Part shown: positions 1 to 64,000 of the stretch, piece by piece | Position numbering within the stretch: the stretch's first letter is position 1 | Layout: every line of letters starts with the position of its first letter | NCBI GenBank assembly: GCA_039028635.1 | Contig: JBCCHV010000001.1 | Span: 62,001-126,000 of the forward strand | Origin: Acidobacteriota bacterium | GTDB taxonomy: Bacteria > Acidobacteriota > Thermoanaerobaculia > Multivoradales > JBCCEF01 | Length of the DNA stretch: 64,000 bases | Direction of reading: 5' to 3' | Notes under the pieces: generated by a model | What the model was told of the DNA's origin: nothing | What the model saw: only the letters and a program-made list of their open reading frames with translations | The model's database searches: none | Position numbers and translations under genes: made by a program

Positions 1-425
1 GGGATCTCGGACAGCACCAGGGCGGTGGAGGCGCCGTTGATGGCCAGGATGTCGGGATCGTTTTCACCGTCCGCCGACATCACGAAGGAGATGATCTGCG
101 TCTCGTGGGTGTAGCCCTCCGGGAACAGCGGGCGCAGCGGCCGATCGGTGAGGCGGCAGGTGATGATCTCCTTCTCCGAGGGCCGCCCCTCGCGCTTGAA
201 GAAGCCCCCCGGGATGCGTCCCGCCGCTGCCGTGTTCTCGCGATATTCGACGGTCAAAGGCAGGAAATCCCGCGGCCGATCGTTGCGCTTGTCCATGCAG
301 GCGGTGGTCAGGACGACGGTGTCCCCGCAGCGCACGGTGACGGAGCCGTCGGCTTGACGAGCGATACGACCGGTCTCGATGGTGATGGGTTGGGGGCCTA
401 GATCGATTTCTTTACTGATGATCAT
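1..425 (-). CDS. pnp: Polyribonucleotide nucleotidyltransferase (PNPase), N-terminal part
   Basis: N-terminal 141 or so residues of PNPase, a phosphorolytic 3'-5' exoribonuclease of the RNA degradation machinery. The gene runs off the left edge. The start [12 protein letters not shown] at 425 is followed by recognisable first RNase PH-domain motifs: [32 protein letters not shown] and [14 protein letters not shown]. It lies 146 nt downstream of rpsO on the same strand, the classic rpsO-pnp arrangement. The SD is weak (purine-rich AGAGAAAAG just before ATG). The intergenic region carries several hairpins that could be RNase processing sites. The identification is secure; the C-terminal KH and S1 domains lie outside the window. 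Confidence 0.97.
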
Positions 426-511
426 CTTTTCTCTTTTCTCTTTTGCTTACCTTGACGGGGCGGAGAGGTCCGCTCCCGGGCGCGCACCAGCGCGCAGGGC
501 TGCGCGGGAAG

Positions 512-532
512 GCCGCGCCCAGCGGGCGCGGC
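512..532 (-). promoter_or_regulatory. Strong hairpin between rpsO and pnp
   Basis: A perfect 9-bp GC-rich stem (arms 512-520 and 524-532, 3-nt loop) lies in the rpsO-pnp intergenic region. A second perfect 6-bp hairpin lies closer to rpsO (TCCCTG-TTTC-CAGGGA on the minus strand). Neither is followed by a U-tract, so they are not typical intrinsic terminators. By analogy with the E. coli rpsO-pnp leader they could be an RNase-processed, PNPase-autoregulated structure; that role is inference. Confidence 0.45.
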
Positions 533-571
533 TCGCGAAGCCGATGATTTCCCTGGAAACAGGGAGGGGGA

Positions 572-841
572 CTATTTGCGCAGTCCGAGTCGCTGAATGA
601 TGGTGCGGTAGCGCTCGACGTCCTTACCCTTCATGTAGTCGAGCAGCCGCCGCCGCCGGCCGACGAGCTTGAGCAGCCCGCGCCGACTGTGGTGGTCCAG
701 CTTGTGGGATTTGAAGTGCTCCGTGAGCTCCACGATGCGCTGGGTGAGCAGCGCGACCTGTACCTCTGGAGATCCGGTGTCGTGGTCGTGGAGCTTGTAC
801 TCCGCGATGATTTCGGCTTTCTTTTCTGCTGTTTGAGCCAC
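572..841 (-). CDS. rpsO: 30S ribosomal protein S15
   Basis: Ribosomal protein S15, 89 aa, the full length for the family. It binds the central domain of 16S rRNA. Conserved features are visible: [44 protein letters not shown] and the C-terminal RLGLRK. The start is GTG at 841, supported by a strong SD (AAGGAGG, 8 nt spacing). It is followed by pnp and preceded, 166 nt away, by truB on the same strand. The gap to truB suggests it may have its own promoter, but none is convincing. Confidence 0.98.
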
Positions 842-1007
842 CTTTGACTCCTCCTTCTTTCACTCTCTTTCAATCAACCGCGCGACCTTACCATAAGCCC
901 TAAGCCCGCGTACGGAGCCGCCGTTTGGCTCTGCCGTCGTGCGTCGAGGCGGTCTCGCCGTTGGGTTTCGTCCTGAGCTTTGGATTTGTCCGCTGGTCGC
1001 GGAATCT

Positions 1008-1925
1008 CTATCCTTTGAAAACGATTTTGGGCTGGATAATGGCGACGCCGCGCTCGCCGATGCGTTCGGCGACGGTCCCGACGGCAAGAAATTCTTGGCG
1101 CGCGTTCATCAGCTTGATCCAGTCACCTTCGGCCTCACCGCGGTTGCGCAGCAAGACCGTCTGGCCGTGCAGGATGCGCCGCTCCTGCTGAACGTCGAGG
1201 GCGACCTCTTCGAAGGGCAGGCGGATCTGGTCGAAGGGTATCCAGGCGGCGCCGAAGTCGGTGCCCGCATCGCAGCGCTCGGCGAGCTCACCGAGGGTGA
1301 GGCCGTCGGCGAGGGCGAAGGGGCCGACCTGTAGCCGGCGCAGCCGCGCCAGGTGGGCGCCGCAGCCCACCGCCTGACCGGTGTCGTGGGCCAGGGTGCG
1401 GGCGTAGGTGCCGGAGGAGCAGCGCAGCACGAACTCGAGGCGATCGTCGAGGATCTCGCCCTGCGGCGACCACTCGTAGACCGTCACCCGCTTGGGCTCC
1501 TGCGGCACTTCCTGTCCTTCCCGGGCGAGCTCGTAGTACTTCTTCCCCTTGTGCTTCTTGGCCGAGTAGGGAGGGGGAAGATGATCGAGCTCACCCTCGA
1601 GGGCGGCCATCGCTTCGTGCACCGCCGCCAGCGTCAAGTCGGCCGTCGAGTGCTCGGCGACCACCTGTCCGGCGGCATCGTAGGTGTCCGTGACCTGACC
1701 GAAATGAAGCGTTCCCTCGTAGACCTTCGGGGCCCGGATCAGAAAGCGCGTCAGGCGGGTGGCAGCGCCGACCGTCAGCACCAGCAGGCCGGTGGCCTCT
1801 GGATCGAGGGTGCCGCAGTGCCCGATCTTGCGGGTGCCGAGGATGCGACGCGCCTTCTGCACCACGTCGTGGGAAGTGCCGCCGGCTTCTTTGTCGACCA
1901 GCAGGAGTCCTTGCTTCTGGTTCAT
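1008..1925 (-). CDS. truB: tRNA pseudouridine(55) synthase
   Basis: TruB, 305 aa, makes pseudouridine 55 in the T-loop of tRNAs. The start at MNQKQGLLLVDK is chosen over an upstream in-frame extension, because the extension overlaps nrnA and is low-complexity. The catalytic motif GTLDPEATGLL places the nucleophile at about Asp41. The YSAKKHKGKKYYELAR and RCSSGTYARTLAHDTG blocks are typical of TruB, and the C-terminal 60 residues look like a PUA domain. It starts 7 nt after nrnA, so the two are co-transcribed. In many bacteria ribF would lie between truB and rpsO; it is absent here. Confidence 0.97.
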   Translation of the reverse strand: MNQKQGLLLVDKEAGGTSHDVVQKARRILGTRKIGHCGTLDPEATGLLVLTVGAATRLTRFLIRAPKVYEGTLHFGQVTDTYDAAGQVVAEHSTADLTLAAVHEAMAALEGELDHLPPPYSAKKHKGKKYYELAREGQEVPQEPKRVTVYEWSPQGEILDDRLEFVLRCSSGTYARTLAHDTGQAVGCGAHLARLRRLQVGPFALADGLTLGELAERCDAGTDFGAAWIPFDQIRLPFEEVALDVQQERRILHGQTVLLRNRGEAEGDWIKLMNARQEFLAVGTVAERIGERGVAIIQPKIVFKG

Positions 1926-1932
1926 GGCCGCT

Positions 1933-2910
1933 TCAGAGGGCCGCTTCGAGGGCGGCGATGAGTTGATGGCGAACGCTGTCGGCGGTGCCGGTGAGCACCA
2001 GGCCGGCGGCGTTGCGGTGGCCACCGCCGCCGTGGGCGCTGGCGATCTTCTCGACATCGGTGTCGCCGCGGCTGCGCAGGGAGACCTTGAAGTCGCCCTC
2101 CGGGCGCTGGCGAATCAGCGCGACGGCGTCGACGCCGGCGATCGAGCGCGGAAAGTCGATCAGGCCTTCGCTGTCACCGGCGACGGCACCGGCGCGCTCG
2201 AACATGTCGAGGTCGAGATGGACCGTGGCGATGCGTCCGCCGGCGTGCAGCTCGAGGGTGGCCAGCATCTCGCCGAGCAATCGCATCATGCCTTCCGGCT
2301 GGCTCTCGTAGACCCACTGCGAGACCTGCTCCGGGCGCGCCCCTTCGCGCACCAGCGCGGCGGCTGCTTCGAATGCCGCGGGAGTGGCGTTGGCGAAGCG
2401 AAAGCCGCCGGTGTCGGTGACCAGGGTGAGGTAGAGGGCAGTCGCCGTGGTGGCGTCCACCGGCAGCTTCATGGTGCAGGCCAAACGATAGATCATCTCA
2501 CCGACGGACGGAGCCGAGGCGTCGACCCAGTTGACCCGGCCGTAGACCTGATTGCCGAGATGGTGGTCGACATTGATGGTGGTGATGTCCGCGAGATGGT
2601 CCTCGAGGCCGGATCGGTCCGGACTCGGGCACTCGAGCATGATCATGGCATCGAAGCCATCCGGAAAGGCCGCTGGAGGAGTCTCCCCGAGGTGGATCCC
2701 GTCGATTCCCGGCAAAGCCAGATAGATGCTGGGAGCGGGGTCGCGGTACCAAAGGGTCACCGCCTTGCCGAGGCCGCGCAGGAGGCGCGCCAGAGCCAGC
2801 CCCGAGGCGATGGCGTCGCCATCGGGGTTGATGTGACTGGTGATCACGAAGCGGCGCCCTTGGCGCAGGCTCGCGACGAGATCGTCCGGGGCATTGGCCT
2901 TAGTCGTCAT
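1933..2910 (-). CDS. nrnA: DHH/DHHA1-family oligoribonuclease/pAp phosphatase (NrnA-like)
   Basis: 325-aa DHH-superfamily phosphoesterase of the NrnA type. It is expected to degrade nanoRNAs and dephosphorylate pAp using Mn2+. Metal-binding motifs are visible in order: SHINPDGDAIAS near the N-terminus, the DHH motif in NVDHHLGN, DTGGFRFAN, and the DHHA1 glycine motif HGGGGHRNAAG near the C-terminus. The start at MTTKANAPDD has the SD AGGAG and overlaps the end of ylxP by 11 nt, so translation is coupled. It sits where rbfA-nrnA-truB is usual, but there is no rbfA. Confidence 0.93.
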   Translation of the reverse strand: MTTKANAPDDLVASLRQGRRFVITSHINPDGDAIASGLALARLLRGLGKAVTLWYRDPAPSIYLALPGIDGIHLGETPPAAFPDGFDAMIMLECPSPDRSGLEDHLADITTINVDHHLGNQVYGRVNWVDASAPSVGEMIYRLACTMKLPVDATTATALYLTLVTDTGGFRFANATPAAFEAAAALVREGARPEQVSQWVYESQPEGMMRLLGEMLATLELHAGGRIATVHLDLDMFERAGAVAGDSEGLIDFPRSIAGVDAVALIRQRPEGDFKVSLRSRGDTDVEKIASAHGGGGHRNAAGLVLTGTADSVRHQLIAALEAAL

Positions 2911-3292
2911 CTGGTTCTCCTGCGCCGCTCGTGCTCCAGTCGCCTGCGCCGTCGCCGTCCCAAGGGTTGTCCGACCAGCCTGCGGCCTCGGACTCGGCAT
3001 GTCCATCGATCCAGCGCGGCTCCCAGCGCAGCAGAAGGGCTTCCGCCGAGTCTTCGGCGAGGCGCCGCACGTCGTCGAGCTTGCGCTCCAGGTCGAGGGC
3101 GTCGCTGGTGACGGCGGCGACCGAGATCTCGCTTCGCTGATGCAGCTCCTGGAAGCCGGTTTCGGCCACCGAGACGCGGCAGCGGGCGTGGATTCGATCG
3201 ACCAGCGAGCGCACCGTGCGGCGCTTTTCCTTCAGGCTCCGGGCTCCGGGCAGGTGCAGCTCGAAGCTCACAACGGCAATATGGACCGACAT
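2900..3292 (-). CDS. ylxP: DUF503 (YlxP-like) protein
   Basis: 130-aa protein. The first ~90 residues match the DUF503/YlxP family: MSVHIAVVSFELHLPGARSL, LKEKRRTVRSLVDRIHARCRVSVAE, and a short C-terminal block with WIDG. The C-terminal tail after residue ~100 is rich in Gly, Asp and Trp and is not part of the domain. YlxP is a small RbfA-like ribosome-associated protein of uncertain role, normally encoded between infB and rbfA. It is 62 nt downstream of infB and overlaps nrnA by 11 nt. Since no rbfA gene is present in this operon, it could cover part of that function; that is speculation. Confidence 0.85.
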   Translation of the reverse strand: MSVHIAVVSFELHLPGARSLKEKRRTVRSLVDRIHARCRVSVAETGFQELHQRSEISVAAVTSDALDLERKLDDVRRLAEDSAEALLLRWEPRWIDGHAESEAAGWSDNPWDGDGAGDWSTSGAGEPDDD

Positions 3293-3354
3293 CGACGAGA
3301 CCTCGACGGGAGTGGGGCGGGGGCGCCCCGGGGTGCTGACCAGAAGGGCCGCCG

Positions 3355-5772
3355 CTACAGGGTGGCGGCGACCTCTTCCTTGACGAAGGCCTCGATGACG
3401 TCGCCGGGCTTGACGTCCTGGAACCGTTCCAGGCCGATACCGCAGTCGAAGCCCGACCGCACTTCGGCGACGTCGTCCTTGAAGCGCCGGAGGGAGCTGA
3501 TCTTGCCCTCGTAGACCACCACGTTGTCACGCAGCAGGCGAACCGCGGCGTTGCGCGGAATGTTGCCGTCGATGACGTGGCAGCCGGCGACGGTGCCGAT
3601 CTTCGGCACCTTGAAGGTCTCGCGAACCTCGGCTTGGCCAGTGCTGACCTCGCGGAAGGTCGGGTCGAGGAGTCCGGCCATCGCCTTGCGCAGCTCTTCG
3701 GTGAGCTCGTAGATCACCGTGTGCGAGCGAATCTCGACCTCTTCCTTCTCGGCGAGCTCCATGGCCTTGCGCTCGGGGCGGACGTTGAATCCGATGATCA
3801 GAGCGTTCGAGGCCGATGCCAGAAGCACATCGTTGACCGACACGGCGCCGACGCCGGAGCTCAGGACCTGCACCTTGACCTTGTCCGTGCCGACCTTGGC
3901 GAGCGTGTCCTTGAGCACCTCGATGGAGCCCTGGACGTCACCCTTGAGGACCACCGGAAGCTCCTTGACCTCGCCTTCCTGGATGCGGTCGAAGAGCTGT
4001 TCGAGGGACAGCTTCGAGGTCCCGATGGAGCCGAGATCCTTGCGTCGCTGCTCCTGCTGGCGGTGCTCGGCGATGCTGCGCGCCTTGACCTCGTCCTCGA
4101 CCACCTGCAGCACGTCACCGGCGTCCGGAACATCGGTCAGGCCGGTGATCTCGACGGGGGTCGCCGGGCCGGCCTCGGTGATGCGCTCGGCAAGATCGTT
4201 GGTCATCGCCCGCACCCGGCCGACGGTGGCGCCGGCGACGAAGGAATCTCCCACCGAGAGGGTGCCGTTCTGAACCAGCACGGTGGCCACGATGCCGCGG
4301 CCGACCTCTTTGCGCGCCTCGAGCACGACCCCCTGGGCGGCGATCTCCGGGCTGGCCTTGAGCTCGAGCAGGTCGGCGGTCAGCAGGATCATCTCGAGCA
4401 GGTCTGGAATGCGCTCCCGCTTGAGGGCGGAAATCTCCACCGACACCGTGTCACCGCCCCAGTCCTCTACCAGCAGCTCGCGCTCGGCGAGCTCTTTCTT
4501 GACGCGATCGGGGTTGGCGTTCTCTTTGTCGATCTTGTTGATGGCGACGATGATCGGCACCTTGGCGGCGCGGGCGTGGTCGATGGCCTCGATAGTCTGA
4601 GGCATGACGCCGTCGTCCGCCGCCACCACCAAGACCACGATGTCGGTGACCCCGGCGCCGCGGGCGCGCATCATGGTGAAGGCCTCGTGGCCGGGGGTGT
4701 CGACGAAGACGATCTTCTTGTCCTTGGCCTCGCCGGCGCGCACCTCGTAGGCACCGATGTGCTGAGTGATGCCACCGTGCTCGCCTTCGGCGACGCGCGA
4801 CTCCCGGATGGCGTCGAGGAGCGACGTCTTGCCGTGGTCGACGTGTCCCATGATGGTCACCACCGGGGCACGCGGGTCGGATCCGGCCGGGGTCTCGCCG
4901 CGGGCGCTCTCGAGGTTGAGCTGGACTTCTTCCTCGAAGGACACGATCATCGCCTCGATACCGAACTCCATGGCGATCTCCTCCGCTAGGTCGGTCTCGA
5001 GAACGTGGTTGATGTTGGCCATCAGACCGCGCTGGAAAAGCGTCTTGATCAACTCCTTGGACTTGATGCCGAGCTTGTCCGCGAACTCGCGCACGGTCAT
5101 GCCCTCGCTGATCATCACCGGGCCCTCCGGGCGGCCCTTGGCGAAGGACACCTCGCTGGTGGAGGTCGACTTCTGCTCGGCCTTGCGCTGGGCGCGGCGC
5201 TTGCGGCGACTGGTCTTCGGAACCACCGGCGCCTTGGGGGCCTCCGGCTCCTTGTCGAGTTCCTCGACGGCACCGCGGAAGCTCTCCAGCTCCGCCTGCT
5301 CGTCGGGGACGTCCGGACGGCGCCCCTTCTTGTCCTTCTTGGGACGCTCCTTGCGCGGTGCCTCGGGCGGCGCTGCCGGAGCCGGGGCGGGCGCTGCCGC
5401 CGCCACCGCTTCCGTTGCGGCGGGCTTTTCCGGCTCGGCCTTGGCCTTGCGCGAGACCGGCAGGTTTTGAATCTTCGGCTCGACCTTCTGAATCAAGGTG
5501 CGCGGACGAGACGGGCGCAGCGGATTGGTTGGTGCACGACGCGGCATCCGCCGCCGCAGGTTGGCGGCTTCGTTGGTCTGCGGCGCATCGCGCAGAATGA
5601 CCTCGCGGGGGTGGGGGAGCTTCTTCCCCTGGAGGATCGCCTGGATGATGTCGGTGTCGATATGGGCGTCGTCGCCCTCGACCCGCACTCCGATCGATTT
5701 CAGCTTGAAGACAAGGTCCTGGTTGGGGATCCCCATCTTCTTCGCCAAGTCTTGAACCCGAATCTTTCCCAT
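3355..5772 (-). CDS. infB: Translation initiation factor IF-2
   Basis: IF-2, 805 aa, a GTPase that brings initiator fMet-tRNA to the 30S subunit. The start [14 protein letters not shown] has the SD GGAGAGAAG; the 17-residue upstream extension is rejected. Domains: a first IF2_N module (about 1-52); a long Pro/Ala/Lys-rich linker; a second IF2_N module ([19 protein letters not shown]); the G domain with GHVDHGKT (about 307-314), DTPGHEAF and NKID; then domains II-IV ending in a C-terminal fMet-tRNA-binding region with [10 protein letters not shown]. It lies 72 nt after nusA. ylxR and the L7Ae-like gene often found in that gap are absent. Confidence 0.98.
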
Positions 5773-5844
5773 CTTCTCTCCAAACCTCTGTGAGCTACCG
5801 AGGAGTCCCCGCGAAACGGCCACCCCTGATGCGCTGGTGGTCGC

Positions 5845-7371
5845 TTACTCCGATTCCTCGCCTTCGGGTTCCACTTCTGCCTGCTCGCCTTCCTCGTCGG
5901 CGGTCCGCTGAGCCAGCGTATCGCGCAGCTGCTCGCTCTCGTGGAAGGCCTGGTTGAGGGCCGCCATGAAGTCCTGGTCGCCCATCGTCGAAGAGCTGCT
6001 CTCCGGCTCTTGCAAGCTCAGGCCCTCGCCGAGGGCCTCCTGATCGAGACGGGTCTTCTCCGCGAGCGCCCACTCCAGCAGGCCCTCGGCGGTCTTCTCT
6101 CCGACGCCCTCGACGGCCGACAGGCTGGCGACGTCGGTGGCGAGCAGATTTCCGAGCACTCCGAAGCCGGCCTCGGCGAGCTTCTCGGCGGTCTTGGCGC
6201 CGATCCCGGGAGCCTTGGTGAGGTCGATCTCGACCGCCTCCGCCACCTGATCTTCGGACTCCGCCTCGCTCATCGCGTTCTGCAGCATGCGCGCCAGGGC
6301 ATCGGCGACCTCGTCCTTGACGTCGGTCTCGCTCTTGATGTCGATCTTGGCACCGATCAGCTCGGCGGCGAGGCGAACGTTCTGGCCGCGCTTGCCGATG
6401 GCGAGGGAGAGCTGCTCGTCCTCGACGATGACATCGAGGTGCGGATACTCGCCCGGGTGGGTGACCGACACGCGGGTGATCTTGGCCGGCGCCAGAGCGC
6501 TCTGGGCGAAGGTCACCAGGTCGTCGCTGTACTCGATGATGTCGATCTTCTCGCCGCGCAGCTCGCGGATGATGGACTGGACCCGGGAGCCCTTCATGCC
6601 GACGCAGGCGCCGACCGGATCGACGTCGCGCTCGCGGCTGTAGACGGCGACCTTGGCGCGCTCGCCGGGAGCCCGCACGGCATTCTTGATCACCACCGTG
6701 CCGTCGTAGATCTCCGGCACCTCCATCTCGAAGAGCTTGACCAGCAGGCGCGGATCGGTGCGCGAGATCACAACCTGCGGGCCCTTCGGCTGGGTGTGGA
6801 CGTCGACGATCACGGCGCGAATCCGCTCGCCCTGGCTGTAGCGCTCGTGGCGCGACTGCTCGCTGCGCGGCACGACCGCCTCGGTGCGGCCGAGGTCGAT
6901 GATGATGTCGCCGCGCTCGAAGCGCTTGACGGTGCCGTTGATGACCTCGCCGACGCGGTCGATGAACTCGTCGTGGATGTTCTCGCGCTCGGCCTCCCGC
7001 ACCCGCTGGTAGAGCACCTGCTTGGCGGACTGGGCGGCGATGCGGCCGAGGCCTTCGGTCGAGATCGGCAGCAATACCTCGCCTCCGACCTCGACATCGG
7101 CTTGGTGCTCACGGGCCTCTTCCAGAGTCCACTCGGCGAGGGGATCCTCGACCTCTTCGACCACCTGCTTGACGATGTGGGCGGTGAACTGACCGGTTTC
7201 CCGATCGAGGTGAGCCCGCACCGGCTCTTTGATCCGGTGCTGCTTCTTGGCCGCCGAGGCCATCGCGTCTTCGAGGGCGCTGATCCAGCGATCGAGCTCG
7301 ATATCCTTCTCGCGCGCGACCTGCTGGAGGATCTCGTTGAGGTTGACTTCCGAAGCTTGTGCCTGCGGCAT
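5845..7371 (-). CDS. nusA: Transcription termination/antitermination protein NusA
   Basis: NusA, 508 aa, binds RNA polymerase and modulates pausing, termination and antitermination. In order: N-terminal RNAP-binding domain (NLNEILQQVAREKDIE), S1 domain (GEVINGTVKRFERGDIIIDLG), KH1 and KH2 (VGACVGMKGSRVQSIIREL; LAIGKRGQNVRLAAELIG), then a helix-hairpin-helix region (APGIGAKTAEKLAEAGF; VEGVGEKTAEGLLEWA). The last ~70 residues are acidic and Glu-rich. It begins 12 nt after rimP. NusA is known to stimulate termination at hairpin sites, so the terminator in this operon's own leader (7881-7906) is a plausible autoregulatory target. Confidence 0.98.
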   Translation of the reverse strand: MPQAQASEVNLNEILQQVAREKDIELDRWISALEDAMASAAKKQHRIKEPVRAHLDRETGQFTAHIVKQVVEEVEDPLAEWTLEEAREHQADVEVGGEVLLPISTEGLGRIAAQSAKQVLYQRVREAERENIHDEFIDRVGEVINGTVKRFERGDIIIDLGRTEAVVPRSEQSRHERYSQGERIRAVIVDVHTQPKGPQVVISRTDPRLLVKLFEMEVPEIYDGTVVIKNAVRAPGERAKVAVYSRERDVDPVGACVGMKGSRVQSIIRELRGEKIDIIEYSDDLVTFAQSALAPAKITRVSVTHPGEYPHLDVIVEDEQLSLAIGKRGQNVRLAAELIGAKIDIKSETDVKDEVADALARMLQNAMSEAESEDQVAEAVEIDLTKAPGIGAKTAEKLAEAGFGVLGNLLATDVASLSAVEGVGEKTAEGLLEWALAEKTRLDQEALGEGLSLQEPESSSSTMGDQDFMAALNQAFHESEQLRDTLAQRTADEEGEQAEVEPEGEESE

Positions 7372-7383
7372 CCTGGGACCTTC

Positions 7384-7863
7384 CTATAGTTCAATCTCGA
7401 GGCGCGCCTTGACGACTCCGTCGAGGGCGAGCTCGATGCGTTCGCCATCGTCGAGCTCGAGGACGGCCGTGTCGCCGTCGGCGAGCCCTTCGAGGCGCCC
7501 GACATGGGTTTCCTTCCGCCCGTCCGAATAGTGGGTCACCCGCACCCGGTGACCGGCGAAGCGCTCGTAGTCGGACGCCTTGTAGAGCGGCCGGTCGAGG
7601 CCTGGCGAGCTGACCTCCAGCAGATAGCGCTGTTGGCCGAAGTCGACGACGTCGAGCAGCGCAGAGATCTGTTTCGAAATCGTTTCGCAGTCGCCGTGGG
7701 TGATACCGCCCTCGCGATCGATCACCAGCCTGAGAGTTCCCCCGGCGAGCTCGCTGTTGAGAAGCTCGCAGCCGGCCCAGCGGGCGATGGCGTGGAACTC
7801 CTCTTCGAGGTCTGGGCTGATCGTCTTCGGGCCTCGGCTTTGCGCCTTGTTCATACTCGTCAT
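7384..7863 (-). CDS. rimP: Ribosome maturation factor RimP
   Basis: RimP, about 159 aa, needed for 30S subunit maturation. Family blocks are visible: GCELLNSELAGGTLRLVIDREGGITHGDCETISKQ (split here for reading), the LEVSSPGLDRPL motif, and a C-terminal SH3-like barrel (GRLEGLADGDTAVLELDDGERIEL). The start is ATG 7863 or the in-frame ATG 7854; neither has a strong SD. A further upstream in-frame extension would run through the leader terminator hairpin and is rejected. First gene of the rimP-nusA-infB operon, 12 nt before nusA. Confidence 0.92.
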   Translation of the reverse strand: MTSMNKAQSRGPKTISPDLEEEFHAIARWAGCELLNSELAGGTLRLVIDREGGITHGDCETISKQISALLDVVDFGQQRYLLEVSSPGLDRPLYKASDYERFAGHRVRVTHYSDGRKETHVGRLEGLADGDTAVLELDDGERIELALDGVVKARLEIEL

Positions 7864-7880
7864 TCCGTGCTCTCGACAAC

Positions 7881-7906
7881 AAAAAAAGTGGGCGTGTGGC
7901 CCACTT
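7881..7906 (-). terminator. Intrinsic terminator/attenuator in the rimP-nusA-infB leader
   Basis: On the minus strand an 8-bp perfect stem (AAGTGGGC/GCCCACTT, 5-nt loop, 7886-7906) runs straight into seven or eight T residues. It ends 17 nt before the rimP start and lies about 25 nt downstream of the predicted transcription start. A terminator between a promoter and its first gene is the layout of an attenuator. The plus strand has no T-run after the stem, so it does not serve htrA. Confidence 0.8.
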
Positions 7907-7937
7907 CCTCTCATTGCCAAGGCAAGCTGGCGGGTGA

Positions 7938-7966
7938 AGTCTAGAACATCGTGCTCGCCAGTTCAA
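7938..7966 (-). promoter_or_regulatory. Sigma70-type promoter of the rimP operon
   Basis: On the minus strand TTGAAC (7961-7966), a 17-bp spacer and TAGACT (7938-7943). The predicted start is near 7931, giving a leader of about 68 nt that contains the terminator hairpin. Both hexamers match the consensus at 4 of 6 positions with ideal spacing. Confidence 0.65.
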
Positions 7967-8178
7967 GATATCGGCCAGGGCCTTGCGGCAGGCTCCCGGT
8001 CCCGAAAAGGTGCCAATCTGACACCCTGTTGAAGGACCTGGACCCGGCGGCCGTGGAATCTCGGGCGGACGGTCTTGGCAAGACATTTGCTTTTCTCCTT
8101 GGTCCAAGTCCGCCGAGGGCCAGCGCGGATGAACAAAGCAGACGCAAGCACCCAGACTGGTAGCGAGAGGAATCACCC

Positions 8179-9672
8179 ATGAGCGCAAGCCGGAGTCGTC
8201 ATTTCTTTACTTTCATGCTCGTCGTCGGGGCCGTGGTTTTCGGCATGGTTCTGGCGGGGGGCCTTCAGATTACGCCGGTCGGCAATGCTGCCGTCACCGG
8301 TGCTGGCAACGCGATCACCGTGAGCGCTCCGGGCGGTACCCTGGGCTTTGCGGATCTCGCCGAAGCCGTCGAGCCGGCGGTGGTGTCGATCGCTGCCGCC
8401 ACCTTCGAGGAGCAACAGCGGCGCCAGAATCCGCTCGAGTTCTTTCTCCGGCCGCCGGGCCAGCGCGAGCGCCAGCGGCAGCCGGACGAGCCCCAGCGCT
8501 TCCGTTCGGACTCCGGCGGCAGCGGCTTCGTGATCAGCTCCGACGGCCTGATCGTCACCAATCATCACGTGGTGCGCGGCGCCGACAAGCTCACCGTCAC
8601 CCTCGGTGACCGGCCCTACGAGGCGGAGGTCAAGGGCACCGATCCCGCCACCGATCTGGCCCTGCTCAAGATCGAGGCCGGGAGTAGCTTGCCCTACCTG
8701 CAGCTCGGCGACAGCGACTCGCTGCGCGTCGGCGACTGGGTGATGGCCATCGGCAGCCCGCTGAGCCTCGATCACACCGTCACCGTCGGGGTGGTCAGCG
8801 CCAAGGATCGCGCCCTCGGCATTTCGGACATCTCCTTCGAGAACTTCATTCAGACCGATGCGGCGATCAACTTCGGCAACTCCGGCGGCCCGCTGGTGAA
8901 TCTCCGCGGCCAGGTCATCGGCATCGCGACGGCGATCAACTACGGCGCCGAGAACATCGGCTTCGCGGTGCCGGTCAAGACGCTGCAGGACATCCTGCCT
9001 CAGCTGCGCGAGGACGGCCGGGTGAGCCGTGGCTACCTCGGCATCGAGATCACCAACCTCGACTTCAAGGACGCCGAGGCCTTCCAGCTCGACTCGCCGG
9101 ACGGTGCGCTGGTGCAGGCGGTGGTGGCGGGACAGCCGGCGGAGAACGCCGGCTTGCGCCACGGCGACATCATCGTCCAGGTCGACGACCGGCCGGTGCG
9201 CGATACCCGCGACTTGATCAACTACGTGGCCTCGAAGCCGCCGGGAACCCGGGTCACCGTCGAGGTGATTCGCGGCGACGATCGGCGTTCGCTGCAGATC
9301 GAGCTCGGCGAGCGTCCTGGATTGGGTGAGCCGGTGGCCGCGATCGAGGACGATTCCGAGGGCGGCATCGACTGGCTCGGTATCGAGTTCCAGGGGCTGA
9401 CCTCCGGCCTGCGGTCGAACCATGGCATCGCCGACAACGTCAGCGGCATCTGGGTGACCTCGATCGAGCCGGACAGCGCCCTCTACGAAGAGGGGGTGCG
9501 AGTGGGAGACGTCATCGCCGAGGTCAACGGTCGCGACATCGAGACCGTGAACGACTTCGAGGCTGCCGTCGGGGAGACCTCTTCGGGCTCCTACGTGCGC
9601 TTCTATGTGCAGCGCATGGACCCCAACTCGAGCCGGGTGATCTCCTTCTTCGCGCCGGTCCGCAAACCCTGA
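8179..9672 (+). CDS. HtrA/DegP-type serine protease with two PDZ domains
   Basis: 497-aa periplasmic quality-control protease. An N-terminal hydrophobic segment (about 9-28) acts as signal or anchor. The trypsin-like domain carries the full triad: His130 in TNHHVV, Asp159 in TDLALL and Ser235 in GNSGGP. PDZ1 begins around RGYLGIEI (residue ~285) and PDZ2 covers the last ~110 residues (GIWVTSIEPDSALYEEGVRVGDVIAEV). A Gln/Arg-rich loop (about 75-105) matches the long LA loop of DegP-like proteins. SD AGAGGAAT precedes ATG 8179. It is divergent from rimP and followed by a clear terminator. Confidence 0.95.
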   Translation: MSASRSRHFFTFMLVVGAVVFGMVLAGGLQITPVGNAAVTGAGNAITVSAPGGTLGFADLAEAVEPAVVSIAAATFEEQQRRQNPLEFFLRPPGQRERQRQPDEPQRFRSDSGGSGFVISSDGLIVTNHHVVRGADKLTVTLGDRPYEAEVKGTDPATDLALLKIEAGSSLPYLQLGDSDSLRVGDWVMAIGSPLSLDHTVTVGVVSAKDRALGISDISFENFIQTDAAINFGNSGGPLVNLRGQVIGIATAINYGAENIGFAVPVKTLQDILPQLREDGRVSRGYLGIEITNLDFKDAEAFQLDSPDGALVQAVVAGQPAENAGLRHGDIIVQVDDRPVRDTRDLINYVASKPPGTRVTVEVIRGDDRRSLQIELGERPGLGEPVAAIEDDSEGGIDWLGIEFQGLTSGLRSNHGIADNVSGIWVTSIEPDSALYEEGVRVGDVIAEVNGRDIETVNDFEAAVGETSSGSYVRFYVQRMDPNSSRVISFFAPVRKP

Positions 9673-9698
9673 TTCGGGGCTCTTCCCGCAATCCCTCG

Positions 9699-9725
9699 CC
9701 GGCCCCGCTTCGGGGCCGGTTTTTT
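9699..9725 (+). terminator. Intrinsic terminator after htrA
   Basis: A 9-bp perfect GC stem (CCGGCCCCG/CGGGGCCGG, 3-nt loop) is followed by six T residues, 27 nt after the htrA stop codon. Textbook rho-independent terminator on the plus strand. Confidence 0.92.
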
Positions 9726-9806
9726 ATTGCCTGAGCCTCGCCGGCTTCCGGTCGGCGCCGCTTCTTTCATTGCCTGAGAAAGGGCGTCGCTGCGCTTGCC
9801 GCCGAC

Positions 9807-9815
9807 TGCTAGACT
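9807..9815 (+). promoter_or_regulatory. Extended -10 element, probably giving a leaderless mRNA
   Basis: TGC-TAGACT (extended -10 form, hexamer 9810-9815) ends 8 nt before the ATG at 9824, which has no SD. Transcription would begin at or within a base or two of the start codon. Confidence 0.5.
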
Positions 9816-9823
9816 CGCCGCCC

Positions 9824-11200
<1,377 letters not shown>

Positions 11201-13359
11201 GGCCCTGCCCGGCCGAGCACCAGGAAGGCGGCGAGGCCGGAGCTGACCATTGAGAGCACGATCAGGGCGCCGAGCTTGGCGACGGTCGGGTTGGCGGACA
11301 GGGTGAGGACCGCCATCGCGGCGCCGACGATCGCCACGTTGACGGCCACTCGCAGCGAGATGATGGCGCGGTCGCCGCGACCGAAAGCGAGATGGATGAC
11401 GTAGTCGAGGCCGACCCCCAGGCCGAGGGCGAGGAAGCAGGAGGAGGCCACGCCGAGGGCGAGGCCCGCCCAGCCGGCGACCCCCAGGACCAGCGCCAGG
11501 GACCAGGTGACGATGGCGAGGCACTTCGCCGAGCGGCGCCATTGGCGGGACGAGAAACCGAGCACCAGAAAGGCGATCGCCGCCGAGGCCAACACCGAGG
11601 CTCCCTGCGTGCGGACGACACTGGCGATCAGCACGCGGCCGCGCTCGGCGCTGCCGCCGATGCCCACCGTGACGGTTTCGCCGAAGTCCTCTCGCAGCAG
11701 GCGGGCGACCCCGTGCGCCGCCTGACGGGCGGTGCCGTAGCGGTCGTCTCGTACCGACAGCATCAGCCGGGTGGTGGTGCCCGGAGCATCGAGAAACGCT
11801 CGTAGCAAGGCCTCTTCGTTGAACAGGCGATAGGTCAGCAGGAGAAAGTCGATGCGAGCCCGGTCCTCGGGCGTGGCTGGCCGCGGTCGATTCGGATTCA
11901 GCTCCCAGGCGCGATCCCGCACCAGGTCGGCGAGGCTGAAGGCGGTACCGATCTCGGCGAGGGCTTCGGCACGGCTGCCGAGCTCGGCGAGGCGGGCGAG
12001 CGGCTCGGGCTCGCTCCAGGGACGGCCGTCGCGCCGCTCTAGGAGAACATCGAGGCGGTAGAGACCGGTCGATTCCCCCTGATACCAGGCGACGTCCTGC
12101 ACGATCGGGTGATCGGGAGAGAAGTTGCGCGTCCAGCCGTCGTCGATGCGGAGGCGGAGGATGCCGGGCAGCAGGATGATCGATAGGAGGACGATGGCGC
12201 CGCTGCCGAAGGCCGGCAGCGGCGGCGGCCGGAGGAGCCAACGCGGTCCGGAAAAGGGCGGGAGGCGACCGAGGACGAAGGGCACGACGCCGAGGGTGAA
12301 GAACCAGGAGAAGAAGATTCCCAGGCTCGCCAACAGACCGAAGATTTCGAGGGCGGGAACGTCGGTGAAGAGAAAAGACGAGAAGCCGATGATGGTGGTG
12401 AGGGAGGTGGCCGTGACCGGAAAGAAAACCCGCCCCGCGGCGCGCCAGGCGAGGCGTCGGCGGTCGGTCTCCGGGCTGGCCGTGCGCAGCAGCAGGAACT
12501 CGCCGAACAGGTGAATCTCGTCGGCGATGCCGAGGGCGGTGATCAGGACCGGCACCAGGGCGGTCATCAGCGACAGGTCTTGTCCCAGGAGGCGCAGCAT
12601 GGCGAGCGTGCAGGCGATCGCCAGGCCGACCTCCAGCAGGCCGAGGAGGGCGACGGGGAAGGAGCGGAAGACCAGCCAAAGGGAGGCCAAGACGACCAGC
12701 AGGGACCAGGGCAGAATCCGCTCGAGGTCGGCAAGGATGGCGTCGCCGAGGGCGTTGAGGACGATCTGGCGTCCGAGGAGGCGGACGCGGTATTCACCCG
12801 GGCGCCGCTCCTCGAGGGCCGCGGTGGCGGGATCGATGTGCTTGCCGAGGGTGCGCACGCCGCCGCCGGAGAGGGCGGTGACCTCGACGAAGGCGCTGCG
12901 TCCGCTGTTGCCGCTGGCGAGGCGCCGGATCTGCTGCGAATGGCGGCGCGCCGCCGCCACCCAGGCACCGTTCGGTGGTTCGAGGGGAAGAAGGTCGCCG
13001 GTTGCCAGTGCGCTGCCATGGGGACGGGACCGATAGAGCCGGTCCATCAGCAGCATGGCGAGGTTGTGATTCGACGACAGATCCTCGACAAAGCGCAGAT
13101 AGTCGTCCCGAAAGCGCTCCGTCTCGACGCCCGAGCGGTCGCTCTCGAGAGCGACGATGAAGCGCTCGTAGGTGCCGAAGCGTTGGCGAATCTCGGCGTC
13201 GGCGGCGAGCACCGGGCTGGTGCGCGGTAGGAACTCGCGGTCGTCGACCTGGATGCGCAGCTCCGGCAGCTGGCGGGCGAGGCTCCACAAGACAACTCCG
13301 CAACCCAGACCGACCAGCAGTAACGGCAGGTGACGTCGCAGGCGCTGCCTCATGGCCGC

Positions 13360-13836
13360 TCAGGCGCTTCCGGCGCCGGCGCAGAAGACTTCGACCGGGA
13401 AGCCTGCCGGCTGGCGAAGCAGCTCGCCGGAGTCGAGGGGATCGCCATCGCCATCGTCGTCGTCGAAGAAGTCCGAGACGGCCATCGAGTAGCGGCGCGA
13501 CACGGCGTCGTCGGGAATCACGGGTGGCGATACCGGGCGGCGCGCCCAGTGGTGGAGGGAAACTCGGAAGTAAGCAACACAGCGGGAGGAGTCATCGGCC
13601 GCGGACCAGCTCACGGCCCGGCGCTCGAGATCGATCTCGGCTCCGCCACCGGCAAGCCTGGGATTCTCCTGCCGCCACACCGGCACGGCGAGCGGCAGCA
13701 CTTGCTCGCCAAGCTCCCAGGTGCGGATGAAGGGAACCGGATCGAGGGGGCGATAGCGGGCCGTTCGCCAGCCGAGAAGGACGACGGCGACGGCGAAGAG
13801 CAAGGCCATTCGCCGGTGTATCGATCGAACCTCCAC
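13360..13836 (-). CDS. Small membrane-anchored protein of unknown function
   Basis: 158 aa, family not recognised. A single hydrophobic segment (about 10-22) at the N-terminus suggests a membrane anchor or signal. The rest would be periplasmic and contains an Asp-rich stretch (DFFDDDDGDGDP) near residue 125, a possible cation-binding loop. GTG start at 13836 with SD AAGGAG (10 nt). It is preceded by a near-consensus promoter and lies 6 nt before the MMPL exporter gene, so the two are co-transcribed. It may be an accessory subunit of that exporter; this is inferred from context only. Confidence 0.7.
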   Translation of the reverse strand: MEVRSIHRRMALLFAVAVVLLGWRTARYRPLDPVPFIRTWELGEQVLPLAVPVWRQENPRLAGGGAEIDLERRAVSWSAADDSSRCVAYFRVSLHHWARRPVSPPVIPDDAVSRRYSMAVSDFFDDDDGDGDPLDSGELLRQPAGFPVEVFCAGAGSA

Positions 13837-13867
13837 GTGGCCGATTCTCCTTCTTCGAATTTGTTTT

Positions 13868-13897
13868 ATTATATGAATCTAATCATGAGTCCGTCAA
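13868..13897 (-). promoter_or_regulatory. Near-consensus sigma70 promoter
   Basis: On the minus strand TTGACG (13892-13897), an 18-bp spacer and a perfect TATAAT (13868-13873). It drives the small membrane protein and MMPL exporter. This AT-rich patch is also the upstream region of the divergent permease gene. Confidence 0.75.
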
Positions 13898-13979
13898 AGT
13901 GGTTCTGGCCTTCGAGGTCCCTCACCGGAGGGCTGAACCGACCGGCGTGCCGACAGGAGGTCGTGGAGGGACTTTCACC

Positions 13980-16355
13980 ATGCTTGCCGAGCTGAACCGC
14001 GTCTGGCGTTCGTGCCGCCGCTCGCCGCTGGTCTCCGCAGCGATCGTCCTCTCCCTCGGCCTGGGGCTCGGGGTTTGCGGCGTGGTCTTCGGCTTCTACG
14101 ACCGCTTGCTGCGCGCCACTCCGCCGGTGGCTGGACTCGACGAGCTGGTCTCGGTGGCGGCGATCGATCGCCAGAGCCCCGAGCAGCTCCGGCCCGTCTC
14201 CTTTCCCAACTACCTCGATCTCGCGGCCCAGAGCGGCGCTCTGCAGGGGCTCGCCGCCTACTCCTGGGTGCGCGTCGGACTGGCCGACGAGGGCGTTCCA
14301 GAGGAGATTCTCGGCCAGTTCGTGAGTCCCGATTTCTTCACGGTCCTCGGGGTCCGGCCGCAGCCGGGGCGCGCCTTTGGGGTGGAGTCCGGCAGTGAAG
14401 TGGTCTTGAGCCATCGTCTCTGGCAGCGCCGCTACGCCGGCGCCAGCGAAACCGTCGGGCGACAGGTTCGCCTCAATGGCCATCCCTTCACGGTCGTCGG
14501 AGTGGCGCCCGAAGGGTTCTCGGGACCGGACCTGACGACCGCCTACGATCTCTGGGTCGCGACCTCCGCCTCGACCCCCATCCTCGGCAGTGAGGCCTTT
14601 GTCGAGAACCGCCACTGGAGCATCTATCAGCTGATCGGCCGCCTCGCTCCGGGCCAGGAGATTGGCGAGGCCGCCGCCGAGCTCGACCTGCTGGCCGCCG
14701 GCCTGGAGCGCGAGTATCCGGATGACAATCGCCGCTTCGGCCTGGTTCTCGAACCCCTCGCCCGCACCGCTCTGCCGGCGGCCCAGCGCTCCACCCTCGA
14801 GGCGACCGGCCGCTGGATGCTCGCCATCGGTGCTCTGGTGCTGCTCGCCACCGGCGCCAACCTGCTCGGTCTGTTGGTCGGACGCTGGCGTGATCGGCGA
14901 AGGGATCGCGAGATCCGCCAGGCCCTCGGGGCGACCCGAGGCCGCCTGATCCGCGGCCACCTGGCGGAGAGCCTGCTGCTCGGAGGCCTGGCAGCGGTGG
15001 CTGGCCTGGTGGTCGCGGTGCTGGCGGCCCGGGCTCTGTGGCGCTGGCGGCCGATGGCCCTCGAGGGCTCTGCCGTCGGCCTCGGCCTCGATCCCGGGTT
15101 GGTGATCTTCGCGCTGCTCTTGGCGACCGTGGTGATCGTCGTCAGCGCCGCGCTGCCGGTCCTGTTCGGCACTCTCTTCGCACGTCGCGACCGAGGCCTG
15201 CTGGCGGTGGCCCTGGTCCTTCAGCTGGCGGTGAGCGCCACAGCGATGGTCTATGCCACCTTCGCCGCCAGAAATCTGTCAGCGATGGAGCGGGTGCCCT
15301 TGGGCTTCGATCCCGCCGGTCTGGCCCTCCTTTCCCTCGATGCCAGCGCCGTCGGCCTGCAGCGCCCAGACGGCGAGGTCCTCTTTCGTCGAGTGCTCGA
15401 GACGGTGCGTGAGGGAGGGGGAGTGCAATCGGCGGCGCTGGCCCAGAGCCGGCCCTTGACCGCGCCGATCGTCTATCGCCAGATTCTGCCCGCCGAGGAA
15501 CCGGACGAGTCGCCTCGCGCCCTCACCGTGATGAGCAATACGGTCAGCGAAGGCTACTTCGCCACTCTCGGAGTTCCGATCGTCGCCGGACGCCCCTTTG
15601 AAGCGCGCGACGATGCGGATGCTGGGCGCGTTGCGGTGGTCAATCGTCGCCTGGCGCAGCAGCTCTGGCCCGATGTCGCGCCGGCGACGGTGGTCGATCG
15701 CAGCCTGCGGTTCCTCGGAAGGCCCGAGACCCTGGTGGTGGTCGGGGTGTCGGAAGATTTGCGGGTGACGACGGTCGACGAGGAGCCGCCTCCCTACCTC
15801 TACTTCCCGCTCGCTCAGGATTACTATCCCGGCCTCACTCTCCACGTGCGCGGGGAAGCGCCACCGGCGCGGCTGGCGGAGATGGTCCAGGAGCTACGGC
15901 CGGACTTGCCCTTGACGGCGGTGCGGAGCGCCGATGATCAGGTGGCGGACGCCCTGCGAACGGTCCGCTTGGCGGCCCTGGTGTTGAAACTGTTGGCGGC
16001 GGTGGTGCTGATCCTGGCGATGGTCGGAATCTATGCCGTCGCCAATGAGGCCGTGCGCCGGCGCGGCTTCGAGATCGCGATGCGAAAAGCCCTGGGAGCG
16101 GGCCCGGTACGTCTCGTACTGCAAATCCTGGGGCGCAGCTTCGGAATCGTTCTGCTGGGAGGACTGGTCGGCGGTCTGTTAGCAGCCCTGGTGGCGCCGT
16201 GGGCGGCGGAGAACCTGCCGCGAGCCGACTTCGGCGATGCGGCGCCCTACTGGTTGGCGCTGGCTCTCCTGGTGACTGCCTCGCTGGTGGCGATGTCGGT
16301 GCCGATCGTCCGGGCCCTGAGGCTGGACCCGATGACCTTGCTACGGGCCGAATAG
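13980..16355 (+). CDS. ADOP-type (MacB/FtsX duplicated) permease 1
   Basis: 791-aa permease with two MacB_PCD-FtsX repeats. The first helix (about 20-40) is followed by a periplasmic domain containing FPNYLDLAAQ, a Q.RRYAG-type block, VRLNGHPFTVVGVAPEGFSG and YPDDNRRFG. Helices follow at about 280-305, 330-360 and 380-410. The repeat has another periplasmic domain and three more helices ending with ALRLDPMTLLRAE. The hydrophobic segment after EIAMRKALGAG is characteristic. Such orphan permeases without their own ATPase are abundant in Acidobacteriota. SD GGAGGG, 9 nt before ATG 13980; an upstream 27-residue extension is rejected. No ABC ATPase is adjacent and the substrate is unknown. Confidence 0.85.
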   Translation: MLAELNRVWRSCRRSPLVSAAIVLSLGLGLGVCGVVFGFYDRLLRATPPVAGLDELVSVAAIDRQSPEQLRPVSFPNYLDLAAQSGALQGLAAYSWVRVGLADEGVPEEILGQFVSPDFFTVLGVRPQPGRAFGVESGSEVVLSHRLWQRRYAGASETVGRQVRLNGHPFTVVGVAPEGFSGPDLTTAYDLWVATSASTPILGSEAFVENRHWSIYQLIGRLAPGQEIGEAAAELDLLAAGLEREYPDDNRRFGLVLEPLARTALPAAQRSTLEATGRWMLAIGALVLLATGANLLGLLVGRWRDRRRDREIRQALGATRGRLIRGHLAESLLLGGLAAVAGLVVAVLAARALWRWRPMALEGSAVGLGLDPGLVIFALLLATVVIVVSAALPVLFGTLFARRDRGLLAVALVLQLAVSATAMVYATFAARNLSAMERVPLGFDPAGLALLSLDASAVGLQRPDGEVLFRRVLETVREGGGVQSAALAQSRPLTAPIVYRQILPAEEPDESPRALTVMSNTVSEGYFATLGVPIVAGRPFEARDDADAGRVAVVNRRLAQQLWPDVAPATVVDRSLRFLGRPETLVVVGVSEDLRVTTVDEEPPPYLYFPLAQDYYPGLTLHVRGEAPPARLAEMVQELRPDLPLTAVRSADDQVADALRTVRLAALVLKLLAAVVLILAMVGIYAVANEAVRRRGFEIAMRKALGAGPVRLVLQILGRSFGIVLLGGLVGGLLAALVAPWAAENLPRADFGDAAPYWLALALLVTASLVAMSVPIVRALRLDPMTLLRAE

Positions 16356-16367
16356 CCCGAGGGGAGT

Positions 16368-16400
16368 GCGAAGCGGATGCCCGGCGCGCATCCGCTTCGC
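16368..16400. terminator. Perfect 13-bp hairpin between convergent genes
   Basis: Arms GCGAAGCGGATGC (16368-16380) and its exact complement (16388-16400) with a 7-nt loop sit between the ends of the ADOP permease (stop 16355) and the secreted protein (stop 16408). No T-tract follows on either strand. Most likely a bidirectional 3'-end or stabilising hairpin. Confidence 0.6.
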
Positions 16401-16407
16401 TCGAGCG

Positions 16408-17016
16408 TCAGTCGGCTCCGGCGACCTTGACCGAGACGTCGGTGATGCGAACCGCGAGGACGCCAGGATTCTCGACATCCTCGAACACCACCTCGGTGAC
16501 CGGCTCATAGCGGGTGCCCTTCGGCGGCGGGAAGGAGTCCACCGCCTCGGAGCGCAGGATGACCGGCTCGAGGGTGCGGAACATCCGGCCCGGGAGACCT
16601 TCCGTGATCATCATGAAGTGCATGTGCATTTCCTGGACCGCGGGGAAGCCGGTGCCGGGGGTGATCTCGCGCAGGAAGCTACCGGTCACGGGGCGCGACT
16701 TGTCGAGCCAGACCGTGGTTTCGCCGAGGCCATCGACATAGCCGCGCTCGTTGTAGCCCTTGACGTTCAAAGGCAGGTTGCGAGTACCGTCGGTCGCCAC
16801 GTTGACGTTGAAGGAGCCGACCGAGATCGAGCCGCGAAGCTGGGCATCGAAGGTCCCCAATCCGGGCACATCGATGGTGGCTGCCTTGGTGCAGATGCAG
16901 GTTTCGATCGTGTCTTCCGGAAGCTGAGGAATCTGTCCTTTGCCAGCAAAGGCCGGAGCGGTGAGCGCCAGGGCGACGGCGATGGCTGCGACGAGCAGCA
17001 GGTTACGGGTGTTCAT
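16408..17016 (-). CDS. Secreted protein of unknown function
   Basis: 202 aa with a clear Sec signal peptide: basic MNTRN, a hydrophobic core to about residue 20, then APAFA-GKG as the cleavage site. The mature part contains a CIC pair and is rich in beta-type sequence (DAQLRGSISVGSFNVNVATD and later VAVRITDVSVKV-like ends). It has no lipobox and no membrane helix. I do not recognise the family. A good SD (GGAGG) precedes the ATG. It is monocistronic, convergent with the ADOP permease and divergent from the acyl-CoA dehydrogenases. Probably a periplasmic or secreted beta-sandwich protein. Confidence 0.75.
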   Translation of the reverse strand: MNTRNLLLVAAIAVALALTAPAFAGKGQIPQLPEDTIETCICTKAATIDVPGLGTFDAQLRGSISVGSFNVNVATDGTRNLPLNVKGYNERGYVDGLGETTVWLDKSRPVTGSFLREITPGTGFPAVQEMHMHFMMITEGLPGRMFRTLEPVILRSEAVDSFPPPKGTRYEPVTEVVFEDVENPGVLAVRITDVSVKVAGAD

Positions 17017-17391
17017 GCATTCCTCCTGTCAAATTCTTTGGGTTGAATGGTTCTGCCAGTTGGTTAGGAGGTGCTGCTTTCGGGAATGCCGACTCGACGG
17101 TCCTGCGGTGACCGGGGTCACCTTGCCGGAGGACCTGGAAGCGTCGGCGACGAGTTTCCCGGCCGCGGCGGAACCGTCCGCTGCCACCGGGGGAAGGATG
17201 TATGCCCTCATGGAAACCTCTATGTTTGGGCTTTCTTATTTTTGTAAGACCGAATAATTCTATATTCGAAAGTGTATGTTGTCAAGGCGAGCTTTCGGTT
17301 GACCCCCCAAGGAGCCATTGCTACGATCGATCAGGCCTGGACTGCAGGTTCTCTGTACGACTCCCAGCACTTTTGGAAGGAGCTCCGCTCG
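17017..17391. other. Intergenic region with inverted repeat 17251-17268 and promoter 17299-17327
   Basis: This 375-nt divergent intergenic region contains no convincing gene. On the plus strand TTGACC (17299-17304), 17 bp and TACGAT (17322-17327) form a plausible promoter for the acyl-CoA dehydrogenase operon, with a leader of about 58 nt. Some 30 bp upstream is an inverted repeat with perfect 6-bp arms, CGAATA-N6-TATTCG (17251-17268), in an AT-rich patch; it could be an operator. No promoter for the secreted protein could be assigned with confidence. Confidence 0.45.
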
Positions 17392-18537
17392 ATGGAGATT
17401 CAGCTCAGCGAGGAGCAACAGCTTCTCAAGGAATCGGTTCGGCGCTTCGCCGAAGAGGTGGTCAAGCCCCTGGCCAAGGAGATCGACCACAGTGGCGAGT
17501 TTCCGCGCGCCAACTTCGACCAAGCGGGCGAGCTCGGCTTGGCCGGTGTCTGCGTGCCGGAAGAGTTCGGCGGTGCCGGGATGGACACGGTCTCCTACTG
17601 CCTGGCGATCGAGGAGATCAGCCGGGTCTGCGCCTCGACTGGCGTCATCCTGTCGGTCAACAACTCCCTGGTCTGCGATCCGATCGAGAAGTTCGGCAGC
17701 GAGGAGCAAAAGAAGGAGATTCTGACCCCGCTGGCGAGTGGTGCTCAGCTCGGCTGCTTCGCCCTCACCGAGCCCGGGGCCGGCAGCGATGCGGCGGCCT
17801 TGCGCACCACCGCCGAGCGCGATGGCGACGACTACGTGCTCAACGGCGAGAAGGTGTTCATCACCAACGGCACCCACGCCGATCTGGCGCTGGTTTTCGC
17901 CAGTGTCGATCTGACGGCGGGGCATCGCGGAATCACCGCCTTCATGGTGCCGATGGATCTGCCGGGCCTGACCCGCGGCGGTCACGAGGTCAAGCTCGGG
18001 GTCAATGCTTCCGGCACCACCTGGCTGGCTTTCAAGGACATGCGGGTGCCCGCTTCCCATCGTCTCGGCGAGGAAGGCGAGGGCTTCAAGGTCGCCATGT
18101 CGACCCTCGACGGTGGCCGCATCGGGATCGCGGCGCAGGCCGTCGGCATCGCCCAGGGAGCCTTCGAAGAGGCCTGCTCCTATGCCCAGGAGCGGGAGCA
18201 GTTCGGCCGCGAGCTGGCGCAGTTCCAGGCCATCCAGTTCTACCTCGCGGACATGGCCACGGAGCTCGATGCCGCCCGCTTGCTGACCTGGAAGGCGGCG
18301 TGGGCCAAATCCAACCGCAAGCGCTACAGCCTGGAGGCGGCGCAGGCCAAGCTGTTCGCCTCGGAGATGGCGCAGCGGGTGACCAACAAGGCGCTGCAGA
18401 TCCACGGCGGCTACGGCTATACCCGCGAGTACAACGTCGAGCGCTTCTTCCGCGACGCCCGCATCACCGAGATCTACGAAGGCACCAGCGAGATCCACAA
18501 GCTGGTGATCGCCGACTGGGTAATCGACAAGGCATGA
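17392..18537 (+). CDS. Acyl-CoA dehydrogenase (short-chain/butyryl-type)
   Basis: 381-aa FAD-dependent acyl-CoA dehydrogenase, catalysing alpha,beta-desaturation of an acyl-CoA in beta-oxidation or branched amino-acid breakdown. The order is typical: N-terminal helices (MEIQLSEEQQLLKESVRRFA), FAD and substrate loop CFALTEPGAGSDA, NGEKVFITNG, then the C-terminal helical domain with QIHGGYGYTREY and catalytic Glu in IYEGTSEIHKL. Start ATG 17392 with SD AAGGAG; a 40-residue upstream extension lacks domain sequence. The stop codon overlaps the start of the second dehydrogenase (ATGA), so translation is coupled. Exact chain length specificity cannot be read. Confidence 0.95.
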   Translation: MEIQLSEEQQLLKESVRRFAEEVVKPLAKEIDHSGEFPRANFDQAGELGLAGVCVPEEFGGAGMDTVSYCLAIEEISRVCASTGVILSVNNSLVCDPIEKFGSEEQKKEILTPLASGAQLGCFALTEPGAGSDAAALRTTAERDGDDYVLNGEKVFITNGTHADLALVFASVDLTAGHRGITAFMVPMDLPGLTRGGHEVKLGVNASGTTWLAFKDMRVPASHRLGEEGEGFKVAMSTLDGGRIGIAAQAVGIAQGAFEEACSYAQEREQFGRELAQFQAIQFYLADMATELDAARLLTWKAAWAKSNRKRYSLEAAQAKLFASEMAQRVTNKALQIHGGYGYTREYNVERFFRDARITEIYEGTSEIHKLVIADWVIDKA

Positions 18538-19700
18538 TCACGTCGTCGCAAGGGCCCACCTTCGGTCTCGCCGAAGAAACCGAGCTGATGCGCTCCGAGG
18601 TCCGGCGATTCTGCGAAGAGCGCATTCGCCCGGGCCTCGAAGAGCGCGAGCGGGAGCATCGCTTGCCGAGCGAGATCCTGCGCGAGATGGGCGATCTCGG
18701 CCTGCTCGGCATGATGGTCGATGAGGAGTGGGGCGGTGCCGGCCTCGACGTCCTGACCTACTGTGTCGCCGTCGAAGAGGTGGCACGAGTCTGTCCGGCC
18801 ACCGCCGTCACCATGAGCGTCACCAACTCCGTGTGCTGTTGGCCGCTGGCCAAGTTCGGCAGCGATCATCTGCGCTCGACGGTTCTGCCCGAGCTCGCCA
18901 GCGGCGAATGCATCGGTGGCTTCGGCCTCACCGAGCCGGGCGCCGGCAGCGATGCCGGAGCCTTGCGCACCACCGCCCGGCGGGACGGCGACGCTTGGGT
19001 CCTGAACGGCGAGAAGGCGTGGATCACCAATGCCGGCCATGGGCGCTACTTCGTGGTCGTGGCGCGAACCGACGGTGGCGCCGGCAAGCGTGGCTTGAGC
19101 GCCTTCCTGGTGCCGGCCGATGCCGACGGCTTCGGCGTCGGCGAGGCCGAGGAGAAGCTCGGCCTGCGGACCTCGAAAACGGCGCCCCTGTTCTTCAACG
19201 ATTGCCGGATTCCGGCCGCCAACCTGCTGGGGGAAGAGGGCGACGGTCTGCGTATCGCCTTGGCCACCCTCGATCACTCTCGCCTCGGCATCGCCGCGCA
19301 GGCGGTGGGGATTCACCAGCGCGCCCTCGAGCTGGCGATCGACTATGCCCAGGACCGGCAGCAGTTCGGCGTGCCGATCGCCAAGCACCAGGCGATTCGT
19401 TTCAAGATCGCCCAGATGGCCACCGAGCTGGCGGCGGCGCGGGAGCTCACCTGGGGGGCGGCGAGCATCGCCGAAAGCGACCCCAAGCGCGCCGGCCGGA
19501 TGGCCTCCCAGGCCAAGCTCTATGCCTCCGAGGCGGCCAATCGGGCCTGCGCCGAGGCCTTGCAGATTCACGGCGGCAATGGCTTTCACGAGGACTACGA
19601 GATCTCGCGCCTCTATCGCGATGTGCGGGTCACGACCATCTACGAAGGCACCAGCGAGATGCAGCGGCTGGTCATCGCCCGCCACGTTCTGCGCGGCTGA
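18534..19700 (+). CDS. Second acyl-CoA dehydrogenase
   Basis: 388-aa paralogue of the preceding gene with the same motifs: GFGLTEPGAGSDAG, LNGEKAWITNAG, QIHGGNGFHEDY and catalytic Glu in IYEGTSEMQRL. It begins at ATG 18534 in a four-base ATGA overlap with the first dehydrogenase. The two differ enough over their lengths to suggest different acyl-CoA substrates or a heteromeric enzyme rather than a recent duplication. Electron transfer flavoprotein, the usual acceptor, is not encoded nearby. No terminator is evident before the next gene, 168 nt away. Confidence 0.95.
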   Translation: MITSSQGPTFGLAEETELMRSEVRRFCEERIRPGLEEREREHRLPSEILREMGDLGLLGMMVDEEWGGAGLDVLTYCVAVEEVARVCPATAVTMSVTNSVCCWPLAKFGSDHLRSTVLPELASGECIGGFGLTEPGAGSDAGALRTTARRDGDAWVLNGEKAWITNAGHGRYFVVVARTDGGAGKRGLSAFLVPADADGFGVGEAEEKLGLRTSKTAPLFFNDCRIPAANLLGEEGDGLRIALATLDHSRLGIAAQAVGIHQRALELAIDYAQDRQQFGVPIAKHQAIRFKIAQMATELAAARELTWGAASIAESDPKRAGRMASQAKLYASEAANRACAEALQIHGGNGFHEDYEISRLYRDVRVTTIYEGTSEMQRLVIARHVLRG

Positions 19701-19868
19701 TCGCTCGGCGTCCGGACCATTCGGCCCCTCGGGCGGCGGTTGCGGTTCCCGCGCTCGGCGTTGCCGGGCTTCGGCCTCGCCGCGGCCTGGTCGCCGTCCT
19801 TGGAGCCGCGCGCAGCCCTCCGATAAGCTGGCCGCAACCCCCTATAGACCGAGTGAGGACGACCCGAG

Positions 19869-21521
19869 ATGAAGACATTCCTGATCCCTCTGTGCCTGAT
19901 TCTGCTGCTGGTGTCCGGCTGTGCCGGACCGGCCACCGAGGTTGCCGAGGAAGAGCCGGCCATGAGCGATATCGACCAACGCCTCGCGAAGTACACCACC
20001 GTTCGCCTGTCGGCGGACTTGAGCTCCCTGACGGATCGGGAACGGCAGATGCTGCCGCTCTTGATCGATGCCGCCGACGTCATGAACGAAGCCTTCTGGC
20101 AGCAAGCCTACGGCGATCGGGTGGCCCTGCTGCAGTCCCTCACGGACGAGCGGCAGAAGCGCTTCGCCGAGATCAACTTCGGTCCCTGGGATCGGCTGGC
20201 GGGCAATGAGCCGTTCCTCCCGGACGTCGGCGAGAAGCCGGCGGGTGCCAACTTCTACCCCCACGACATGAGCAAGGACGAGCTGCGCCGGGCGGCGGTC
20301 GACAATCCCGCCCTCGAAGACCTCTACACCCTGGTGCGGCGGGACGACAACGGTGCTCTCGAGGCGGTGCCCTACAGCCAGGCCTTCGCGGCCTTCTATG
20401 GCCGTGCGGCGGACAAGCTGCGGCAGGCTGCCGAGCTCGCCGAGGACGAGGGCCTGCGGAACTATCTGGCAGCGCGCGCCGATGCCCTGATGTCCGACCA
20501 GTACCGCGCCAGCGATCTGGCCTGGATGGACATGAAGGACAACACCCTCGACGTCGTGATCGGGCCGATCGAAACCTATGAAGACGGCCTGTTCGGGCAG
20601 AAGGCGGCGAGCGAAGGCTACGTCCTGATCAAGGACAAGGCCTGGAGCGAGCGCCTGTCGCGCTACGCCGCGATGCTGCCGGACCTGCAGGACGGCCTGC
20701 CGGTGCCCGAGGCCTACAAGCAGGAGGAGCCGGGGACCGACTCGGACCTCAACGCCTATGACGTCGTCTACTACGCCGGCGATTGCAACGCCGGCTCGAA
20801 GACCATCGCGATCAACTTGCCCAACGACGAGCAGGTACAGCTCGAGAAGGGAACCCGCCGGCTGCAGCTCAAGAACGCCATGCGGGCCAAGTTCGACGAG
20901 ATCCTGCTGCCCATCGCCGATCATCTGATCGCGCCGGAGCAGGTTTCCCACATCACCTTCGACGCCTTCTTCTCGAACACCATGTTCCACGAGGTCGCCC
21001 ACGGTCTCGGCATCAAGAACACCCTCGATGGCGCCGGTACGGTGCGGGAGGCCCTGCAGGAGCACGCTTCGGCGATCGAAGAAGGCAAGGCCGATGTGCT
21101 GGGTCTCTACATGGTCAGCCGCCTGCACGCCGACGGCGAGCTCGGCGAAGCCGACCTGATGGACAACTACGCGACCTTCGTGGCGAGCATCTTCCGCTCC
21201 ATTCGATTCGGCTCGGCGAGCGCCCACGGAGTCGCCAACCTGATTCGGTTCAATTACTTCACCGAGCAAGGGGCGATCGTCCGCGACGCCGAGACCGGGC
21301 GCTACCGGGTGGTGCCGGAGTCGATGGCCGCGGCCATCGACGCGCTTTCCGAGCGGATCCTCACTCTGCAGGGCGATGGCGACTATGCCGGCGTCCAGGA
21401 GTTCCTCGCCACCTATGGTCAGGCCGGCAGCGTCCTCGAGGCGGACCTGGCGAGCCTCTCCGAGGCGGGCATTCCGGTGGACGTGGTCTTCGAGCAGGGG
21501 AAAGAAGTCTTGGGTCTTTAG
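19869..21521 (+). CDS. M49-like (dipeptidyl-peptidase III family) zinc peptidase lipoprotein
   Basis: 550-aa lipoprotein: signal peptide with lipobox LLVSGC (Cys18). The zinc site reads HEVAHGLG, with EEGKADVLG about 50 residues later. This matches the M49 layout but with the five-residue HEXXH form instead of the HEXXGH of animal and fungal DPP III. The upstream YYAGDCNAGSKTIAINLPND block is typical of the M49/Nudix-associated group. It probably cleaves short peptides at the cell surface or in the periplasm. SD GAGG, 10 nt before ATG. A weak -10-like TATAGA lies about 25 nt upstream. Monocistronic. Confidence 0.82.
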   Translation: MKTFLIPLCLILLLVSGCAGPATEVAEEEPAMSDIDQRLAKYTTVRLSADLSSLTDRERQMLPLLIDAADVMNEAFWQQAYGDRVALLQSLTDERQKRFAEINFGPWDRLAGNEPFLPDVGEKPAGANFYPHDMSKDELRRAAVDNPALEDLYTLVRRDDNGALEAVPYSQAFAAFYGRAADKLRQAAELAEDEGLRNYLAARADALMSDQYRASDLAWMDMKDNTLDVVIGPIETYEDGLFGQKAASEGYVLIKDKAWSERLSRYAAMLPDLQDGLPVPEAYKQEEPGTDSDLNAYDVVYYAGDCNAGSKTIAINLPNDEQVQLEKGTRRLQLKNAMRAKFDEILLPIADHLIAPEQVSHITFDAFFSNTMFHEVAHGLGIKNTLDGAGTVREALQEHASAIEEGKADVLGLYMVSRLHADGELGEADLMDNYATFVASIFRSIRFGSASAHGVANLIRFNYFTEQGAIVRDAETGRYRVVPESMAAAIDALSERILTLQGDGDYAGVQEFLATYGQAGSVLEADLASLSEAGIPVDVVFEQGKEVLGL

Positions 21522-21584
21522 CGGCCGGGGGAGGGGCGATATCGAGTTGGGCTATAATTGAGGTAAGATAGCCAAACTTGAGAT

Positions 21585-23162
21585 ATGAGCCTGGAGCATA
21601 GCGAAGACACGGCCACCATCGAGCTCGAGCTGGCGTTTCCTCCCGGTGAGGGACTGCCGGAGTCGACCGACGGGCTGGCGGTGACCATCCTCTACCACGT
21701 CGATCCGGCGCGGGTCGGAGAGTACGCTGCCTTTCGGCAGGGCTCTCTGAAGCTGTCGCGGGTCGAGCCGGGCTTCCAGGCGCCGACCGCGTCGGATCTC
21801 TTCGTGCGGCCTCTCGGCGATTCGTACCTCAGCAGGCGGCCGCTGCTCTTCGGGCCCGGCGAGGCGTCCGGGTCCGTCTGGGTGCGGCGCGAGGGCAGCT
21901 CGATTCCCCTGACCATCGATGGGGAGGTTCTGCTCGAGGGCCAGGAGCTGCCGGCCCATGCCCTCGAGCGGGGTGTGGTTCTCAATCTCGCCGATCGCGT
22001 CGTGCTGCTGCTGCATCGGCAGCCGAAGTCACCGCAGACCCACGGCCAGACCTTCGGGATGGTGGGGGAAAGCACCGCGATGGTGCGGCTGCGCAGCGAG
22101 ATTTTGCGCAGCGCCGACCTCGATGTGCCGGTCTTTCTGCAGGGCGAGACGGGAACCGGCAAGGAGCTGGCGGCGCGCGCCATCCACCAGGCGAGCTCGC
22201 GCCGCGATGGCAGCTTTCTGGCGGTCAACCTCGGCGCCATCCCGCCGGCGTTGGCGGCGAGCGAGCTGTTCGGCTCGGTGAAGGGTGCTTTCACCGGCTC
22301 GGTGAAGAGCCAGCCCGGTTTCTTCCGCCGGGCCGAAGGCGGGACCCTCTTCCTCGACGAGGTCGGAGAGGCGCCGCCGGATCTCCAGGTGATGCTGCTT
22401 CGAGTCCTGGAGACCGGCGAGATTCAGCCGGTGGGCTCGCACCAGACCGTGCAGACGGACGTGCGCCTGATCACGGCCACCGATGCCGACCTCGATGCGG
22501 CGGTTCGCGCCGGGAGCTTTCGGGCTCCGCTGCTCTACCGCCTGACCTCCGGATACGAGATCCGAGTGCCGCCCTTGCGCGAGCGCCGGGACGACATCGG
22601 ACGGCTGCTGATGGAGTTTCTCGCCGAAGAGCTCCAAGCCCTCGGCGAGGAGCCCCGGCGGGTTTTCGGTGACGGCTTCGAGGAGCCTTGGTTGCCGGCT
22701 TCCGTGGTGGCCCGCTTGGCGAGCTATCGCTGGCCCGGCAACGTCCGCGAGCTACGCAACGTCGCCCGCCAGTTGGTGATCCACAGCCGCGATGCCGGTC
22801 GTGCTCGGCTGGGACCACAGGTCGAGCGCTTGCTGCGGGCCGGAGAACGCGACGCCGAAGCTTCGGCGGAGGGGCCGCCGGCGCGTCCACCACGGGCGAT
22901 TCCGCGCCCTGAGCTCAAAGAGGTGCTGGCACGCCACGGCTGGCAGCCGAGTGCAGCGGCCGCCGAGCTCGGGATCTCGCGCTCCTCTCTCTATGAGCTG
23001 GTGCAGCGCTACCCGGAGATACGCCAGGCGAAGGATCTCGATCGTGAGGAGATCGCAGCGGTCCTCGCCGAGCTGCAGGGAGACGTGACCGCCGCCGCCG
23101 AGCGGCTGGAAGTCTCGGCTCCGGCCCTCTCCCGGCGAATGCTCCAGCTTGGCCTCAAGTAG
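21585..23162 (+). CDS. Sigma54-interacting AAA+ regulator with degenerate FHA-like N-terminus and two HTH segments
   Basis: 525 aa. The N-terminal ~150 residues resemble a degenerate FHA fold (RPLLFGPGE; LEGQELPAHALERGVVLNLADRVVLLL). The AAA+ domain (about 165-390) has Walker A GETGTGKE, the sigma54 loop VKGAFTGS (GAFTGS for GAFTGA), Walker B GGTLFLDEVG and R-finger region RVPPLRERRDD. After it come two Fis-like helix-turn-helices: WQPSAAAAELGISRSSLYEL and DVTAAAERLEVSAPALSRRM. Two HTHs in one regulator is unusual. TATAAT at 21553-21558 gives a leader of about 25 nt. It overlaps the convergent nitroreductase by 8 nt. Confidence 0.88.
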   Translation: MSLEHSEDTATIELELAFPPGEGLPESTDGLAVTILYHVDPARVGEYAAFRQGSLKLSRVEPGFQAPTASDLFVRPLGDSYLSRRPLLFGPGEASGSVWVRREGSSIPLTIDGEVLLEGQELPAHALERGVVLNLADRVVLLLHRQPKSPQTHGQTFGMVGESTAMVRLRSEILRSADLDVPVFLQGETGTGKELAARAIHQASSRRDGSFLAVNLGAIPPALAASELFGSVKGAFTGSVKSQPGFFRRAEGGTLFLDEVGEAPPDLQVMLLRVLETGEIQPVGSHQTVQTDVRLITATDADLDAAVRAGSFRAPLLYRLTSGYEIRVPPLRERRDDIGRLLMEFLAEELQALGEEPRRVFGDGFEEPWLPASVVARLASYRWPGNVRELRNVARQLVIHSRDAGRARLGPQVERLLRAGERDAEASAEGPPARPPRAIPRPELKEVLARHGWQPSAAAAELGISRSSLYELVQRYPEIRQAKDLDREEIAAVLAELQGDVTAAAERLEVSAPALSRRMLQLGLK

Positions 23163-23748
23163 ATCCGCTGGCGTCGGCCGGATAGGGGCCTTCGAAGGCG
23201 AGCTCGGAGATTTTCCGACGGCCCGACGGAACCTCGCGCTCGCGCAGCGCCTCCGGTAGTCGCTCGCGATCGCCGGGCCAGCCGATGGCGACCATCGCAT
23301 CGATCGCATAGACCTCCGGTATGGTCAGGGCGGTGCGGGCGCGCGCCGCGTCGAAGCCGGCCATGGCGTGGGCCGCCAGGCCTGAGGCGGTGGCCTGGAG
23401 GGCCAAGCTCATCCAAGCGGCGCCGGCATCGAAGGAGTGGGTCGGGGCGGGCCGATCCTTGTGCTCCGAACGCTGTCGAGAGAGCACCACCAGCAGGGCG
23501 CCGGCATGTTGCGCCCAGGTCTGATTGGCCGGTACCAGGAGATCGAGGAACACTTCCCATTGAGGACGTTCGCGGAGCGCCCAGAGAAAGCGCCACGGCT
23601 GACCGTTGAAGGCGGAGGGCGCCCAGCGGGCGGCCTCGAGGAGCGGCGCCAGGTCTTTCTCCGCGAGGGCTTGGGGGCGGAATGCGCGCGGCGACCAGCG
23701 GTCGACGAACAGAGGAAGCACGTCGTGCTGAGGCTGGCGTTGGCTCAT
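23155..23748 (-). CDS. Nitroreductase-family FMN oxidoreductase
   Basis: 197-aa FMN-dependent oxidoreductase of the nitroreductase family. Visible features: RWSPRAFRPQALAEKDL, the FMN-contacting EAARWAPSAFNGQPWRF, an internal WMSLALQATASGLAAHAMAGFD helix and C-terminal GWPGDRERLP. It would reduce nitro compounds or quinones with NAD(P)H; the physiological substrate cannot be read. SD AGGAG precedes the ATG at 23748. Divergent from the thioesterase gene and overlapping the sigma54 regulator by 8 nt at its end. Confidence 0.92.
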   Translation of the reverse strand: MSQRQPQHDVLPLFVDRWSPRAFRPQALAEKDLAPLLEAARWAPSAFNGQPWRFLWALRERPQWEVFLDLLVPANQTWAQHAGALLVVLSRQRSEHKDRPAPTHSFDAGAAWMSLALQATASGLAAHAMAGFDAARARTALTIPEVYAIDAMVAIGWPGDRERLPEALREREVPSGRRKISELAFEGPYPADASGST

Positions 23749-23849
23749 CTCGGGTTCTCCTGGGGATCGGTTGATGGTCCTCGCCGGGAAGCTCCGAACG
23801 GCGACCGGAGGTCCCCTATAATGCTCTCCTCGAAGGGAGCTCCGATCGC

Positions 23850-24239
23850 ATGATACCCGCCACCCATCTCGCCATCGACGCCACCCTCTGCGGTCGCCCG
23901 CGGCGGCTCAGCGAAGGGCGGGCCGAGGTGGTCCTCGACACCCTGCCGTCGATGGTGGCCGACGATGCTGGCCTGGTGCACGGAGGATTCGTCTTCGGTT
24001 GTGTCGATTACGCGGCCATGCTGGCAGTCAACCATCCAAACGTCGTCCTGGGGGCTGCGGATTGCCGCTTCCTGGCGCCGGTTCGCCTCGCGGATCGCTT
24101 GGTCGCCGAGGCGCAGGTCGAGGAGGCCGCAGGCCGCAAGCGCCGCGTGCGGGTGACGGCGCGGGTGGGCGAGCGCGAAGTGTTGACCGGAGTCCTGACC
24201 TGTTTCGTCTTGCAAGATCATGTGCTGGCAGGTTGCTGA
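23850..24239 (+). CDS. Hotdog-fold thioesterase (PaaI-like)
   Basis: 129-aa single hotdog-domain protein, expected to hydrolyse an acyl-CoA or similar thioester. The central helix reads LVHGGFVFGCVDYAAMLAVNH, followed by the strand VVLGAADCRFLAPVRLADRLVAEA, as in PaaI-type thioesterases. TATAAT at 23817-23822 provides a -10, and GGGAG precedes the ATG. Oddly, the last codons (LAGC-stop) lie inside the terminal hairpin of the intergenic repeat that begins at 24224, so the repeat supplies the C-terminus and stop codon. Confidence 0.85.
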   Translation: MIPATHLAIDATLCGRPRRLSEGRAEVVLDTLPSMVADDAGLVHGGFVFGCVDYAAMLAVNHPNVVLGAADCRFLAPVRLADRLVAEAQVEEAAGRKRRVRVTARVGEREVLTGVLTCFVLQDHVLAGC

Positions 24240-24424
24240 AAAACTCATCGGCAACCTGCTAGCGGGCCCGAGAGGGCCCGGCGAAGGGGTGAGACGGGGT
24301 GAGCCCGAAAAATCGCATTTTTTCGGGCGAGGGGGCGCTTAGCCCCCTCGCCGGGCGCCCCTGAAACAAATAGCTAGCAGCGCTGGAAAAGTCGCGAAGC
24401 GGACTTTTTCAGCAGCCTGCTGGC
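24224..24424 (+). repeat. Hairpin-rich intergenic repeat, complete unit (copy 1)
   Basis: 201-nt element made of consecutive hairpins. The left terminal hairpin is a 13-bp stem with one wobble (24224-24236/24251-24263). Then come CGGGCCC-GAGA-GGGCCCG, a CCCGAAAAA/TTTTTCGGG hairpin and GAGGGGGC-GCTTA-GCCCCCTC. The right terminal hairpin (24373-24424) starts GCTAGCAG and ends CTGCTGGC. Both ends therefore carry GCTAGCAG/CTGCTAGC-like motifs. Its reverse complement matches 57684-58087, and its right end matches 62429-62478. No ORF or transposase lies inside. Confidence 0.88.
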
Positions 24425-24442
24425 GAGCTCGGAGGAGCGATC

Positions 24443-26185
24443 GTGAACGGAGGCGACCTGGTCGCGAAGGCCCTGCAGGCCCATGGGGTCGAACATGTCT
24501 ACACCCTCTGCGGAGGGCATATTTCACCGATTCTGGTGGGCTGCAAGCAGCTCGGCATCGAGATCGTGGACGTGCGCCACGAGGTCGACGCGGTGTTCGC
24601 CGCCGACGCCGAAGCGCGAATCACCGGTCGCCCGGGCGTGGCGGCGGTGACCGCCGGACCCGGTGCCACCAACACCATCACCGCGATCAAGAACGCCCAG
24701 CTGGCGCAATCGCCGGTGGTCTTGATCGGCGGCGCGGCGGCCACCATCCTGCGCGGTCGGGGATCGCTCCAGGACATCGATCAACTGGCCCTCTTCGAGC
24801 CCCACGTCAAGTGGGCGGCGTCGGCGGAGAAGGTGCGCGAGCTGCCGGGCATGGTGGAAACGGCGATGCGCGTCGCGGCGGCGGGGGTGCCCGGACCGGT
24901 GTTCATCGAGTGCCCGGTGGACCTCCTTTATGGCGAAGAGATCGTGCGCAAGTGGTACGGCGAGAGTGGGGGCGGCGGGCTCAAGGGCTGGGTGGTCGGA
25001 CGCTATCTCGGGCGTCACGTCGACCGCCTGTTCAAGGGCGCCCAGGAGGCGGTGATCAATCCTTCGCCGCAGTTGCCCGAGGTCGAAGCGGGCGACGCCC
25101 GAAAGGTGCGCAAGGCGGCATCTCGGCTGGCCTCCGCCAAACGCCCTCTGCTGGTGGTCGGCAGCCAGGCCCTGATCCGCGGCGGCCTCGACGGTGGGGC
25201 GGCGGCGGATCGCTTGGCGACGGCGATTCGACAGCTCGCCGTTCCGGTTTACTTGGCGGGATCCGCCCGCGGACTGCTCGGGCGCGATGATCCGCTGCAG
25301 CTCAGACATCGTCGGCGCAAGGCGATCAAACAGGCCGATGTGGTGATCCTGGCCGGCTTCCCGGCGGACTTTCGTCTCGACTATGGTCGCCAGATCCGCC
25401 GCGGTGCGACCCTCGTCGGCGCCAACCTCGATGGCGAGGAGCTCAATCTCAATCGCCGGCCGGATATCGCCGTCGAGGGCGATCCAGCGAGCTTTCTGCT
25501 CGCCCTCGCCGGGCGCCGTAGGCACAAGGCGGAGCGCTGGCAGGGCTGGCTCGAAGAGCTGAAGGCCAGCGATCGCGAGCGCGAGGACGAGATCGCCGCC
25601 ATGGCGCGGCAGGAGACCTCCGGCGTCAATCCGGTCGACCTGTGCCGCCAGATCGAGGCGGTGGCGGCCGACGATTCGGTGCTGGTGGTGGATGGCGGTG
25701 ACTTCGTTGCCACGGCGGCCTACACGGTGCGCCCCCGGGGACCCCTGCGGTGGCTCGATCCGGGAGCCTTCGGCACCCTCGGGGTCGGCGGGGGATTCGC
25801 CCTCGGGGCGCGCATGTGCCGGCCCGGTGCCGAGATCTGGCTGATCTATGGCGATGGCTCGGCGGCCTACAGCCTGGCCGAGATCGATACCTTCGTCCGC
25901 CACGGCGTCTCGGTGATCGCGGTGATCGGCAACGATGCCGGCTGGACTCAGATCGCCCGCGAGCAGGTGCCGATCCTGGGCGATGACGTCGCCACCGTGC
26001 TGGCCAAGACCGACTACCACCGAGTCGCCGAGGGCTATGGCGGCCGCGGCCTGCTGCTCGACCGGCCGGAAGCGATTCCGGAGGTCTTGCGCCAGGCCCA
26101 GGAGATCGCCGCCGGTGGTGAGCCGGTGGTGATCAATGCCCACATCGGGCCGACGGACTTCCGCAAGGGCTCGATTTCCATTTAG
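24443..26185 (+). CDS. Thiamine-diphosphate-dependent lyase/acetolactate synthase-like enzyme (ILVBL/2-hydroxyacyl-CoA lyase type)
   Basis: 580-aa ThDP enzyme of the acetohydroxyacid synthase superfamily. The PYR domain has catalytic Glu47 in [19 protein letters not shown], then [19 protein letters not shown]. The central domain covers about 200-370. The PP domain has the Mg-ThDP motif GDGSAAYS... with [12 protein letters not shown] downstream. The sequence looks like the ILVBL/HACL branch rather than true IlvB; no small regulatory subunit is adjacent. Possible role: cleavage of a 2-hydroxyacyl-CoA, which would fit the nearby acyl-CoA genes. GTG start with strong SD GGAGGAG, 18 nt after the repeat. 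Confidence 0.85.
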
Positions 26186-26355
26186 CCCGAGCTTGTCACC
26201 AGCTTGCTGCTACGAGGCCGCATGTCCCCGAACCCGCATCTTCAACAACCGAAACCCTCTCGCCGAGAAGTCCGGTGAGAAGGGCGGTCTAGCGCCTCGG
26301 CACGCCGGGTCGCGGTACGCCCTTTCCCTTCCGATATCGAACCGGAGATTCCACC

Positions 26356-28431
26356 ATGAGGTCGATGACCACGTTCCTTCTCTTTCTCGCCCTGCTGGCG
26401 GCTGCTGGCACCGTGCTGGCGCAAGCGGACGACCGACGCGGCATGACCGTTCACGACCTGGTGGCGATGGAGCGTCTCTCGGACCCGCAACCGTCGCCCG
26501 ACGGCAAGACTGTCGTTTTCGTCCGTCGCACCACGGACCTCGAGGCGAATCGTGGTCGCACCGATCTCTGGCGGATCTCCGTCGATGGCGGCGAGCCGGT
26601 GCAGTTGACCTCCCATCAGGCCTCCGACAGCAGTCCCCGATGGCTGCCGTCCGGCGATGAAATCCTCTTCCTGTCGTCGCGCTCCGGTTCGTCGCAGGTT
26701 TGGCGCCTCGCCCTGTCCGGTGGCGAAGCCCGCCCGGTCACCGACCTGCCGTTGCCGGTCGCCAACCTGGTGGTGTCGCCCCGCGGGGACCGCATCCTCT
26801 TCTCGGCAGAGGTCTTTCCGGATTGCGACGGCCTCCAGTGCACCGCCGACCGCCTCGCCGAGGAGGCCGAGGACAAGGTCAGCGGGAGACTCTACGAGCG
26901 CCTCTTCGTGCGCCATTGGGATACTTGGAAGGACGGCCGCCGGTCTCATCTCTTCTCGCTCTCCCTGAGCGACGACGGAGCCAAGCCCGTCGACCTCAGC
27001 GGCAGCCTCGATGCGGACGTGCCCTCGAAACCCTTCGGCGGAGCGGAGGAGATGACCTTCTCGCCCGATGGCGCCGAGGTGGTCTTCACCGCTCGGGTGG
27101 CCGGTGCGGAGGAGCCCTGGTCGACCAACTTCGACCTCTACCGGGTGCCCGCCGATGGCTCGGGGGAGCCGGTCAACCTCACCACCGCCAACCTCGCCTG
27201 GGATACCCATCCGGTGTTTTCTCCAGACGGTCGCCAGCTCGCCTATACGGCGATGGAGCGGCCGGGATTCGAAGCCGACCGGCTGCGCCTGGTGCTGCAG
27301 CCGTGGCCGACCGGCGAAGCCCGCGTCCTGACCCAGGAGTGGGACCGCTCGGTGCGCGATTTCCTGTTCTCGGCCGATGGCAAGACGCTTTTCGTCACCG
27401 CCCAGGACGTCGGTCAGGTCTCCCTGTTCGCGATCGACGTGGCGAGAGGAGCCGTCACTCGGCTGCTCAACGACGGTACCGTGCGCTCGCCCTCCCTCGC
27501 CGGCGATCGGCTGGTCTTCGGCCGCGACACGCTGACCTCGCCGGTGCAGCTCTACAGCATGCTCCCGGGGGAATCACCGGTGGCCCTCACCACGATCAAC
27601 GGCGAGCGCCTGGCGGAGCTCGATCTGGGAGCCGCCGAGCAGTTCTCCTTCGCCGGCTGGAATGATGCGAAGGTCCATGCCTACGTCGTCAAACCGGCCG
27701 GCTTCGATGCCGAGAAGAAGTACCCCATCGCCTTCCTCGTCCACGGCGGGCCCCAGGGATCCTTCGGCAACAGCTTTCACTACCGCTGGAACCCGCAGAC
27801 CTACACCGGTGCCGGCTATGCGGCGGTGATGGTCGACTTCCACGGCTCGACCGGCTACGGCCAGGCCTTCACCGACTCGATCACCGACGATTGGGGCGAT
27901 AAGCCGTTGGTCGATCTTCAAAAGGGGCTGGCGGCGGCTCTGCAGCGCTACCCCTGGCTCGATGGCGATCGCACCTGCGCTCTGGGAGCTTCCTACGGCG
28001 GCTTCATGATGAATTGGATCGCCGGCAACTGGCCCGATCGCTTCCGCTGCCTGGTCAACCACGACGGCCTGTTCGACCATCGCATGATGTACTACACCAC
28101 GGAAGAGCTCTGGTTCCCGGAGTGGGAGCATCGCGGTCCCTACTACGCGGCGGCGGAGCGCCACGAAGCGCACAATCCGGTGGATCATGTCGAGAAGTGG
28201 AAGACCCCGATGTTGGTGATCCACGGTGCCCTCGACTACCGGGTTCCGGAGACCCAGGGATTGGCAACCTTCACCGCTTTGCAGCGACGAGGCGTGCCGA
28301 GTCAGTTGTTGTTCTTTCCGGATGAAAATCACTGGGTCCTTCAGCCCGGCAACAGCATTCTTTGGCACGACACGGTGCTCGATTGGCTCGAGCGGTGGAT
28401 CGACGCCCCTTGGGAGGGCGGCGCCGAGTGA
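26356..28431 (+). CDS. Exported S9 family peptidase (acylaminoacyl/dipeptidyl peptidase type)
   Basis: 691-aa serine peptidase. An N-terminal signal peptide ends near AAAGTVLAQA. WD40-like beta-propeller blades with recurring SPDG and SPRG motifs fill about 40-400. A C-terminal alpha/beta hydrolase domain carries the nucleophile Ser546 in GASYGGFM, with Asp in HGALDYRVP and His in ENHWVLQP. The HGGPQGSFGNSF oxyanion region is typical of S9C enzymes. It should release N-terminal residues or dipeptides from peptides in the periplasm. SD GGAG, 9 nt before the ATG. Confidence 0.93.
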   Translation: MRSMTTFLLFLALLAAAGTVLAQADDRRGMTVHDLVAMERLSDPQPSPDGKTVVFVRRTTDLEANRGRTDLWRISVDGGEPVQLTSHQASDSSPRWLPSGDEILFLSSRSGSSQVWRLALSGGEARPVTDLPLPVANLVVSPRGDRILFSAEVFPDCDGLQCTADRLAEEAEDKVSGRLYERLFVRHWDTWKDGRRSHLFSLSLSDDGAKPVDLSGSLDADVPSKPFGGAEEMTFSPDGAEVVFTARVAGAEEPWSTNFDLYRVPADGSGEPVNLTTANLAWDTHPVFSPDGRQLAYTAMERPGFEADRLRLVLQPWPTGEARVLTQEWDRSVRDFLFSADGKTLFVTAQDVGQVSLFAIDVARGAVTRLLNDGTVRSPSLAGDRLVFGRDTLTSPVQLYSMLPGESPVALTTINGERLAELDLGAAEQFSFAGWNDAKVHAYVVKPAGFDAEKKYPIAFLVHGGPQGSFGNSFHYRWNPQTYTGAGYAAVMVDFHGSTGYGQAFTDSITDDWGDKPLVDLQKGLAAALQRYPWLDGDRTCALGASYGGFMMNWIAGNWPDRFRCLVNHDGLFDHRMMYYTTEELWFPEWEHRGPYYAAAERHEAHNPVDHVEKWKTPMLVIHGALDYRVPETQGLATFTALQRRGVPSQLLFFPDENHWVLQPGNSILWHDTVLDWLERWIDAPWEGGAE

Positions 28432-28554
28432 CGGCAATGTGACGAAATCTCCCGTCTCATGTCACCTTTTCAGCCGCTAAAGCAACAACACCTGTAGGAG
28501 TTTCGCCGCTCGGGGCGGCGCTCCCCTTCGTGTCACTGCCGTGGAGGAGCCAAG

Positions 28555-29793
28555 GTGGTCCCTAATGTTTTGATGATTCCTGGAGGTTTGCGGTTGAGAA
28601 CCCTCGAGCCTTTTCTCGATCGTAGCGGCGCCTGTCCCTTGCTTTTGGACGTCGAGCGGTCGTGCCTGGTCGAGGTTCCGGACGAGTATCGGTTTCACAT
28701 CGCTTCGGCCCTCGAGACCGGGGATCTCGACGAGGACCTGGTGGGCTGGTTGGCCGGCGAAGACCTGCTCACCCACGAGCTGATCAGCGCTCCCAAGGGA
28801 CGGGCCCTTCCCGCCGGCCGACAGCTGGTTGGCGATGGCTTCGTGCGGGTTCAGCTATACCCCCATCGCATCGAGTGTTTCGTGTCCCGCCTGCCGCTGG
28901 CGGAGCCCGCCAATCTCGAGGCGCTGTTCGCCAATCCCGAGAACCCCACCGAGCGAGTCTTCTTCATTGGCTGCGGCCAGCCGGTGGAGGACTTCTTCGC
29001 CCTCGAATCCCTCATCACCGCCGTCCGCCAGCGAGCCCATGGCACGGTGAGCTTCCGGGTGACCACCACTGCCGAAGCGGTGACTCCGCCGGTGGCCGCT
29101 CAGCTGGCCCGCCTCGGGGTGCGCCTGACCCTGCGCTGCGACGCTTCCGAGGGAATTCCGTCGCCGACGGTGCAGCGCTCGATCGATCTGCTGCGCTCTC
29201 GCCTCGACCACGATCCGGTGGTCGAGGTGTCGTTGCGCCCGGGGCAGCGGCTGCGTGACCTCTGGCTTTGGCTGCGCCAGGCGGGCACGCGGCGAATCGG
29301 TGCCAACTGGCTCGACGACCGTCAGTTCGTCACTCCCTGGGTGCACGCCGAGGAGCTTCGGCTCTACGAGCAGGATGTATTCGAGATCTGCGATGACATT
29401 CAGCGCGCCCTCGAGGAAGGCGAGGATCCTGTGCTCTACGAGCCGGTGGCGCGCTTGATCGAGCGCCTGATCTCGGCGGGTCCTATCGGCTGCTGGGAGG
29501 GATCCGTGGCCTGGCTTCATGACGGCAAAGTCTTGCCGGTTCAAGACAGCCTACCGTCTCGCGAGCCCCTCTTCGCCGAGGCCATCGAGCCCTGGAGCGA
29601 TCTGGAGGCGAGGCGCGATGAGGCTGGCGAAGACTTCCGCCAAGTCGACTTGTCGGCGGCGGTCCTGTTGTTCCACCAGCTCCGCAAGGCCGACCCGCGA
29701 ACCTTCCTGGACTTTCCCCTGTCCGAGCCGCGGCCGGCCGACAATCGCCGCGAGACGGACGATCCGCACCACTCGGGGGCGGCCTTCCTCTAG
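28555..29793 (+). CDS. Unrecognised protein resembling a radical-SAM/SPASM maturase without the [4Fe-4S] cysteines
   Basis: 412 aa, soluble. The block PTERVFFIGCGQPVEDFFAL, then a helix, VSFRVTTTAEAVTPPVAAQLARLGVRLTLRCDASEG-type sequence (about 131-200), is laid out like the radical-SAM barrel of peptide maturases (F.GGEPLL..., TTNGTLL, ...LGV.V.VSLDG). The N-terminal ~75 residues resemble the PqqD-like lead-in of those enzymes. However, no CxxxCxxC exists: the seven or so cysteines are scattered. It may be a degenerate paralogue, or the resemblance may be superficial. GTG start with SD GGAGGAG. No precursor peptide was found next to it. Convergent with the SDR gene, 7 nt apart. Confidence 0.55.
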   Translation: MVPNVLMIPGGLRLRTLEPFLDRSGACPLLLDVERSCLVEVPDEYRFHIASALETGDLDEDLVGWLAGEDLLTHELISAPKGRALPAGRQLVGDGFVRVQLYPHRIECFVSRLPLAEPANLEALFANPENPTERVFFIGCGQPVEDFFALESLITAVRQRAHGTVSFRVTTTAEAVTPPVAAQLARLGVRLTLRCDASEGIPSPTVQRSIDLLRSRLDHDPVVEVSLRPGQRLRDLWLWLRQAGTRRIGANWLDDRQFVTPWVHAEELRLYEQDVFEICDDIQRALEEGEDPVLYEPVARLIERLISAGPIGCWEGSVAWLHDGKVLPVQDSLPSREPLFAEAIEPWSDLEARRDEAGEDFRQVDLSAAVLLFHQLRKADPRTFLDFPLSEPRPADNRRETDDPHHSGAAFL

Positions 29794-29800
29794 AGGCGTC

Positions 29801-30658
29801 TCACGACGACGGTAGGAGCGCGCGGTAGCCCTCGCGGAAGGTCGGGTAGAGGAGCTCGAAACCGCTTTGGCGAAGGCGCCGGTTGCGGCAGCGCTTGTTG
29901 CCGCGCTGCCGACTTTCGAGGCTTCGTCCCTGGCGTGGAGCCGGCGCCGCCAGCCGCCGGGCGAGCCACCGGTAGACCTCGGTGAGGGGTACCGGAGCGT
30001 CGTCGACGCCGAGGTAGACCTCAGCCGCAGATTCGAGCGCGAGCAGATGCTCGAGGGCAGCGGCGGCATCGTCCCGGTGGATTCGGTTGGAGAAGATCGG
30101 CCGGTCGGGGTCGTAGGTGGCCTCTCCACGACGGACGCGGTCGAGCAGGCGGGTCCGGCCAGGACCATAGATTCCCCCGAGGCGTAGCACCGTGGTGCGG
30201 TGGGGAGAGGTCAGGAAGATCCGCTCCCCTTCGAGGACCCGCTCTCCGGCGAAGCTCGTCGGCCGCGTTGGCGAGGATTCGTCGACCCACTCGCCGCCAC
30301 TCTGACCATAGACCGCGGTGCTCGAGGTGAACAGCAGGCGCCTGAGGCGCTGCCCCTGGTGCTCGAGAACGGCGAGCAGCGTCCGCGGTCCGGCGACATA
30401 GGCGGCGCGGTAGCGTGAGTCGTCGAAGGCGCCGGCCGCGGCGGTGTAGACCACGGCGTCGAGAGTTGTTGGCAGGACCGCGGCGAGGGCCTCTCGTCGG
30501 GTCAGGTCGGCGGCCAAGGGGCGAATCCCGTCCGGCAAGTTTGCAGCCCGCCGCCGCAGGCCCCAGACCCTGGCGCCTCGCTGCAGCAGGCGCAGGCCGA
30601 GGGCACTGCCGAGATCACCACAGCCGGCGATGAGAACCCGCTGGCCGGCCAGCTCCAT
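29801..30658 (-). CDS. NAD(P)-binding SDR/epimerase-like protein (YeeZ-like)
   Basis: 285-aa extended SDR-type protein. The N-terminal Rossmann motif reads VLIAGCGDLGSALGLRL. TSSTAVYGQSGGEWVDE contains the Ser/Tyr region expected of the active site, but no clear YxxxK follows (FAGERVLEGERI takes its place). ILRLGGIYGPGR-like sequence (VLRLGGIYGPGR) is the usual post-active-site strand. The missing Lys and GCGDLG motif match the YeeZ-like group, whose reaction is unknown. No strong SD. Downstream of, and on the same strand as, the S9 lipoprotein gene, 39 nt away. Confidence 0.82.
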   Translation of the reverse strand: MELAGQRVLIAGCGDLGSALGLRLLQRGARVWGLRRRAANLPDGIRPLAADLTRREALAAVLPTTLDAVVYTAAAGAFDDSRYRAAYVAGPRTLLAVLEHQGQRLRRLLFTSSTAVYGQSGGEWVDESSPTRPTSFAGERVLEGERIFLTSPHRTTVLRLGGIYGPGRTRLLDRVRRGEATYDPDRPIFSNRIHRDDAAAALEHLLALESAAEVYLGVDDAPVPLTEVYRWLARRLAAPAPRQGRSLESRQRGNKRCRNRRLRQSGFELLYPTFREGYRALLPSS

Positions 30659-30697
30659 GGCATTCAGCTCTCGCCCCCGGCTGCCGTCGGGAAGGGC

Positions 30698-32608
30698 TCA
30701 GACGGACGCAGGAGACTTCCCTCGCAGGTGTTGGTCGAGGAAGTCGAGGATGGCGCGGTAACCTTCCAGCCGATTCTCCTTCTTGAGAAAGCCGTGGCCC
30801 TCGTCCTCGAAGACCAGGTACTCGACCGGCACGCCGTTGGCGCGCACCGCCGCCACCATCTCGTCCGACTCGATCTTCAGCACCCGAGGATCGTTGGCCC
30901 CCTGCAGGACCAGCAGGGGCTTGCGGATGCGGTCGGCGTGGAAGAGGGGGGAGATGCGCTCGAGGCGCTCGCGGTCGGTCTCGGGATTGCCCATCTCCTC
31001 ATAGAGGGCTTGACGGAAAGATTCCCACCAGGGGGGAATGCTCTCGATGGTGCGCAGCCAGTTGGCGACGCCGAATAGGTCGACGCCGGCAGCGAACTCC
31101 TCGGGCTCGAAGGCGAGGGCGGCGAGCACCATATAGCCGCCGTAGCTGCCGCCGAGGATGCCGATGCGATCGCCATCGACCCAGCCGGTGGCGGCGAGCA
31201 TTTGCTTGCTGGCGACGCAGTCTCCGAGATCGGCCTCACCGTGGCGCAGGTTGTCGAGGCGATGGAAGGTCTTGCCGTAGCCGCTGCTGCCGCGGTTGTT
31301 GATCGCATAGATGCCGTAGCCATGGTTGACCAGGTACTGCAGCAGGGCGTCATAACCGACCCGGGATTGGCCGCCCGGTCCACCGTGGACCCAGACCAGC
31401 GTGGGGGCGGGATTTTCGGCGCTCGCTCCCTGGGGACGATAGAGAAGGCCTGGGATCTCCAATCCGTCGTAGGAAGCGAAACGCACCACTTCGGCGTCGA
31501 CCAGGTGGTCCGGTGAGATCGCCGGGTTGAGATTCTGGGTCAGCTGGCGAGGCGAGTCCGCGTCGAGCTCGAGGGCAAAAAGATTGCGCGGGTAGCGCGA
31601 CGAGCTGGCGTAGAAGGAAAGGGCGCGGTCGTCCGGTGAGAAGGCGATGGAAGTGATGTCCGCATTCGGAAGCTGGGGTAGCTCGACCTCCTCGAAGGTG
31701 GCGGCGTCGAACATGCGGACCACGGTGCGCGCGTCCTCGTTCAATCCGACCACCAGGTAGCGATCGGTCTGGGAGAAATAGGCGTACCAGAGGTCCCAAT
31801 CGGCCTTCAGAACCTCCTCGCGCTCGCCGCTGGCGAGGTCGTAGCGTTCGAGAAACAGGAACTCGTGCTCACGATCGGTGATCAGGTAGAGGCTGCGACC
31901 GTCGGGCGAGAAGGTGGCGGGACGATGTACTTCCTTGCCTTGGTGGGCGGTCAGGTTGCGCAGCTCGCCGCTCTCCCGATCGTAGAGATAGACATCGCTG
32001 TTCTGATCACCCTCGTTCTTGCTGAAGGCGAGAAGAGTCTTGTCCGGCGAGATGGCGCCGAGCTGGAGGCCGGTCTCGTCTTGATAGACGAGGCTCTGCT
32101 CGAGCGAGTCGACGTCGACCTCGAAAATGTCGAAGAAGCGATTGTCGCGCCGGTTGCTCTGCAGGAAGAAGGAGCGATCGTCGTCGGCCCAGCCGAAGAA
32201 CCCGGCCTTCAAGTCTTCTCCCGGCGTCAGGTCGACCACCGAGCCGTCGAGCTGGCGCAGGTAGACGTGGTTGAGCTCGTTGCCCCCGGAGTCGCTGGTG
32301 TAGAGAAAGCGCTCGTCGGCTGGAAAGTAGCTGAGGGCACGAATCGCGTCGCCGGTGGAGAAGGTGAGCTGCTCGGCCTCGCCGCCGGCGGTGGGAATCG
32401 CGTAAGCGTTGTAGACCCCGTCGGCATCGCTGCTCACCAGGATCTTGTCGCCGGCAGACGAGAAGGACGCCCCGAACATGGCGGTGGTGTCGAGGAATTG
32501 CTCGATGCCGTAGGTCGGGGGGGCGACGGTCGCCGGCGGCGGCGGCGCCGCGCACGAGGCCAGCAGCAGGGCGGGGATCAGACAGGAGTTCTGAATTCGA
32601 TGCATCAT
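30698..32608 (-). CDS. S9 family peptidase, lipoprotein
   Basis: 636-aa prolyl-oligopeptidase-family enzyme with a lipoprotein signal (LLLASC lipobox, Cys19) followed by a Pro/Ala linker. The beta-propeller covers about 35-365. The alpha/beta hydrolase domain carries the nucleophile in GGSYGGYM, Asp in GANDPRV and His in DEGHGF. HGGPGGQSR forms the oxyanion region. It is a second exported S9 peptidase, clearly different from the one at 26356. It probably works on peptides in the periplasm or at the outer membrane. SD GAGGAGG precedes ATG 32608; a second ATG follows immediately. Confidence 0.93.
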   Translation of the reverse strand: MMHRIQNSCLIPALLLASCAAPPPPATVAPPTYGIEQFLDTTAMFGASFSSAGDKILVSSDADGVYNAYAIPTAGGEAEQLTFSTGDAIRALSYFPADERFLYTSDSGGNELNHVYLRQLDGSVVDLTPGEDLKAGFFGWADDDRSFFLQSNRRDNRFFDIFEVDVDSLEQSLVYQDETGLQLGAISPDKTLLAFSKNEGDQNSDVYLYDRESGELRNLTAHQGKEVHRPATFSPDGRSLYLITDREHEFLFLERYDLASGEREEVLKADWDLWYAYFSQTDRYLVVGLNEDARTVVRMFDAATFEEVELPQLPNADITSIAFSPDDRALSFYASSSRYPRNLFALELDADSPRQLTQNLNPAISPDHLVDAEVVRFASYDGLEIPGLLYRPQGASAENPAPTLVWVHGGPGGQSRVGYDALLQYLVNHGYGIYAINNRGSSGYGKTFHRLDNLRHGEADLGDCVASKQMLAATGWVDGDRIGILGGSYGGYMVLAALAFEPEEFAAGVDLFGVANWLRTIESIPPWWESFRQALYEEMGNPETDRERLERISPLFHADRIRKPLLVLQGANDPRVLKIESDEMVAAVRANGVPVEYLVFEDEGHGFLKKENRLEGYRAILDFLDQHLRGKSPASV

Positions 32609-32708
32609 GGTCGCCTCCTCGACGAGATTTCAACTTCCACGCCGGCTCGATACGCAGAGCGGAGGTGGGGGTTTCGATGCCTACCGGCGTCGAATCGCCA
32701 GAGAGCCA

Positions 32709-32714
32709 TAGGAT
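32709..32714 (+). promoter_or_regulatory. -10-like hexamer before cca (leaderless candidate)
   Basis: TAGGAT ends 8 nt before the GTG start at 32723. No SD is present, so a leaderless or nearly leaderless transcript is likely. Confidence 0.4.
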
Positions 32715-32722
32715 AGGCCATC

Positions 32723-33988
32723 GTGAAGCGAATTCCGCGCCACGGCGAGGCCGTCGAGCTGCAGTTGGGCAGCGACCTGAGAGGGATTGTCGCCCAGGTG
32801 GTCGCCCTGCCGGGACCGCCTCGATACCTGGTGGGCGGACCGGTGCGAGACCTGCTCCTCGGTCGGTCGGTGGAAGATCTGGACTTCGCCGTCGCCGGAG
32901 ATGTCGAGGGCTTCGGCCGAGCGCTGGCGGGGCGGTTGGAAGGAGTCCTGCAGACCTTTGCACGCTTCGGGACGGCCAAGGTCATGTGCCTTGACGGTCG
33001 GGAAGTCGACCTCGCGGCGCTGCGTCGTGAGACCTATCGATCACCCGGCGCTCTGCCGCGGGTCGAGCCGGCCTCCCTGGAGGAAGACCTGCGGCGCCGG
33101 GACTTCAGCATCAACGCCATGGCCCTGGAGCTCCAGCCGTCCGGTGGCGCCATCCTGCATGATCCCTGGGGTGGTGCCGAAGATCTGGCCGCCAGGCGGC
33201 TACGGGTGTTGAGCCGAGACTCCTTTCGCGATGATCCGACGCGTCTTTGGAGAGGCGTTCGTTTCGCCTGTCGCCTCGGTTTGCGCTGGGCCGGGGAGAC
33301 CCTGGCCCGAGGCCAGGAGGCGCTGGCCGAGGGCGTCATGGACCGACTCTCGGGGCGGCGACAGAAGGTCGAGCTGAGGAAGCTCTTGGAGGATCCGGCG
33401 GATCCCCAGGACTGCCTCGCGGAGGCGGCGCGATGGGGCTTGCTGGCGACCGTCCAGGAGCGCCTTCCGGAAGCTCTCGACCGGACCGCCGGAGGCGCTG
33501 CCCTGCAGCGCTGGCAGGCGTTGACCGGTGAGGTGAGGTGCTGGCGGGTTTCCCTCGGTGTGCCCATGGCGGCGCTCTCCGAAGACCAACGCCGGGCGGT
33601 TGCGGAACGGCTGGCTCTCAGTCGGCAGGAGAGGCGTTGTTTCGGGCCGGCCCCAACGGCCGAAGACTGGGCCCGGATGAGGCCTTCCCAAGCTCATCGC
33701 CTGCTGGCACCGTTGCCGGAGGAGCGCCGAGCCGTGCTGTGGGGACTCGCCGGGGCTGCCGGCCGTCACCATATCGACGACTTGCCGCGGCTCGAGAAGC
33801 TGGCGTCCGAGAGACTCACCGGTGCCCGACTGCTGGCCGCCGGCTGTCCCCAGGGGCCCCACCTCGGAGCTCTCCTGGCGCGCACCCACGGCGCCCTTCT
33901 CGACGGTGAAGTCTCGCCCCGGGGGCAGCTGAAGTATGCTCTCGATCTATGGCGAGACACCCCCTCCTCATCGCCCTCCTGTGGTTGA
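32723..33988 (+). CDS. CCA tRNA nucleotidyltransferase/poly(A) polymerase family protein
   Basis: 421-aa class II nucleotidyltransferase. The catalytic head has RYLVGGPVRDLLLGR, the metal-binding pair in VEDLDFAV, and LRRRDFSINAMALEL. The RNA-binding neck follows (FRDDPTRLWRGVRFACRLGL). Downstream helical sequence is not well conserved and no HD domain is evident. It adds CCA to tRNA 3' ends or A-tails to RNA; the two cannot be told apart by eye. GTG start with a -10-like element 8 nt upstream. Its last 40 nt overlap the next ORF. Confidence 0.87.
   Translation: MKRIPRHGEAVELQLGSDLRGIVAQVVALPGPPRYLVGGPVRDLLLGRSVEDLDFAVAGDVEGFGRALAGRLEGVLQTFARFGTAKVMCLDGREVDLAALRRETYRSPGALPRVEPASLEEDLRRRDFSINAMALELQPSGGAILHDPWGGAEDLAARRLRVLSRDSFRDDPTRLWRGVRFACRLGLRWAGETLARGQEALAEGVMDRLSGRRQKVELRKLLEDPADPQDCLAEAARWGLLATVQERLPEALDRTAGGAALQRWQALTGEVRCWRVSLGVPMAALSEDQRRAVAERLALSRQERRCFGPAPTAEDWARMRPSQAHRLLAPLPEERRAVLWGLAGAAGRHHIDDLPRLEKLASERLTGARLLAAGCPQGPHLGALLARTHGALLDGEVSPRGQLKYALDLWRDTPSSSPSCG
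33935..33940 (+). promoter_or_regulatory. -10-like hexamer inside the end of cca (leaderless candidate)
   Basis: TATGCT ends 8 nt before ATG 33949, the same spacing seen at 9810 and 32709. It could give the downstream gene its own start within the cca coding region. Confidence 0.35.
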
Positions 33989-34596
33989 TCCTGGCGCCGG
34001 ATCTGAGTGCTGACGAGGCTTCGCGAAGGGCCACCGAGTGGGCACGCTGGAGCTGTGAGAGCAGCGACCACCGGCGCGATCTGACCCTCTTCGCCAACGG
34101 CACCGTGCGCCTCAAGGCGGGCCCCCCGGGGGAAGAGCGGATGGGCCTCGGAGAGCTGGATCCGGAGGATCTCGAAGACTATCGCCGCAAGTTGTCGGCG
34201 ATCGACTTAACCGCCACGGACGTCGGTGGCAAAGGCCCGGAAGGGGATCAGGTCGAGCTCTGTCGAGTGGCCTTGGGGTTGCCCGAGGAGCCGCCCTTCG
34301 TTGCCACCTACCGCCGCTTCGATTCTCCCTCCCTGGCCCTGCAGCGGGTGGTGACGATTCTCGAGACGCTGCTCGACCGCGTCGGCCCTCCACGCGGTGA
34401 GGACCGCCTCCCGGCGGGCTACGAGCCGCGTATCGGAGACGTTCTGCGGCGCGTCGACGGGGCCCGTTTCGAAGTGGTTTCCTTCACTGCCGACGGCCGT
34501 GGCGTCGAGCTTCGGGGGCGCGATTTGCCCCTGATCATCTATGTCGAGCCGGCCGAGATGGCGCGCCTCTTCGAGCATCTGGAGGAGCGCCGATGA
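33949..34596 (+). CDS. Exported protein of unknown function
   Basis: 215 aa with an N-terminal signal peptide (hydrophobic to about residue 17, then LSADEA). The mature protein has two cysteines (WSCESSDH and ELCRVAL) that could pair, and blocks such as LTLFANGTVRLKAG and RVDGARFEVVSFTADGRGVELRGRD that suggest a beta-rich fold. Family not recognised. It overlaps the end of the cca-like gene by 40 nt and overlaps rsmD by 4 nt (ATGA), so it sits in a coupled three-gene unit. A link to RNA metabolism is not implied by its export signal. Confidence 0.7.
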   Translation: MARHPLLIALLWLILAPDLSADEASRRATEWARWSCESSDHRRDLTLFANGTVRLKAGPPGEERMGLGELDPEDLEDYRRKLSAIDLTATDVGGKGPEGDQVELCRVALGLPEEPPFVATYRRFDSPSLALQRVVTILETLLDRVGPPRGEDRLPAGYEPRIGDVLRRVDGARFEVVSFTADGRGVELRGRDLPLIIYVEPAEMARLFEHLEERR

Positions 34597-35204
34597 GTCC
34601 TCAGCGAAGGCGCTCCGCGGACGGACGAGGTGCATCGGATCATCGGCGATCACCGGCGAGGGGTGGAGGCCGCCTGCGCCTGTCCTCCGGCGAGTTTCGC
34701 GGTCGTCTACTGCGGGTCGGCAAAGGACTGCGCCCGACCGAGGGACGGGTTCGGGAGGCGCTGTTCTCGATCTGGCGGCCGGCCCTCGAGGGTTGTCGCT
34801 TTCTCGACCTCTTCGCCGGTAGCGGCGCCCTGGCTCTCGAGGCGGAAGGGCTCGGTGCCCTCGAGGTTCTCGCCGTCGATCATCGGACGGAGGATCTGAT
34901 CCACAACCTCGACCGGGTCGGTTCGCGCGCCGTGAAGGCGTTGCAGGGCAGCTTGCCGGAGATCCTCGCGCAGGCTCCCGCAGAGCGCTTCGATCGCGTC
35001 TTCGCCGACCCTCCTTACGAGTTTTCGGACTATCCCGGCTTGATCGCGGCGGTCGAGCCCTGGTTGGCGAAGGACGGCGAGGCGGCCTTCGAGCACAGCC
35101 GTCGTCGCGATCTCCCGGCGGCGGTCGCCGGCCTGCTGCGCGTCGACCGCCGTCACTACGGAGAGACCAGCCTCAGCTTCTACCGCCACGGGCCGGCCAC
35201 CTAG
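34593..35204 (+). CDS. rsmD: RsmD-family 16S rRNA (guanine(966)-N2)-methyltransferase
   Basis: 203-aa SAM-dependent methyltransferase. Diagnostic motifs: RVGKGLRPTEGRVREALFSIW, the SAM-binding FLDLFAGSGALALEA and the catalytic DPPY in RVFADPPYEFSDYP. These define the RsmD family, which methylates G966 of 16S rRNA in E. coli. The N-terminal ~35 residues are basic and extra. Start in a four-base ATGA overlap with the exported protein. Its stop codon shares the palindrome CTAG (35201-35204) with the stop of the convergent permease. Confidence 0.9.
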   Translation: MSPQRRRSADGRGASDHRRSPARGGGRLRLSSGEFRGRLLRVGKGLRPTEGRVREALFSIWRPALEGCRFLDLFAGSGALALEAEGLGALEVLAVDHRTEDLIHNLDRVGSRAVKALQGSLPEILAQAPAERFDRVFADPPYEFSDYPGLIAAVEPWLAKDGEAAFEHSRRRDLPAAVAGLLRVDRRHYGETSLSFYRHGPAT

Positions 35205-37666
35205 TCAGTGCGCATGACCACCAGGGGGTCGACGGTGGTGGCGCGCCTCGCCGGCACCAGGATGGCGATCAGGGCAACCGCCGCCAGGGCGATCAGGGCG
35301 CCGCTGAAGGCCGGCACGTCGAAGGCCTGAACCCCCGGTAGCTGACCCGCCAGGGGGCGGGTGACGACGGCCGCGGCGAGCAGCCCCAAGGCCAGGCCGA
35401 GGGTGACCACCTTCATGCCCTGGAGCAGCACCATCCGCAGAACCGCCGGCCGTTCGGCTCCCAAGGCCATCCGCAGGCCGAGCTCGCGGTTGCGGCGGCT
35501 GATCGAGTAGGACATCACGCCGTAGATGCCAACCGCCGCCAGCACCAGGGCCAGAAAACCGAAGACGCCGAGCAGCAGGGTCGCCAGACGCGGTCCCCAG
35601 AGGGAGCGACCGAGAACCTCGCCGAGGGTCTCCACCTCGGTGAGGGGCAGGGTGGGATCGAGCTGCTGAATCTGCTGGCGCAGCCGTGCCAGAACGACGG
35701 CCGGGTCGCCATCGGTGCGCACGAACAGGCGCATGGCGTCGGTGTAGTTCTGCTCCAAGGGCAAGTGGAGATAAGGGATCGGCGTCTCGCCGAGGGTGCC
35801 GTGCTTGCGGTTGCGGGCGACCCCCACGACCTCGCGCAGCTCCGTTTCCCCGATCAGCGCGATGCGCTTGCCGAGGGCGTCATCGTTGGGCCAGAGGCTG
35901 GTCGCCAGGGCCTCGTTGACAATCACCACCGGGCGGCTGTCCTGGCGATCCGAGGGCTGGAACGGGCGACCCTCGGCGAGGGGGATGCCGAGGGTGTCGA
36001 AATAGGACTCGTCGACCGTGTCGACCAGCACCAGGCTGCCCTGGGTGGGGTCCGTGAGGTCTCGGCCTTCGGGGATCACGGTGCGTCGAACGCCGGGAAA
36101 GACGCCGAGCGGGAGGTTCGCGGCGAGGGCCACCGAGTCGACCGCCGGATCCGCCGACGCGACTTCCCGCACCCGACGGTAGAAGCCCATCGCCCGCGCC
36201 GGCTCATAGCCCTGAGTACCGAGGTTGAAGCCCGCCGTCGCCAGCCGCTGGGCGTCGAACCCGGGATCGATGGACTCGAGCTGGCGCAGGCTGGTCAAGA
36301 ACAGCCCCGAGGCCACCAGGCCGAGCAGGGAGAGCGCCACCTGGGACGCGACCAACAGGTTGCGGCCGGTGAGCAAGCGCTGCGAGCCCGGCGTCTCGCT
36401 GCGGTCGCGCAGGGCCGAGATCAGGTCCGGCCGACTGGCGCGCAGGGCCGGCACCAGGCCGAAGAGAATCCCGGTGCCGAGGGAGAGCAGCACGGTGAAG
36501 AGCAGCACGGTGCCATCGAAGCCGATCTCGCTGGGGGTCTGCGAGAGCAGGGGAGGACGCAGGCTCCAGAGGAGATCGCGGCCCCACCAGGCGAGCAGCA
36601 ACCCCGCCGCGCCGCCGGCGAGGGAGAGCACCAGACCCTCCGACAGGAGCTGCCGAACGAGGCGCCGGCGGGGGGCTCCGAGGGCCAGCCGAACGCTGAT
36701 CTCGGTGCGCCGGGCGCGGGCCCGCACCAGCAGCAGATTGGCGACGTTGACGCAGGCGATCAGCAGCACCAGGCCGACGGCGGCCATCATCACCGTTCCG
36801 GCGAGCAGGAACACGCCCCGCAGGCTGGGAGGGATGTTGGCCTGGGTGAGGGGCAGGACGCTGAGCGACATGTCGCGGTTGTCGTTGGGGTATTCCTCGG
36901 CCAAGCGCTCGGCGATGGTGCGGGTGGAGGCCTCCACCTGGGCGACGTCGACGTCATCGTGCAGGCGGCCGATGACGTCGAGAATTTTGCCGCGCCGGAG
37001 ATCGAAGAAGGCGCGGAACGGGCCCGACAGCACCTGCTGACGCATGGTCATCGGGATCCAGATACCCGGGGTCAACAGAGTCGAGGTGCCTGAAAATCCG
37101 GCGGGAGCCACGCCGACGATGGAGAAGCTGGCGCCATTGAGCTTGACCTCGCGGCCGAGCACGTCGGGGTCCGCGGCGTACTGGCGTTTCCAGAGCCCGT
37201 GACTGATCACCGCCACCGGCGAAGATCCGACGGTGTCGTTCTCCTCCGGCAAGAAGAATCGACCGTGGGCCGGTTCCACTCCCAGCATCGAGAAATAGCC
37301 TTGGCTGACCAACTGGGTGAAGATCCGTTCCGGGTCCTTGCCGATGATGGTCGCCGTCGGCACCGTGAGGAATGCCACCAGGGTCGAGAACTGGTCGCTC
37401 TGCCGATGGTAGTCCTCGAAGTTCGGCCACGACATGGGAAGCTGGCTGCCGGCACCGCCGTCGCGCTGGTCGACGGCCATGATTGAGACGATGCGATCTG
37501 GGCGCTCCACCGGCACCGGGTTGAGGAGGATGGCATTGACCAGGGTGAAGATCGTGGTGTTGGCGCCGATCCCGAGGGCGAGGGAGAGGATCGCTGCGAC
37601 GGTGACCACCGGAGTCTTGCGCAGAGTTCGGAGGGAGTGTCGAAAGTCCTTCCAGAGGGCATCCAT
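35201..37666 (-). CDS. ADOP-type (MacB/FtsX duplicated) permease 2
   Basis: 821-aa orphan permease with the same plan as the gene at 13980. It begins MDALWKDFRHSLRTLRKTP, with TM1 about 20-45. A MacB periplasmic domain follows (SWPNFEDYHRQSDQF, SQGYFSMLGVEPAHGRFF, LNGASFSIVGVAPAGFSG, YPNDNRDMSLSV), then an FtsX three-helix block (about 285-415). The second copy (MGFYRRVREVAS, LWPNDDALGKRI, GVMSYSISRRNRELGLRMALGA) ends in ARRATTVDPLVVMRTD. SD GAGGTG precedes ATG 37666. An AT-rich patch upstream (37680-37745) probably holds its promoter. No ATPase or PadR-type regulator is adjacent. Confidence 0.88.
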   Translation of the reverse strand: MDALWKDFRHSLRTLRKTPVVTVAAILSLALGIGANTTIFTLVNAILLNPVPVERPDRIVSIMAVDQRDGGAGSQLPMSWPNFEDYHRQSDQFSTLVAFLTVPTATIIGKDPERIFTQLVSQGYFSMLGVEPAHGRFFLPEENDTVGSSPVAVISHGLWKRQYAADPDVLGREVKLNGASFSIVGVAPAGFSGTSTLLTPGIWIPMTMRQQVLSGPFRAFFDLRRGKILDVIGRLHDDVDVAQVEASTRTIAERLAEEYPNDNRDMSLSVLPLTQANIPPSLRGVFLLAGTVMMAAVGLVLLIACVNVANLLLVRARARRTEISVRLALGAPRRRLVRQLLSEGLVLSLAGGAAGLLLAWWGRDLLWSLRPPLLSQTPSEIGFDGTVLLFTVLLSLGTGILFGLVPALRASRPDLISALRDRSETPGSQRLLTGRNLLVASQVALSLLGLVASGLFLTSLRQLESIDPGFDAQRLATAGFNLGTQGYEPARAMGFYRRVREVASADPAVDSVALAANLPLGVFPGVRRTVIPEGRDLTDPTQGSLVLVDTVDESYFDTLGIPLAEGRPFQPSDRQDSRPVVIVNEALATSLWPNDDALGKRIALIGETELREVVGVARNRKHGTLGETPIPYLHLPLEQNYTDAMRLFVRTDGDPAVVLARLRQQIQQLDPTLPLTEVETLGEVLGRSLWGPRLATLLLGVFGFLALVLAAVGIYGVMSYSISRRNRELGLRMALGAERPAVLRMVLLQGMKVVTLGLALGLLAAAVVTRPLAGQLPGVQAFDVPAFSGALIALAAVALIAILVPARRATTVDPLVVMRTD

Positions 37667-37847
37667 GGGTCACCTCGATAGTTTTTGAAAACAGTTCAAT
37701 ATTGGAATCAAAAAGATTGTCGAACTAACGATATCTCATTGGCTACGGTGCAGCCTCGTGATCAGATTCGCGGGCCCCGGCCGCGGTGAGCCGGGCCAGC
37801 TCGCCAGCGCAACCGGGCCCGGTGTCGGGTCTGCGGCGACTTCGGGC

Positions 37848-37853
37848 TAGAAT
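37848..37853 (+). promoter_or_regulatory. -10-like hexamer before pncB (leaderless candidate)
   Basis: TAGAAT ends 9 nt before ATG 37863, with no SD between. Confidence 0.45.
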
Positions 37854-37862
37854 TCGCCCGCC

Positions 37863-39245
37863 ATGAGCGCACCTCTGCCGTTGCTCCTCGATTCCGCCGA
37901 CCTCTGCCTGGCAACGGACCTGTATCAACTGACCATGGCGGCCGCCTACGAGCGCCGCCGTCAGGCTGGCGAAGAAGAGCCGCGAGCGACCTTCGAGCTT
38001 TGGGTCCGGAGGTTCCCGAACCAGCGCAACTTCCTGGTCTTCGCCGGCCTCGATCAGGCCCTGGCGGCCCTGCAGCGCCTGCGCTTCGGTGCCGAGCAAC
38101 TCGACTATCTGCGCTCTTTGCCAGCCTTTGCGGACGTCGAGCGGTCGTTCTTCGACACCCTGGCGGAGTTTCGTTTCCAGGGCGATGTCCGGGCGTTGCC
38201 GGAGGGTACGATCTTCTTTCCGGGAGCGCCGGTGATGAGCGTTCACGGCAGCTTCCTGGAAGCACAGATCGTCGAGACCCTGTTGCTGTCGATCGTCAAC
38301 TTTCAGTCCTCGATCGCCAGCAAGGCGGCCCGGCTGCGCTTGGCGGCAGGATCGCGGGCGCGCCTGGCGGAGTTCGGTGGGCGACGAGCCCACGGTCCCC
38401 AGGCGGCGACCTGGGCGGCCCGCGCCGCCTTCGTCGGTGGGTTCGATGCCACCTCGAACCTGCTCGCCGGCCAGCGCGAGGGAATTCCGGTGGTCGGCAC
38501 CATGGCCCACAGCTTCGTGATGTCCTTCCAGTCGGAGGTCGAGGCCTTCCGCCACTACCACGAGGTCTTCCCCCAGCAATCGATCCTGCTGGTCGACACC
38601 TACGACAGCTTGACCGGCGTTCGTCGCGCCCTGTCCACCGGCCTGCCCTTCCGGGGTATCCGCCTCGACAGCGGCGATCTCGGCGAGCTCGCCCGGGAGG
38701 CGCGTCAGCTGCTCGACGGCGCCGGGCGCTCCGATGCCGAGATCTTCGTCTCCGGCGATCTCGACGAACGTCGCATCGCCGAGCTGCGCGCCGCCGGAGC
38801 ACCGATCGACGCCTTCGGTGTCGGTACCGAGCTCTCGACCTCCGCCGACGCGCCGGCCTTGAGTGGGGTCTACAAGCTGGTCGAGTCTTTCCGCGGCGGC
38901 CGGCGTTTGTTGCACTACAAGGGCAGCCGGGGAAAGGTCAGCTATCCCGGTCTCAAACAGGTGGTCCGGACCTATGTGCAAGGCGTCATGGAGCACGACC
39001 GGGTGGTTCCTGCCGGCGAGCGCGAGCCGACCGCCGGAGCCGGCCGCCGGCTGCTGCGCGCGGTGATGCGCCAGGGTGAGGTTATCGAGCGTAGCTCCGC
39101 CGCCGAGGGACGACGACGCTGCCTCGAGGAGCTCGAGACCCTGCCTCTTCGGCTGCGCTCCCTCGAACCTTGCCGCAATGCCCCTTACCGGGTCGAGGTC
39201 GATCAGCGCCTGGTCGAGGCTCTCGAGTGCCTGGAGACCCATTGA
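37863..39245 (+). CDS. pncB: Nicotinate phosphoribosyltransferase
   Basis: 460-aa NAPRTase, which makes nicotinate mononucleotide from nicotinate and PRPP in NAD salvage. Visible motifs: ATDLYQLTMAAAY near the N-terminus, FELWVRRFPNQRNFLVFAGL, a FGGRRAHGPQAA block, FVGGFDATSNLLAG and GTMAHSFVMSF around the PRPP site, the RLDSGDL motif and GVGTELSTS. All are typical of the family. Probably leaderless. Its TGA stop overlaps the TTG start of the next gene. NAD salvage near the NADH/NAD+ sensor rex is suggestive but they are on opposite strands. Confidence 0.95.
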   Translation: MSAPLPLLLDSADLCLATDLYQLTMAAAYERRRQAGEEEPRATFELWVRRFPNQRNFLVFAGLDQALAALQRLRFGAEQLDYLRSLPAFADVERSFFDTLAEFRFQGDVRALPEGTIFFPGAPVMSVHGSFLEAQIVETLLLSIVNFQSSIASKAARLRLAAGSRARLAEFGGRRAHGPQAATWAARAAFVGGFDATSNLLAGQREGIPVVGTMAHSFVMSFQSEVEAFRHYHEVFPQQSILLVDTYDSLTGVRRALSTGLPFRGIRLDSGDLGELAREARQLLDGAGRSDAEIFVSGDLDERRIAELRAAGAPIDAFGVGTELSTSADAPALSGVYKLVESFRGGRRLLHYKGSRGKVSYPGLKQVVRTYVQGVMEHDRVVPAGEREPTAGAGRRLLRAVMRQGEVIERSSAAEGRRRCLEELETLPLRLRSLEPCRNAPYRVEVDQRLVEALECLETH

Positions 39246-40921
39246 GGCCGCGTTCCCTGGCCCTCCTCTGGGGGGGTGTGGCTCTGCTGTGCCGGCTACC
39301 GTTCGCGGCCCGGCGGTTGTGGGATCACGACTCGATCCAGTTCGCCCTCGGCGCCGAGGCCTTCGACCTCGCCGCCCATCACCCCCATCCGCCCGGTTAT
39401 CCCCTCTATATCGGGGCGCTGAAAGCCCTCGCTGCCCTCGGTCTGTCGCCGTTGGCGGGAATGGTGCTGCTCTCGGCCCTGGGAGCCGCCTTGGGAGCCG
39501 CCTGCTGTTTCCTGCTGGTTCACCGTTGGTCCGAGGAGGCCTCGACCGCCAGCCTCGCGGCAGCCCTCTACGTGTCGAATCCACTGCTCTGGTTTTACGG
39601 TGAGCTGCCTCTGATATACGCCCTCGAGGGTGGAGTCACGGTGGCTCTGGCGTACCTTGCCGTGGCGATGGCGGATAGCCAGCGCTCCTTCCTGCTCGCC
39701 TGCGTCGCCTTCGCCCTCGCCGGCGGCCTGCGGCCTTCGACCCTGGTGCTGCTCTTTCCGCTCTTTCTCTTCGGCCTGTTCCAGGGACTGAAGGAGGGGC
39801 GCCTGGGCTGGCGACAGGTACCCTGGGGAGCCTTCGCCGGCCTGGTGGCGGTCGCCGCCTGGCTGGTTCCTCTGCTGGCGGCGGCCGGTGGTCATGCCGC
39901 CTACCGCGAGCTCAGCGGCGGTCACTTCGAAACCCTCCTGCCCCAGACATCGGTGCTCTATGGAGCCGGCCTCGGTGCCCTGGCCCACAACCTGGAGGTG
40001 CTCATCAAGTGGGCCCTGCAAGGTCTGGTTCCGGCGTTCATCGTGTTGTTGGTGGCGTTCGTCCTGCAGCCGCGGGGCTGGATCAGGGGGCTGCGCGAGC
40101 TGTGGCGGAGGACGCCGTGGTTGCTGGCCTGGGGGCTCCCTCCGGTCCTGTTCTTCGCTCTCTTCCACGTCACCAAGGCGGGATACACGCTGATCCACCT
40201 GCCGGCTCTGCTGGTCGCCAGCGGCCTCCTCCTGGGGGCCTGGCTGCGAGCCGGCCGCCGCGACGTCGGGATCCGGCTGGCGATCACCCTGGCTTTGGTG
40301 AGTGGTGCCGGGCTGTTCTTCTTCGGGGCCGATCGGCGGCCCGATCAGGCCCGCGCCTGGGCGGTGCTGCGGCACGAGCACAACCTGACCGCTCTGCGCG
40401 CTTACGAGCGCGAGCTCGACGAAATGGTGACGCGGGTGCAGGCCTTCGATCCCGCGACGACGGCCCTCGCCGGAGTCGAGCTGGCGGGGACCGGGGCCGC
40501 CGGCGCCGATGGCTTCCTCTACTCCTGGCATCGTCACCTGCAGTGGTTCCTACCGCGCTACGAGGCCTTTTTCCTGGCGCCCCAGGCCGGCCTCGTCGAG
40601 CACACCACGGGGGGGCACCGACGGTTTCGCCGCACCGGCACGGTGGCTCAGCTCCCGGACGGGGTCAGCACGCTACTCCTGGTGTTGGCGGGTCTACCGC
40701 AGGAGCGCCTTGGGCTGCCGGCGGCGGAGGTCCTGTGGCGCGGCGACCAGTTCGTGCTGCTCCGACTGGTGGCTCGCCGCCCGTTGCAGCTCGGCGGGCT
40801 CGAGATCAGGCCGGCGCCGAGCTCTGCAGGAGAAACGCCAGCTCTTCGAGATGAACCCGAAGGTCGACGTTCTTCAACGGCGTCCCCGGGCGCGGGCGAA
40901 CTCTCTGGCGGGCGAAATTGA
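39242..40921 (+). CDS. Polytopic membrane glycosyltransferase-like protein
   Basis: 559 aa when started at TTG 39242, which overlaps the pncB stop (TTGA) and has a GGAG SD 6 nt upstream. About ten membrane helices span residues 8-380. The first periplasmic loop reads WDHDSIQFALGAEAFDLAAHHPHPPGYPLY, with acidic residues in the position of the catalytic Asp of GT-C glycosyltransferases (PMT/ArnT/DUF2723 type). The last ~190 residues are soluble. It presumably transfers a sugar from a polyprenyl carrier in the periplasm. The final 116 nt lie antisense to the end of rex, so the C-terminal tail of about 38 residues is low-complexity. Confidence 0.75.
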   Translation: MRPRSLALLWGGVALLCRLPFAARRLWDHDSIQFALGAEAFDLAAHHPHPPGYPLYIGALKALAALGLSPLAGMVLLSALGAALGAACCFLLVHRWSEEASTASLAAALYVSNPLLWFYGELPLIYALEGGVTVALAYLAVAMADSQRSFLLACVAFALAGGLRPSTLVLLFPLFLFGLFQGLKEGRLGWRQVPWGAFAGLVAVAAWLVPLLAAAGGHAAYRELSGGHFETLLPQTSVLYGAGLGALAHNLEVLIKWALQGLVPAFIVLLVAFVLQPRGWIRGLRELWRRTPWLLAWGLPPVLFFALFHVTKAGYTLIHLPALLVASGLLLGAWLRAGRRDVGIRLAITLALVSGAGLFFFGADRRPDQARAWAVLRHEHNLTALRAYERELDEMVTRVQAFDPATTALAGVELAGTGAAGADGFLYSWHRHLQWFLPRYEAFFLAPQAGLVEHTTGGHRRFRRTGTVAQLPDGVSTLLLVLAGLPQERLGLPAAEVLWRGDQFVLLRLVARRPLQLGGLEIRPAPSSAGETPALRDEPEGRRSSTASPGAGELSGGRN

Positions 40922-41441
40922 GCACGGCGGCGATGCCCGCCTCGACCAGCGCGTCGTAGCCCGCCTGCGCCTCCTCCGGTGGTACCGCCAGCACGCCGAT
41001 GCGGGCGCCGGACTCCCGAACCACCCGCTCGAGGTCGTCGAAGGCGGCCACCTCGACGGAGCCGAGGTCGAGCCCGATCTTCTGCGGATCCCGGTCGACC
41101 GCCGCCACCACTCGAAAAGCGCCCTGATTGAAGCCGATGTGATGGACCAAGGCGCTGCCGAGGTTGCCCATGCCGACGATGATCAGAGGATGGCCTTGGT
41201 CGAGGCCGAGCAGTCGACTCAGGCTATCGGCCAGCTCCTGGACGCGGTAGCCGACGCCGCGGACGCCGAAATCACCGAACTGAGCCAGGTCCTTGCGGAT
41301 CTGAGCCGCCGACAGGTCGAACTCGTGGGCGAGCTGGCGGGAGGAGATCCGGTCGATGCCCTTGGCCTGGAGCTGGCGCAGACAGCGCAAGTAGATCGAG
41401 AGCCGGTTGAGGCTGCGGGGGGAGACGTCGGGAGTGCTCAT
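40806..41441 (-). CDS. rex: Redox-sensing transcriptional repressor Rex
   Basis: 211-aa Rex. The N-terminal winged helix (about 5-80) reads SLNRLSIYLRCLRQLQ, ISSRQLAHEFDLSAAQIRKDLAQFGDFGVRGVGY. The Rossmann domain has IIVGMGNLGSALVHH, the acidic adenosine-ribose residue in VAAVDRDPQKIG, and a C-terminal swap helix. Rex dimers bind TTGTGAA-type operators when NAD+ is high and leave when NADH rises. The ATG overlaps the stop of the NuoN-like gene (ATGA). It therefore belongs to the nuo-like operon, which has a perfect Rex operator upstream, so it should be autoregulated. It overlaps the convergent glycosyltransferase by 116 nt. Confidence 0.96.
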   Translation of the reverse strand: MSTPDVSPRSLNRLSIYLRCLRQLQAKGIDRISSRQLAHEFDLSAAQIRKDLAQFGDFGVRGVGYRVQELADSLSRLLGLDQGHPLIIVGMGNLGSALVHHIGFNQGAFRVVAAVDRDPQKIGLDLGSVEVAAFDDLERVVRESGARIGVLAVPPEEAQAGYDALVEAGIAAVLNFARQRVRPRPGTPLKNVDLRVHLEELAFLLQSSAPA

Positions 41442-42772
41442 AGGGTTCTCAGGAGTTCGCCGATCAGACCGAGACCGCGGTGGAGCCAAGAGGCTGGCAC
41501 GGTGCCGAGGAGAATCAGCAGGGCGGCGGCTGCCAGCGAGGTCGCGGCCGGTCGCGAGGTTTGCGCTCGCCAGGCTGTCGGAAGCCAGCGCAGGACGAAG
41601 AGCAGCGAAAGAAACACCACCAACAGCAAGAGAGTTCCCAGCCAGGAACCGAAGTGGTGTCCGAGGAGAGCCGGGCGAAGGCGGTATCCGAAGACCGGTG
41701 GCAGACCTGCGAGGCCGACGAGAGCGACCAGCAGAGTCAGGCGATGGCCGAGACCGGCGAGGGAAGAGACCGCGGGGTCGCGACCCGACGACCCTGCCGC
41801 AGGGGGTCGGATGAGATTGGCGTTGCCTGCGAGCTGGCTTCCGGAGTCTGCCGTCGAGGCGACGGCGGAGAGTAGCAGAGCCGCCATGCCTAGGGTGAGC
41901 TCGAAGGGCGACCCGAGCTGCGCCAGGAGGAGCAGGAGGCCCGCCGAGGCGACGACGGCGCGGTCGACGGCGCGTCGCCAGTGCCGGGCGAAGAGAGCAC
42001 TGCCGTAGCCCCACAGGCCGACGACGACCGCGATCGCCGGTGCCAGCCACTGCAACGTCGTGGACGCTGGGCCGAGGGTCTGGAGAAGTCGGAAGGCAAT
42101 CCAGAGACCGGCGGCGATCGGCGCGAGTCTCGCGACGAGGGGAGTCGCCGTGGCGGTCACCAGACCGAGGGGAAGGGCGAGGCCGAGGAGTAGGCAGAGG
42201 GCCCCGGCTTCGGCGAGGGCGGGATTTCCGGTGAGCCCGATCTGCCAGGCATCGACGATCGAGGTCAGTTGGCCGCTGCCGGTTTCGCCGACGATCAGCG
42301 TCGCGCCGACGGCGAGCAGAGCCAACGCGAGGGATTCCCAGCGCAGGCTTCGGACAGGCGCCGGATCGGCCTCCATGAGCAGACGATGGCAAAGCCACCA
42401 GATCGCCAGGGCGAGTACGACGGCGAAGAGATCGGCGGCGCGCATCGACCAGGCCAGGGAGGCCGCGGCGGCCAGGTGCAGGGCGATTCGCCGCGGCGAT
42501 TCCTCAGCCGCGACGGTGACGGCGACAGCGGCGATCATCAGGCCGAGAAAAAGGGCCAGGCCGGGCTGCGGCGCGAGGGCTCCCCGGAGACCGACGGGTG
42601 AGCTGTGCCAGAGGGCGAAGCCGGAAACCGCCAGCAGGCCGACCGCGGCCCGCGGCACGATGCCCGGGAAGGCGGCGACCTTCGCTCCCGCGAGGAGGCT
42701 TCCCAGGGCCAGCAAGAGAGCCCCGGAAAGCAGCAGGAGCTCACCCGGAAAGGATTGGAGCAGGGCAGTCAT
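41438..42772 (-). CDS. Divergent NuoN-like membrane subunit
   Basis: 444 aa, almost entirely hydrophobic, with 12-14 predicted helices. The segment LVALVGLAGLPPVFGYRLRPALLG matches the NuoN/antiporter-like signature LaGLPPt.GF..K, but with Arg where the proton-path Lys is expected. Only one lysine (about residue 31) is present in the whole protein, whereas NuoN has several conserved intramembrane lysines. It is coupled by ATGA overlaps to the NuoK-like gene upstream and rex downstream. Likely a degenerate or repurposed complex I/Mrp-type subunit; pumping is doubtful. Confidence 0.6.
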   Translation of the reverse strand: MTALLQSFPGELLLLSGALLLALGSLLAGAKVAAFPGIVPRAAVGLLAVSGFALWHSSPVGLRGALAPQPGLALFLGLMIAAVAVTVAAEESPRRIALHLAAAASLAWSMRAADLFAVVLALAIWWLCHRLLMEADPAPVRSLRWESLALALLAVGATLIVGETGSGQLTSIVDAWQIGLTGNPALAEAGALCLLLGLALPLGLVTATATPLVARLAPIAAGLWIAFRLLQTLGPASTTLQWLAPAIAVVVGLWGYGSALFARHWRRAVDRAVVASAGLLLLLAQLGSPFELTLGMAALLLSAVASTADSGSQLAGNANLIRPPAAGSSGRDPAVSSLAGLGHRLTLLVALVGLAGLPPVFGYRLRPALLGHHFGSWLGTLLLLVVFLSLLFVLRWLPTAWRAQTSRPAATSLAAAALLILLGTVPASWLHRGLGLIGELLRTL

Positions 42773-43041
42773 GGCTGCGAACGGGTGGTAGAGGTTGGCC
42801 GGCGACGGACCGCCCGCGAGAGGCGAATCGCCAGCACCCCTTGGACCAAGGCGATGGCCACCAAGACCAGCGACAGGAACGGCCGGCGGGAGGGAACCAG
42901 CAGCTCGAGGTAGGTGAGCAGCAGGAGGTGGCCGCCGAGCAAGAGCACCTGGCCCGAGAGAGGATCGCGCCGGCGCAGCAGGACGGCGGCACCGCCGGCA
43001 CCGAGGAGCAGGAAGGCGGTGGCGAAGAAGGTGGCGCTCAC
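42769..43041 (-). CDS. Divergent NuoK-like small membrane subunit
   Basis: 90 aa with three predicted helices (about 3-21, 29-48 and 53-73), the same topology and length as NuoK/MrpC. AVLLRRRDPLSGQVLLLGGHLLLL lies where NuoK has ..IRRN.L..LI.LE.M.N; the TM2 Glu is replaced by Gly/His. VAIALVQGVLAIRLSR lies where NuoK has AAAEAAIGLA; the TM3 Glu is replaced by Val/Gln. GTG start in a GTGA overlap with the NuoJ-like gene. The assignment rests on topology, position and weak similarity. Confidence 0.5.
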   Translation of the reverse strand: MSATFFATAFLLLGAGGAAVLLRRRDPLSGQVLLLGGHLLLLTYLELLVPSRRPFLSLVLVAIALVQGVLAIRLSRAVRRRPTSTTRSQP

Positions 43042-43502
43042 GGCGAATCCCGGCCGTCGTCGTGGTCACCACCGATGGTCGGCGAGTCCCAAGGCCGCAG
43101 CAGGCCTGCGGTAGTGATCAACAGGAAGAGGGTGGCGAGGAGCAAGACCTCGAAGGGCTGCAGCGGCTGCGAGGGCGGCGGCGCGGCGGGCGGGGCCGGC
43201 ACCGCCGACTGCCAGGCGATCATCGCCAGGACAAGACAGCCTGCGAACCAGCCGATCGCGGCCAGGATCGAGGCCAGAGACGGCCTTGCCGGCAGTTGCG
43301 AGGGTGGCGGCCAGCGCAGCACGAGGAGGGCAAGCGCACCATGGACGATGGCGAGCATCGGATAACCCCAGGCCGCTTCCAAACCCGCCGTGGCCAGCCA
43401 GAGAGCGGCGAGGGCGACCGTCGCCCAGCGTCCTCGGCCGAAGGCGGCGCAGAGACCGCAGGCGAGCAGCAAGAGGGGCAAAATCACGACGGGCTCGATC
43501 AC
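43038..43502 (-). CDS. NuoJ-like membrane protein (first gene of the nuo-like/rex operon)
   Basis: 154 aa with five likely helices: four in the first 100 residues and one near 118-138 (FEVLLLATLFLLITTAGLL) that resembles the last NuoJ helix. Position before the NuoK-like gene fits NuoJ, but sequence similarity is weak and this is mainly a context call. GTG start at 43502 has only a weak SD; the 240-nt leader back to the promoter leaves room for a different start. It is the first gene downstream of the Rex operator. The C-terminal tail is polar (GGDHDDGRDSP). Confidence 0.42.
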   Translation of the reverse strand: MIEPVVILPLLLLACGLCAAFGRGRWATVALAALWLATAGLEAAWGYPMLAIVHGALALLVLRWPPPSQLPARPSLASILAAIGWFAGCLVLAMIAWQSAVPAPPAAPPPSQPLQPFEVLLLATLFLLITTAGLLRPWDSPTIGGDHDDGRDSP

Positions 43503-43748
43503 ATCCGAGGCCCATGGCGATGGGACCAGACATTCCTACCGGCCCCTGATCGGGCTATCCCGAGCTTTTCACCAGATCTTCCCGGCACAGATGTAGGTTC
43601 CAAAATCTCCTGCGTTGTCCGCCGGCTGCACGATTCGCAGCACGTCGAGTCAAGGTGCTTCTCTGCGCCGACGGATGCCGTGAACCTTCAGCAGCCTAAG
43701 GCCTTTCCCAGCGGATCTGGTGAGTAGATCGGGCGAGGAAAGCGACTG

Positions 43749-43778
43749 AGTCTACCGACCTTGTGAATGGTTTCACAA
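43749..43778 (-). promoter_or_regulatory. Promoter of the nuo-like/rex operon
   Basis: On the minus strand TTGTGA (43773-43778), an 18-bp spacer and TAGACT (43749-43754). The -35 and most of the spacer lie inside the Rex operator, so a bound Rex dimer would block RNA polymerase. Predicted transcription start near 43742, about 240 nt before the first gene. Confidence 0.62.
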
Positions 43779-43779
43779 G
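43760..43779. promoter_or_regulatory. Rex operator (ROP)
   Basis: CTTGTGAA-TGGT-TTCACAAG: perfect 8-bp arms and a 4-nt spacer. It contains an exact match to the Rex consensus TTGTGAA-N4-TTCACAA. It lies 4 nt beyond the end of the sigma factor gene and upstream of the operon that ends with rex. Family knowledge of the consensus and the local rex gene make the assignment strong. Confidence 0.92.
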
Positions 43780-43783
43780 CGGT

Positions 43784-44347
43784 TCAGGCCTTCATCTCTT
43801 CCTTGAGCCAGATCCTGGCGCGCATCCAGTCCCGCTGCACGGTGCGGGTCGAAACCTCCAGGGCTTCCGCCGTTTCGTCCTCCGTCAAGCCGGCGAAAAA
43901 GCGACACTCGACGATCCGAACCAGGCGCTCATCGCGGCTCGCCAGGCGGTTCAGCGCCTCGTGCAGGGACATCACCCAGCCGGCGTCCATCTCGATCGCC
44001 GCCTGGGCCTCGTCGAGGCTGGTGTGGTGCTGGCCTCCACCCCGTTTGGCGGCGAGCCGGTTGCGGGCGTAGTCGACCAGAATCTGGCGCATGGCGCGCG
44101 CCGAAATGGCGAAAAAGTGGCCGCGATCCTTGAAGCCAGCGCGGGTCTGGTCGACCATCTTGAGGTAGGCCTCGTGCACCAGACCGGTGGTGTCGAGAGT
44201 GCGTCCCGGGGAGCGCTGACGAATCTGGCGCCGGGCGATGCGCCGCAGGTCTTCGTAGACCAGCGGCATCAGGCGACCAAAGGCCTCCTTGTCGCCACGA
44301 CCGTGGTCGAGCAGGATCTGAGTGATGTCGGCGCTCGGCTCGTCCAT
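43784..44347 (-). CDS. ECF-like sigma factor (TIGR02999-type)
   Basis: 187-aa sigma-70-family factor. Region 2: FGRLMPLVYEDLRRIARRQI, LDTTGLVHEAYLKMVDQ, GHFFAISARAMRQILVDYAR. Region 4: RIVECRFFAGLTEDETAEALEVSTRTVQRDWMRARIWL. The wording of these motifs (HEAYL, FFAISARAMRQILVDYARNRLAAKRGGG) is that of the TIGR02999/SigX6-like group common in Acidobacteria and Planctomycetes. SD GGAGG, and a TAGAAT -10-like hexamer lies 40 nt before the ATG (44387-44392). No anti-sigma or kinase is adjacent. It lies between modC and the Rex operator. Confidence 0.88.
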   Translation of the reverse strand: MDEPSADITQILLDHGRGDKEAFGRLMPLVYEDLRRIARRQIRQRSPGRTLDTTGLVHEAYLKMVDQTRAGFKDRGHFFAISARAMRQILVDYARNRLAAKRGGGQHHTSLDEAQAAIEMDAGWVMSLHEALNRLASRDERLVRIVECRFFAGLTEDETAEALEVSTRTVQRDWMRARIWLKEEMKA

Positions 44348-44399
44348 CCCGCGGGCCTCCGTAATCTGCCGGCTTGCGATCGGCGAATTCTACCACCGC

Positions 44400-45485
44400 T
44401 CAGGGCGGCCGACTCTCGTAGAGCTGGCAGCCGGCGGCCTTGAGGACGACGAAGACCTCGCCGTCCGGAGCGAGCTCGAGGTCATGACAGGCACGCGCCG
44501 TGACCTCGGCTCGCAGGCGGGGTGCTCCCGGCTCTCGGCCGAGGCTCAGAACGGCCAGTCGCACCGCATCGCCGGCACTCACGGAGACCACCCGGGCGGG
44601 CAGGATGTTCTGCGCCGAGAGTCCCGTCGGCCGCGGCCGGGCGAGCAGGATCTCGCGCGCTGGGATGCCCACCAGGAGCTCTTGGCCGACGGCCGCCCGC
44701 GAGCGCGGCACCACCAGCTCCGGGCCCACCGCGAGGGCGACCCGGCTGGTGCCTTCGGCATGTTCGAGGAGGCGCGCCGGGATGATGTTCTCGAAGCCAT
44801 CGGGGCCGACCAGGCCGGGATCCGCCAGGACCGCCGCGGGATCGCCGGCAGTGCGCAACCGCCCGGCCTCGAGGAGGAGCACGTGATCGCACAGCGCCTG
44901 CACCTCCCGTGGATCGTGGGAGACCAGCAGCATCGGAACGGCGAGCTCCTGCCGCAGGCGGCGCAGGAACGGCAGCAGGCGGCGGCGCAGGGGCAGGTCG
45001 AGGGAGGACAGCGGTTCGTCGAGCAGCAGGAGGTGGGGATCGGCGCACAGGGCGCGGCCCAGGGCGACCCGCTGCCGTTCGCCGCCGGAGAGCAGCGCCG
45101 GCCGGCGTTCGAGCAGATGACCGATCTCGAGCAGCTCGACGATGCCGCGGAAGGCGGAGCCGTCGCCGGCGACGGCGCGGGCGCCGGCGAGCAGATTGCG
45201 TCGCACCGAGAGGTGGGGAAAGAGCAGGCCTTCCTGGGGCACATAGCCGAGGCGTCGGTGTTCCGTCCGGCGGTGGATGCGGCGCTCGCTGTCGAGCCAC
45301 ACCTGATCATCGAGGACGATGCGTCCGCGGGCGCCGCGGCGCAGGCCGGCGATCGCCTCGATCAGGCTGGTCTTGCCCGACCCGGAGGGGCCGAAGATGC
45401 CGGTGACCCGGTGTCGGGTGGTGAAGCTCACCTCGAGGGAAAATCCCTCGAGCGGTAGGAACAGGTCGACGGCCAAGGACCTCAT
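44400..45485 (-). CDS. modC: Molybdate ABC transporter ATP-binding protein
   Basis: 361-aa ATPase of the molybdate importer. Walker [11 protein letters not shown]-loop [13 protein letters not shown], signature [15 protein letters not shown], Walker [13 protein letters not shown], and H-loop SHDPREV. After residue ~240 comes a C-terminal Mop/TOBE-type region ([24 protein letters not shown]), the oxyanion-sensing domain typical of ModC. It overlaps modB by four bases, which with modA upstream confirms the molybdate assignment. Last gene of the mos-ABC-mod unit. Confidence 0.94.
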
Positions 45486-46153
45486 GAGCGCCTCGTCGGT
45501 TTGCCGGCGAGAGCTTCCGAGGCCAGGATGGCGACCAGACCGGCGGCCAAGGCGACGGCCAGAAGGACGTAGGCTTCGGATTCATTGCCGGCTTGCTGGG
45601 CCGAGAAGATGGCCTCCGCCAAGGTCTGGGTTTTGCCGGGAATGTTGCCGGCCAGGGTGACGGTGGCGCCGAATTCTCCGAGGGCGCGGGTGAATCCCAG
45701 GATGGCGGCGGCGAGGAGGCCGCGACCGGCCAGCGGCAAGGTGGTGCGGAAGAAGGTCTTGCGCCGGCCGTGGCCGAGGGTTCGGGTCATCATCTCGAGG
45801 CGGGGATCGATGCCCTCGAAGGTCACCCGGGCGGTACGCACCACCAGCGGCAGAGCCATCACGGCGGCGGCCAAGACGGCGCCCTTCCAGGTCAACAGCA
45901 GGCCGAGGTCGATGCCGAGCATGCGCCGGCCGAGGGGACCGTCGTCGGCGAGCAACTGGAGGAGGAGAAAGCCGACCGCCGTCGGCGGCAAGACCAGCGG
46001 GAGCAGAAACAGGGTCGAGAGCAGGCGCTTGCCGGGAAACTCGAAGCGTGCCAGGCAGTAGGCCACCAGGGTCCCCGGGATCAACACCAACAGGGTGGCC
46101 ACGGAGGCCACCTGAAGGGAGAGGCGAAGGGCGATCCAGAGGCCGTCAGACAC
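45482..46153 (-). CDS. modB: Molybdate ABC transporter permease
   Basis: 223-aa inner-membrane permease with five or six helices. The EAA loop reads [26 protein letters not shown], followed by [25 protein letters not shown], the hallmark of ModB/CysT-type permeases. GTG start at 46153 lies inside the last codons of modA (8-nt overlap), and the end overlaps modC, so the three are translationally coupled. Confidence 0.95.
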
Positions 46154-46931
46154 CGGACTCGGGGAGCGTCAGGAAGCCGTGGGCGCGGAACGCGGCCTGC
46201 GCCGCCGGCTCGGCGAGAAAGGCGAGAAAGCGCTGCGCCGCGGCGCCGTTGGGGGCGGCGGCGAGGACCGCCGCTGGATAGTGGATCCGCGGTCCCGGCG
46301 GCGTCGGAAACTCGAACAGGATGCGGTTGCCGCGGGCGGAGATGGCATCGGTGCGATAGACGATGCCGAGAACGTCTCGACTCGATTCCACCAGGTGAAG
46401 GGCGGCGCGTACGTCCGCCATCGGCGCGACCCGGCCCTCGAGAGCGGTCCACAGGCTGCCCTCGCCGTGGGGCAGGGCCTGCAGGCGAAGGCGAGCGTAG
46501 ATCCCCGCCGGCACGGCGGCTGGATCTCCCAGGGCGAGATGTCGCATCGGCAGGGAAGGCAAGTCCTGCGGTGAGGTCATCGCGAAGGTGGTCTCGCGAT
46601 GGGCGATCACCACCAGGCGGTTGGCGAGGAGATCGCGGCGGCTGCCGGCCTTTAGGAGGCCGCGCTTCTCGAGATGGTCCATCCACTGCTGATTGGCCGA
46701 GAGGAAGACGTCGGCACGCGGCGCGGCCTCGATCTGGCGCGCCAGGACATTCGAGCCGGCGAAGTTGAACACCGTTGCGATCTCGCTCCGATCGGTGAAG
46801 TCCCGACCCACCTCGGTGAGGACATCGCGCAGGCTGGCGGCAGCGAAAACGACCACTTCGGATTCGGCCGCCGGCCCCTGGCAGCTCACCAGCAGGGCGC
46901 AGATGACGAGGACTGCCAAGGCTCGCCTCAT
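46146..46931 (-). CDS. modA: Molybdate-binding lipoprotein
   Basis: 261-aa extracytoplasmic binding protein. Lipoprotein signal with lipobox LLVSC. The mature start [20 protein letters not shown], then [27 protein letters not shown], is the ModA pattern; the AAASL and FAGSN segments bind the oxyanion. IVYRTDAIS and the C-terminal [19 protein letters not shown] complete the family match. Start ATG 46931 overlaps the stop of the upstream ABC-2 permease, so modABC is coupled to the ABC exporter genes. Confidence 0.95.
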
Positions 46932-47698
46932 GGCCGCGGATCTCCCCGGCGGGCGAGGCGGCGGAGGGCGGTGAGGGCGGCGACGAAGAGGAACGCCGCC
47001 AGCAACGCCAAAACGAGCAGGCCACCGCCGGCCGGAGGCAGCCCCTCGAGCAGCGCCCGTCGGAGGCCGTCGACCGCCAGGGTCAACGGATTCCAGGGGG
47101 CGACGGAGGCCAGCCAATCGGGCATCTGGCGGCGCGGCACGAGGGCCGTGCTGGTGAACAGGAGGGGCATGTTCACCAGGTGGACGAAGGTCGCCATGGT
47201 CTCCTGATTGCGAGCCGTCAGGGCGATGGTGGTCGAAATCAGCGACAGGGCGGCGGCGAACAGCAGCAGGCCGAGGACGGCCGCTAGCAAGGAGGCGAGG
47301 CGGTACTGAAAAGGTCCGGCACCGACCGCGGCGCCGAGGGCGAAGACGGCGAGCGCCTGGAGCAGGAAGCGGCTGCCGTCGGCGGCGAGCTTGCCGGCCA
47401 GCAGAGCCTCCGGCCGCGCCGGGGTCGCCAGTTGGCGGGCCAGAAAGCCGCTGTGATCGTCTCGAATCCAGCCGATTCCCGACTGTGAGGCGGCGAACAG
47501 AGCGGTCATCGCACAGAGGCCCGGGACCAGGAAGGTGGGATAGGACACGCCCGCCGCCGGAAGACTGGTGAAGCGCTCGAACAGGAAGCCGAAGAACAGC
47601 ATCCACATCATCGGCTGGAGCAGCGAGAAGGTGAGGTGGACGGGGCGTCGGAGCACCTTGCGCCAGGTGCGCAGGAAGGCGGCGCGAAAGACCCTCAT
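46928..47698 (-). CDS. ABC-2-type transporter permease
   Basis: 256-aa DrrB/NodJ-like permease with six helices, beginning FRAAFLRTWRKVLRRPVHLTFSLLQPMMWMLFFGFLF. The typical ABC-2 signature NMPLLFTSTALVPRRQMPDWLASVAPWNPLTLAVDGLR is near residue 180-215. It pairs with the ATPase upstream (ATGA overlap) and is coupled to modA downstream (ATGA overlap). The substrate is unknown; its position within a molybdenum locus suggests a link to metal or oxyanion handling, but such exporters more often move drugs or lipids. Confidence 0.88.
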   Translation of the reverse strand: MRVFRAAFLRTWRKVLRRPVHLTFSLLQPMMWMLFFGFLFERFTSLPAAGVSYPTFLVPGLCAMTALFAASQSGIGWIRDDHSGFLARQLATPARPEALLAGKLAADGSRFLLQALAVFALGAAVGAGPFQYRLASLLAAVLGLLLFAAALSLISTTIALTARNQETMATFVHLVNMPLLFTSTALVPRRQMPDWLASVAPWNPLTLAVDGLRRALLEGLPPAGGGLLVLALLAAFLFVAALTALRRLARRGDPRP

Positions 47699-48729
47699 CG
47701 AGTCACCTGGGGGGATTCCGCCCGCTGGCTGAGGTTGAGGACTGCACTGAGCAGATCCGGGGGCCGCCGGACGACTTCGGCGACCTCGAGCCGGTGCTGC
47801 TCGAGGCGGGACATGAGCTGGCCTTCGACCGTTCCGACGTCGGCCTCGGCGCGGAGAGCCAGCACCAGTCGCTGGCGCGCCAGATCGGCGAAGGCGACGC
47901 CGGGAATCGTCTCGAGCTGGTGGCGAATCTCCGCCGCCGCCGGTATCTCGGCCCGCAGGCGAGCCGCCAGCGTCGGACAGCCGATCCTGCGACCGAGGTC
48001 GCGAGGATCTTCGTGGGCCTTCAGCTTGCCCCGGTGCAGCACCATCACCTGGTCGGCGCGGCCCTCGAGGGCTTCGAGATCGTGGCTCGCCACGACCACC
48101 GTCGCGCCCTTTTGGGCGCGTTCCGCGAGCAGGTTCCAGAGCTTGCGGTGGCCGTTGCGATCGAGGGCGGCGGTGGGCTCGTCGAAAAGCTGCAGCGGTG
48201 CGTCGCGCAGCAGGTCGAGGGCGAGGTGAAGGCGCTGCCTCAGACCTCCCGAGAGCGCCGCCACGGGCCGGCCGAGATGCTCGGCGAGCTCGAGACGGCG
48301 CAAGACCCGGGCGCCATCGGCCGGCGAGCTTGCGATCAAGCTCGCCCAGTAACGGACCGTTTGGCGGACCGTCATCTCGGGATCGAGAGCCGGCCGCTGA
48401 CGGGTGAAGGAGATGCGGTCGCGGGTCGCGGCCCCGGGCGGTTGGCCGAAGGCCCGCAGGGTCCCCGCTTGCACCGTCAGGCGGCCGGCGAGCAACTGCA
48501 GGAGCGTCGACTTGCCGGCTCCATTGGCCCCCACGAGACCCACCAGGCAGCCCCGCCCGAAGTCGAAGTCGAGGTCTTCGAGGGCGACCAGATCACCATA
48601 GCGGTGGGCCAGACCGCGGGCGGTGACGGCGGCCGCCGGGCTCATCGCCGGAGGTTCCGAGCCTTCCGTCGCCCGGTCTCCACCGCCGCCCGGCTCAGGA
48701 GTCCGCTCCGTGGATGATGGTGCCGACAT
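47695..48729 (-). CDS. ABC-2-type transporter ATP-binding protein
   Basis: 344-aa ATPase. Walker A GANGAGKST, Q-loop SFTRQRPALDPEMTV, signature ALSGGLRQRLHLALDL, Walker B LQLFDEPTAALD and switch His in VASHDLEAL. The C-terminal ~100 residues match the extra domain of DrrA-like exporter ATPases. The start at 48729 (SD GAAGG) overlaps the end of mosA by 35 nt; a shorter start at 48645 is possible. Works with the permease at 46928. Confidence 0.88.
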   Translation of the reverse strand: MSAPSSTERTPEPGGGGDRATEGSEPPAMSPAAAVTARGLAHRYGDLVALEDLDFDFGRGCLVGLVGANGAGKSTLLQLLAGRLTVQAGTLRAFGQPPGAATRDRISFTRQRPALDPEMTVRQTVRYWASLIASSPADGARVLRRLELAEHLGRPVAALSGGLRQRLHLALDLLRDAPLQLFDEPTAALDRNGHRKLWNLLAERAQKGATVVVASHDLEALEGRADQVMVLHRGKLKAHEDPRDLGRRIGCPTLAARLRAEIPAAAEIRHQLETIPGVAFADLARQRLVLALRAEADVGTVEGQLMSRLEQHRLEVAEVVRRPPDLLSAVLNLSQRAESPQVTR

Positions 48730-49522
48730 GGCGGCCTTCGAGGGCTTCGCGGATGCGCTCCGGATGACGGCCGTTGACGATCTGAATCGAGCTCACCAGC
48801 CGCGCCGTCTCGAGCAGATCGAGAATCACGCGATCGAAGGGCAGAGTGGCGAGTTGTCGCCGGCGCAGCTCCGGGGCGGAGATCTCTGGAATGAACTCGG
48901 CCTCCGGGTTGGTCTTGGGATCGGCATCGTAGAGCCCGTCGACGTCCTTCACCAGGGTCACCGAGGCGCAGCCGAAGCACTCGGCGAGGAGGAAGGAGCC
49001 GGCGTCGGTCCGGTGAGGGGGAATCCGGCCGACGGTGGGCGGGTGCTCCCACAGGGCATAGGGCGGCACGCCGTTGAAGATCACCCCCGGGGCGGTCTTG
49101 AGAAACAGCGGCAGCAGATGGCCGAAGATCTCCGGCGGAATGGCGACCACCCCATGGGGAGCCAGCAAGGTGCCGAGGATGTGGGCGTTGCCGAGGGCAT
49201 CGGCCTGGGCGAGGGGAGCGAGGGCACCGGTCGGCAAGCCGAGGTCGATGCCGATGGAGAAGACGTGGCGGCTGCGGACTCCACCGCCGGTGCCGAGAAT
49301 GAGCTTGTGATGGTCGAGGGCTTGGGCCAGAACCTCGACGATCGGAAAGACCGCTTCGCGGCCGGCGTCGAGGATCGAGCGACCGCCGATCTTGACCACG
49401 TGGGCCTCCGGCAGCATGCGGAAGACGGGCGTTTCGGTGCGCTCCTGGAGGTCTTTGTCGAGCAGGCTCTCGCGCATCAGGAGGGAGTCGAGGTGGTGTC
49501 GGCGATCGGTGGGTTCGGTCAT
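48695..49522 (-). CDS. mosA: Molybdenum storage protein subunit alpha (MosA-like)
   Basis: 275-aa amino acid/UMP-kinase-fold protein. Sequence order follows the Azotobacter Mo storage protein: LMRESLLDKDL, RMLPEAHVVKIGGRSILD, ILGTGGGVRSRHVFSIGIDLGLPTGALAPLA, PPYALWEHPPTVGRIPPHRTDAGSFLLAECFG, VKDVDGLYDADPKTNP, and QIVNGRHPERIREALEGRHVGT. MoSto is an alpha3beta3 cage that stores ~100 Mo atoms as ATP-dependent polyoxomolybdates. SD AGGAG precedes ATG 49522. It is 16 nt after mosB and overlaps the exporter ATPase by 35 nt. Confidence 0.87.
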   Translation of the reverse strand: MTEPTDRRHHLDSLLMRESLLDKDLQERTETPVFRMLPEAHVVKIGGRSILDAGREAVFPIVEVLAQALDHHKLILGTGGGVRSRHVFSIGIDLGLPTGALAPLAQADALGNAHILGTLLAPHGVVAIPPEIFGHLLPLFLKTAPGVIFNGVPPYALWEHPPTVGRIPPHRTDAGSFLLAECFGCASVTLVKDVDGLYDADPKTNPEAEFIPEISAPELRRRQLATLPFDRVILDLLETARLVSSIQIVNGRHPERIREALEGRHVGTIIHGADS

Positions 49523-49538
49523 CGTGATCTCCTTTCTC

Positions 49539-50357
49539 TCAGCCGTCGGCGGTGATCACGGTGCCGACCCGCTCGCCCTCGAGGGCGCGGGTCAAGTTGC
49601 CCTTCACCAGGCCGTTGATGACCTGGATCGAGCGCCGGTTCTGGGCGTTCTGCATGAGCTCGAGCACGGCGCGCTCCACCACCACGTCCTGCAGGTCGAG
49701 GTCGTTCAGCTCGGAAACGGTGATCTCGGGGATGAAACGAGCGTTCTTGTCCTTCTTGGGATCCGCCGTGTAGAGCCCGTCCTCGTCCTTGATGTAGATC
49801 ATCGAGCGGGCCCCGAAGACCTCCGAGATCAAGTAGGCGCCGGTGTCCGTGCGGTGCGGTGGGATTCGCCCGACGGCCGGATTGCGATGCCAGAAGGTGT
49901 AGGGGGGCATGCCGAAGAAGATCACCGCACCGCGCTCTTCGAGGTAGAGGGGAAGCTGCGGAAACCCTACCGGCTCGATGAACGGGATGCCGTGCTTGGC
50001 GAGCAGATAGTGCAGCATGCGAGCGTTCTGCATGCTGACGAAGGTTCCGAGAACGCTGAGCACGCCGGTCGGGAGACCGAGGTCGAGGCCGACGCTGTAG
50101 GCGTGGCGGGCGCGGGTGCCGGCGCCGGTGGCCAGGATCATGCGATGGCGGCCGAGGTTCTCGATCACCTCGTCGATCAGGGGAAAGACGGCGTCGCGGC
50201 CGCGATCGATGAAACTCTGGCCGCCGACTTTGAGGACGTTGGCCTGGGGGAGGATCTGGACCACCGGCTGTTGACCGGTTTCGGCGAGAACCCGGTCATC
50301 GGTGAGGGAACCCTGGACCAAGGTCTTGCCCAGGGCGGTCAGCAATTCGTTCTGCAA
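49539..50357 (-). CDS. mosB: Molybdenum storage protein subunit beta (MosB-like)
   Basis: 272-aa paralogue of MosA. Diagnostic blocks: QGSLTDDRV, QILPQANVLKVGGQSFIDRGRDAVFPLIDEV, ATGAGTRARHAYSVGLDLGLPTGVLS, GMPPYTFWHRNPAVGRIPPHRTDTGAYLI, VLKDEDGLY-type IYIKDEDGLYTADPKKDK, and QVINGLVKGNLTRALEGERVGTVI. These resemble MosB more than MosA. TTG start at 50357 with SD AGGAG (8 nt). First of the mos-ABC-mod genes; the upstream methyltransferase ends 25 nt earlier and may be in the same transcript. Confidence 0.87.
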   Translation of the reverse strand: MQNELLTALGKTLVQGSLTDDRVLAETGQQPVVQILPQANVLKVGGQSFIDRGRDAVFPLIDEVIENLGRHRMILATGAGTRARHAYSVGLDLGLPTGVLSVLGTFVSMQNARMLHYLLAKHGIPFIEPVGFPQLPLYLEERGAVIFFGMPPYTFWHRNPAVGRIPPHRTDTGAYLISEVFGARSMIYIKDEDGLYTADPKKDKNARFIPEITVSELNDLDLQDVVVERAVLELMQNAQNRRSIQVINGLVKGNLTRALEGERVGTVITADG

Positions 50358-50382
50358 CGACGATCTCCTCGCGGTTCGTAGC

Positions 50383-51159
50383 CTAGGGCCATGCGGCCCC
50401 TTGGAGAATGTACTCCGTTTGCCATTCCATTTCTGCTTCGAGGGACGGCCATTCGGCGGCCGCCCAGGTCTCTACCTCGGCCAGCACCTGCCGCTGCTGC
50501 TCAGGCGTGATGGCGCGGCCGGCGAGGCCGTTCTTGCTACGCCAGGCGGCGAGTGCCTCGGCGGCCGTTCCACGACTCGTCCAGGCAGCAGCAACGCTCG
50601 GTTCTATCACTCGCGCTCCGCTGTCGCAACATTGCTTCAAGACCGCTGCGAGATGGGCCTTCGGTGCCCGTGGCTCGAGACCGAGGTGGCGCAGCGAGCC
50701 GTGCATCCGGCGGCGCAGGCGGGCGATCGGGCTGCCCTGAGAGCGCACCACCCGACCGACCAGCAGGGCGCAGCCGGGGCGCGGGCCGAGCACTCTCAGG
50801 ATCTCCGGTACCAGGGCGCGGCGGCGCATCAGGTGAAGGGAGCGCGACGCGAAGACGGTGCCGACGGTGCTGGCGGCGAAAGGCCAGGGCGCCTCACCGT
50901 CGGCGAGCACCAGGGGGGCGCGGGAGCGTCGGCGAAAGGACGCCAGCATGGCGAGCGAGAGATCGCAACCGACGTAGGGCGCCAGAGCGCCGACGAGGCG
51001 CGAGCCGAGGCTGCCGGTGCCGGCGCCGAGCTCGACCAGGGGAAGCCTGCCGGCAGCTTGCTGGATGGCCTGAGCGATTCGGCGCTGGGAGCCGGCCGGC
51101 AGGCCCGCTCGTCGGTCGAAGGCCGCGGCCTGCGCATCGAAAGACGGAGATCGGTTCAT
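50383..51159 (-). CDS. Class I SAM-dependent methyltransferase
   Basis: About 258 aa. Methyltransf_11-like fold: AFDRRAGLPAGSQRRIAQAI, motif I LPLVELGAGTGSLGSRLV, YVGCDLSLAMLASFRRRS (motif II), then ADGEAPWPFAASTVGTVFASRSLHLM (motif III region). Substrate unknown. Start MNRSPSFDAQ is preferred because it begins just before the domain; a TTG at 51198 with AGGACG upstream would add 13 residues. Same strand as mosB, 25 nt upstream of it. Confidence 0.78.
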   Translation of the reverse strand: MNRSPSFDAQAAAFDRRAGLPAGSQRRIAQAIQQAAGRLPLVELGAGTGSLGSRLVGALAPYVGCDLSLAMLASFRRRSRAPLVLADGEAPWPFAASTVGTVFASRSLHLMRRRALVPEILRVLGPRPGCALLVGRVVRSQGSPIARLRRRMHGSLRHLGLEPRAPKAHLAAVLKQCCDSGARVIEPSVAAAWTSRGTAAEALAAWRSKNGLAGRAITPEQQRQVLAEVETWAAAEWPSLEAEMEWQTEYILQGAAWP

Positions 51160-51339
51160 CAGTGGGGCGAGCGTCTCGCGCCGCGCCCATCCTGTCAACG
51201 TCCTGCGGAGAGGGTCGATTGCTATCTCCGGGAAGACCCGGTGGGTGAGTTTGGAATGGATTTAGGCGGGAAGTTATCTCTCCTCGGCGGGAGTCTTCTC
51301 TTTGCGGATTGGATGGATAATTAAAATTAATTTGAGAAT

Positions 51340-51368
51340 TTGAACTTGTAGATGTCTCTCACTATACT
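51340..51368 (+). promoter_or_regulatory. Strong sigma70-type promoter of the sigma/anti-sigma/CHAT operon
   Basis: TTGAAC (51340-51345), 17-bp spacer, TATACT (51363-51368) in an AT-rich patch. Predicted start near 51375. Confidence 0.68.
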
Positions 51369-51374
51369 GAAAAT

Positions 51375-51867
51375 CTCTAATCTGCGAATGCGTCCTCTCA
51401 TCGAGGGCGTTTTGGCGAGCCAGCCGGCGCCCCGCCGGCTGAGCATGGGGGCACAGATTTGCTGTATTCGAGCCTGGAACCGGGGTGTTCCGAGGCGGAG
51501 GTTCGAAAGCTGCTGATCTGCGCTCGTCGCTTTGGCGAGCGCGGAATCTGTTCCGAAAGGTTTTCCGGTTGGCGGTCGGGAGTCGGTGTGCTCGGCCCTC
51601 GGGGACCCTGTTGTCTCGGAATGGTCGGCACGCCATCAGAGCTCTTCCGGCAGAACCTCGGAAGGTCCCGATTCCTGTCAAACAGATCAAGCCGAGAGCG
51701 ATGTCGACGGTGCGTCGAGGAGGAGGGGGTGCGTGACTCCTGTGGCGCAGGGAGCGGCGAGCTTCGGCCAACGCGACGGAGTCGCCCGGTCTCCTCCTAT
51801 GGAGTGGGGGCGGGCGGTCGAGGGTGTCGTCGTGGAAACGGCTGGGGGCCAGAGGGGAGCTGATGCG
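51375..51867 (+). other. Long (~490 nt) leader or cryptic RNA before the ECF sigma gene
   Basis: No convincing gene is seen. It contains an 8-bp perfect hairpin (AGCCGGCG-CCC-CGCCGGCT, 51422-51440), a GGAAC-N6-GTTCC inverted repeat (51476-51491) and a 6-bp CGCTCG/CGAGCG hairpin near 51520-51545. The frame of the downstream sigma factor stays open to 51532 but the residues look non-coding. Could be a regulatory leader, a small RNA, or the site of a second sigma-dependent promoter. Confidence 0.4.
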
Positions 51868-52455
51868 GTGACGGACGACAAGGTCGAGGAGAGGGGATGT
51901 CGAGAGGGCGATATTGGACGCACGGTGGAGAAACTGCAGGCGGGGATCGGAGGTCAGGAAGACTGGGAGCACCTGGACCGCTGTTTGCGGTCCCGCATGA
52001 TGCGCCTGGCGATGGGAACGTGGAAGCTCTCCAAGGAAAATTCCGAGGAACTAATCCAAATCGCCTTCTTGAAGGTCTATACCAATATCGACGCGTTTCG
52101 GGGAGAGAGCTCGTTTTCGACCTGGTTATTCAGAATTTTCTCCAATGCGCGTCGGAGCATGTTGGGCCGTCCGGCGCCGGAGCCGCTCCCCGAGGAGCAA
52201 TCGGAGCTGGAGATTCCGGACCCGAGGCTCGAGGATCCGGTGGCCCAATTGGTACGCAAAAGCCGGGATCGTCGACTGGCCACCGCCGTCGCGGAGTTAC
52301 CGCCACAGCAGCGCACCTGCTTCTTGCTTCACTACCGGCAGGGCCTCACGGCGGGCCAGATCGCCGCACTCCTCGGGCTCTCGGTGAATACCGTTCGAGC
52401 CCACATCTACCAGGCGAAGCGACGCCTGAAGAAAGTCCTTGGCGAGGAGGACTGA
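51868..52455 (+). CDS. ECF-family RNA polymerase sigma factor
   Basis: 195 aa. Region 2: LDRCLRSRMMRLAMGTWKLSKENSEELIQIAFLKVYTNIDAFRGES (broken here), FSTWLFRIFSNARRSML. Region 4: LPPQQRTCFLLHYRQGLTAGQIAALLGLSVNTVRAHIYQAKRRL. GTG start at 51868 with SD GGGAG (8 nt); an in-frame extension of 112 residues upstream lacks domain sequence. Three nt before the anti-sigma gene. It should direct RNAP to the promoters that respond to whatever signal the membrane anti-sigma senses. Confidence 0.9.
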   Translation: MTDDKVEERGCREGDIGRTVEKLQAGIGGQEDWEHLDRCLRSRMMRLAMGTWKLSKENSEELIQIAFLKVYTNIDAFRGESSFSTWLFRIFSNARRSMLGRPAPEPLPEEQSELEIPDPRLEDPVAQLVRKSRDRRLATAVAELPPQQRTCFLLHYRQGLTAGQIAALLGLSVNTVRAHIYQAKRRLKKVLGEED

Positions 52456-52457
52456 TC

Positions 52458-53156
52458 ATGAACATTGCTAGCAGGAACTCGGCCGACGCCGACCGCCAGC
52501 TCGAGGCGGCCGTCCGCGGCCTCGGAAGGATTCTGCCGCCGGTTTCCTCGGGGCACCCTTCTCTGGCGGAGTGGGATGCTCTGTTGCGCGATGCCCTCGA
52601 TCCGGACCGATGTCGGGAAATGAGGCAACACTTGATGCAGTGCGAAGCCTGCATGGATCGCGTTGGCGAGCTGATGACTTTGAAGGCGCCAGAAGACTTC
52701 GCCTACGACCCACCGGAGCTGCAGCGGCGGCAGCGGGTGGTGGCGCGCGCGGCCGCCCTGCTTCTGACCCTCGGTTTCGTGCTTCTGTTGCACTTCGGCG
52801 TCGAACCACGCCCCGCCACCTCACCGATTGTCGATCTCGAGCCGCACATCGTGATGCGGGGCCCCAGCGTTCAAGGACTGGTCGAAGTGCCGGTGGCCTA
52901 CGGCAGGGTCACGCTGCGGTTGGCTCTCGAACAGGAGATGGTCGCACCCTATGAGGTGCGTCTGATCGAGCTGGGCAGCGCCCCGCGTCGTGGCGGCAGA
53001 CTGTTGGAAGACACCGTGGAGACCCCCGAAGGTCTGCTGGTCTCGATCCCCGGTCTGTGGCTGAAGGGAGGATTGCGCTACCGCCTCGAGGTCCAAGCGG
53101 CCAATCGCCAGCTCGCGGTGCCATTCGAGTTTCTCGCCCAAGCGGCGACCGGATGA
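52458..53156 (+). CDS. Zinc-finger (ZAS-type) membrane anti-sigma factor
   Basis: 232 aa. The cytoplasmic N-terminal domain has REMRQHLMQCEACMDRVGE, an HxxxCxxC zinc-binding anti-sigma motif. A single helix (about 95-113) is followed by an extracytoplasmic beta-rich domain of about 115 residues that may receive the signal. The start follows the sigma stop by 2 nt, with GAGGAGG as SD, so it is the cognate anti-sigma. Next gene is the CHAT lipoprotein, 25 nt away. Confidence 0.87.
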   Translation: MNIASRNSADADRQLEAAVRGLGRILPPVSSGHPSLAEWDALLRDALDPDRCREMRQHLMQCEACMDRVGELMTLKAPEDFAYDPPELQRRQRVVARAAALLLTLGFVLLLHFGVEPRPATSPIVDLEPHIVMRGPSVQGLVEVPVAYGRVTLRLALEQEMVAPYEVRLIELGSAPRRGGRLLEDTVETPEGLLVSIPGLWLKGGLRYRLEVQAANRQLAVPFEFLAQAATG

Positions 53157-53181
53157 CTCGGCGTCAGGGCTGGCGTCGGCG

Positions 53182-56136
53182 ATGAGACCGAGCGCCCTGC
53201 GCCGACGCCGCCAACGAGTCCTGGTCTGCGCACTGTTGCTCGGTTGTTTGTCGAGCTGCCGGCCGGAGGCGGCGGGGGAGGGGCGCGAGATGTCCTTGAA
53301 ATGGGCGGCTGAGCGATCCTTTCGCCATCTCGAACGGGCACCCCTGCGGCTTCACCTGTCGGTCGAGGCCGGAACCTTGGTCGAGGTCGAGCTCTTCCAG
53401 TACGGCAGTGACGTGATCATCGAGGCCGAGCTCGACGATCGGCCTCTTTGGCAGGTCGATGGCTGGACGGGAGGCTTTGGCTCGGAGGTTTTCCGGGGCG
53501 TCTTCGACCGCACCGGTGATCTCCGTCTGACGGTACGAGCCCACCCGGCGGCGGTGACCGGCTTCGGTATCTGGATCGATCGCGTCGCGGTTCGCCCTGC
53601 CAGCGACGAAGATGTCCGACGTCAGCCGGCGGAGGCCGGGCTCTGGCGCGCCGTCGAACGGCGGCGCCGGGGGGAGAGCGGGGTCGAGCTGCCGTTGCTT
53701 CAGGCGCGGCGACGGTTCGATGCCCTCGGGGATCGGCGGCGTGCCGGTGAGGCCGGCTACCATCTCGCCCGGGCCTTGTCGCCGGGAGCCGAGGCCCTCG
53801 AAGTCCTCGAAGGTGCCTGCGCGGATCTGCGATCGGCGGCTGCCTGGCTCGAGCTGGGAGGGTGCCTGGAATTGCAGGCCGAGAGCCTCGAAGCCCTCGA
53901 GGGGCAGTCCGCGGAGGGGCTGGAGAGCCGGTCGATGGCCGTCCGGCGGCAAGCCCTCGAGGTGCGTCGCAAGGGCCTCGACTGGTTCGGCTTCGGAGTG
54001 ACCGCCAACAACCTCGCATTGCAGTTTCGCCGCCGCGGCGAGATCGATCCGGCGATCGCCCACTTCCGGAAGGCGATTCGAGCCTTTCGGCGGGTCGCCT
54101 GGGATCCCGAGGTGGCGGCGGATCGCGCCGCGGCCCAAGCCAACCTGGGGCGGGTGCTGCTGGTTTTGAGGAACTACTCGGACGCGCAGCAAGCGCTCGA
54201 TGGGGCGATCGTAGACTGGCAGCAGGCCGGAGCCGAGGGGCGCCGAGGGCTGTTTCAGGCTCTGGTCGATCGCAGCATTTTGCGCGCCAAAGTCGGGACG
54301 GTGGAGGGAGCGCAGAACGACCTCGAGTGGGCGCAAGGTCTGCTGGATTCGCAGCCGAGCTCGCAGGCCGAGACCTGGCTCAATGCCGTCGGCCTGGTGA
54401 CCCTGGCAGCGCAAGACTTCGCGGGCGCCGCTGAGATTTTCGGTCGGGCCCTCGCCGTCGCCGGCGATGGGCTCGGCCAAGCCTGGATTCTAAACAACCT
54501 CGGTCAAGCGCAGCTCGGCTTGGGAGATCACGCTTCGGCGGCGGCCTCCTTTGCCCTAGCGAAAGAGCTGTTTCGGCGTTGGGAGGAGCCCTGGGTGGCG
54601 CTGATTCCCGCCATCGGCGAGCTGCAGGCGCGCGACCGGATGGGCGATCCGGAGATCACCGCCCTGGCCGAATCGCTGGTTCGTCAGGTCGAGGAGCAGA
54701 GGCTGTCGCTGGTGGGCTATCTCGATCTCGGAGCTTTTCTGGCCCTCCGAAGGGCACCTTACGAGATCGCGATTCACAGCCGTCTCGATCAGGGCGACGG
54801 GCCTACCGAGGTCGCCCAGGCCTGGGCCCTGGTGGAGCAGATTCACGGGCGGCTGCTCGAAGATCTGCTGAGCGGGGCAGCGCTTCGGGACCTGTCGCCC
54901 TCGCTGGTGCATGCCTATCGACAGCGCCTCTCGTTGGCCCTCGAAGACTGGAGTCTGGCGTCCCGGGACCCGCGCCAAGAGACTCGCCTCGAGGAGCTCG
55001 AGGCGCCTGCCCGGGAGGCCCTGAAGGCGCTGCTGCGAGCCGACCGCAAGAGGCGCCCCTCCGGGGGGACCGGGGAGGCTCTTTCGGCCGATGACATCGA
55101 GCAGCGCCTGTCGCCGGACACGGCCCTCCTGACCTTCGACCTCAGCGATACGCAGGGACTGCTCTGGATTCAGACCTCCCAAGGACTCCACCTCGAGAGA
55201 ATTGCCGAACGGGACCGCCTGGAGCCGGTTTTGGAGTCCCTCTACGCGGCGCTTTCATCCCCGGGCGGAGGGCGCCCTGGGATTGCCGCCGGAATCGCGC
55301 AGCTGCGACAGATGCTGCTCGCTCCCGCAGCGGAGCTGCTGGCGCGTTATCCCAACTGGCTGATCATGGCCGACGGTTCCCTGCAGCGGCTGCCTTTCGA
55401 AATGCTGGCTTCAGGTTTCGATGCCCCGCGGGGTAGTCACTCCGGCCCGACTTCAGTGCGTCGGATTCACTCGGCGGCGAGCTGGCTCGCCCTCGAAGAG
55501 CGCCGTCGCAACCGTGCAGCGGGCTCCGGGGGACTGCTGATCGGCGATCCGGTGACCCTCCAGCGAGGCATTTCGGAGCTGCGCGGGACGCGGGTCGAGC
55601 TCTTCGGCAGCCTGCCTTGGATGAGGGCCGGCGAGACCTATCATCTAGCCTTGCGCGGCGACGCCCGTGCCGCCCTCCTCGAGGGCCCGGTGGCAGGGCA
55701 GGTGAGATTCATCCAGATCGCCGCCCACGCGATGGTCAACGAGGTCGATCCCGGCCTCAGCCGTATTGCCCTGTCGCCGGACCCGGCCCGCCCCGGCGGG
55801 GCTGATCTCTACGCCTGGCAGATCTACGATCTCGAGCTGCGGGCCGACCTGGTGATCCTCTCCGGATGCTCCAGCGGTGGCGGCCGGGCCCTCGCCGGCG
55901 AGGGCTTGCTCGGATTGACCCATCCCTTCTTCGTTGCCGGAGCCAGCCAGGTGCTGGTCAGTCTCTGGCCAGTGGGCGACCGCGGCACCGCGCGGCTGTT
56001 GAGTCGCTTCCACCGCCATTGGAGCCGCGGCCTGCCGGCGGCCGAGGCTCTGATGCGGGCCAAGGCAGACCTCGCCAGTCGCCGGGACAGCCTCTCCCAC
56101 CCCTTCTTCTGGTCCGGATTCGTGATCTACGGCTGA
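53182..56136 (+). CDS. TPR-CHAT lipoprotein (caspase-like peptidase)
   Basis: 984 aa. The N-terminus has a basic stretch and a lipobox-like LLGCLSSC, so it is likely exported as a lipoprotein. An extracytoplasmic beta domain (about 40-145) is followed by TPR-like helical repeats (about 170-560; for example FGVTANNLALQFRRRGEIDPAIAHF and AWILNNLGQAQLGLGDHASAA). A linker helix bundle precedes the C-terminal CHAT domain (about 690-984). The catalytic dyad is intact: His849 in QIAAHAMV and Cys896 in LSGCSSGGG; FVAGASQVLVSLWPVGD and HPFFWSGFVIYG are the usual last CHAT blocks. It probably cleaves a protein in response to a TPR-bound partner; the target is unknown. Third gene of the sigma/anti-sigma operon. 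Confidence 0.9.
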   Translation: MRPSALRRRRQRVLVCALLLGCLSSCRPEAAGEGREMSLKWAAERSFRHLERAPLRLHLSVEAGTLVEVELFQYGSDVIIEAELDDRPLWQVDGWTGGFGSEVFRGVFDRTGDLRLTVRAHPAAVTGFGIWIDRVAVRPASDEDVRRQPAEAGLWRAVERRRRGESGVELPLLQARRRFDALGDRRRAGEAGYHLARALSPGAEALEVLEGACADLRSAAAWLELGGCLELQAESLEALEGQSAEGLESRSMAVRRQALEVRRKGLDWFGFGVTANNLALQFRRRGEIDPAIAHFRKAIRAFRRVAWDPEVAADRAAAQANLGRVLLVLRNYSDAQQALDGAIVDWQQAGAEGRRGLFQALVDRSILRAKVGTVEGAQNDLEWAQGLLDSQPSSQAETWLNAVGLVTLAAQDFAGAAEIFGRALAVAGDGLGQAWILNNLGQAQLGLGDHASAAASFALAKELFRRWEEPWVALIPAIGELQARDRMGDPEITALAESLVRQVEEQRLSLVGYLDLGAFLALRRAPYEIAIHSRLDQGDGPTEVAQAWALVEQIHGRLLEDLLSGAALRDLSPSLVHAYRQRLSLALEDWSLASRDPRQETRLEELEAPAREALKALLRADRKRRPSGGTGEALSADDIEQRLSPDTALLTFDLSDTQGLLWIQTSQGLHLERIAERDRLEPVLESLYAALSSPGGGRPGIAAGIAQLRQMLLAPAAELLARYPNWLIMADGSLQRLPFEMLASGFDAPRGSHSGPTSVRRIHSAASWLALEERRRNRAAGSGGLLIGDPVTLQRGISELRGTRVELFGSLPWMRAGETYHLALRGDARAALLEGPVAGQVRFIQIAAHAMVNEVDPGLSRIALSPDPARPGGADLYAWQIYDLELRADLVILSGCSSGGGRALAGEGLLGLTHPFFVAGASQVLVSLWPVGDRGTARLLSRFHRHWSRGLPAAEALMRAKADLASRRDSLSHPFFWSGFVIYG

Positions 56137-56152
56137 GTGACGACCCTTTTTC

Positions 56153-56198
56153 GCCCCGGTTGACGCTTTCGAAGGGTGTCGCAGGCGGCAACCGGGGC
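56153..56198 (+). terminator. Large hairpin after the CHAT gene
   Basis: A perfect 10-bp stem (GCCCCGGTTG, 56153-56162; complement 56189-56198) closes a 26-nt loop, starting 16 nt after the CHAT stop. There is no T-tract after it, so it is a 3'-end or processing structure rather than a certain terminator. Confidence 0.45.
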
Positions 56199-56270
56199 CC
56201 CGTCTGGTCGTGCCGCTCCGGGGTGATCTTGCCGATCTCGGAGAAGAAATTTCCGATTTGGGACGTATTA

Positions 56271-56366
56271 ATGAGTGCCAGTGTACTGAAAGATGAGTTC
56301 CAGGCCGTCTTAGTGGATAGCTGTAGTTCTTTATTAACGCATGTTGCGGGAGGTGACAATGTGTGA
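56271..56366 (+). CDS. Possible 31-residue small ORF overlapping the next gene
   Basis: ATG 56271 opens a 31-codon frame beginning MSASVLKDEFQAVLVD and ending in AGGDNV. It lies in an AT-rich stretch unlike its surroundings. Its stop overlaps the start of the next ORF (ATGTGTGA, 8-nt overlap), the layout of a leader peptide or coupled gene. The SD is weak (GGGAC). It may not be translated; no homology is recognised. Confidence 0.3.
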   Translation: MSASVLKDEFQAVLVDSCSSLLTHVAGGDNV

Positions 56367-56655
56367 AGAACGGGAAGGCACCGCTGGGAACCCTATCGAG
56401 CTGGCGTCGCGATTCGAGGTGGTGAAGGCGATCGACGACCTGCGGGTGGGACTGGAGCAGCTCCAAATGGGCTTGGCAGATCCCTCGAGGGAGAGGGGCG
56501 ACGACGAGCCCTACGTCGATCACCGGCGGATCATGCAAGCGGTGACCGAGGCGTTCCTACTTCTCGTCTTGGCCTTCATCGACTATGCGCGCGAAAACGG
56601 TCGCGCCAAGAGCTCGAGTGGGCCAGTGGGATTCGGTGACAACCGCCGCGAGTGA
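56359..56655 (+). CDS. Small protein of unknown function
   Basis: 98 aa starting MCEEREGTAGNPIELASRFE, preceded by a strong SD (GGGAGGTGA). Mostly helical; a hydrophobic segment AFLLLVLAFIDYAREN at about 68-83 could be a membrane helix or the core of a helical bundle. Family not recognised. It follows the CHAT gene on the same strand by 222 nt and might be an accessory or substrate of that system, but it could equally be independent. It ends 5 nt from the convergent endonuclease gene. Confidence 0.6.
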   Translation: MCEEREGTAGNPIELASRFEVVKAIDDLRVGLEQLQMGLADPSRERGDDEPYVDHRRIMQAVTEAFLLLVLAFIDYARENGRAKSSSGPVGFGDNRRE

Positions 56656-56660
56656 CGGGC

Positions 56661-57644
56661 TCAGGGAGTGACGACTCGCAGCCTGACCAGCAGCGGTAGG
56701 TGATCGCTGGTGCCGCCGACGTGCTCGCCCCAGGAGTAGGTCCGGAAGGGCTCGCCCTCATTCAGCAGGTAGGGGAGGCGCAAGACCCTCATCGGTCGGC
56801 GCCCGACCAGGCGAAAGCCCTGGCGATCGAACAGGCCGGCGGAGGCGATGGCGTGATCGAGGCGGAACCACTCGTCGCGGTAGACCAGCGTACCCGGGTC
56901 CTTCACGCCTCGCCAGAGGTTGAACAGGGCGCCCGGGGTGCGCCGGGCTCGGCGCCAGTCCTCGAAGGCGCGCAGGCCCTCGGTCACGGAGGGGTCGCCG
57001 GGTTCGTCGTTGAGGTCGCCGAGCACGAGTACGTCGGCGGCGGGATCTGCCGCCAGCAGATCGTCGATCGCCTGCCGTAGGACGTCGGCGGCGGCGCGGC
57101 GGACCGGCGCCGGATTTCGCCGCGAAGGCCAGTGATTGGCGAAGACGTGCAGCTTGGCGCCGCGAAACCGGAAGCTGGCACCGACGATGTCGCGAGTGTG
57201 ATCGTCCGGTAGCTCGACCGGTAGCCGAAACTCGGCGAGCTTTTCGAGTCGCTCGCCATCGAAGGCCAGTCCGACGTCGATGCCGCGTTCGTCCGGCGAT
57301 TCGAAGGCCACCAGTTGGTAGTGATCGGCGCCGGCGGCGGCGAGGAGCTGCTCGGCGAGGGCCGGGTGCTCGACTTCGCAGTAGCCGATGATGTCCGGCA
57401 AAGCGGCGGCCGCCGGCGTATCGCCGAGCACGCGGGCCAGGCGATCGATCTTCTGGTCGAGCCGCTCGGCGGTCCAGGCGAGACGTCCCAACGGCGTGAA
57501 ATCGTCATCGCGGGTGGCGTCGTCGACGGTGTCGAAGAGGTTCTCGACGTTCCACCACAGCACCGAGACCTCGTCCTCCGCGACCGGCCGGCAGGACGCC
57601 AGCACCAGCACCAGGGCGAGCAGGGGGAGAAGGCGAGGCAGCAT
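56661..57644 (-). CDS. Endonuclease/exonuclease/phosphatase-family lipoprotein
   Basis: 327-aa exported lipoprotein (LVLASC lipobox). EEP-fold motifs: SVLWWNVENLFDT at the start, IGYCEVEHPAL with the metal-binding Glu, NHWPSRRNP, LVLGDLNDEPGDP and GGTSDHLPLLVRL near the C-terminus. It should hydrolyse a phosphodiester or phosphate ester such as extracellular nucleic acid, using Mg2+. The ATG is preceded by TACCAT 6 nt upstream and no SD. The 5' side abuts the tandem repeat element. Confidence 0.9.
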   Translation of the reverse strand: MLPRLLPLLALVLVLASCRPVAEDEVSVLWWNVENLFDTVDDATRDDDFTPLGRLAWTAERLDQKIDRLARVLGDTPAAAALPDIIGYCEVEHPALAEQLLAAAGADHYQLVAFESPDERGIDVGLAFDGERLEKLAEFRLPVELPDDHTRDIVGASFRFRGAKLHVFANHWPSRRNPAPVRRAAADVLRQAIDDLLAADPAADVLVLGDLNDEPGDPSVTEGLRAFEDWRRARRTPGALFNLWRGVKDPGTLVYRDEWFRLDHAIASAGLFDRQGFRLVGRRPMRVLRLPYLLNEGEPFRTYSWGEHVGGTSDHLPLLVRLRVVTP

Positions 57645-57650
57645 GGCGGA

Positions 57651-57656
57651 ATGGTA
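57651..57656 (-). promoter_or_regulatory. -10-like hexamer before the endonuclease gene (leaderless candidate)
   Basis: TACCAT on the minus strand ends 6 nt before the ATG at 57644, with no SD. Confidence 0.35.
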
Positions 57657-57683
57657 GCTCGAAAAGGACGTCCGGCGCAGCCT

Positions 57684-58087
57684 GCTAGCAGGCAGCTGAA
57701 AAAGTCCGTTTTGCGGCTTTTCCAGCGCTGCTAGCCGTTTGTCTCAGGGGGCTAGAGGCGCCCCCCTCGGCCGCCCGCACATGTCGTGCGGTGCGGCCGG
57801 CCAGGCCTCACCCCCGACCTCGGCGGCTCTTGCCGCCGCCGGGCCCTCTCGGGCCCGGTCGCAGGTTGCCGACGAGTCTTTCAGCGCTGCTAGCTGTTTG
57901 TTTCAGGGGCGCCCGGCGAGGGGGCTGAGCGCCCCCTCGCCTGCGCGGCCCGGCCCGAAAAAGTGCGATTTTCGGCGGCCCGCGTGGGGGCTCACCCCGT
58001 CCAGGGCGGCCCCGTCTCACGGCTTCGCCGCCGGCCCTCTCGGGCCCGGTCGCAGGTTGCCGACGAGTTTTTCAGCAACCTGCTAGC
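57684..58087 (-). repeat. Hairpin-rich intergenic repeat, two units in tandem (copy 2, inverted)
   Basis: 404 nt that match the reverse complement of the 24224-24424 element twice. The first unit has a terminal hairpin at 57684-57735 (GCTAGCAG...CTGCTAGC) and ends in a fused junction near 57871-57894, where the arm CAGGTTGCCGACGAG runs directly into TTTCAGCGCTGCTAGC. The second unit runs to 58087 and ends GCAACCTGCTAGC. Shared features include GGGCCCTCTCGGGCCC (57841-57856 and again near 58035) and TTTCAGGGGCGCCCGGCGAG. This fills the whole 437-nt gap between the endonuclease and glycosylase genes. Confidence 0.88.
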
Positions 58088-58736
58088 GAGTCGCCTGGCG
58101 GTCGAGATAGTCAGACCAGATCAGGCGGGCGGCGACCGAGCGCCAGGGCCGCCAAGGGGCCGCCAGGCGGGTGGTCTCGTCCGGCGCCGGACGGGTGGCG
58201 AGGCGGTGGTGGTGCTGCAGGCCGCGGGCGAGGGCGAGATCGCCAGCGGGCCACACGTCGGGCCGGCGCAGAACCATCAGCAGGTAGACGTCGGCGGTCC
58301 AGGGACCGATCCCCGGCAGCGCCGTCAGTTGCCGGCGCACCTCGTCGTCGCTGGCTCTGTCGAGCTCGTCGAGGTCGAGATCTCCGCCGGCGAGGGCCTG
58401 GGCCAGGGCCTGTCCGTAGGTCACCTTCTGGCGGCTGAATCCCAGGCCCTGGAGCTCCTCCCGGTCGAGCTGCAAGAAGTCTTGCGGGCGGAGGCCTGGG
58501 CCGAGTCGTTGGCGCAGACGATCGAACACCGCCTGGGCCGAAGCCAGGGAGACCTGCTGCTCCAGGATCAGGTGGACCAGGGTGCCGAAGCTCGCCGGTC
58601 GGGCGCCGAGGCCCGGCACCCCCAGTCGCTGGGCGATGGCGGCGAGCGTCTCGTCCGTCGCCGCGAGGGCTGCGACTGCTGCCGCCAGACTCGGCTCGTC
58701 GAGGGCCCAGGGCGGCCCGGCGGCCTCTGCGCTCAG
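58083..58736 (-). CDS. AlkA-like DNA-3-methyladenine glycosylase II
   Basis: 217-aa HhH-GPD glycosylase that removes alkylated bases from DNA. The helix-hairpin-helix LTALPGIGPWTADVYLLMVL is followed by catalytic Asp in VWPAGDLALARG. Upstream LILEQQVSLASAQAVFDRL is the usual AlkA segment. No ATG, GTG or TTG precedes the domain without running far into the sulfatase gene. A CTG at 58736 overlaps the sulfatase stop as CTGA and has GGAAG 6 nt upstream; I take this as the start. The TAG stop lies in the terminal motif of the repeat. Confidence 0.85.
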   Translation of the reverse strand: MSAEAAGPPWALDEPSLAAAVAALAATDETLAAIAQRLGVPGLGARPASFGTLVHLILEQQVSLASAQAVFDRLRQRLGPGLRPQDFLQLDREELQGLGFSRQKVTYGQALAQALAGGDLDLDELDRASDDEVRRQLTALPGIGPWTADVYLLMVLRRPDVWPAGDLALARGLQHHHRLATRPAPDETTRLAAPWRPWRSVAARLIWSDYLDRQATR

Positions 58737-60136
58737 GGTTGCTTCCGGAGGCCGCGGCGAGGGTGTAGCTCGGGAGGAATGGTGCGCTCGCGGAGCTCCT
58801 CGTCGGGGGTATCGATCTGCAGATAGCCGAGGGCGGCGAGGCCTTCCCGGAGCTCGTCGTCGAGGTCTTCGGTGGCGCGGCCGAAGGCGCGTGCGGTGAG
58901 CTCGTTGTGGCGCTCGATGCGCTCTCGACGAAGGCTCTCGCCGCGCCGATCGAGGGTGCTCCAGCCTTGCTGCTCGTCGGGATCTCGGCGGAGATCGAAG
59001 AGCAGATCGTGAGGCTTCCCGGAGCGATGGATCAGCTTGTGGCTGGGGGTGGTCAGGGCGAGGGCGCCGCGGCGATCGAGGTCGAGGTGGAAGAGCATCG
59101 AATCGCCAGCCTCGAGACGGCCGGAAGCGACCTCTGGCCAACGATCTCGACCATCGAGATCGGCCGGTATGGGCTGGCCGAGGGCCGCCAAGATGGTGGG
59201 CAGAAAGTCGACCTGGTGAAAGGGGGCGGACGAGCGATAGGGCTCGAGGGCCGGCTGTGCCCAGAGGATGAAGGGGACCTGCAGAACCTCCTCGAACAAG
59301 GTCTGTCCGTGCTTCAGGCCACCGTGCTCACCGAACTCTTCGCCGTGATCGGACGTCACCACGACCAGCGTCTCGTCGAGCTTGCCGCTGGTCTCGAGGT
59401 GCTGGAAGAGGCGCTCGATCTCGGTGTCCATCTCGCGGATTTCGCCATCGTAGCCGGCGCGCAGGCGTTCGAGCTCCGGTTCACCGAAGGGCTCGCCCTG
59501 GTCGAAGCGTCGCGGCTGCAGGAGCTGGTCGCGGGGAACGTCCTGCTCGGCGCCCCACGGTCGCCGCGGCTGGTAAGGGTCGTGGGGATCGATGTAGTGG
59601 GCGTAGAGGAAGTACGGCGGCTGCAGCTCTTCGGCCATCGCCAGGGCCCAGTCGGTGACCCGGCGAGCGTCGAGCTTGCGGGCGCCGCGGGACTGCCGGA
59701 AGGCCGCGAAGCCGCGATCGAAGCCCCACTTGCGTCCGACGTTCATGTTGCCGACGAAGGCGGCGGTCCCGAAGCCTCGATCCTGCAGCAAGTGCGGCAG
59801 GTAGGCGGCCTCCGCCGGCAGCACGTCACTGCGGCTGAGGGCCTGATGGCGCTCCGGGTGGAGGCCGGTGAGAAAGGTCGCCACCGAGGGGCGGGTCCAG
59901 GACGACGCCGAGTAGCCCTGGAGCTGAATGCCCTCCCGCGCCAGGCGGGCGAGGAAGGGGGCGGTGTCGCGATCGTAGCCGTAGCTCGGCAGATGGTCGC
60001 TGCGCAGGGTGTCGATCATCACCACGACGAGATTTCGGTACTGCGGAGGAGCCTCCTCGGAAGGTGCTCCCGCCGGCCCGGGGGCACATCCGGTGAGCGC
60101 GATCGCGACGGCTGCGAACGCCAGTCCGAAGCGCAT
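58733..60136 (-). CDS. Sulfatase-family (alkaline phosphatase superfamily) lipoprotein
   Basis: 467-aa lipoprotein (lipobox ALTGC, Cys17). The sulfatase core is clear: VVVMIDTLRSDHLPSYGY with metal-binding Asp, then SSWTRPSVATFLTGLHP, where classical sulfatases have C/S-x-P-x-R. Here the nucleophile position would be Ser or Thr, as in phosphoglycerol transferase-like members. HYIDPHDPYQP and VVTSDHGEEFGEHGGLKHG complete the metal site. Whether it cleaves sulfate or phosphate esters cannot be decided. Starts 4 nt after hemE and overlaps the glycosylase gene. Confidence 0.9.
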   Translation of the reverse strand: MRFGLAFAAVAIALTGCAPGPAGAPSEEAPPQYRNLVVVMIDTLRSDHLPSYGYDRDTAPFLARLAREGIQLQGYSASSWTRPSVATFLTGLHPERHQALSRSDVLPAEAAYLPHLLQDRGFGTAAFVGNMNVGRKWGFDRGFAAFRQSRGARKLDARRVTDWALAMAEELQPPYFLYAHYIDPHDPYQPRRPWGAEQDVPRDQLLQPRRFDQGEPFGEPELERLRAGYDGEIREMDTEIERLFQHLETSGKLDETLVVVTSDHGEEFGEHGGLKHGQTLFEEVLQVPFILWAQPALEPYRSSAPFHQVDFLPTILAALGQPIPADLDGRDRWPEVASGRLEAGDSMLFHLDLDRRGALALTTPSHKLIHRSGKPHDLLFDLRRDPDEQQGWSTLDRRGESLRRERIERHNELTARAFGRATEDLDDELREGLAALGYLQIDTPDEELRERTIPPELHPRRGLRKQP

Positions 60137-60140
60137 GAGG

Positions 60141-61178
60141 TCAGGAATGGGAGGCGCTTCCTTGCACCGCTCGCACGAAGGCGCGGGCGTGCTCGACCGG
60201 GGTCATGGGAAGAATCCCGTGGCCGAGGTTGACGATGTGACGGGTGCCGCGACCGGCGACCACCAGCTCGCCGGCGAGGCGCTCGATCTCCTCGACCGGT
60301 GCGAGCAGGGCGGTGGGATCGAGATTGCCCTGGATGGCGACCTCGGGGCCGATGCGACGGCGCGACTCGGCGAGGGACAGACGCCAGTCGACGGAGATGA
60401 CATCGACCGGTAGCTGGCGTCCCACCGTCTCCAGCAAGTGCGGGCCACCCTGGATATAGAAGATCAGGGGAACTTGATTCGCCAAACCGCGCAGGCGCTC
60501 GATGATCTTGAGCAGTGGTGGCAGGGCGATCGCCTGCCAGCGTTCGGCGGACAGCAGGCCACCCCAGCTATCGAACAGCTGAATCGCCTGGGCCCCGGCT
60601 TCGACCTGACCCTGGAGGTAGTCGGCCGAGACCTCGGCGAGGTGATCGAGCAGCAACGCCAAGCCCTCCGGGTCACGGTAGCTCCAAGCCAGGAGATGGG
60701 GAAACTGCTTCGAGCCCTTGCCCTCGACCAGGTAGGCCGCCAGGGTCCAGGGGGTGCCGCCGAAGCCGAGCAGCGGGACCCTGCCCTCGAGCTCCCGACG
60801 GAGCACACGAATGGCTTCGAAGACGTAGCCCAGGGAAGCGTCGACCTCCGGCCGCTGCAGGCGGGCGAGGTCGTCGCGCTGGCGAATCGGTTGCGGGAAG
60901 ACCGGCCCACTGCCCTTGGCGAAGACGAGCTCGGCTCCCATCGCCTCGAGGGGCAGCAGGATATCGGCGAAGAGGATCGCCGCATCCACCCCCAGGGCGT
61001 CGATCGGTTGCAGCGTCACCTCGGCGGCGAGCTCCGGTGTCTTGCACAGGGTCAGGAAGTCCACCCGCTGACGGATGGCGCGATATTCGGCCATATATCG
61101 ACCCGCCTGACGCATGATCCAGATCGGGGGTCGGGGGACCGGCTGGCCGCGGCAGACGCGGAGGAATAGATCGTTCAC
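60141..61178 (-). CDS. hemE: Uroporphyrinogen decarboxylase
   Basis: 345 aa. HemE decarboxylates uroporphyrinogen III to coproporphyrinogen III in haem synthesis. Family signatures: PPIWIMRQAGRYMAEYRAIR near the N-terminus, DAAILFADILLPLEAMG, LLGFGGTPWTLAAYLVEGKGSK, IQLFDSWGGLLS, PLIFYIQGG, and NLGHGILPMTPVEHARAFV. The GTG start at 61178 has no SD and lies 7 nt after TATTCT, so it may be leaderless. The long upstream extension is rejected. Confidence 0.97.
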   Translation of the reverse strand: MNDLFLRVCRGQPVPRPPIWIMRQAGRYMAEYRAIRQRVDFLTLCKTPELAAEVTLQPIDALGVDAAILFADILLPLEAMGAELVFAKGSGPVFPQPIRQRDDLARLQRPEVDASLGYVFEAIRVLRRELEGRVPLLGFGGTPWTLAAYLVEGKGSKQFPHLLAWSYRDPEGLALLLDHLAEVSADYLQGQVEAGAQAIQLFDSWGGLLSAERWQAIALPPLLKIIERLRGLANQVPLIFYIQGGPHLLETVGRQLPVDVISVDWRLSLAESRRRIGPEVAIQGNLDPTALLAPVEEIERLAGELVVAGRGTRHIVNLGHGILPMTPVEHARAFVRAVQGSASHS

Positions 61179-61182
61179 GGCA

Positions 61183-61194
61183 GCGAGAATAGCA
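61183..61194 (-). promoter_or_regulatory. Extended -10 element before hemE (leaderless candidate)
   Basis: On the minus strand TGC-TATTCT (hexamer 61186-61191) ends 7 nt before the GTG start at 61178. Confidence 0.45.
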
Positions 61195-61228
61195 GCGCAG
61201 GAAGGCGGCGGACAGCCCTTTTCGTGTC

Positions 61229-62326
61229 CTATCCGGAGGTAGTCGGGAGGGCTTCCGAATTCGCCTTGGCGAGGGTCACGAGGCCGTACTCGGCAAACGG
61301 AGCCAGCAGCCTCGGAAAGGCCGCTTCGCAAGCCAGAACTCGCCGCGCCGCCGGCGTCGAGGACGCGAAGAGCTTGCGGAACTCGTCGCGCTGCAGCAGG
61401 CGCAGGGTGCGGATCTCGAGGCCGGCACCGAGGCGCCGCCCCTGGTGACGCCACCAGGGGCGGTTCTGGAGGTGGCAGTAGAGGGGCGCCGCGTCGTCGC
61501 CGGCCGCGCCGCCGCCGGCCGCGGGCCGGTCGGGCCAGCGGCGCAGTAGCGCCCGCAGCAGGCGGGCCGGCAGGCCGGGGGCGAGGTTGGTCATCACGCA
61601 CAGTCGGTGCCCCGGAGCGAGCACTCGGTATAGCTCTGCGAGGGCGCCTTCCTGGTCCTGGGCCGCTACGTGCTGCACGGTGTATCCGGAGACGACCCCT
61701 TGAAAGCTGTCGTCGGCGAAGGGCAGACGACGCAGGTCGGCGCGCAGGCAGAGGGCGTGGGCGCCGAGCCGGGCGCTGACCGTTTCGAGAGCGGCCAGAG
61801 AGAGATCGACGCAGACCCGGCGACGGTGGTACCAGGAGTAGGCGAGGTACTCGGGATGGGCGATCGGCCCGCTGGCGGCGTCGAGGAGGTAGGCGCCGCC
61901 CACGAGGTGCTCGAGGGGACGCAGGTGGGAGTGGGCCTCGTAGAAGCCGTGCCCTTCGTGCCCCTGCTGGGAGAACAAGGCGGTGTCGCCGCAGGAGCCA
62001 TCGTCGGTGGGTTGCCAACCGAAGTCCTCGTACCAGCTCTGCACCGCGTCACGAGTTGCGCTGTCGCCGATCGGCGCCGGTAGGTCTCGACCTTGGCGCA
62101 GAGCGAGGCCATCGCTCTCCAGAAAGCGCGCCACCCCCCGCACCACCGGAAACGCCAGGCCGGCGGCAGCGCTGATCAGGGCAGCGCTGGTCTCCGGCGG
62201 GCGCTGGCGGAAGGCCTCGGCGGTGAGGTGCTCCGCGAAGGCGTCCGCTGGCACCGCCTGAAGGCGGTCGCCGGTGTAGGGACAGCGCGCGAGGCTGGCG
62301 AGCTCCTGCAGAGGGCTTTGGTTCAT
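61229..62326 (-). CDS. SAM-dependent methyltransferase with Trm112-like N-terminus
   Basis: 365 aa. The N-terminal ~70 residues resemble a Trm112-type domain (LARCPYTGDRLQAV ... AAAGLAFPVVRGVARFL), without its usual four zinc cysteines. The methyltransferase domain has YLLDAASGPIAHPEYL (motif I, ASGPI for GxGxG), VCVDLSLAALETVSARLG (motif II) and RADLRRLPFADDSFQGVVSGYTVQHV (motif III). The layout is that of UbiE-like methyltransferases of unknown substrate. TATCTT lies 11 nt before the ATG. Divergent from the FHA/AAA+ gene. Confidence 0.8.
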   Translation of the reverse strand: MNQSPLQELASLARCPYTGDRLQAVPADAFAEHLTAEAFRQRPPETSAALISAAAGLAFPVVRGVARFLESDGLALRQGRDLPAPIGDSATRDAVQSWYEDFGWQPTDDGSCGDTALFSQQGHEGHGFYEAHSHLRPLEHLVGGAYLLDAASGPIAHPEYLAYSWYHRRRVCVDLSLAALETVSARLGAHALCLRADLRRLPFADDSFQGVVSGYTVQHVAAQDQEGALAELYRVLAPGHRLCVMTNLAPGLPARLLRALLRRWPDRPAAGGGAAGDDAAPLYCHLQNRPWWRHQGRRLGAGLEIRTLRLLQRDEFRKLFASSTPAARRVLACEAAFPRLLAPFAEYGLVTLAKANSEALPTTSG

Positions 62327-62428
62327 CGCAGGGCGGCAAGATAGCAGCTCCCGAGGCGGGCAGTCATATACTGAATCGAGGTCGTCCCGGGTCCGAGAGG
62401 GGCGCGTAGCCCGTCTCGAAATATTCTT

Positions 62429-62478
62429 CTAGCAGGTCTGGAAAGGACGCGAAGCGGACTTTTTCAGCAGGCTGCTAG
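62429..62478 (+). repeat. Solo terminal hairpin of the intergenic repeat (copy 3)
   Basis: 50 nt matching only the right terminal hairpin of the 24224-24424 element, in the same orientation. It is bounded by CTAGCAG and CTGCTAG and shares GCGAAGCGGACTTTTTCAGC exactly. Lies 33 nt before the FHA/AAA+ gene. Confidence 0.82.
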
Positions 62479-62511
62479 CGAGGGCGTCCCCAATCGGGAG
62501 GGTTGGACTGC

Positions 62512-64000
62512 ATGTATCGCATCGTCGTTTTCGCTCCAGACGGGGTCAAGCGATTTCCCGTGACTCGGCGGGAGCTGGTGCTGGGGAGCGATGCCGCCTG
62601 CGACGTCGCCTTGCCCTACACCGGCGTCGCCCAGCAGCACGCCCGCCTGAGGCTCGATGGGGACGGGGTCGTGATCGAGGACCTCGGCGCCCGCAAGGGC
62701 GTTTTCGTGAATGGCGAGAAAGTTCGCAAGGCACGCCTCGAGGAGCTCGAGGAAGTGCGCCTTGGAGGATTGACGCTGCTGCTCGAGGAGGTCCAGCCGG
62801 AGGAACCGGAGGAGGAGACGCCGGCGGTCGAGGAAGAGGAATCGGAGGAGTGCTCGATCTCCGCCGAGCGCATGGTGGATCATTTGGCGCGGCTCAGCCA
62901 ATGGGTGCTCGAAGATGTCGAGAGCCGCGTCACGCTCGAGTCGCTGCTGCAGGAGATCCTGGCGGACTTCGGTGGTGGTGCCGTCATGCTGCTTCACGGT
63001 GAGCTCGCCAAGGCGGGCATCAAGCTGCTGGTGGCGAGCGATGACCAATGGCTGACCGGCGGAGAAGAGCTGGTCGACCAGATTCTCGAGCGCTCCCTGC
63101 CGGAACCGCACAGCGGGGGGGTCTTCACCGGCACCCTCGAAAAGCGTCCGACCTGGATCTGCCACCACTCCTTCCGCGCCGTCGAGCGTTCCTACACGCT
63201 GGTGTTCGCGATCCCCGACTACGAGCCGGAGGAGTGGAGCCCGGTGGCGGCTCTGCGCGCCCTCGGCGAGCTCGTCATCCTCGGTCTGGTACACCACGTC
63301 GGCTGGTTCGAGCCCATCCTGCCGGGGCGCCGCGAGCAACCCGACCTGATTCTCGACCCCAGCCTGGTGGCCGGTGAGTCGATGGCCATGAAGCGCGTGC
63401 TCGAACGGCTGCGGGGCGCCGTCGATCCGCCGATTCACGTTCTGCTGCGGGGCGAGGCCGGGGTCGGCAAGGAGGCCCTGGCGCGCACTCTCCACATCTC
63501 GAGCTCTCGACGCGATGGTCCGCTGGTGGTGGCGACCTGCGCCGGCGCGAACGCCACCCAGATCGAGGCCGATCTCTTTGGGGCCGAGATTCGTGGCAAG
63601 GAAGGTCCCGTCCGACGCGAGGGCAAGCTGATGCTGGCGGACGGCGGGACGCTGTTTCTCGACGACGTGGAGAGCCTGCCGATCGAGCTGCAGGCGCGGC
63701 TGGTGCGCTTTCTGCGCTCGGGCGTCGTCGAGCCGGCCGGCAGCGAGCAAGCCACCAAGGTCGACGTCCGCCTGGTGGCCTCGAGTCGCGGTCCCCTCGA
63801 GCCCTTCGTCGCCCGCGACCAGTTCCGCGTCGACCTGGCCTACCGTCTGTCCCAGTCGGCGATCGACGTACCGGCCCTCCGCGAGCGCCGGGCCGACCTG
63901 CCGCTGCTCATTCAGACCAGCATCAACCGCTTCTGCCACGAGACCGGCAAACGCATGCAAGGCATCACCGTCAAGGCGATGTCGGCCCTCTTGGCCTACG
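62512..64000 (+). CDS. FHA-domain AAA+ regulator, C-terminus outside the window
   Basis: At least 496 aa, starting MYRIVVFAPDGVKRF; SD GGGAGGG. An FHA domain (about 1-90) has RRELVLGSDAACDVALPYTGVAQQHARL and DLGARKGVFVNGEKV. An acidic Glu-rich linker (about 95-120) follows, then a GAF-like region (about 120-270). The AAA+ domain begins near 285: LVAGESMAMKRVL, Walker A RGEAGVGKEA, Walker B GGTLFLDDVESLP and VPALRERRADLPLL. The sigma54-contact GAFTGA loop is missing: DLFGAEIRGKEGPVRREGK stands in its place. It therefore may not activate sigma54. The gene runs off the right edge before any HTH. Confidence 0.87.
   Translation, partial: MYRIVVFAPDGVKRFPVTRRELVLGSDAACDVALPYTGVAQQHARLRLDGDGVVIEDLGARKGVFVNGEKVRKARLEELEEVRLGGLTLLLEEVQPEEPEEETPAVEEEESEECSISAERMVDHLARLSQWVLEDVESRVTLESLLQEILADFGGGAVMLLHGELAKAGIKLLVASDDQWLTGGEELVDQILERSLPEPHSGGVFTGTLEKRPTWICHHSFRAVERSYTLVFAIPDYEPEEWSPVAALRALGELVILGLVHHVGWFEPILPGRREQPDLILDPSLVAGESMAMKRVLERLRGAVDPPIHVLLRGEAGVGKEALARTLHISSSRRDGPLVVATCAGANATQIEADLFGAEIRGKEGPVRREGKLMLADGGTLFLDDVESLPIELQARLVRFLRSGVVEPAGSEQATKVDVRLVASSRGPLEPFVARDQFRVDLAYRLSQSAIDVPALRERRADLPLLIQTSINRFCHETGKRMQGITVKAMSALLAY

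Follow-up and report, generated by a model that had tools for sequence, protein, structure and literature searches.

The window, which is the whole stretch of DNA analysed here (64,000 nucleotides), belongs to a 6.28 Mb genome of the Thermoanaerobaculia (Acidobacteriota; 117 contigs, 95% complete). It carries on its minus strand a compact block of four genes, called here J, K, N and rex, preceded by a long leader and a Rex operator and flanked by a sigma factor gene and transporter genes:

43038-43502, minus strand: J, membrane protein, NuoJ-derived by position, GTG start, 154 aa
42769-43041, minus strand: K, likely NuoK-derived, GTG start, 90 aa, both proton-path glutamates lost
41438-42772, minus strand: N, NuoN-derived by profile and tree, ATG start, 444 aa, about 12 transmembrane (TM) helices, invariant Glu/Lys lost
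40806-41441, minus strand: rex, NADH-sensing repressor, 211 aa
43503-43760, minus strand: leader of about 245-258 nt, non-coding by codon scoring
43761-43778, minus strand: Rex operator TTGTGAAACCATTCACAA, identified as an exact palindrome and by its regulon context
43749-43778, minus strand: weak candidate promoter TTGTGA-18-TAGACT, seen directly, overlapping the operator
43784-44347, minus strand: flanking ECF sigma factor gene (PF07638, 5.9e-52)
44400-46153, minus strand: flanking modC and modB, molybdate-type transporter, neighbours conserved in the congener

The minus-strand frames are joined by four-base overlaps, GTGA between J and K and ATGA both between K and N and between N and rex, just as an earlier note on this DNA had described, and no strong Shine-Dalgarno sequence is seen ahead of rex in the window. 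For J, K and N, the annotated frames come out best in six-frame codon scoring and keep the codon pattern of the genome. The rex product is identified as Rex (NCBIfam Rex, 5.2e-68; solved Rex structures, 8e-44), with winged-helix and Rossmann domains (PF06971 and PF02629) and a GxGxxG motif that reads GMGNLG at residues 90-95. Searches of Pfam and NCBIfam with the window J, K and N returned nothing above cut-off, and an Rfam search of the leader upstream of J gave no match. The block consists of J, K, N and rex only, with no gene for MnhB, MnhE, MnhF or MnhG.

The ancestry of the membrane proteins was assessed with profiles, the controls being 1000 hydropathy-preserving shuffles and the NuoJ profile being built from the class. 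The window N scored 27.0 bits on the NuoN profile (shuffle maximum 6.5) and K scored 9.1 bits on the NuoK profile, a value reached by 2 of its 1000 shuffles; on the NuoJ profile the window J gave no signal and was indistinguishable from its shuffles. Scores were higher for the proteins encoded by the same block in a congener (G001): 27.7 bits for J (shuffle maximum 11.0), 40.9 bits for K (shuffle maximum 16.0) and 136 bits for N, above all 1000 shuffles. The congener N also hits PF00361 (4.8e-14), whereas the PF00420 match of its K, at 6e-5, falls slightly short of the curated cut-off. A contig search with the window N alone as query found no relatives; a profile made from the two N proteins found only NuoN in the PDB, and NuoN beside rex in many complex I-bearing genomes of the order. 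In a tree, both N proteins group with NuoN (100/100), apart from NuoM, NuoL and Mrp proteins, but their branches (5.05 and 3.12, against 0.03-0.37 for the others) are so long that their exact place is unsure. The predicted model of N (pLDDT 59, low confidence) matches NuoN, NdhB and MrpD; functional NuoN sequences were included in its alignment, so that the match to the NuoN fold is supportive and not independent. The model of J is of low confidence. Taken together, these data assign N to NuoN and make descent of K from NuoK likely, whereas the window J is assigned to NuoJ solely by its position, which in the congener is occupied by a clear NuoJ. The description of the three genes as NuoJ-, NuoK- and NuoN-like is thus borne out for N, marginal for K and without a profile signal for the window J.

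The origin of the block can be read from its relatives; those with names belong to the Thermoanaerobaculia or are MAGs of related Acidobacteriota. Nine relatives sampled from the order have rex immediately behind nuoN in an ordinary nuo operon, and the arrangement H-J-K-L-M-N-rex is visible in several of them, where the contig reaches far enough. The search for the same four genes in related genomes, proposed in the earlier note, found them in one congener behind modA-modB-modC (J 156 aa, K 88 aa, N 462 aa, and rex); the block is therefore more than chance. Gene sizes in the congener are similar and the J/K and K/N overlaps are kept; its N and rex are 13 nt apart and do not overlap, modC lies directly before J, and the ECF sigma gene is absent at that place. 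By gene order and ancestry, J-K-N-rex is a shortened remnant of the end of an ancestral nuo operon (H-J-K-L-M-N-rex) and not a newly assembled module. The idea of a new module thus gives way to that of a tail left over after complex I was lost: the nuo operons of relatives end with nuoL-nuoM-nuoN-rex, and in the window block the proton-path residues are gone. Complex I ancestry also explains why rex adjoins J-K-N.

Complex I itself appears to have been lost in the window genome and its congener. NuoD (PF00346) and NuoH (PF00146) are absent in the window genome and in the congener, the controls being positive; this genome-wide search covered NuoD and NuoH, while NuoE, NuoF, NuoG, NuoB, NuoC and NuoI are absent from the block itself. 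The view that the module lacks NuoL, NuoM and NuoH is upheld, with NuoD absent too. Both genomes of the genus carry Na+-NQR, present in the window genome as an nqrA-nqrB operon. Across the order, 25 of 61 genomes have a NuoD-family hit, one of which (G010) is weak and may be a hydrogenase, and 34 of the 36 genomes without NuoD have a strong NqrB/RnfD hit (E < 1e-60); of the two others, one is 88% complete. A NuoN-like remnant among the NuoD-less genomes of the order was found only in the window's genus. The strong PF00361 genes of the window genome are three, all on contig C35 in an Mrp-type operon with MnhB and MnhG, next to ATP synthase genes; the presence of MnhB and MnhG and the missing NuoD and NuoH led us to reject them as an ordinary complex I.

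The operator lies 5 nt past the stop codon of the ECF sigma gene. Its distance to J is 258 nt, whereas at most sites of its kind in the order (ACIII, see below, ATP synthase and rex) the first gene is about 60-80 nt away. The perfect Rex operator of the earlier note is indeed an exact palindrome (43778-43761); the interval given for it, 43760-43779, holds the real site with one flanking base on each side. Only two exact copies occur in the 6.28 Mb genome, one at the J-K-N-rex block and the other 65 nt before a multiheme-cytochrome gene at the head of an operon whose layout resembles that of alternative complex III (ACIII; the name is based on how the genes are arranged and on partial domain matches). 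Each of 19 genomes of the order has between 1 and 5 copies of the exact core motif, and a backwards control pattern has 0 hits in them. The motif adjoins the ACIII operon in 18 of the 19, and further sites lie before nqrA (6 loci), ATP synthase genes (3), sdh (2, recognised by Pfam in one case and by eye in the other) and also rex. The motif lies at respiratory operons across the order and therefore marks a predicted respiratory Rex regulon (ACIII, Na+-NQR, ATP synthase and succinate dehydrogenase operons); by this context it is a genuine Rex operator.

The congener has no operator within 2 mismatches upstream of its J-K-N-rex block; genome-wide its ACIII site is the only one. Of rex and operator, whose joint absence from homologous loci would have counted against the earlier note, the congener locus thus retains the first and is without the second. 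Three relatives whose nuo-rex contigs are long (G006, G017 and G037) likewise carry no exact site on that contig. The predicted autoregulation of the block is not conserved, the candidate operator being absent at the congener locus, and the site was therefore either gained in the window species or lost in G001. Thus the suggestion that Rex controls its own synthesis together with the module retains a genuine operator motif in this species but does not carry over to the congener. The promoter proposed to overlap the operator is a weak candidate: TAGACT does lie 18 nt from TTGTGA (43754-43749), but the pair matches 8 of 12 consensus bases and a promoter scan reported none at this position.

The residues that carry the proton path of complex I include a membrane glutamate and lysines of NuoN and two membrane glutamates of NuoK. 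One Glu and five Lys that are invariant in all 14 functional NuoN proteins compared are all replaced in the window and congener N, and an alignment shows that both membrane glutamates of NuoK are replaced in the two K proteins. Because these invariant proton-path residues of N and K are gone in both species, it is very unlikely that the block still pumps protons.

Between window and congener, J, K and N are 28-29% identical and rex is 71% identical. Codon-shuffled controls gave 30-31%, so that the identity of J, K and N is not above chance; codon-position identities and NG86 dN/dS, considered as signs of constraint, were discarded, because the shuffled controls gave the same values and dN/dS therefore carries no weight here. 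With residue identity at chance between the two species, no specific conserved function is visible. The frames and the hydrophobicity behave otherwise. In drift simulations, which use a simple model and let modern genes stand in for the ancestor, no more than 4% of the runs without indels preserved all three frames at 0.1 substitutions per site, and of 400 runs with indels none did so even at this divergence; neighbouring genes of the two species show an NG86 dS of 0.7-1.3. For N, the simulated mean hydropathy dropped from 0.9-1.0 to values between 0.60 and -0.35 and the number of TM helices from 11-13 to 0.2-5.7 (equilibrium G+C 0.4 to 0.7), whereas the window N has a GRAVY of 0.97 and 12 TM helices. 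Frames and hydrophobicity thus persist far beyond simulated neutral drift, though the residues are at chance-level identity; the family is represented by two genomes, and retention is judged on these two points.

We consider that J-K-N-rex is probably the surviving nuo tail in a lineage from which complex I has been lost and which has Na+-NQR. J-K-N is most likely a fossil of the old operon, kept for a reason other than pumping, and our best guess for this reason is a non-pumping membrane role. J, K and N would still be made and inserted into the membrane, no longer pumping; selection would act on their membrane character rather than on ion chemistry, and rex would be translated by coupling to N. 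In the membrane arm of complex I, whose order is A-J-K-N-M-L, the three are neighbours, so that a residual non-pumping subcomplex is possible and J-K-N may persist in this small form, although two simple deletions (L-M, and all that precedes J) would leave this trio as well. Known Rex proteins repress at low NADH and are released at high NADH; in this species, Rex would accordingly repress its own operon at low NADH and release it at high NADH. More tentatively, a dead J-K-N subcomplex may have taken a new non-pumping role, be made together with the NADH sensor, and be under its feedback in this species, NQR, alternative complex III or Mrp being examples of what it might partner or scaffold.

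An unlikely alternative, though one that survives better than the rest, is that J, K and N have no function as proteins and stay open only because the ribosomes that finish N go on to translate rex, such that a stop or frameshift would silence rex, which has no clear ribosome-binding site of its own. The four-base overlaps throughout, the absence of a strong Shine-Dalgarno sequence ahead of rex, the chance-level residue identity and the lost catalytic residues all fit this reading. It leaves the kept hydrophobicity unexplained, however, as N retains its GRAVY of 0.97 and 12 TM helices where drift yields about 0.6 or less on average, and the congener frames are open although its N and rex are separated. 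Ongoing decay, in which the genes are slowly disappearing pseudogenes whose open frames are an accident of high G+C, is quite improbable. The very long branches, the lost catalytic residues and the chance-level identity would suit it, as would the long spurious ORFs that are common in the window sequence; but no simulated run with drift and indels kept the three frames at a divergence well exceeded by the dS of the neighbours, hydrophobicity collapsed in simulation at every G+C tried, and the annotated frames keep the codon pattern of the genome.

There is very little room left for the reading of the earlier note, a small working Rex-controlled ion-translocating module of the complex I or Mrp type. 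The NuoN ancestry and fold, the Rex operator and the kept frames and TM helices speak for it, but N has lost every proton-path charge and K both NuoK glutamates, residues are not conserved between the two species, and the congener has no operator. It is scarcely credible that J, K and N joined the Mrp-type antiporter on contig C35 as additional subunits, since, although the genome has such an operon (three PF00361 genes, MnhB and MnhG) and N-like proteins share the fold family, the block is not linked to that operon and the tree places N with NuoN, apart from the Mrp proteins.

A literature search, mostly without subscription papers, found no description of such a complex I remnant. The block reveals what remains after complex I loss, namely membrane subunits with open frames and TM character whose pumping chemistry appears to be gone, and it offers an example, open to testing, of dead subunits apparently retained by selection. 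It also calls for caution before such blocks are annotated as a functioning complex I or antiporter. Furthermore, our work outlines a putative respiratory Rex regulon in an order of Acidobacteriota that is represented mainly by metagenomes.

MrpD is the NuoN-like subunit of Mrp-type Na+/H+ antiporters, and N has the same antiporter fold in its low-confidence model; in contrast to these antiporters, the block is without MnhB, MnhE, MnhF and MnhG, N groups with NuoN, and key lysines are missing. Rex regulons of respiratory genes have been described in Staphylococcus aureus, with the operator TTGTGAAW4TTCACAA (PMC2883068), and in Streptomyces avermitilis (PMC5355995). The operator sequence and the Rex family are the same here and the targets in the order are likewise respiratory operons, whereas the genes that share an operon with rex in the window are complex I relics. 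The closest known system is the nuo tail nuoH-J-K-L-M-N-rex of other Thermoanaerobaculia (L068, L069, L077 and L079), with the same J-K-...-N-rex order, the same ancestry and rex last. The window block differs from it in that it has no L, M or H and none of the upstream genes, that complex I is absent from the genome, that its subunits are fast-evolving and, by their residues, catalytically dead, and that a Rex operator lies upstream in this species.

Upstream of J, the first gene of the J, K, N and rex block, the window genome carries a gene that separates the block from modC:

43784-44347, minus strand, ECF sigma gene, between modC and J.

Comparison of this locus with that of the congener, the single other genome of the genus compared, revealed no ECF sigma gene between modC and J in the latter. 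Thus the gene, the operator region, or both have been either inserted in the window genome or lost in the congener.

Opposite rex, on the plus strand, a membrane-protein-like ORF of 583 aa (39170-40921) overlaps the 3'-terminal part of that gene by about 116 bases and has no Pfam match; if both are real, the two are convergent overlapping genes. A short distance downstream of rex, also on the plus strand, lies a nicotinate phosphoribosyltransferase gene of NAD salvage (37863-39245; Pfam NAPRTase_N, 1.8e-29).

Across the order, exact Rex operators (loci L002, L122-L139 and L144-L161) mark operons for alternative complex III (ACIII)-type proteins, nqr, ATP synthase and sdh, the ACIII-type operon carrying one in 18 of 19 genomes. 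A few lie upstream of other genes, such as aminotransferase-like genes, alike in L153 and L156.

Elsewhere in the window genome, an Mrp-type operon adjoining ATP synthase genes (L059, contig C35, 11281-17905) contains three PF00361 genes together with MnhB and MnhG, and is easily confused with complex I.

A 2014 survey described Acidobacteria as being without any nqr operon (PMC4014512). In our order-wide survey, 34 of the 36 NuoD-less genomes gave a strong NqrB/RnfD match, and complex I and NQR replace each other across the order.
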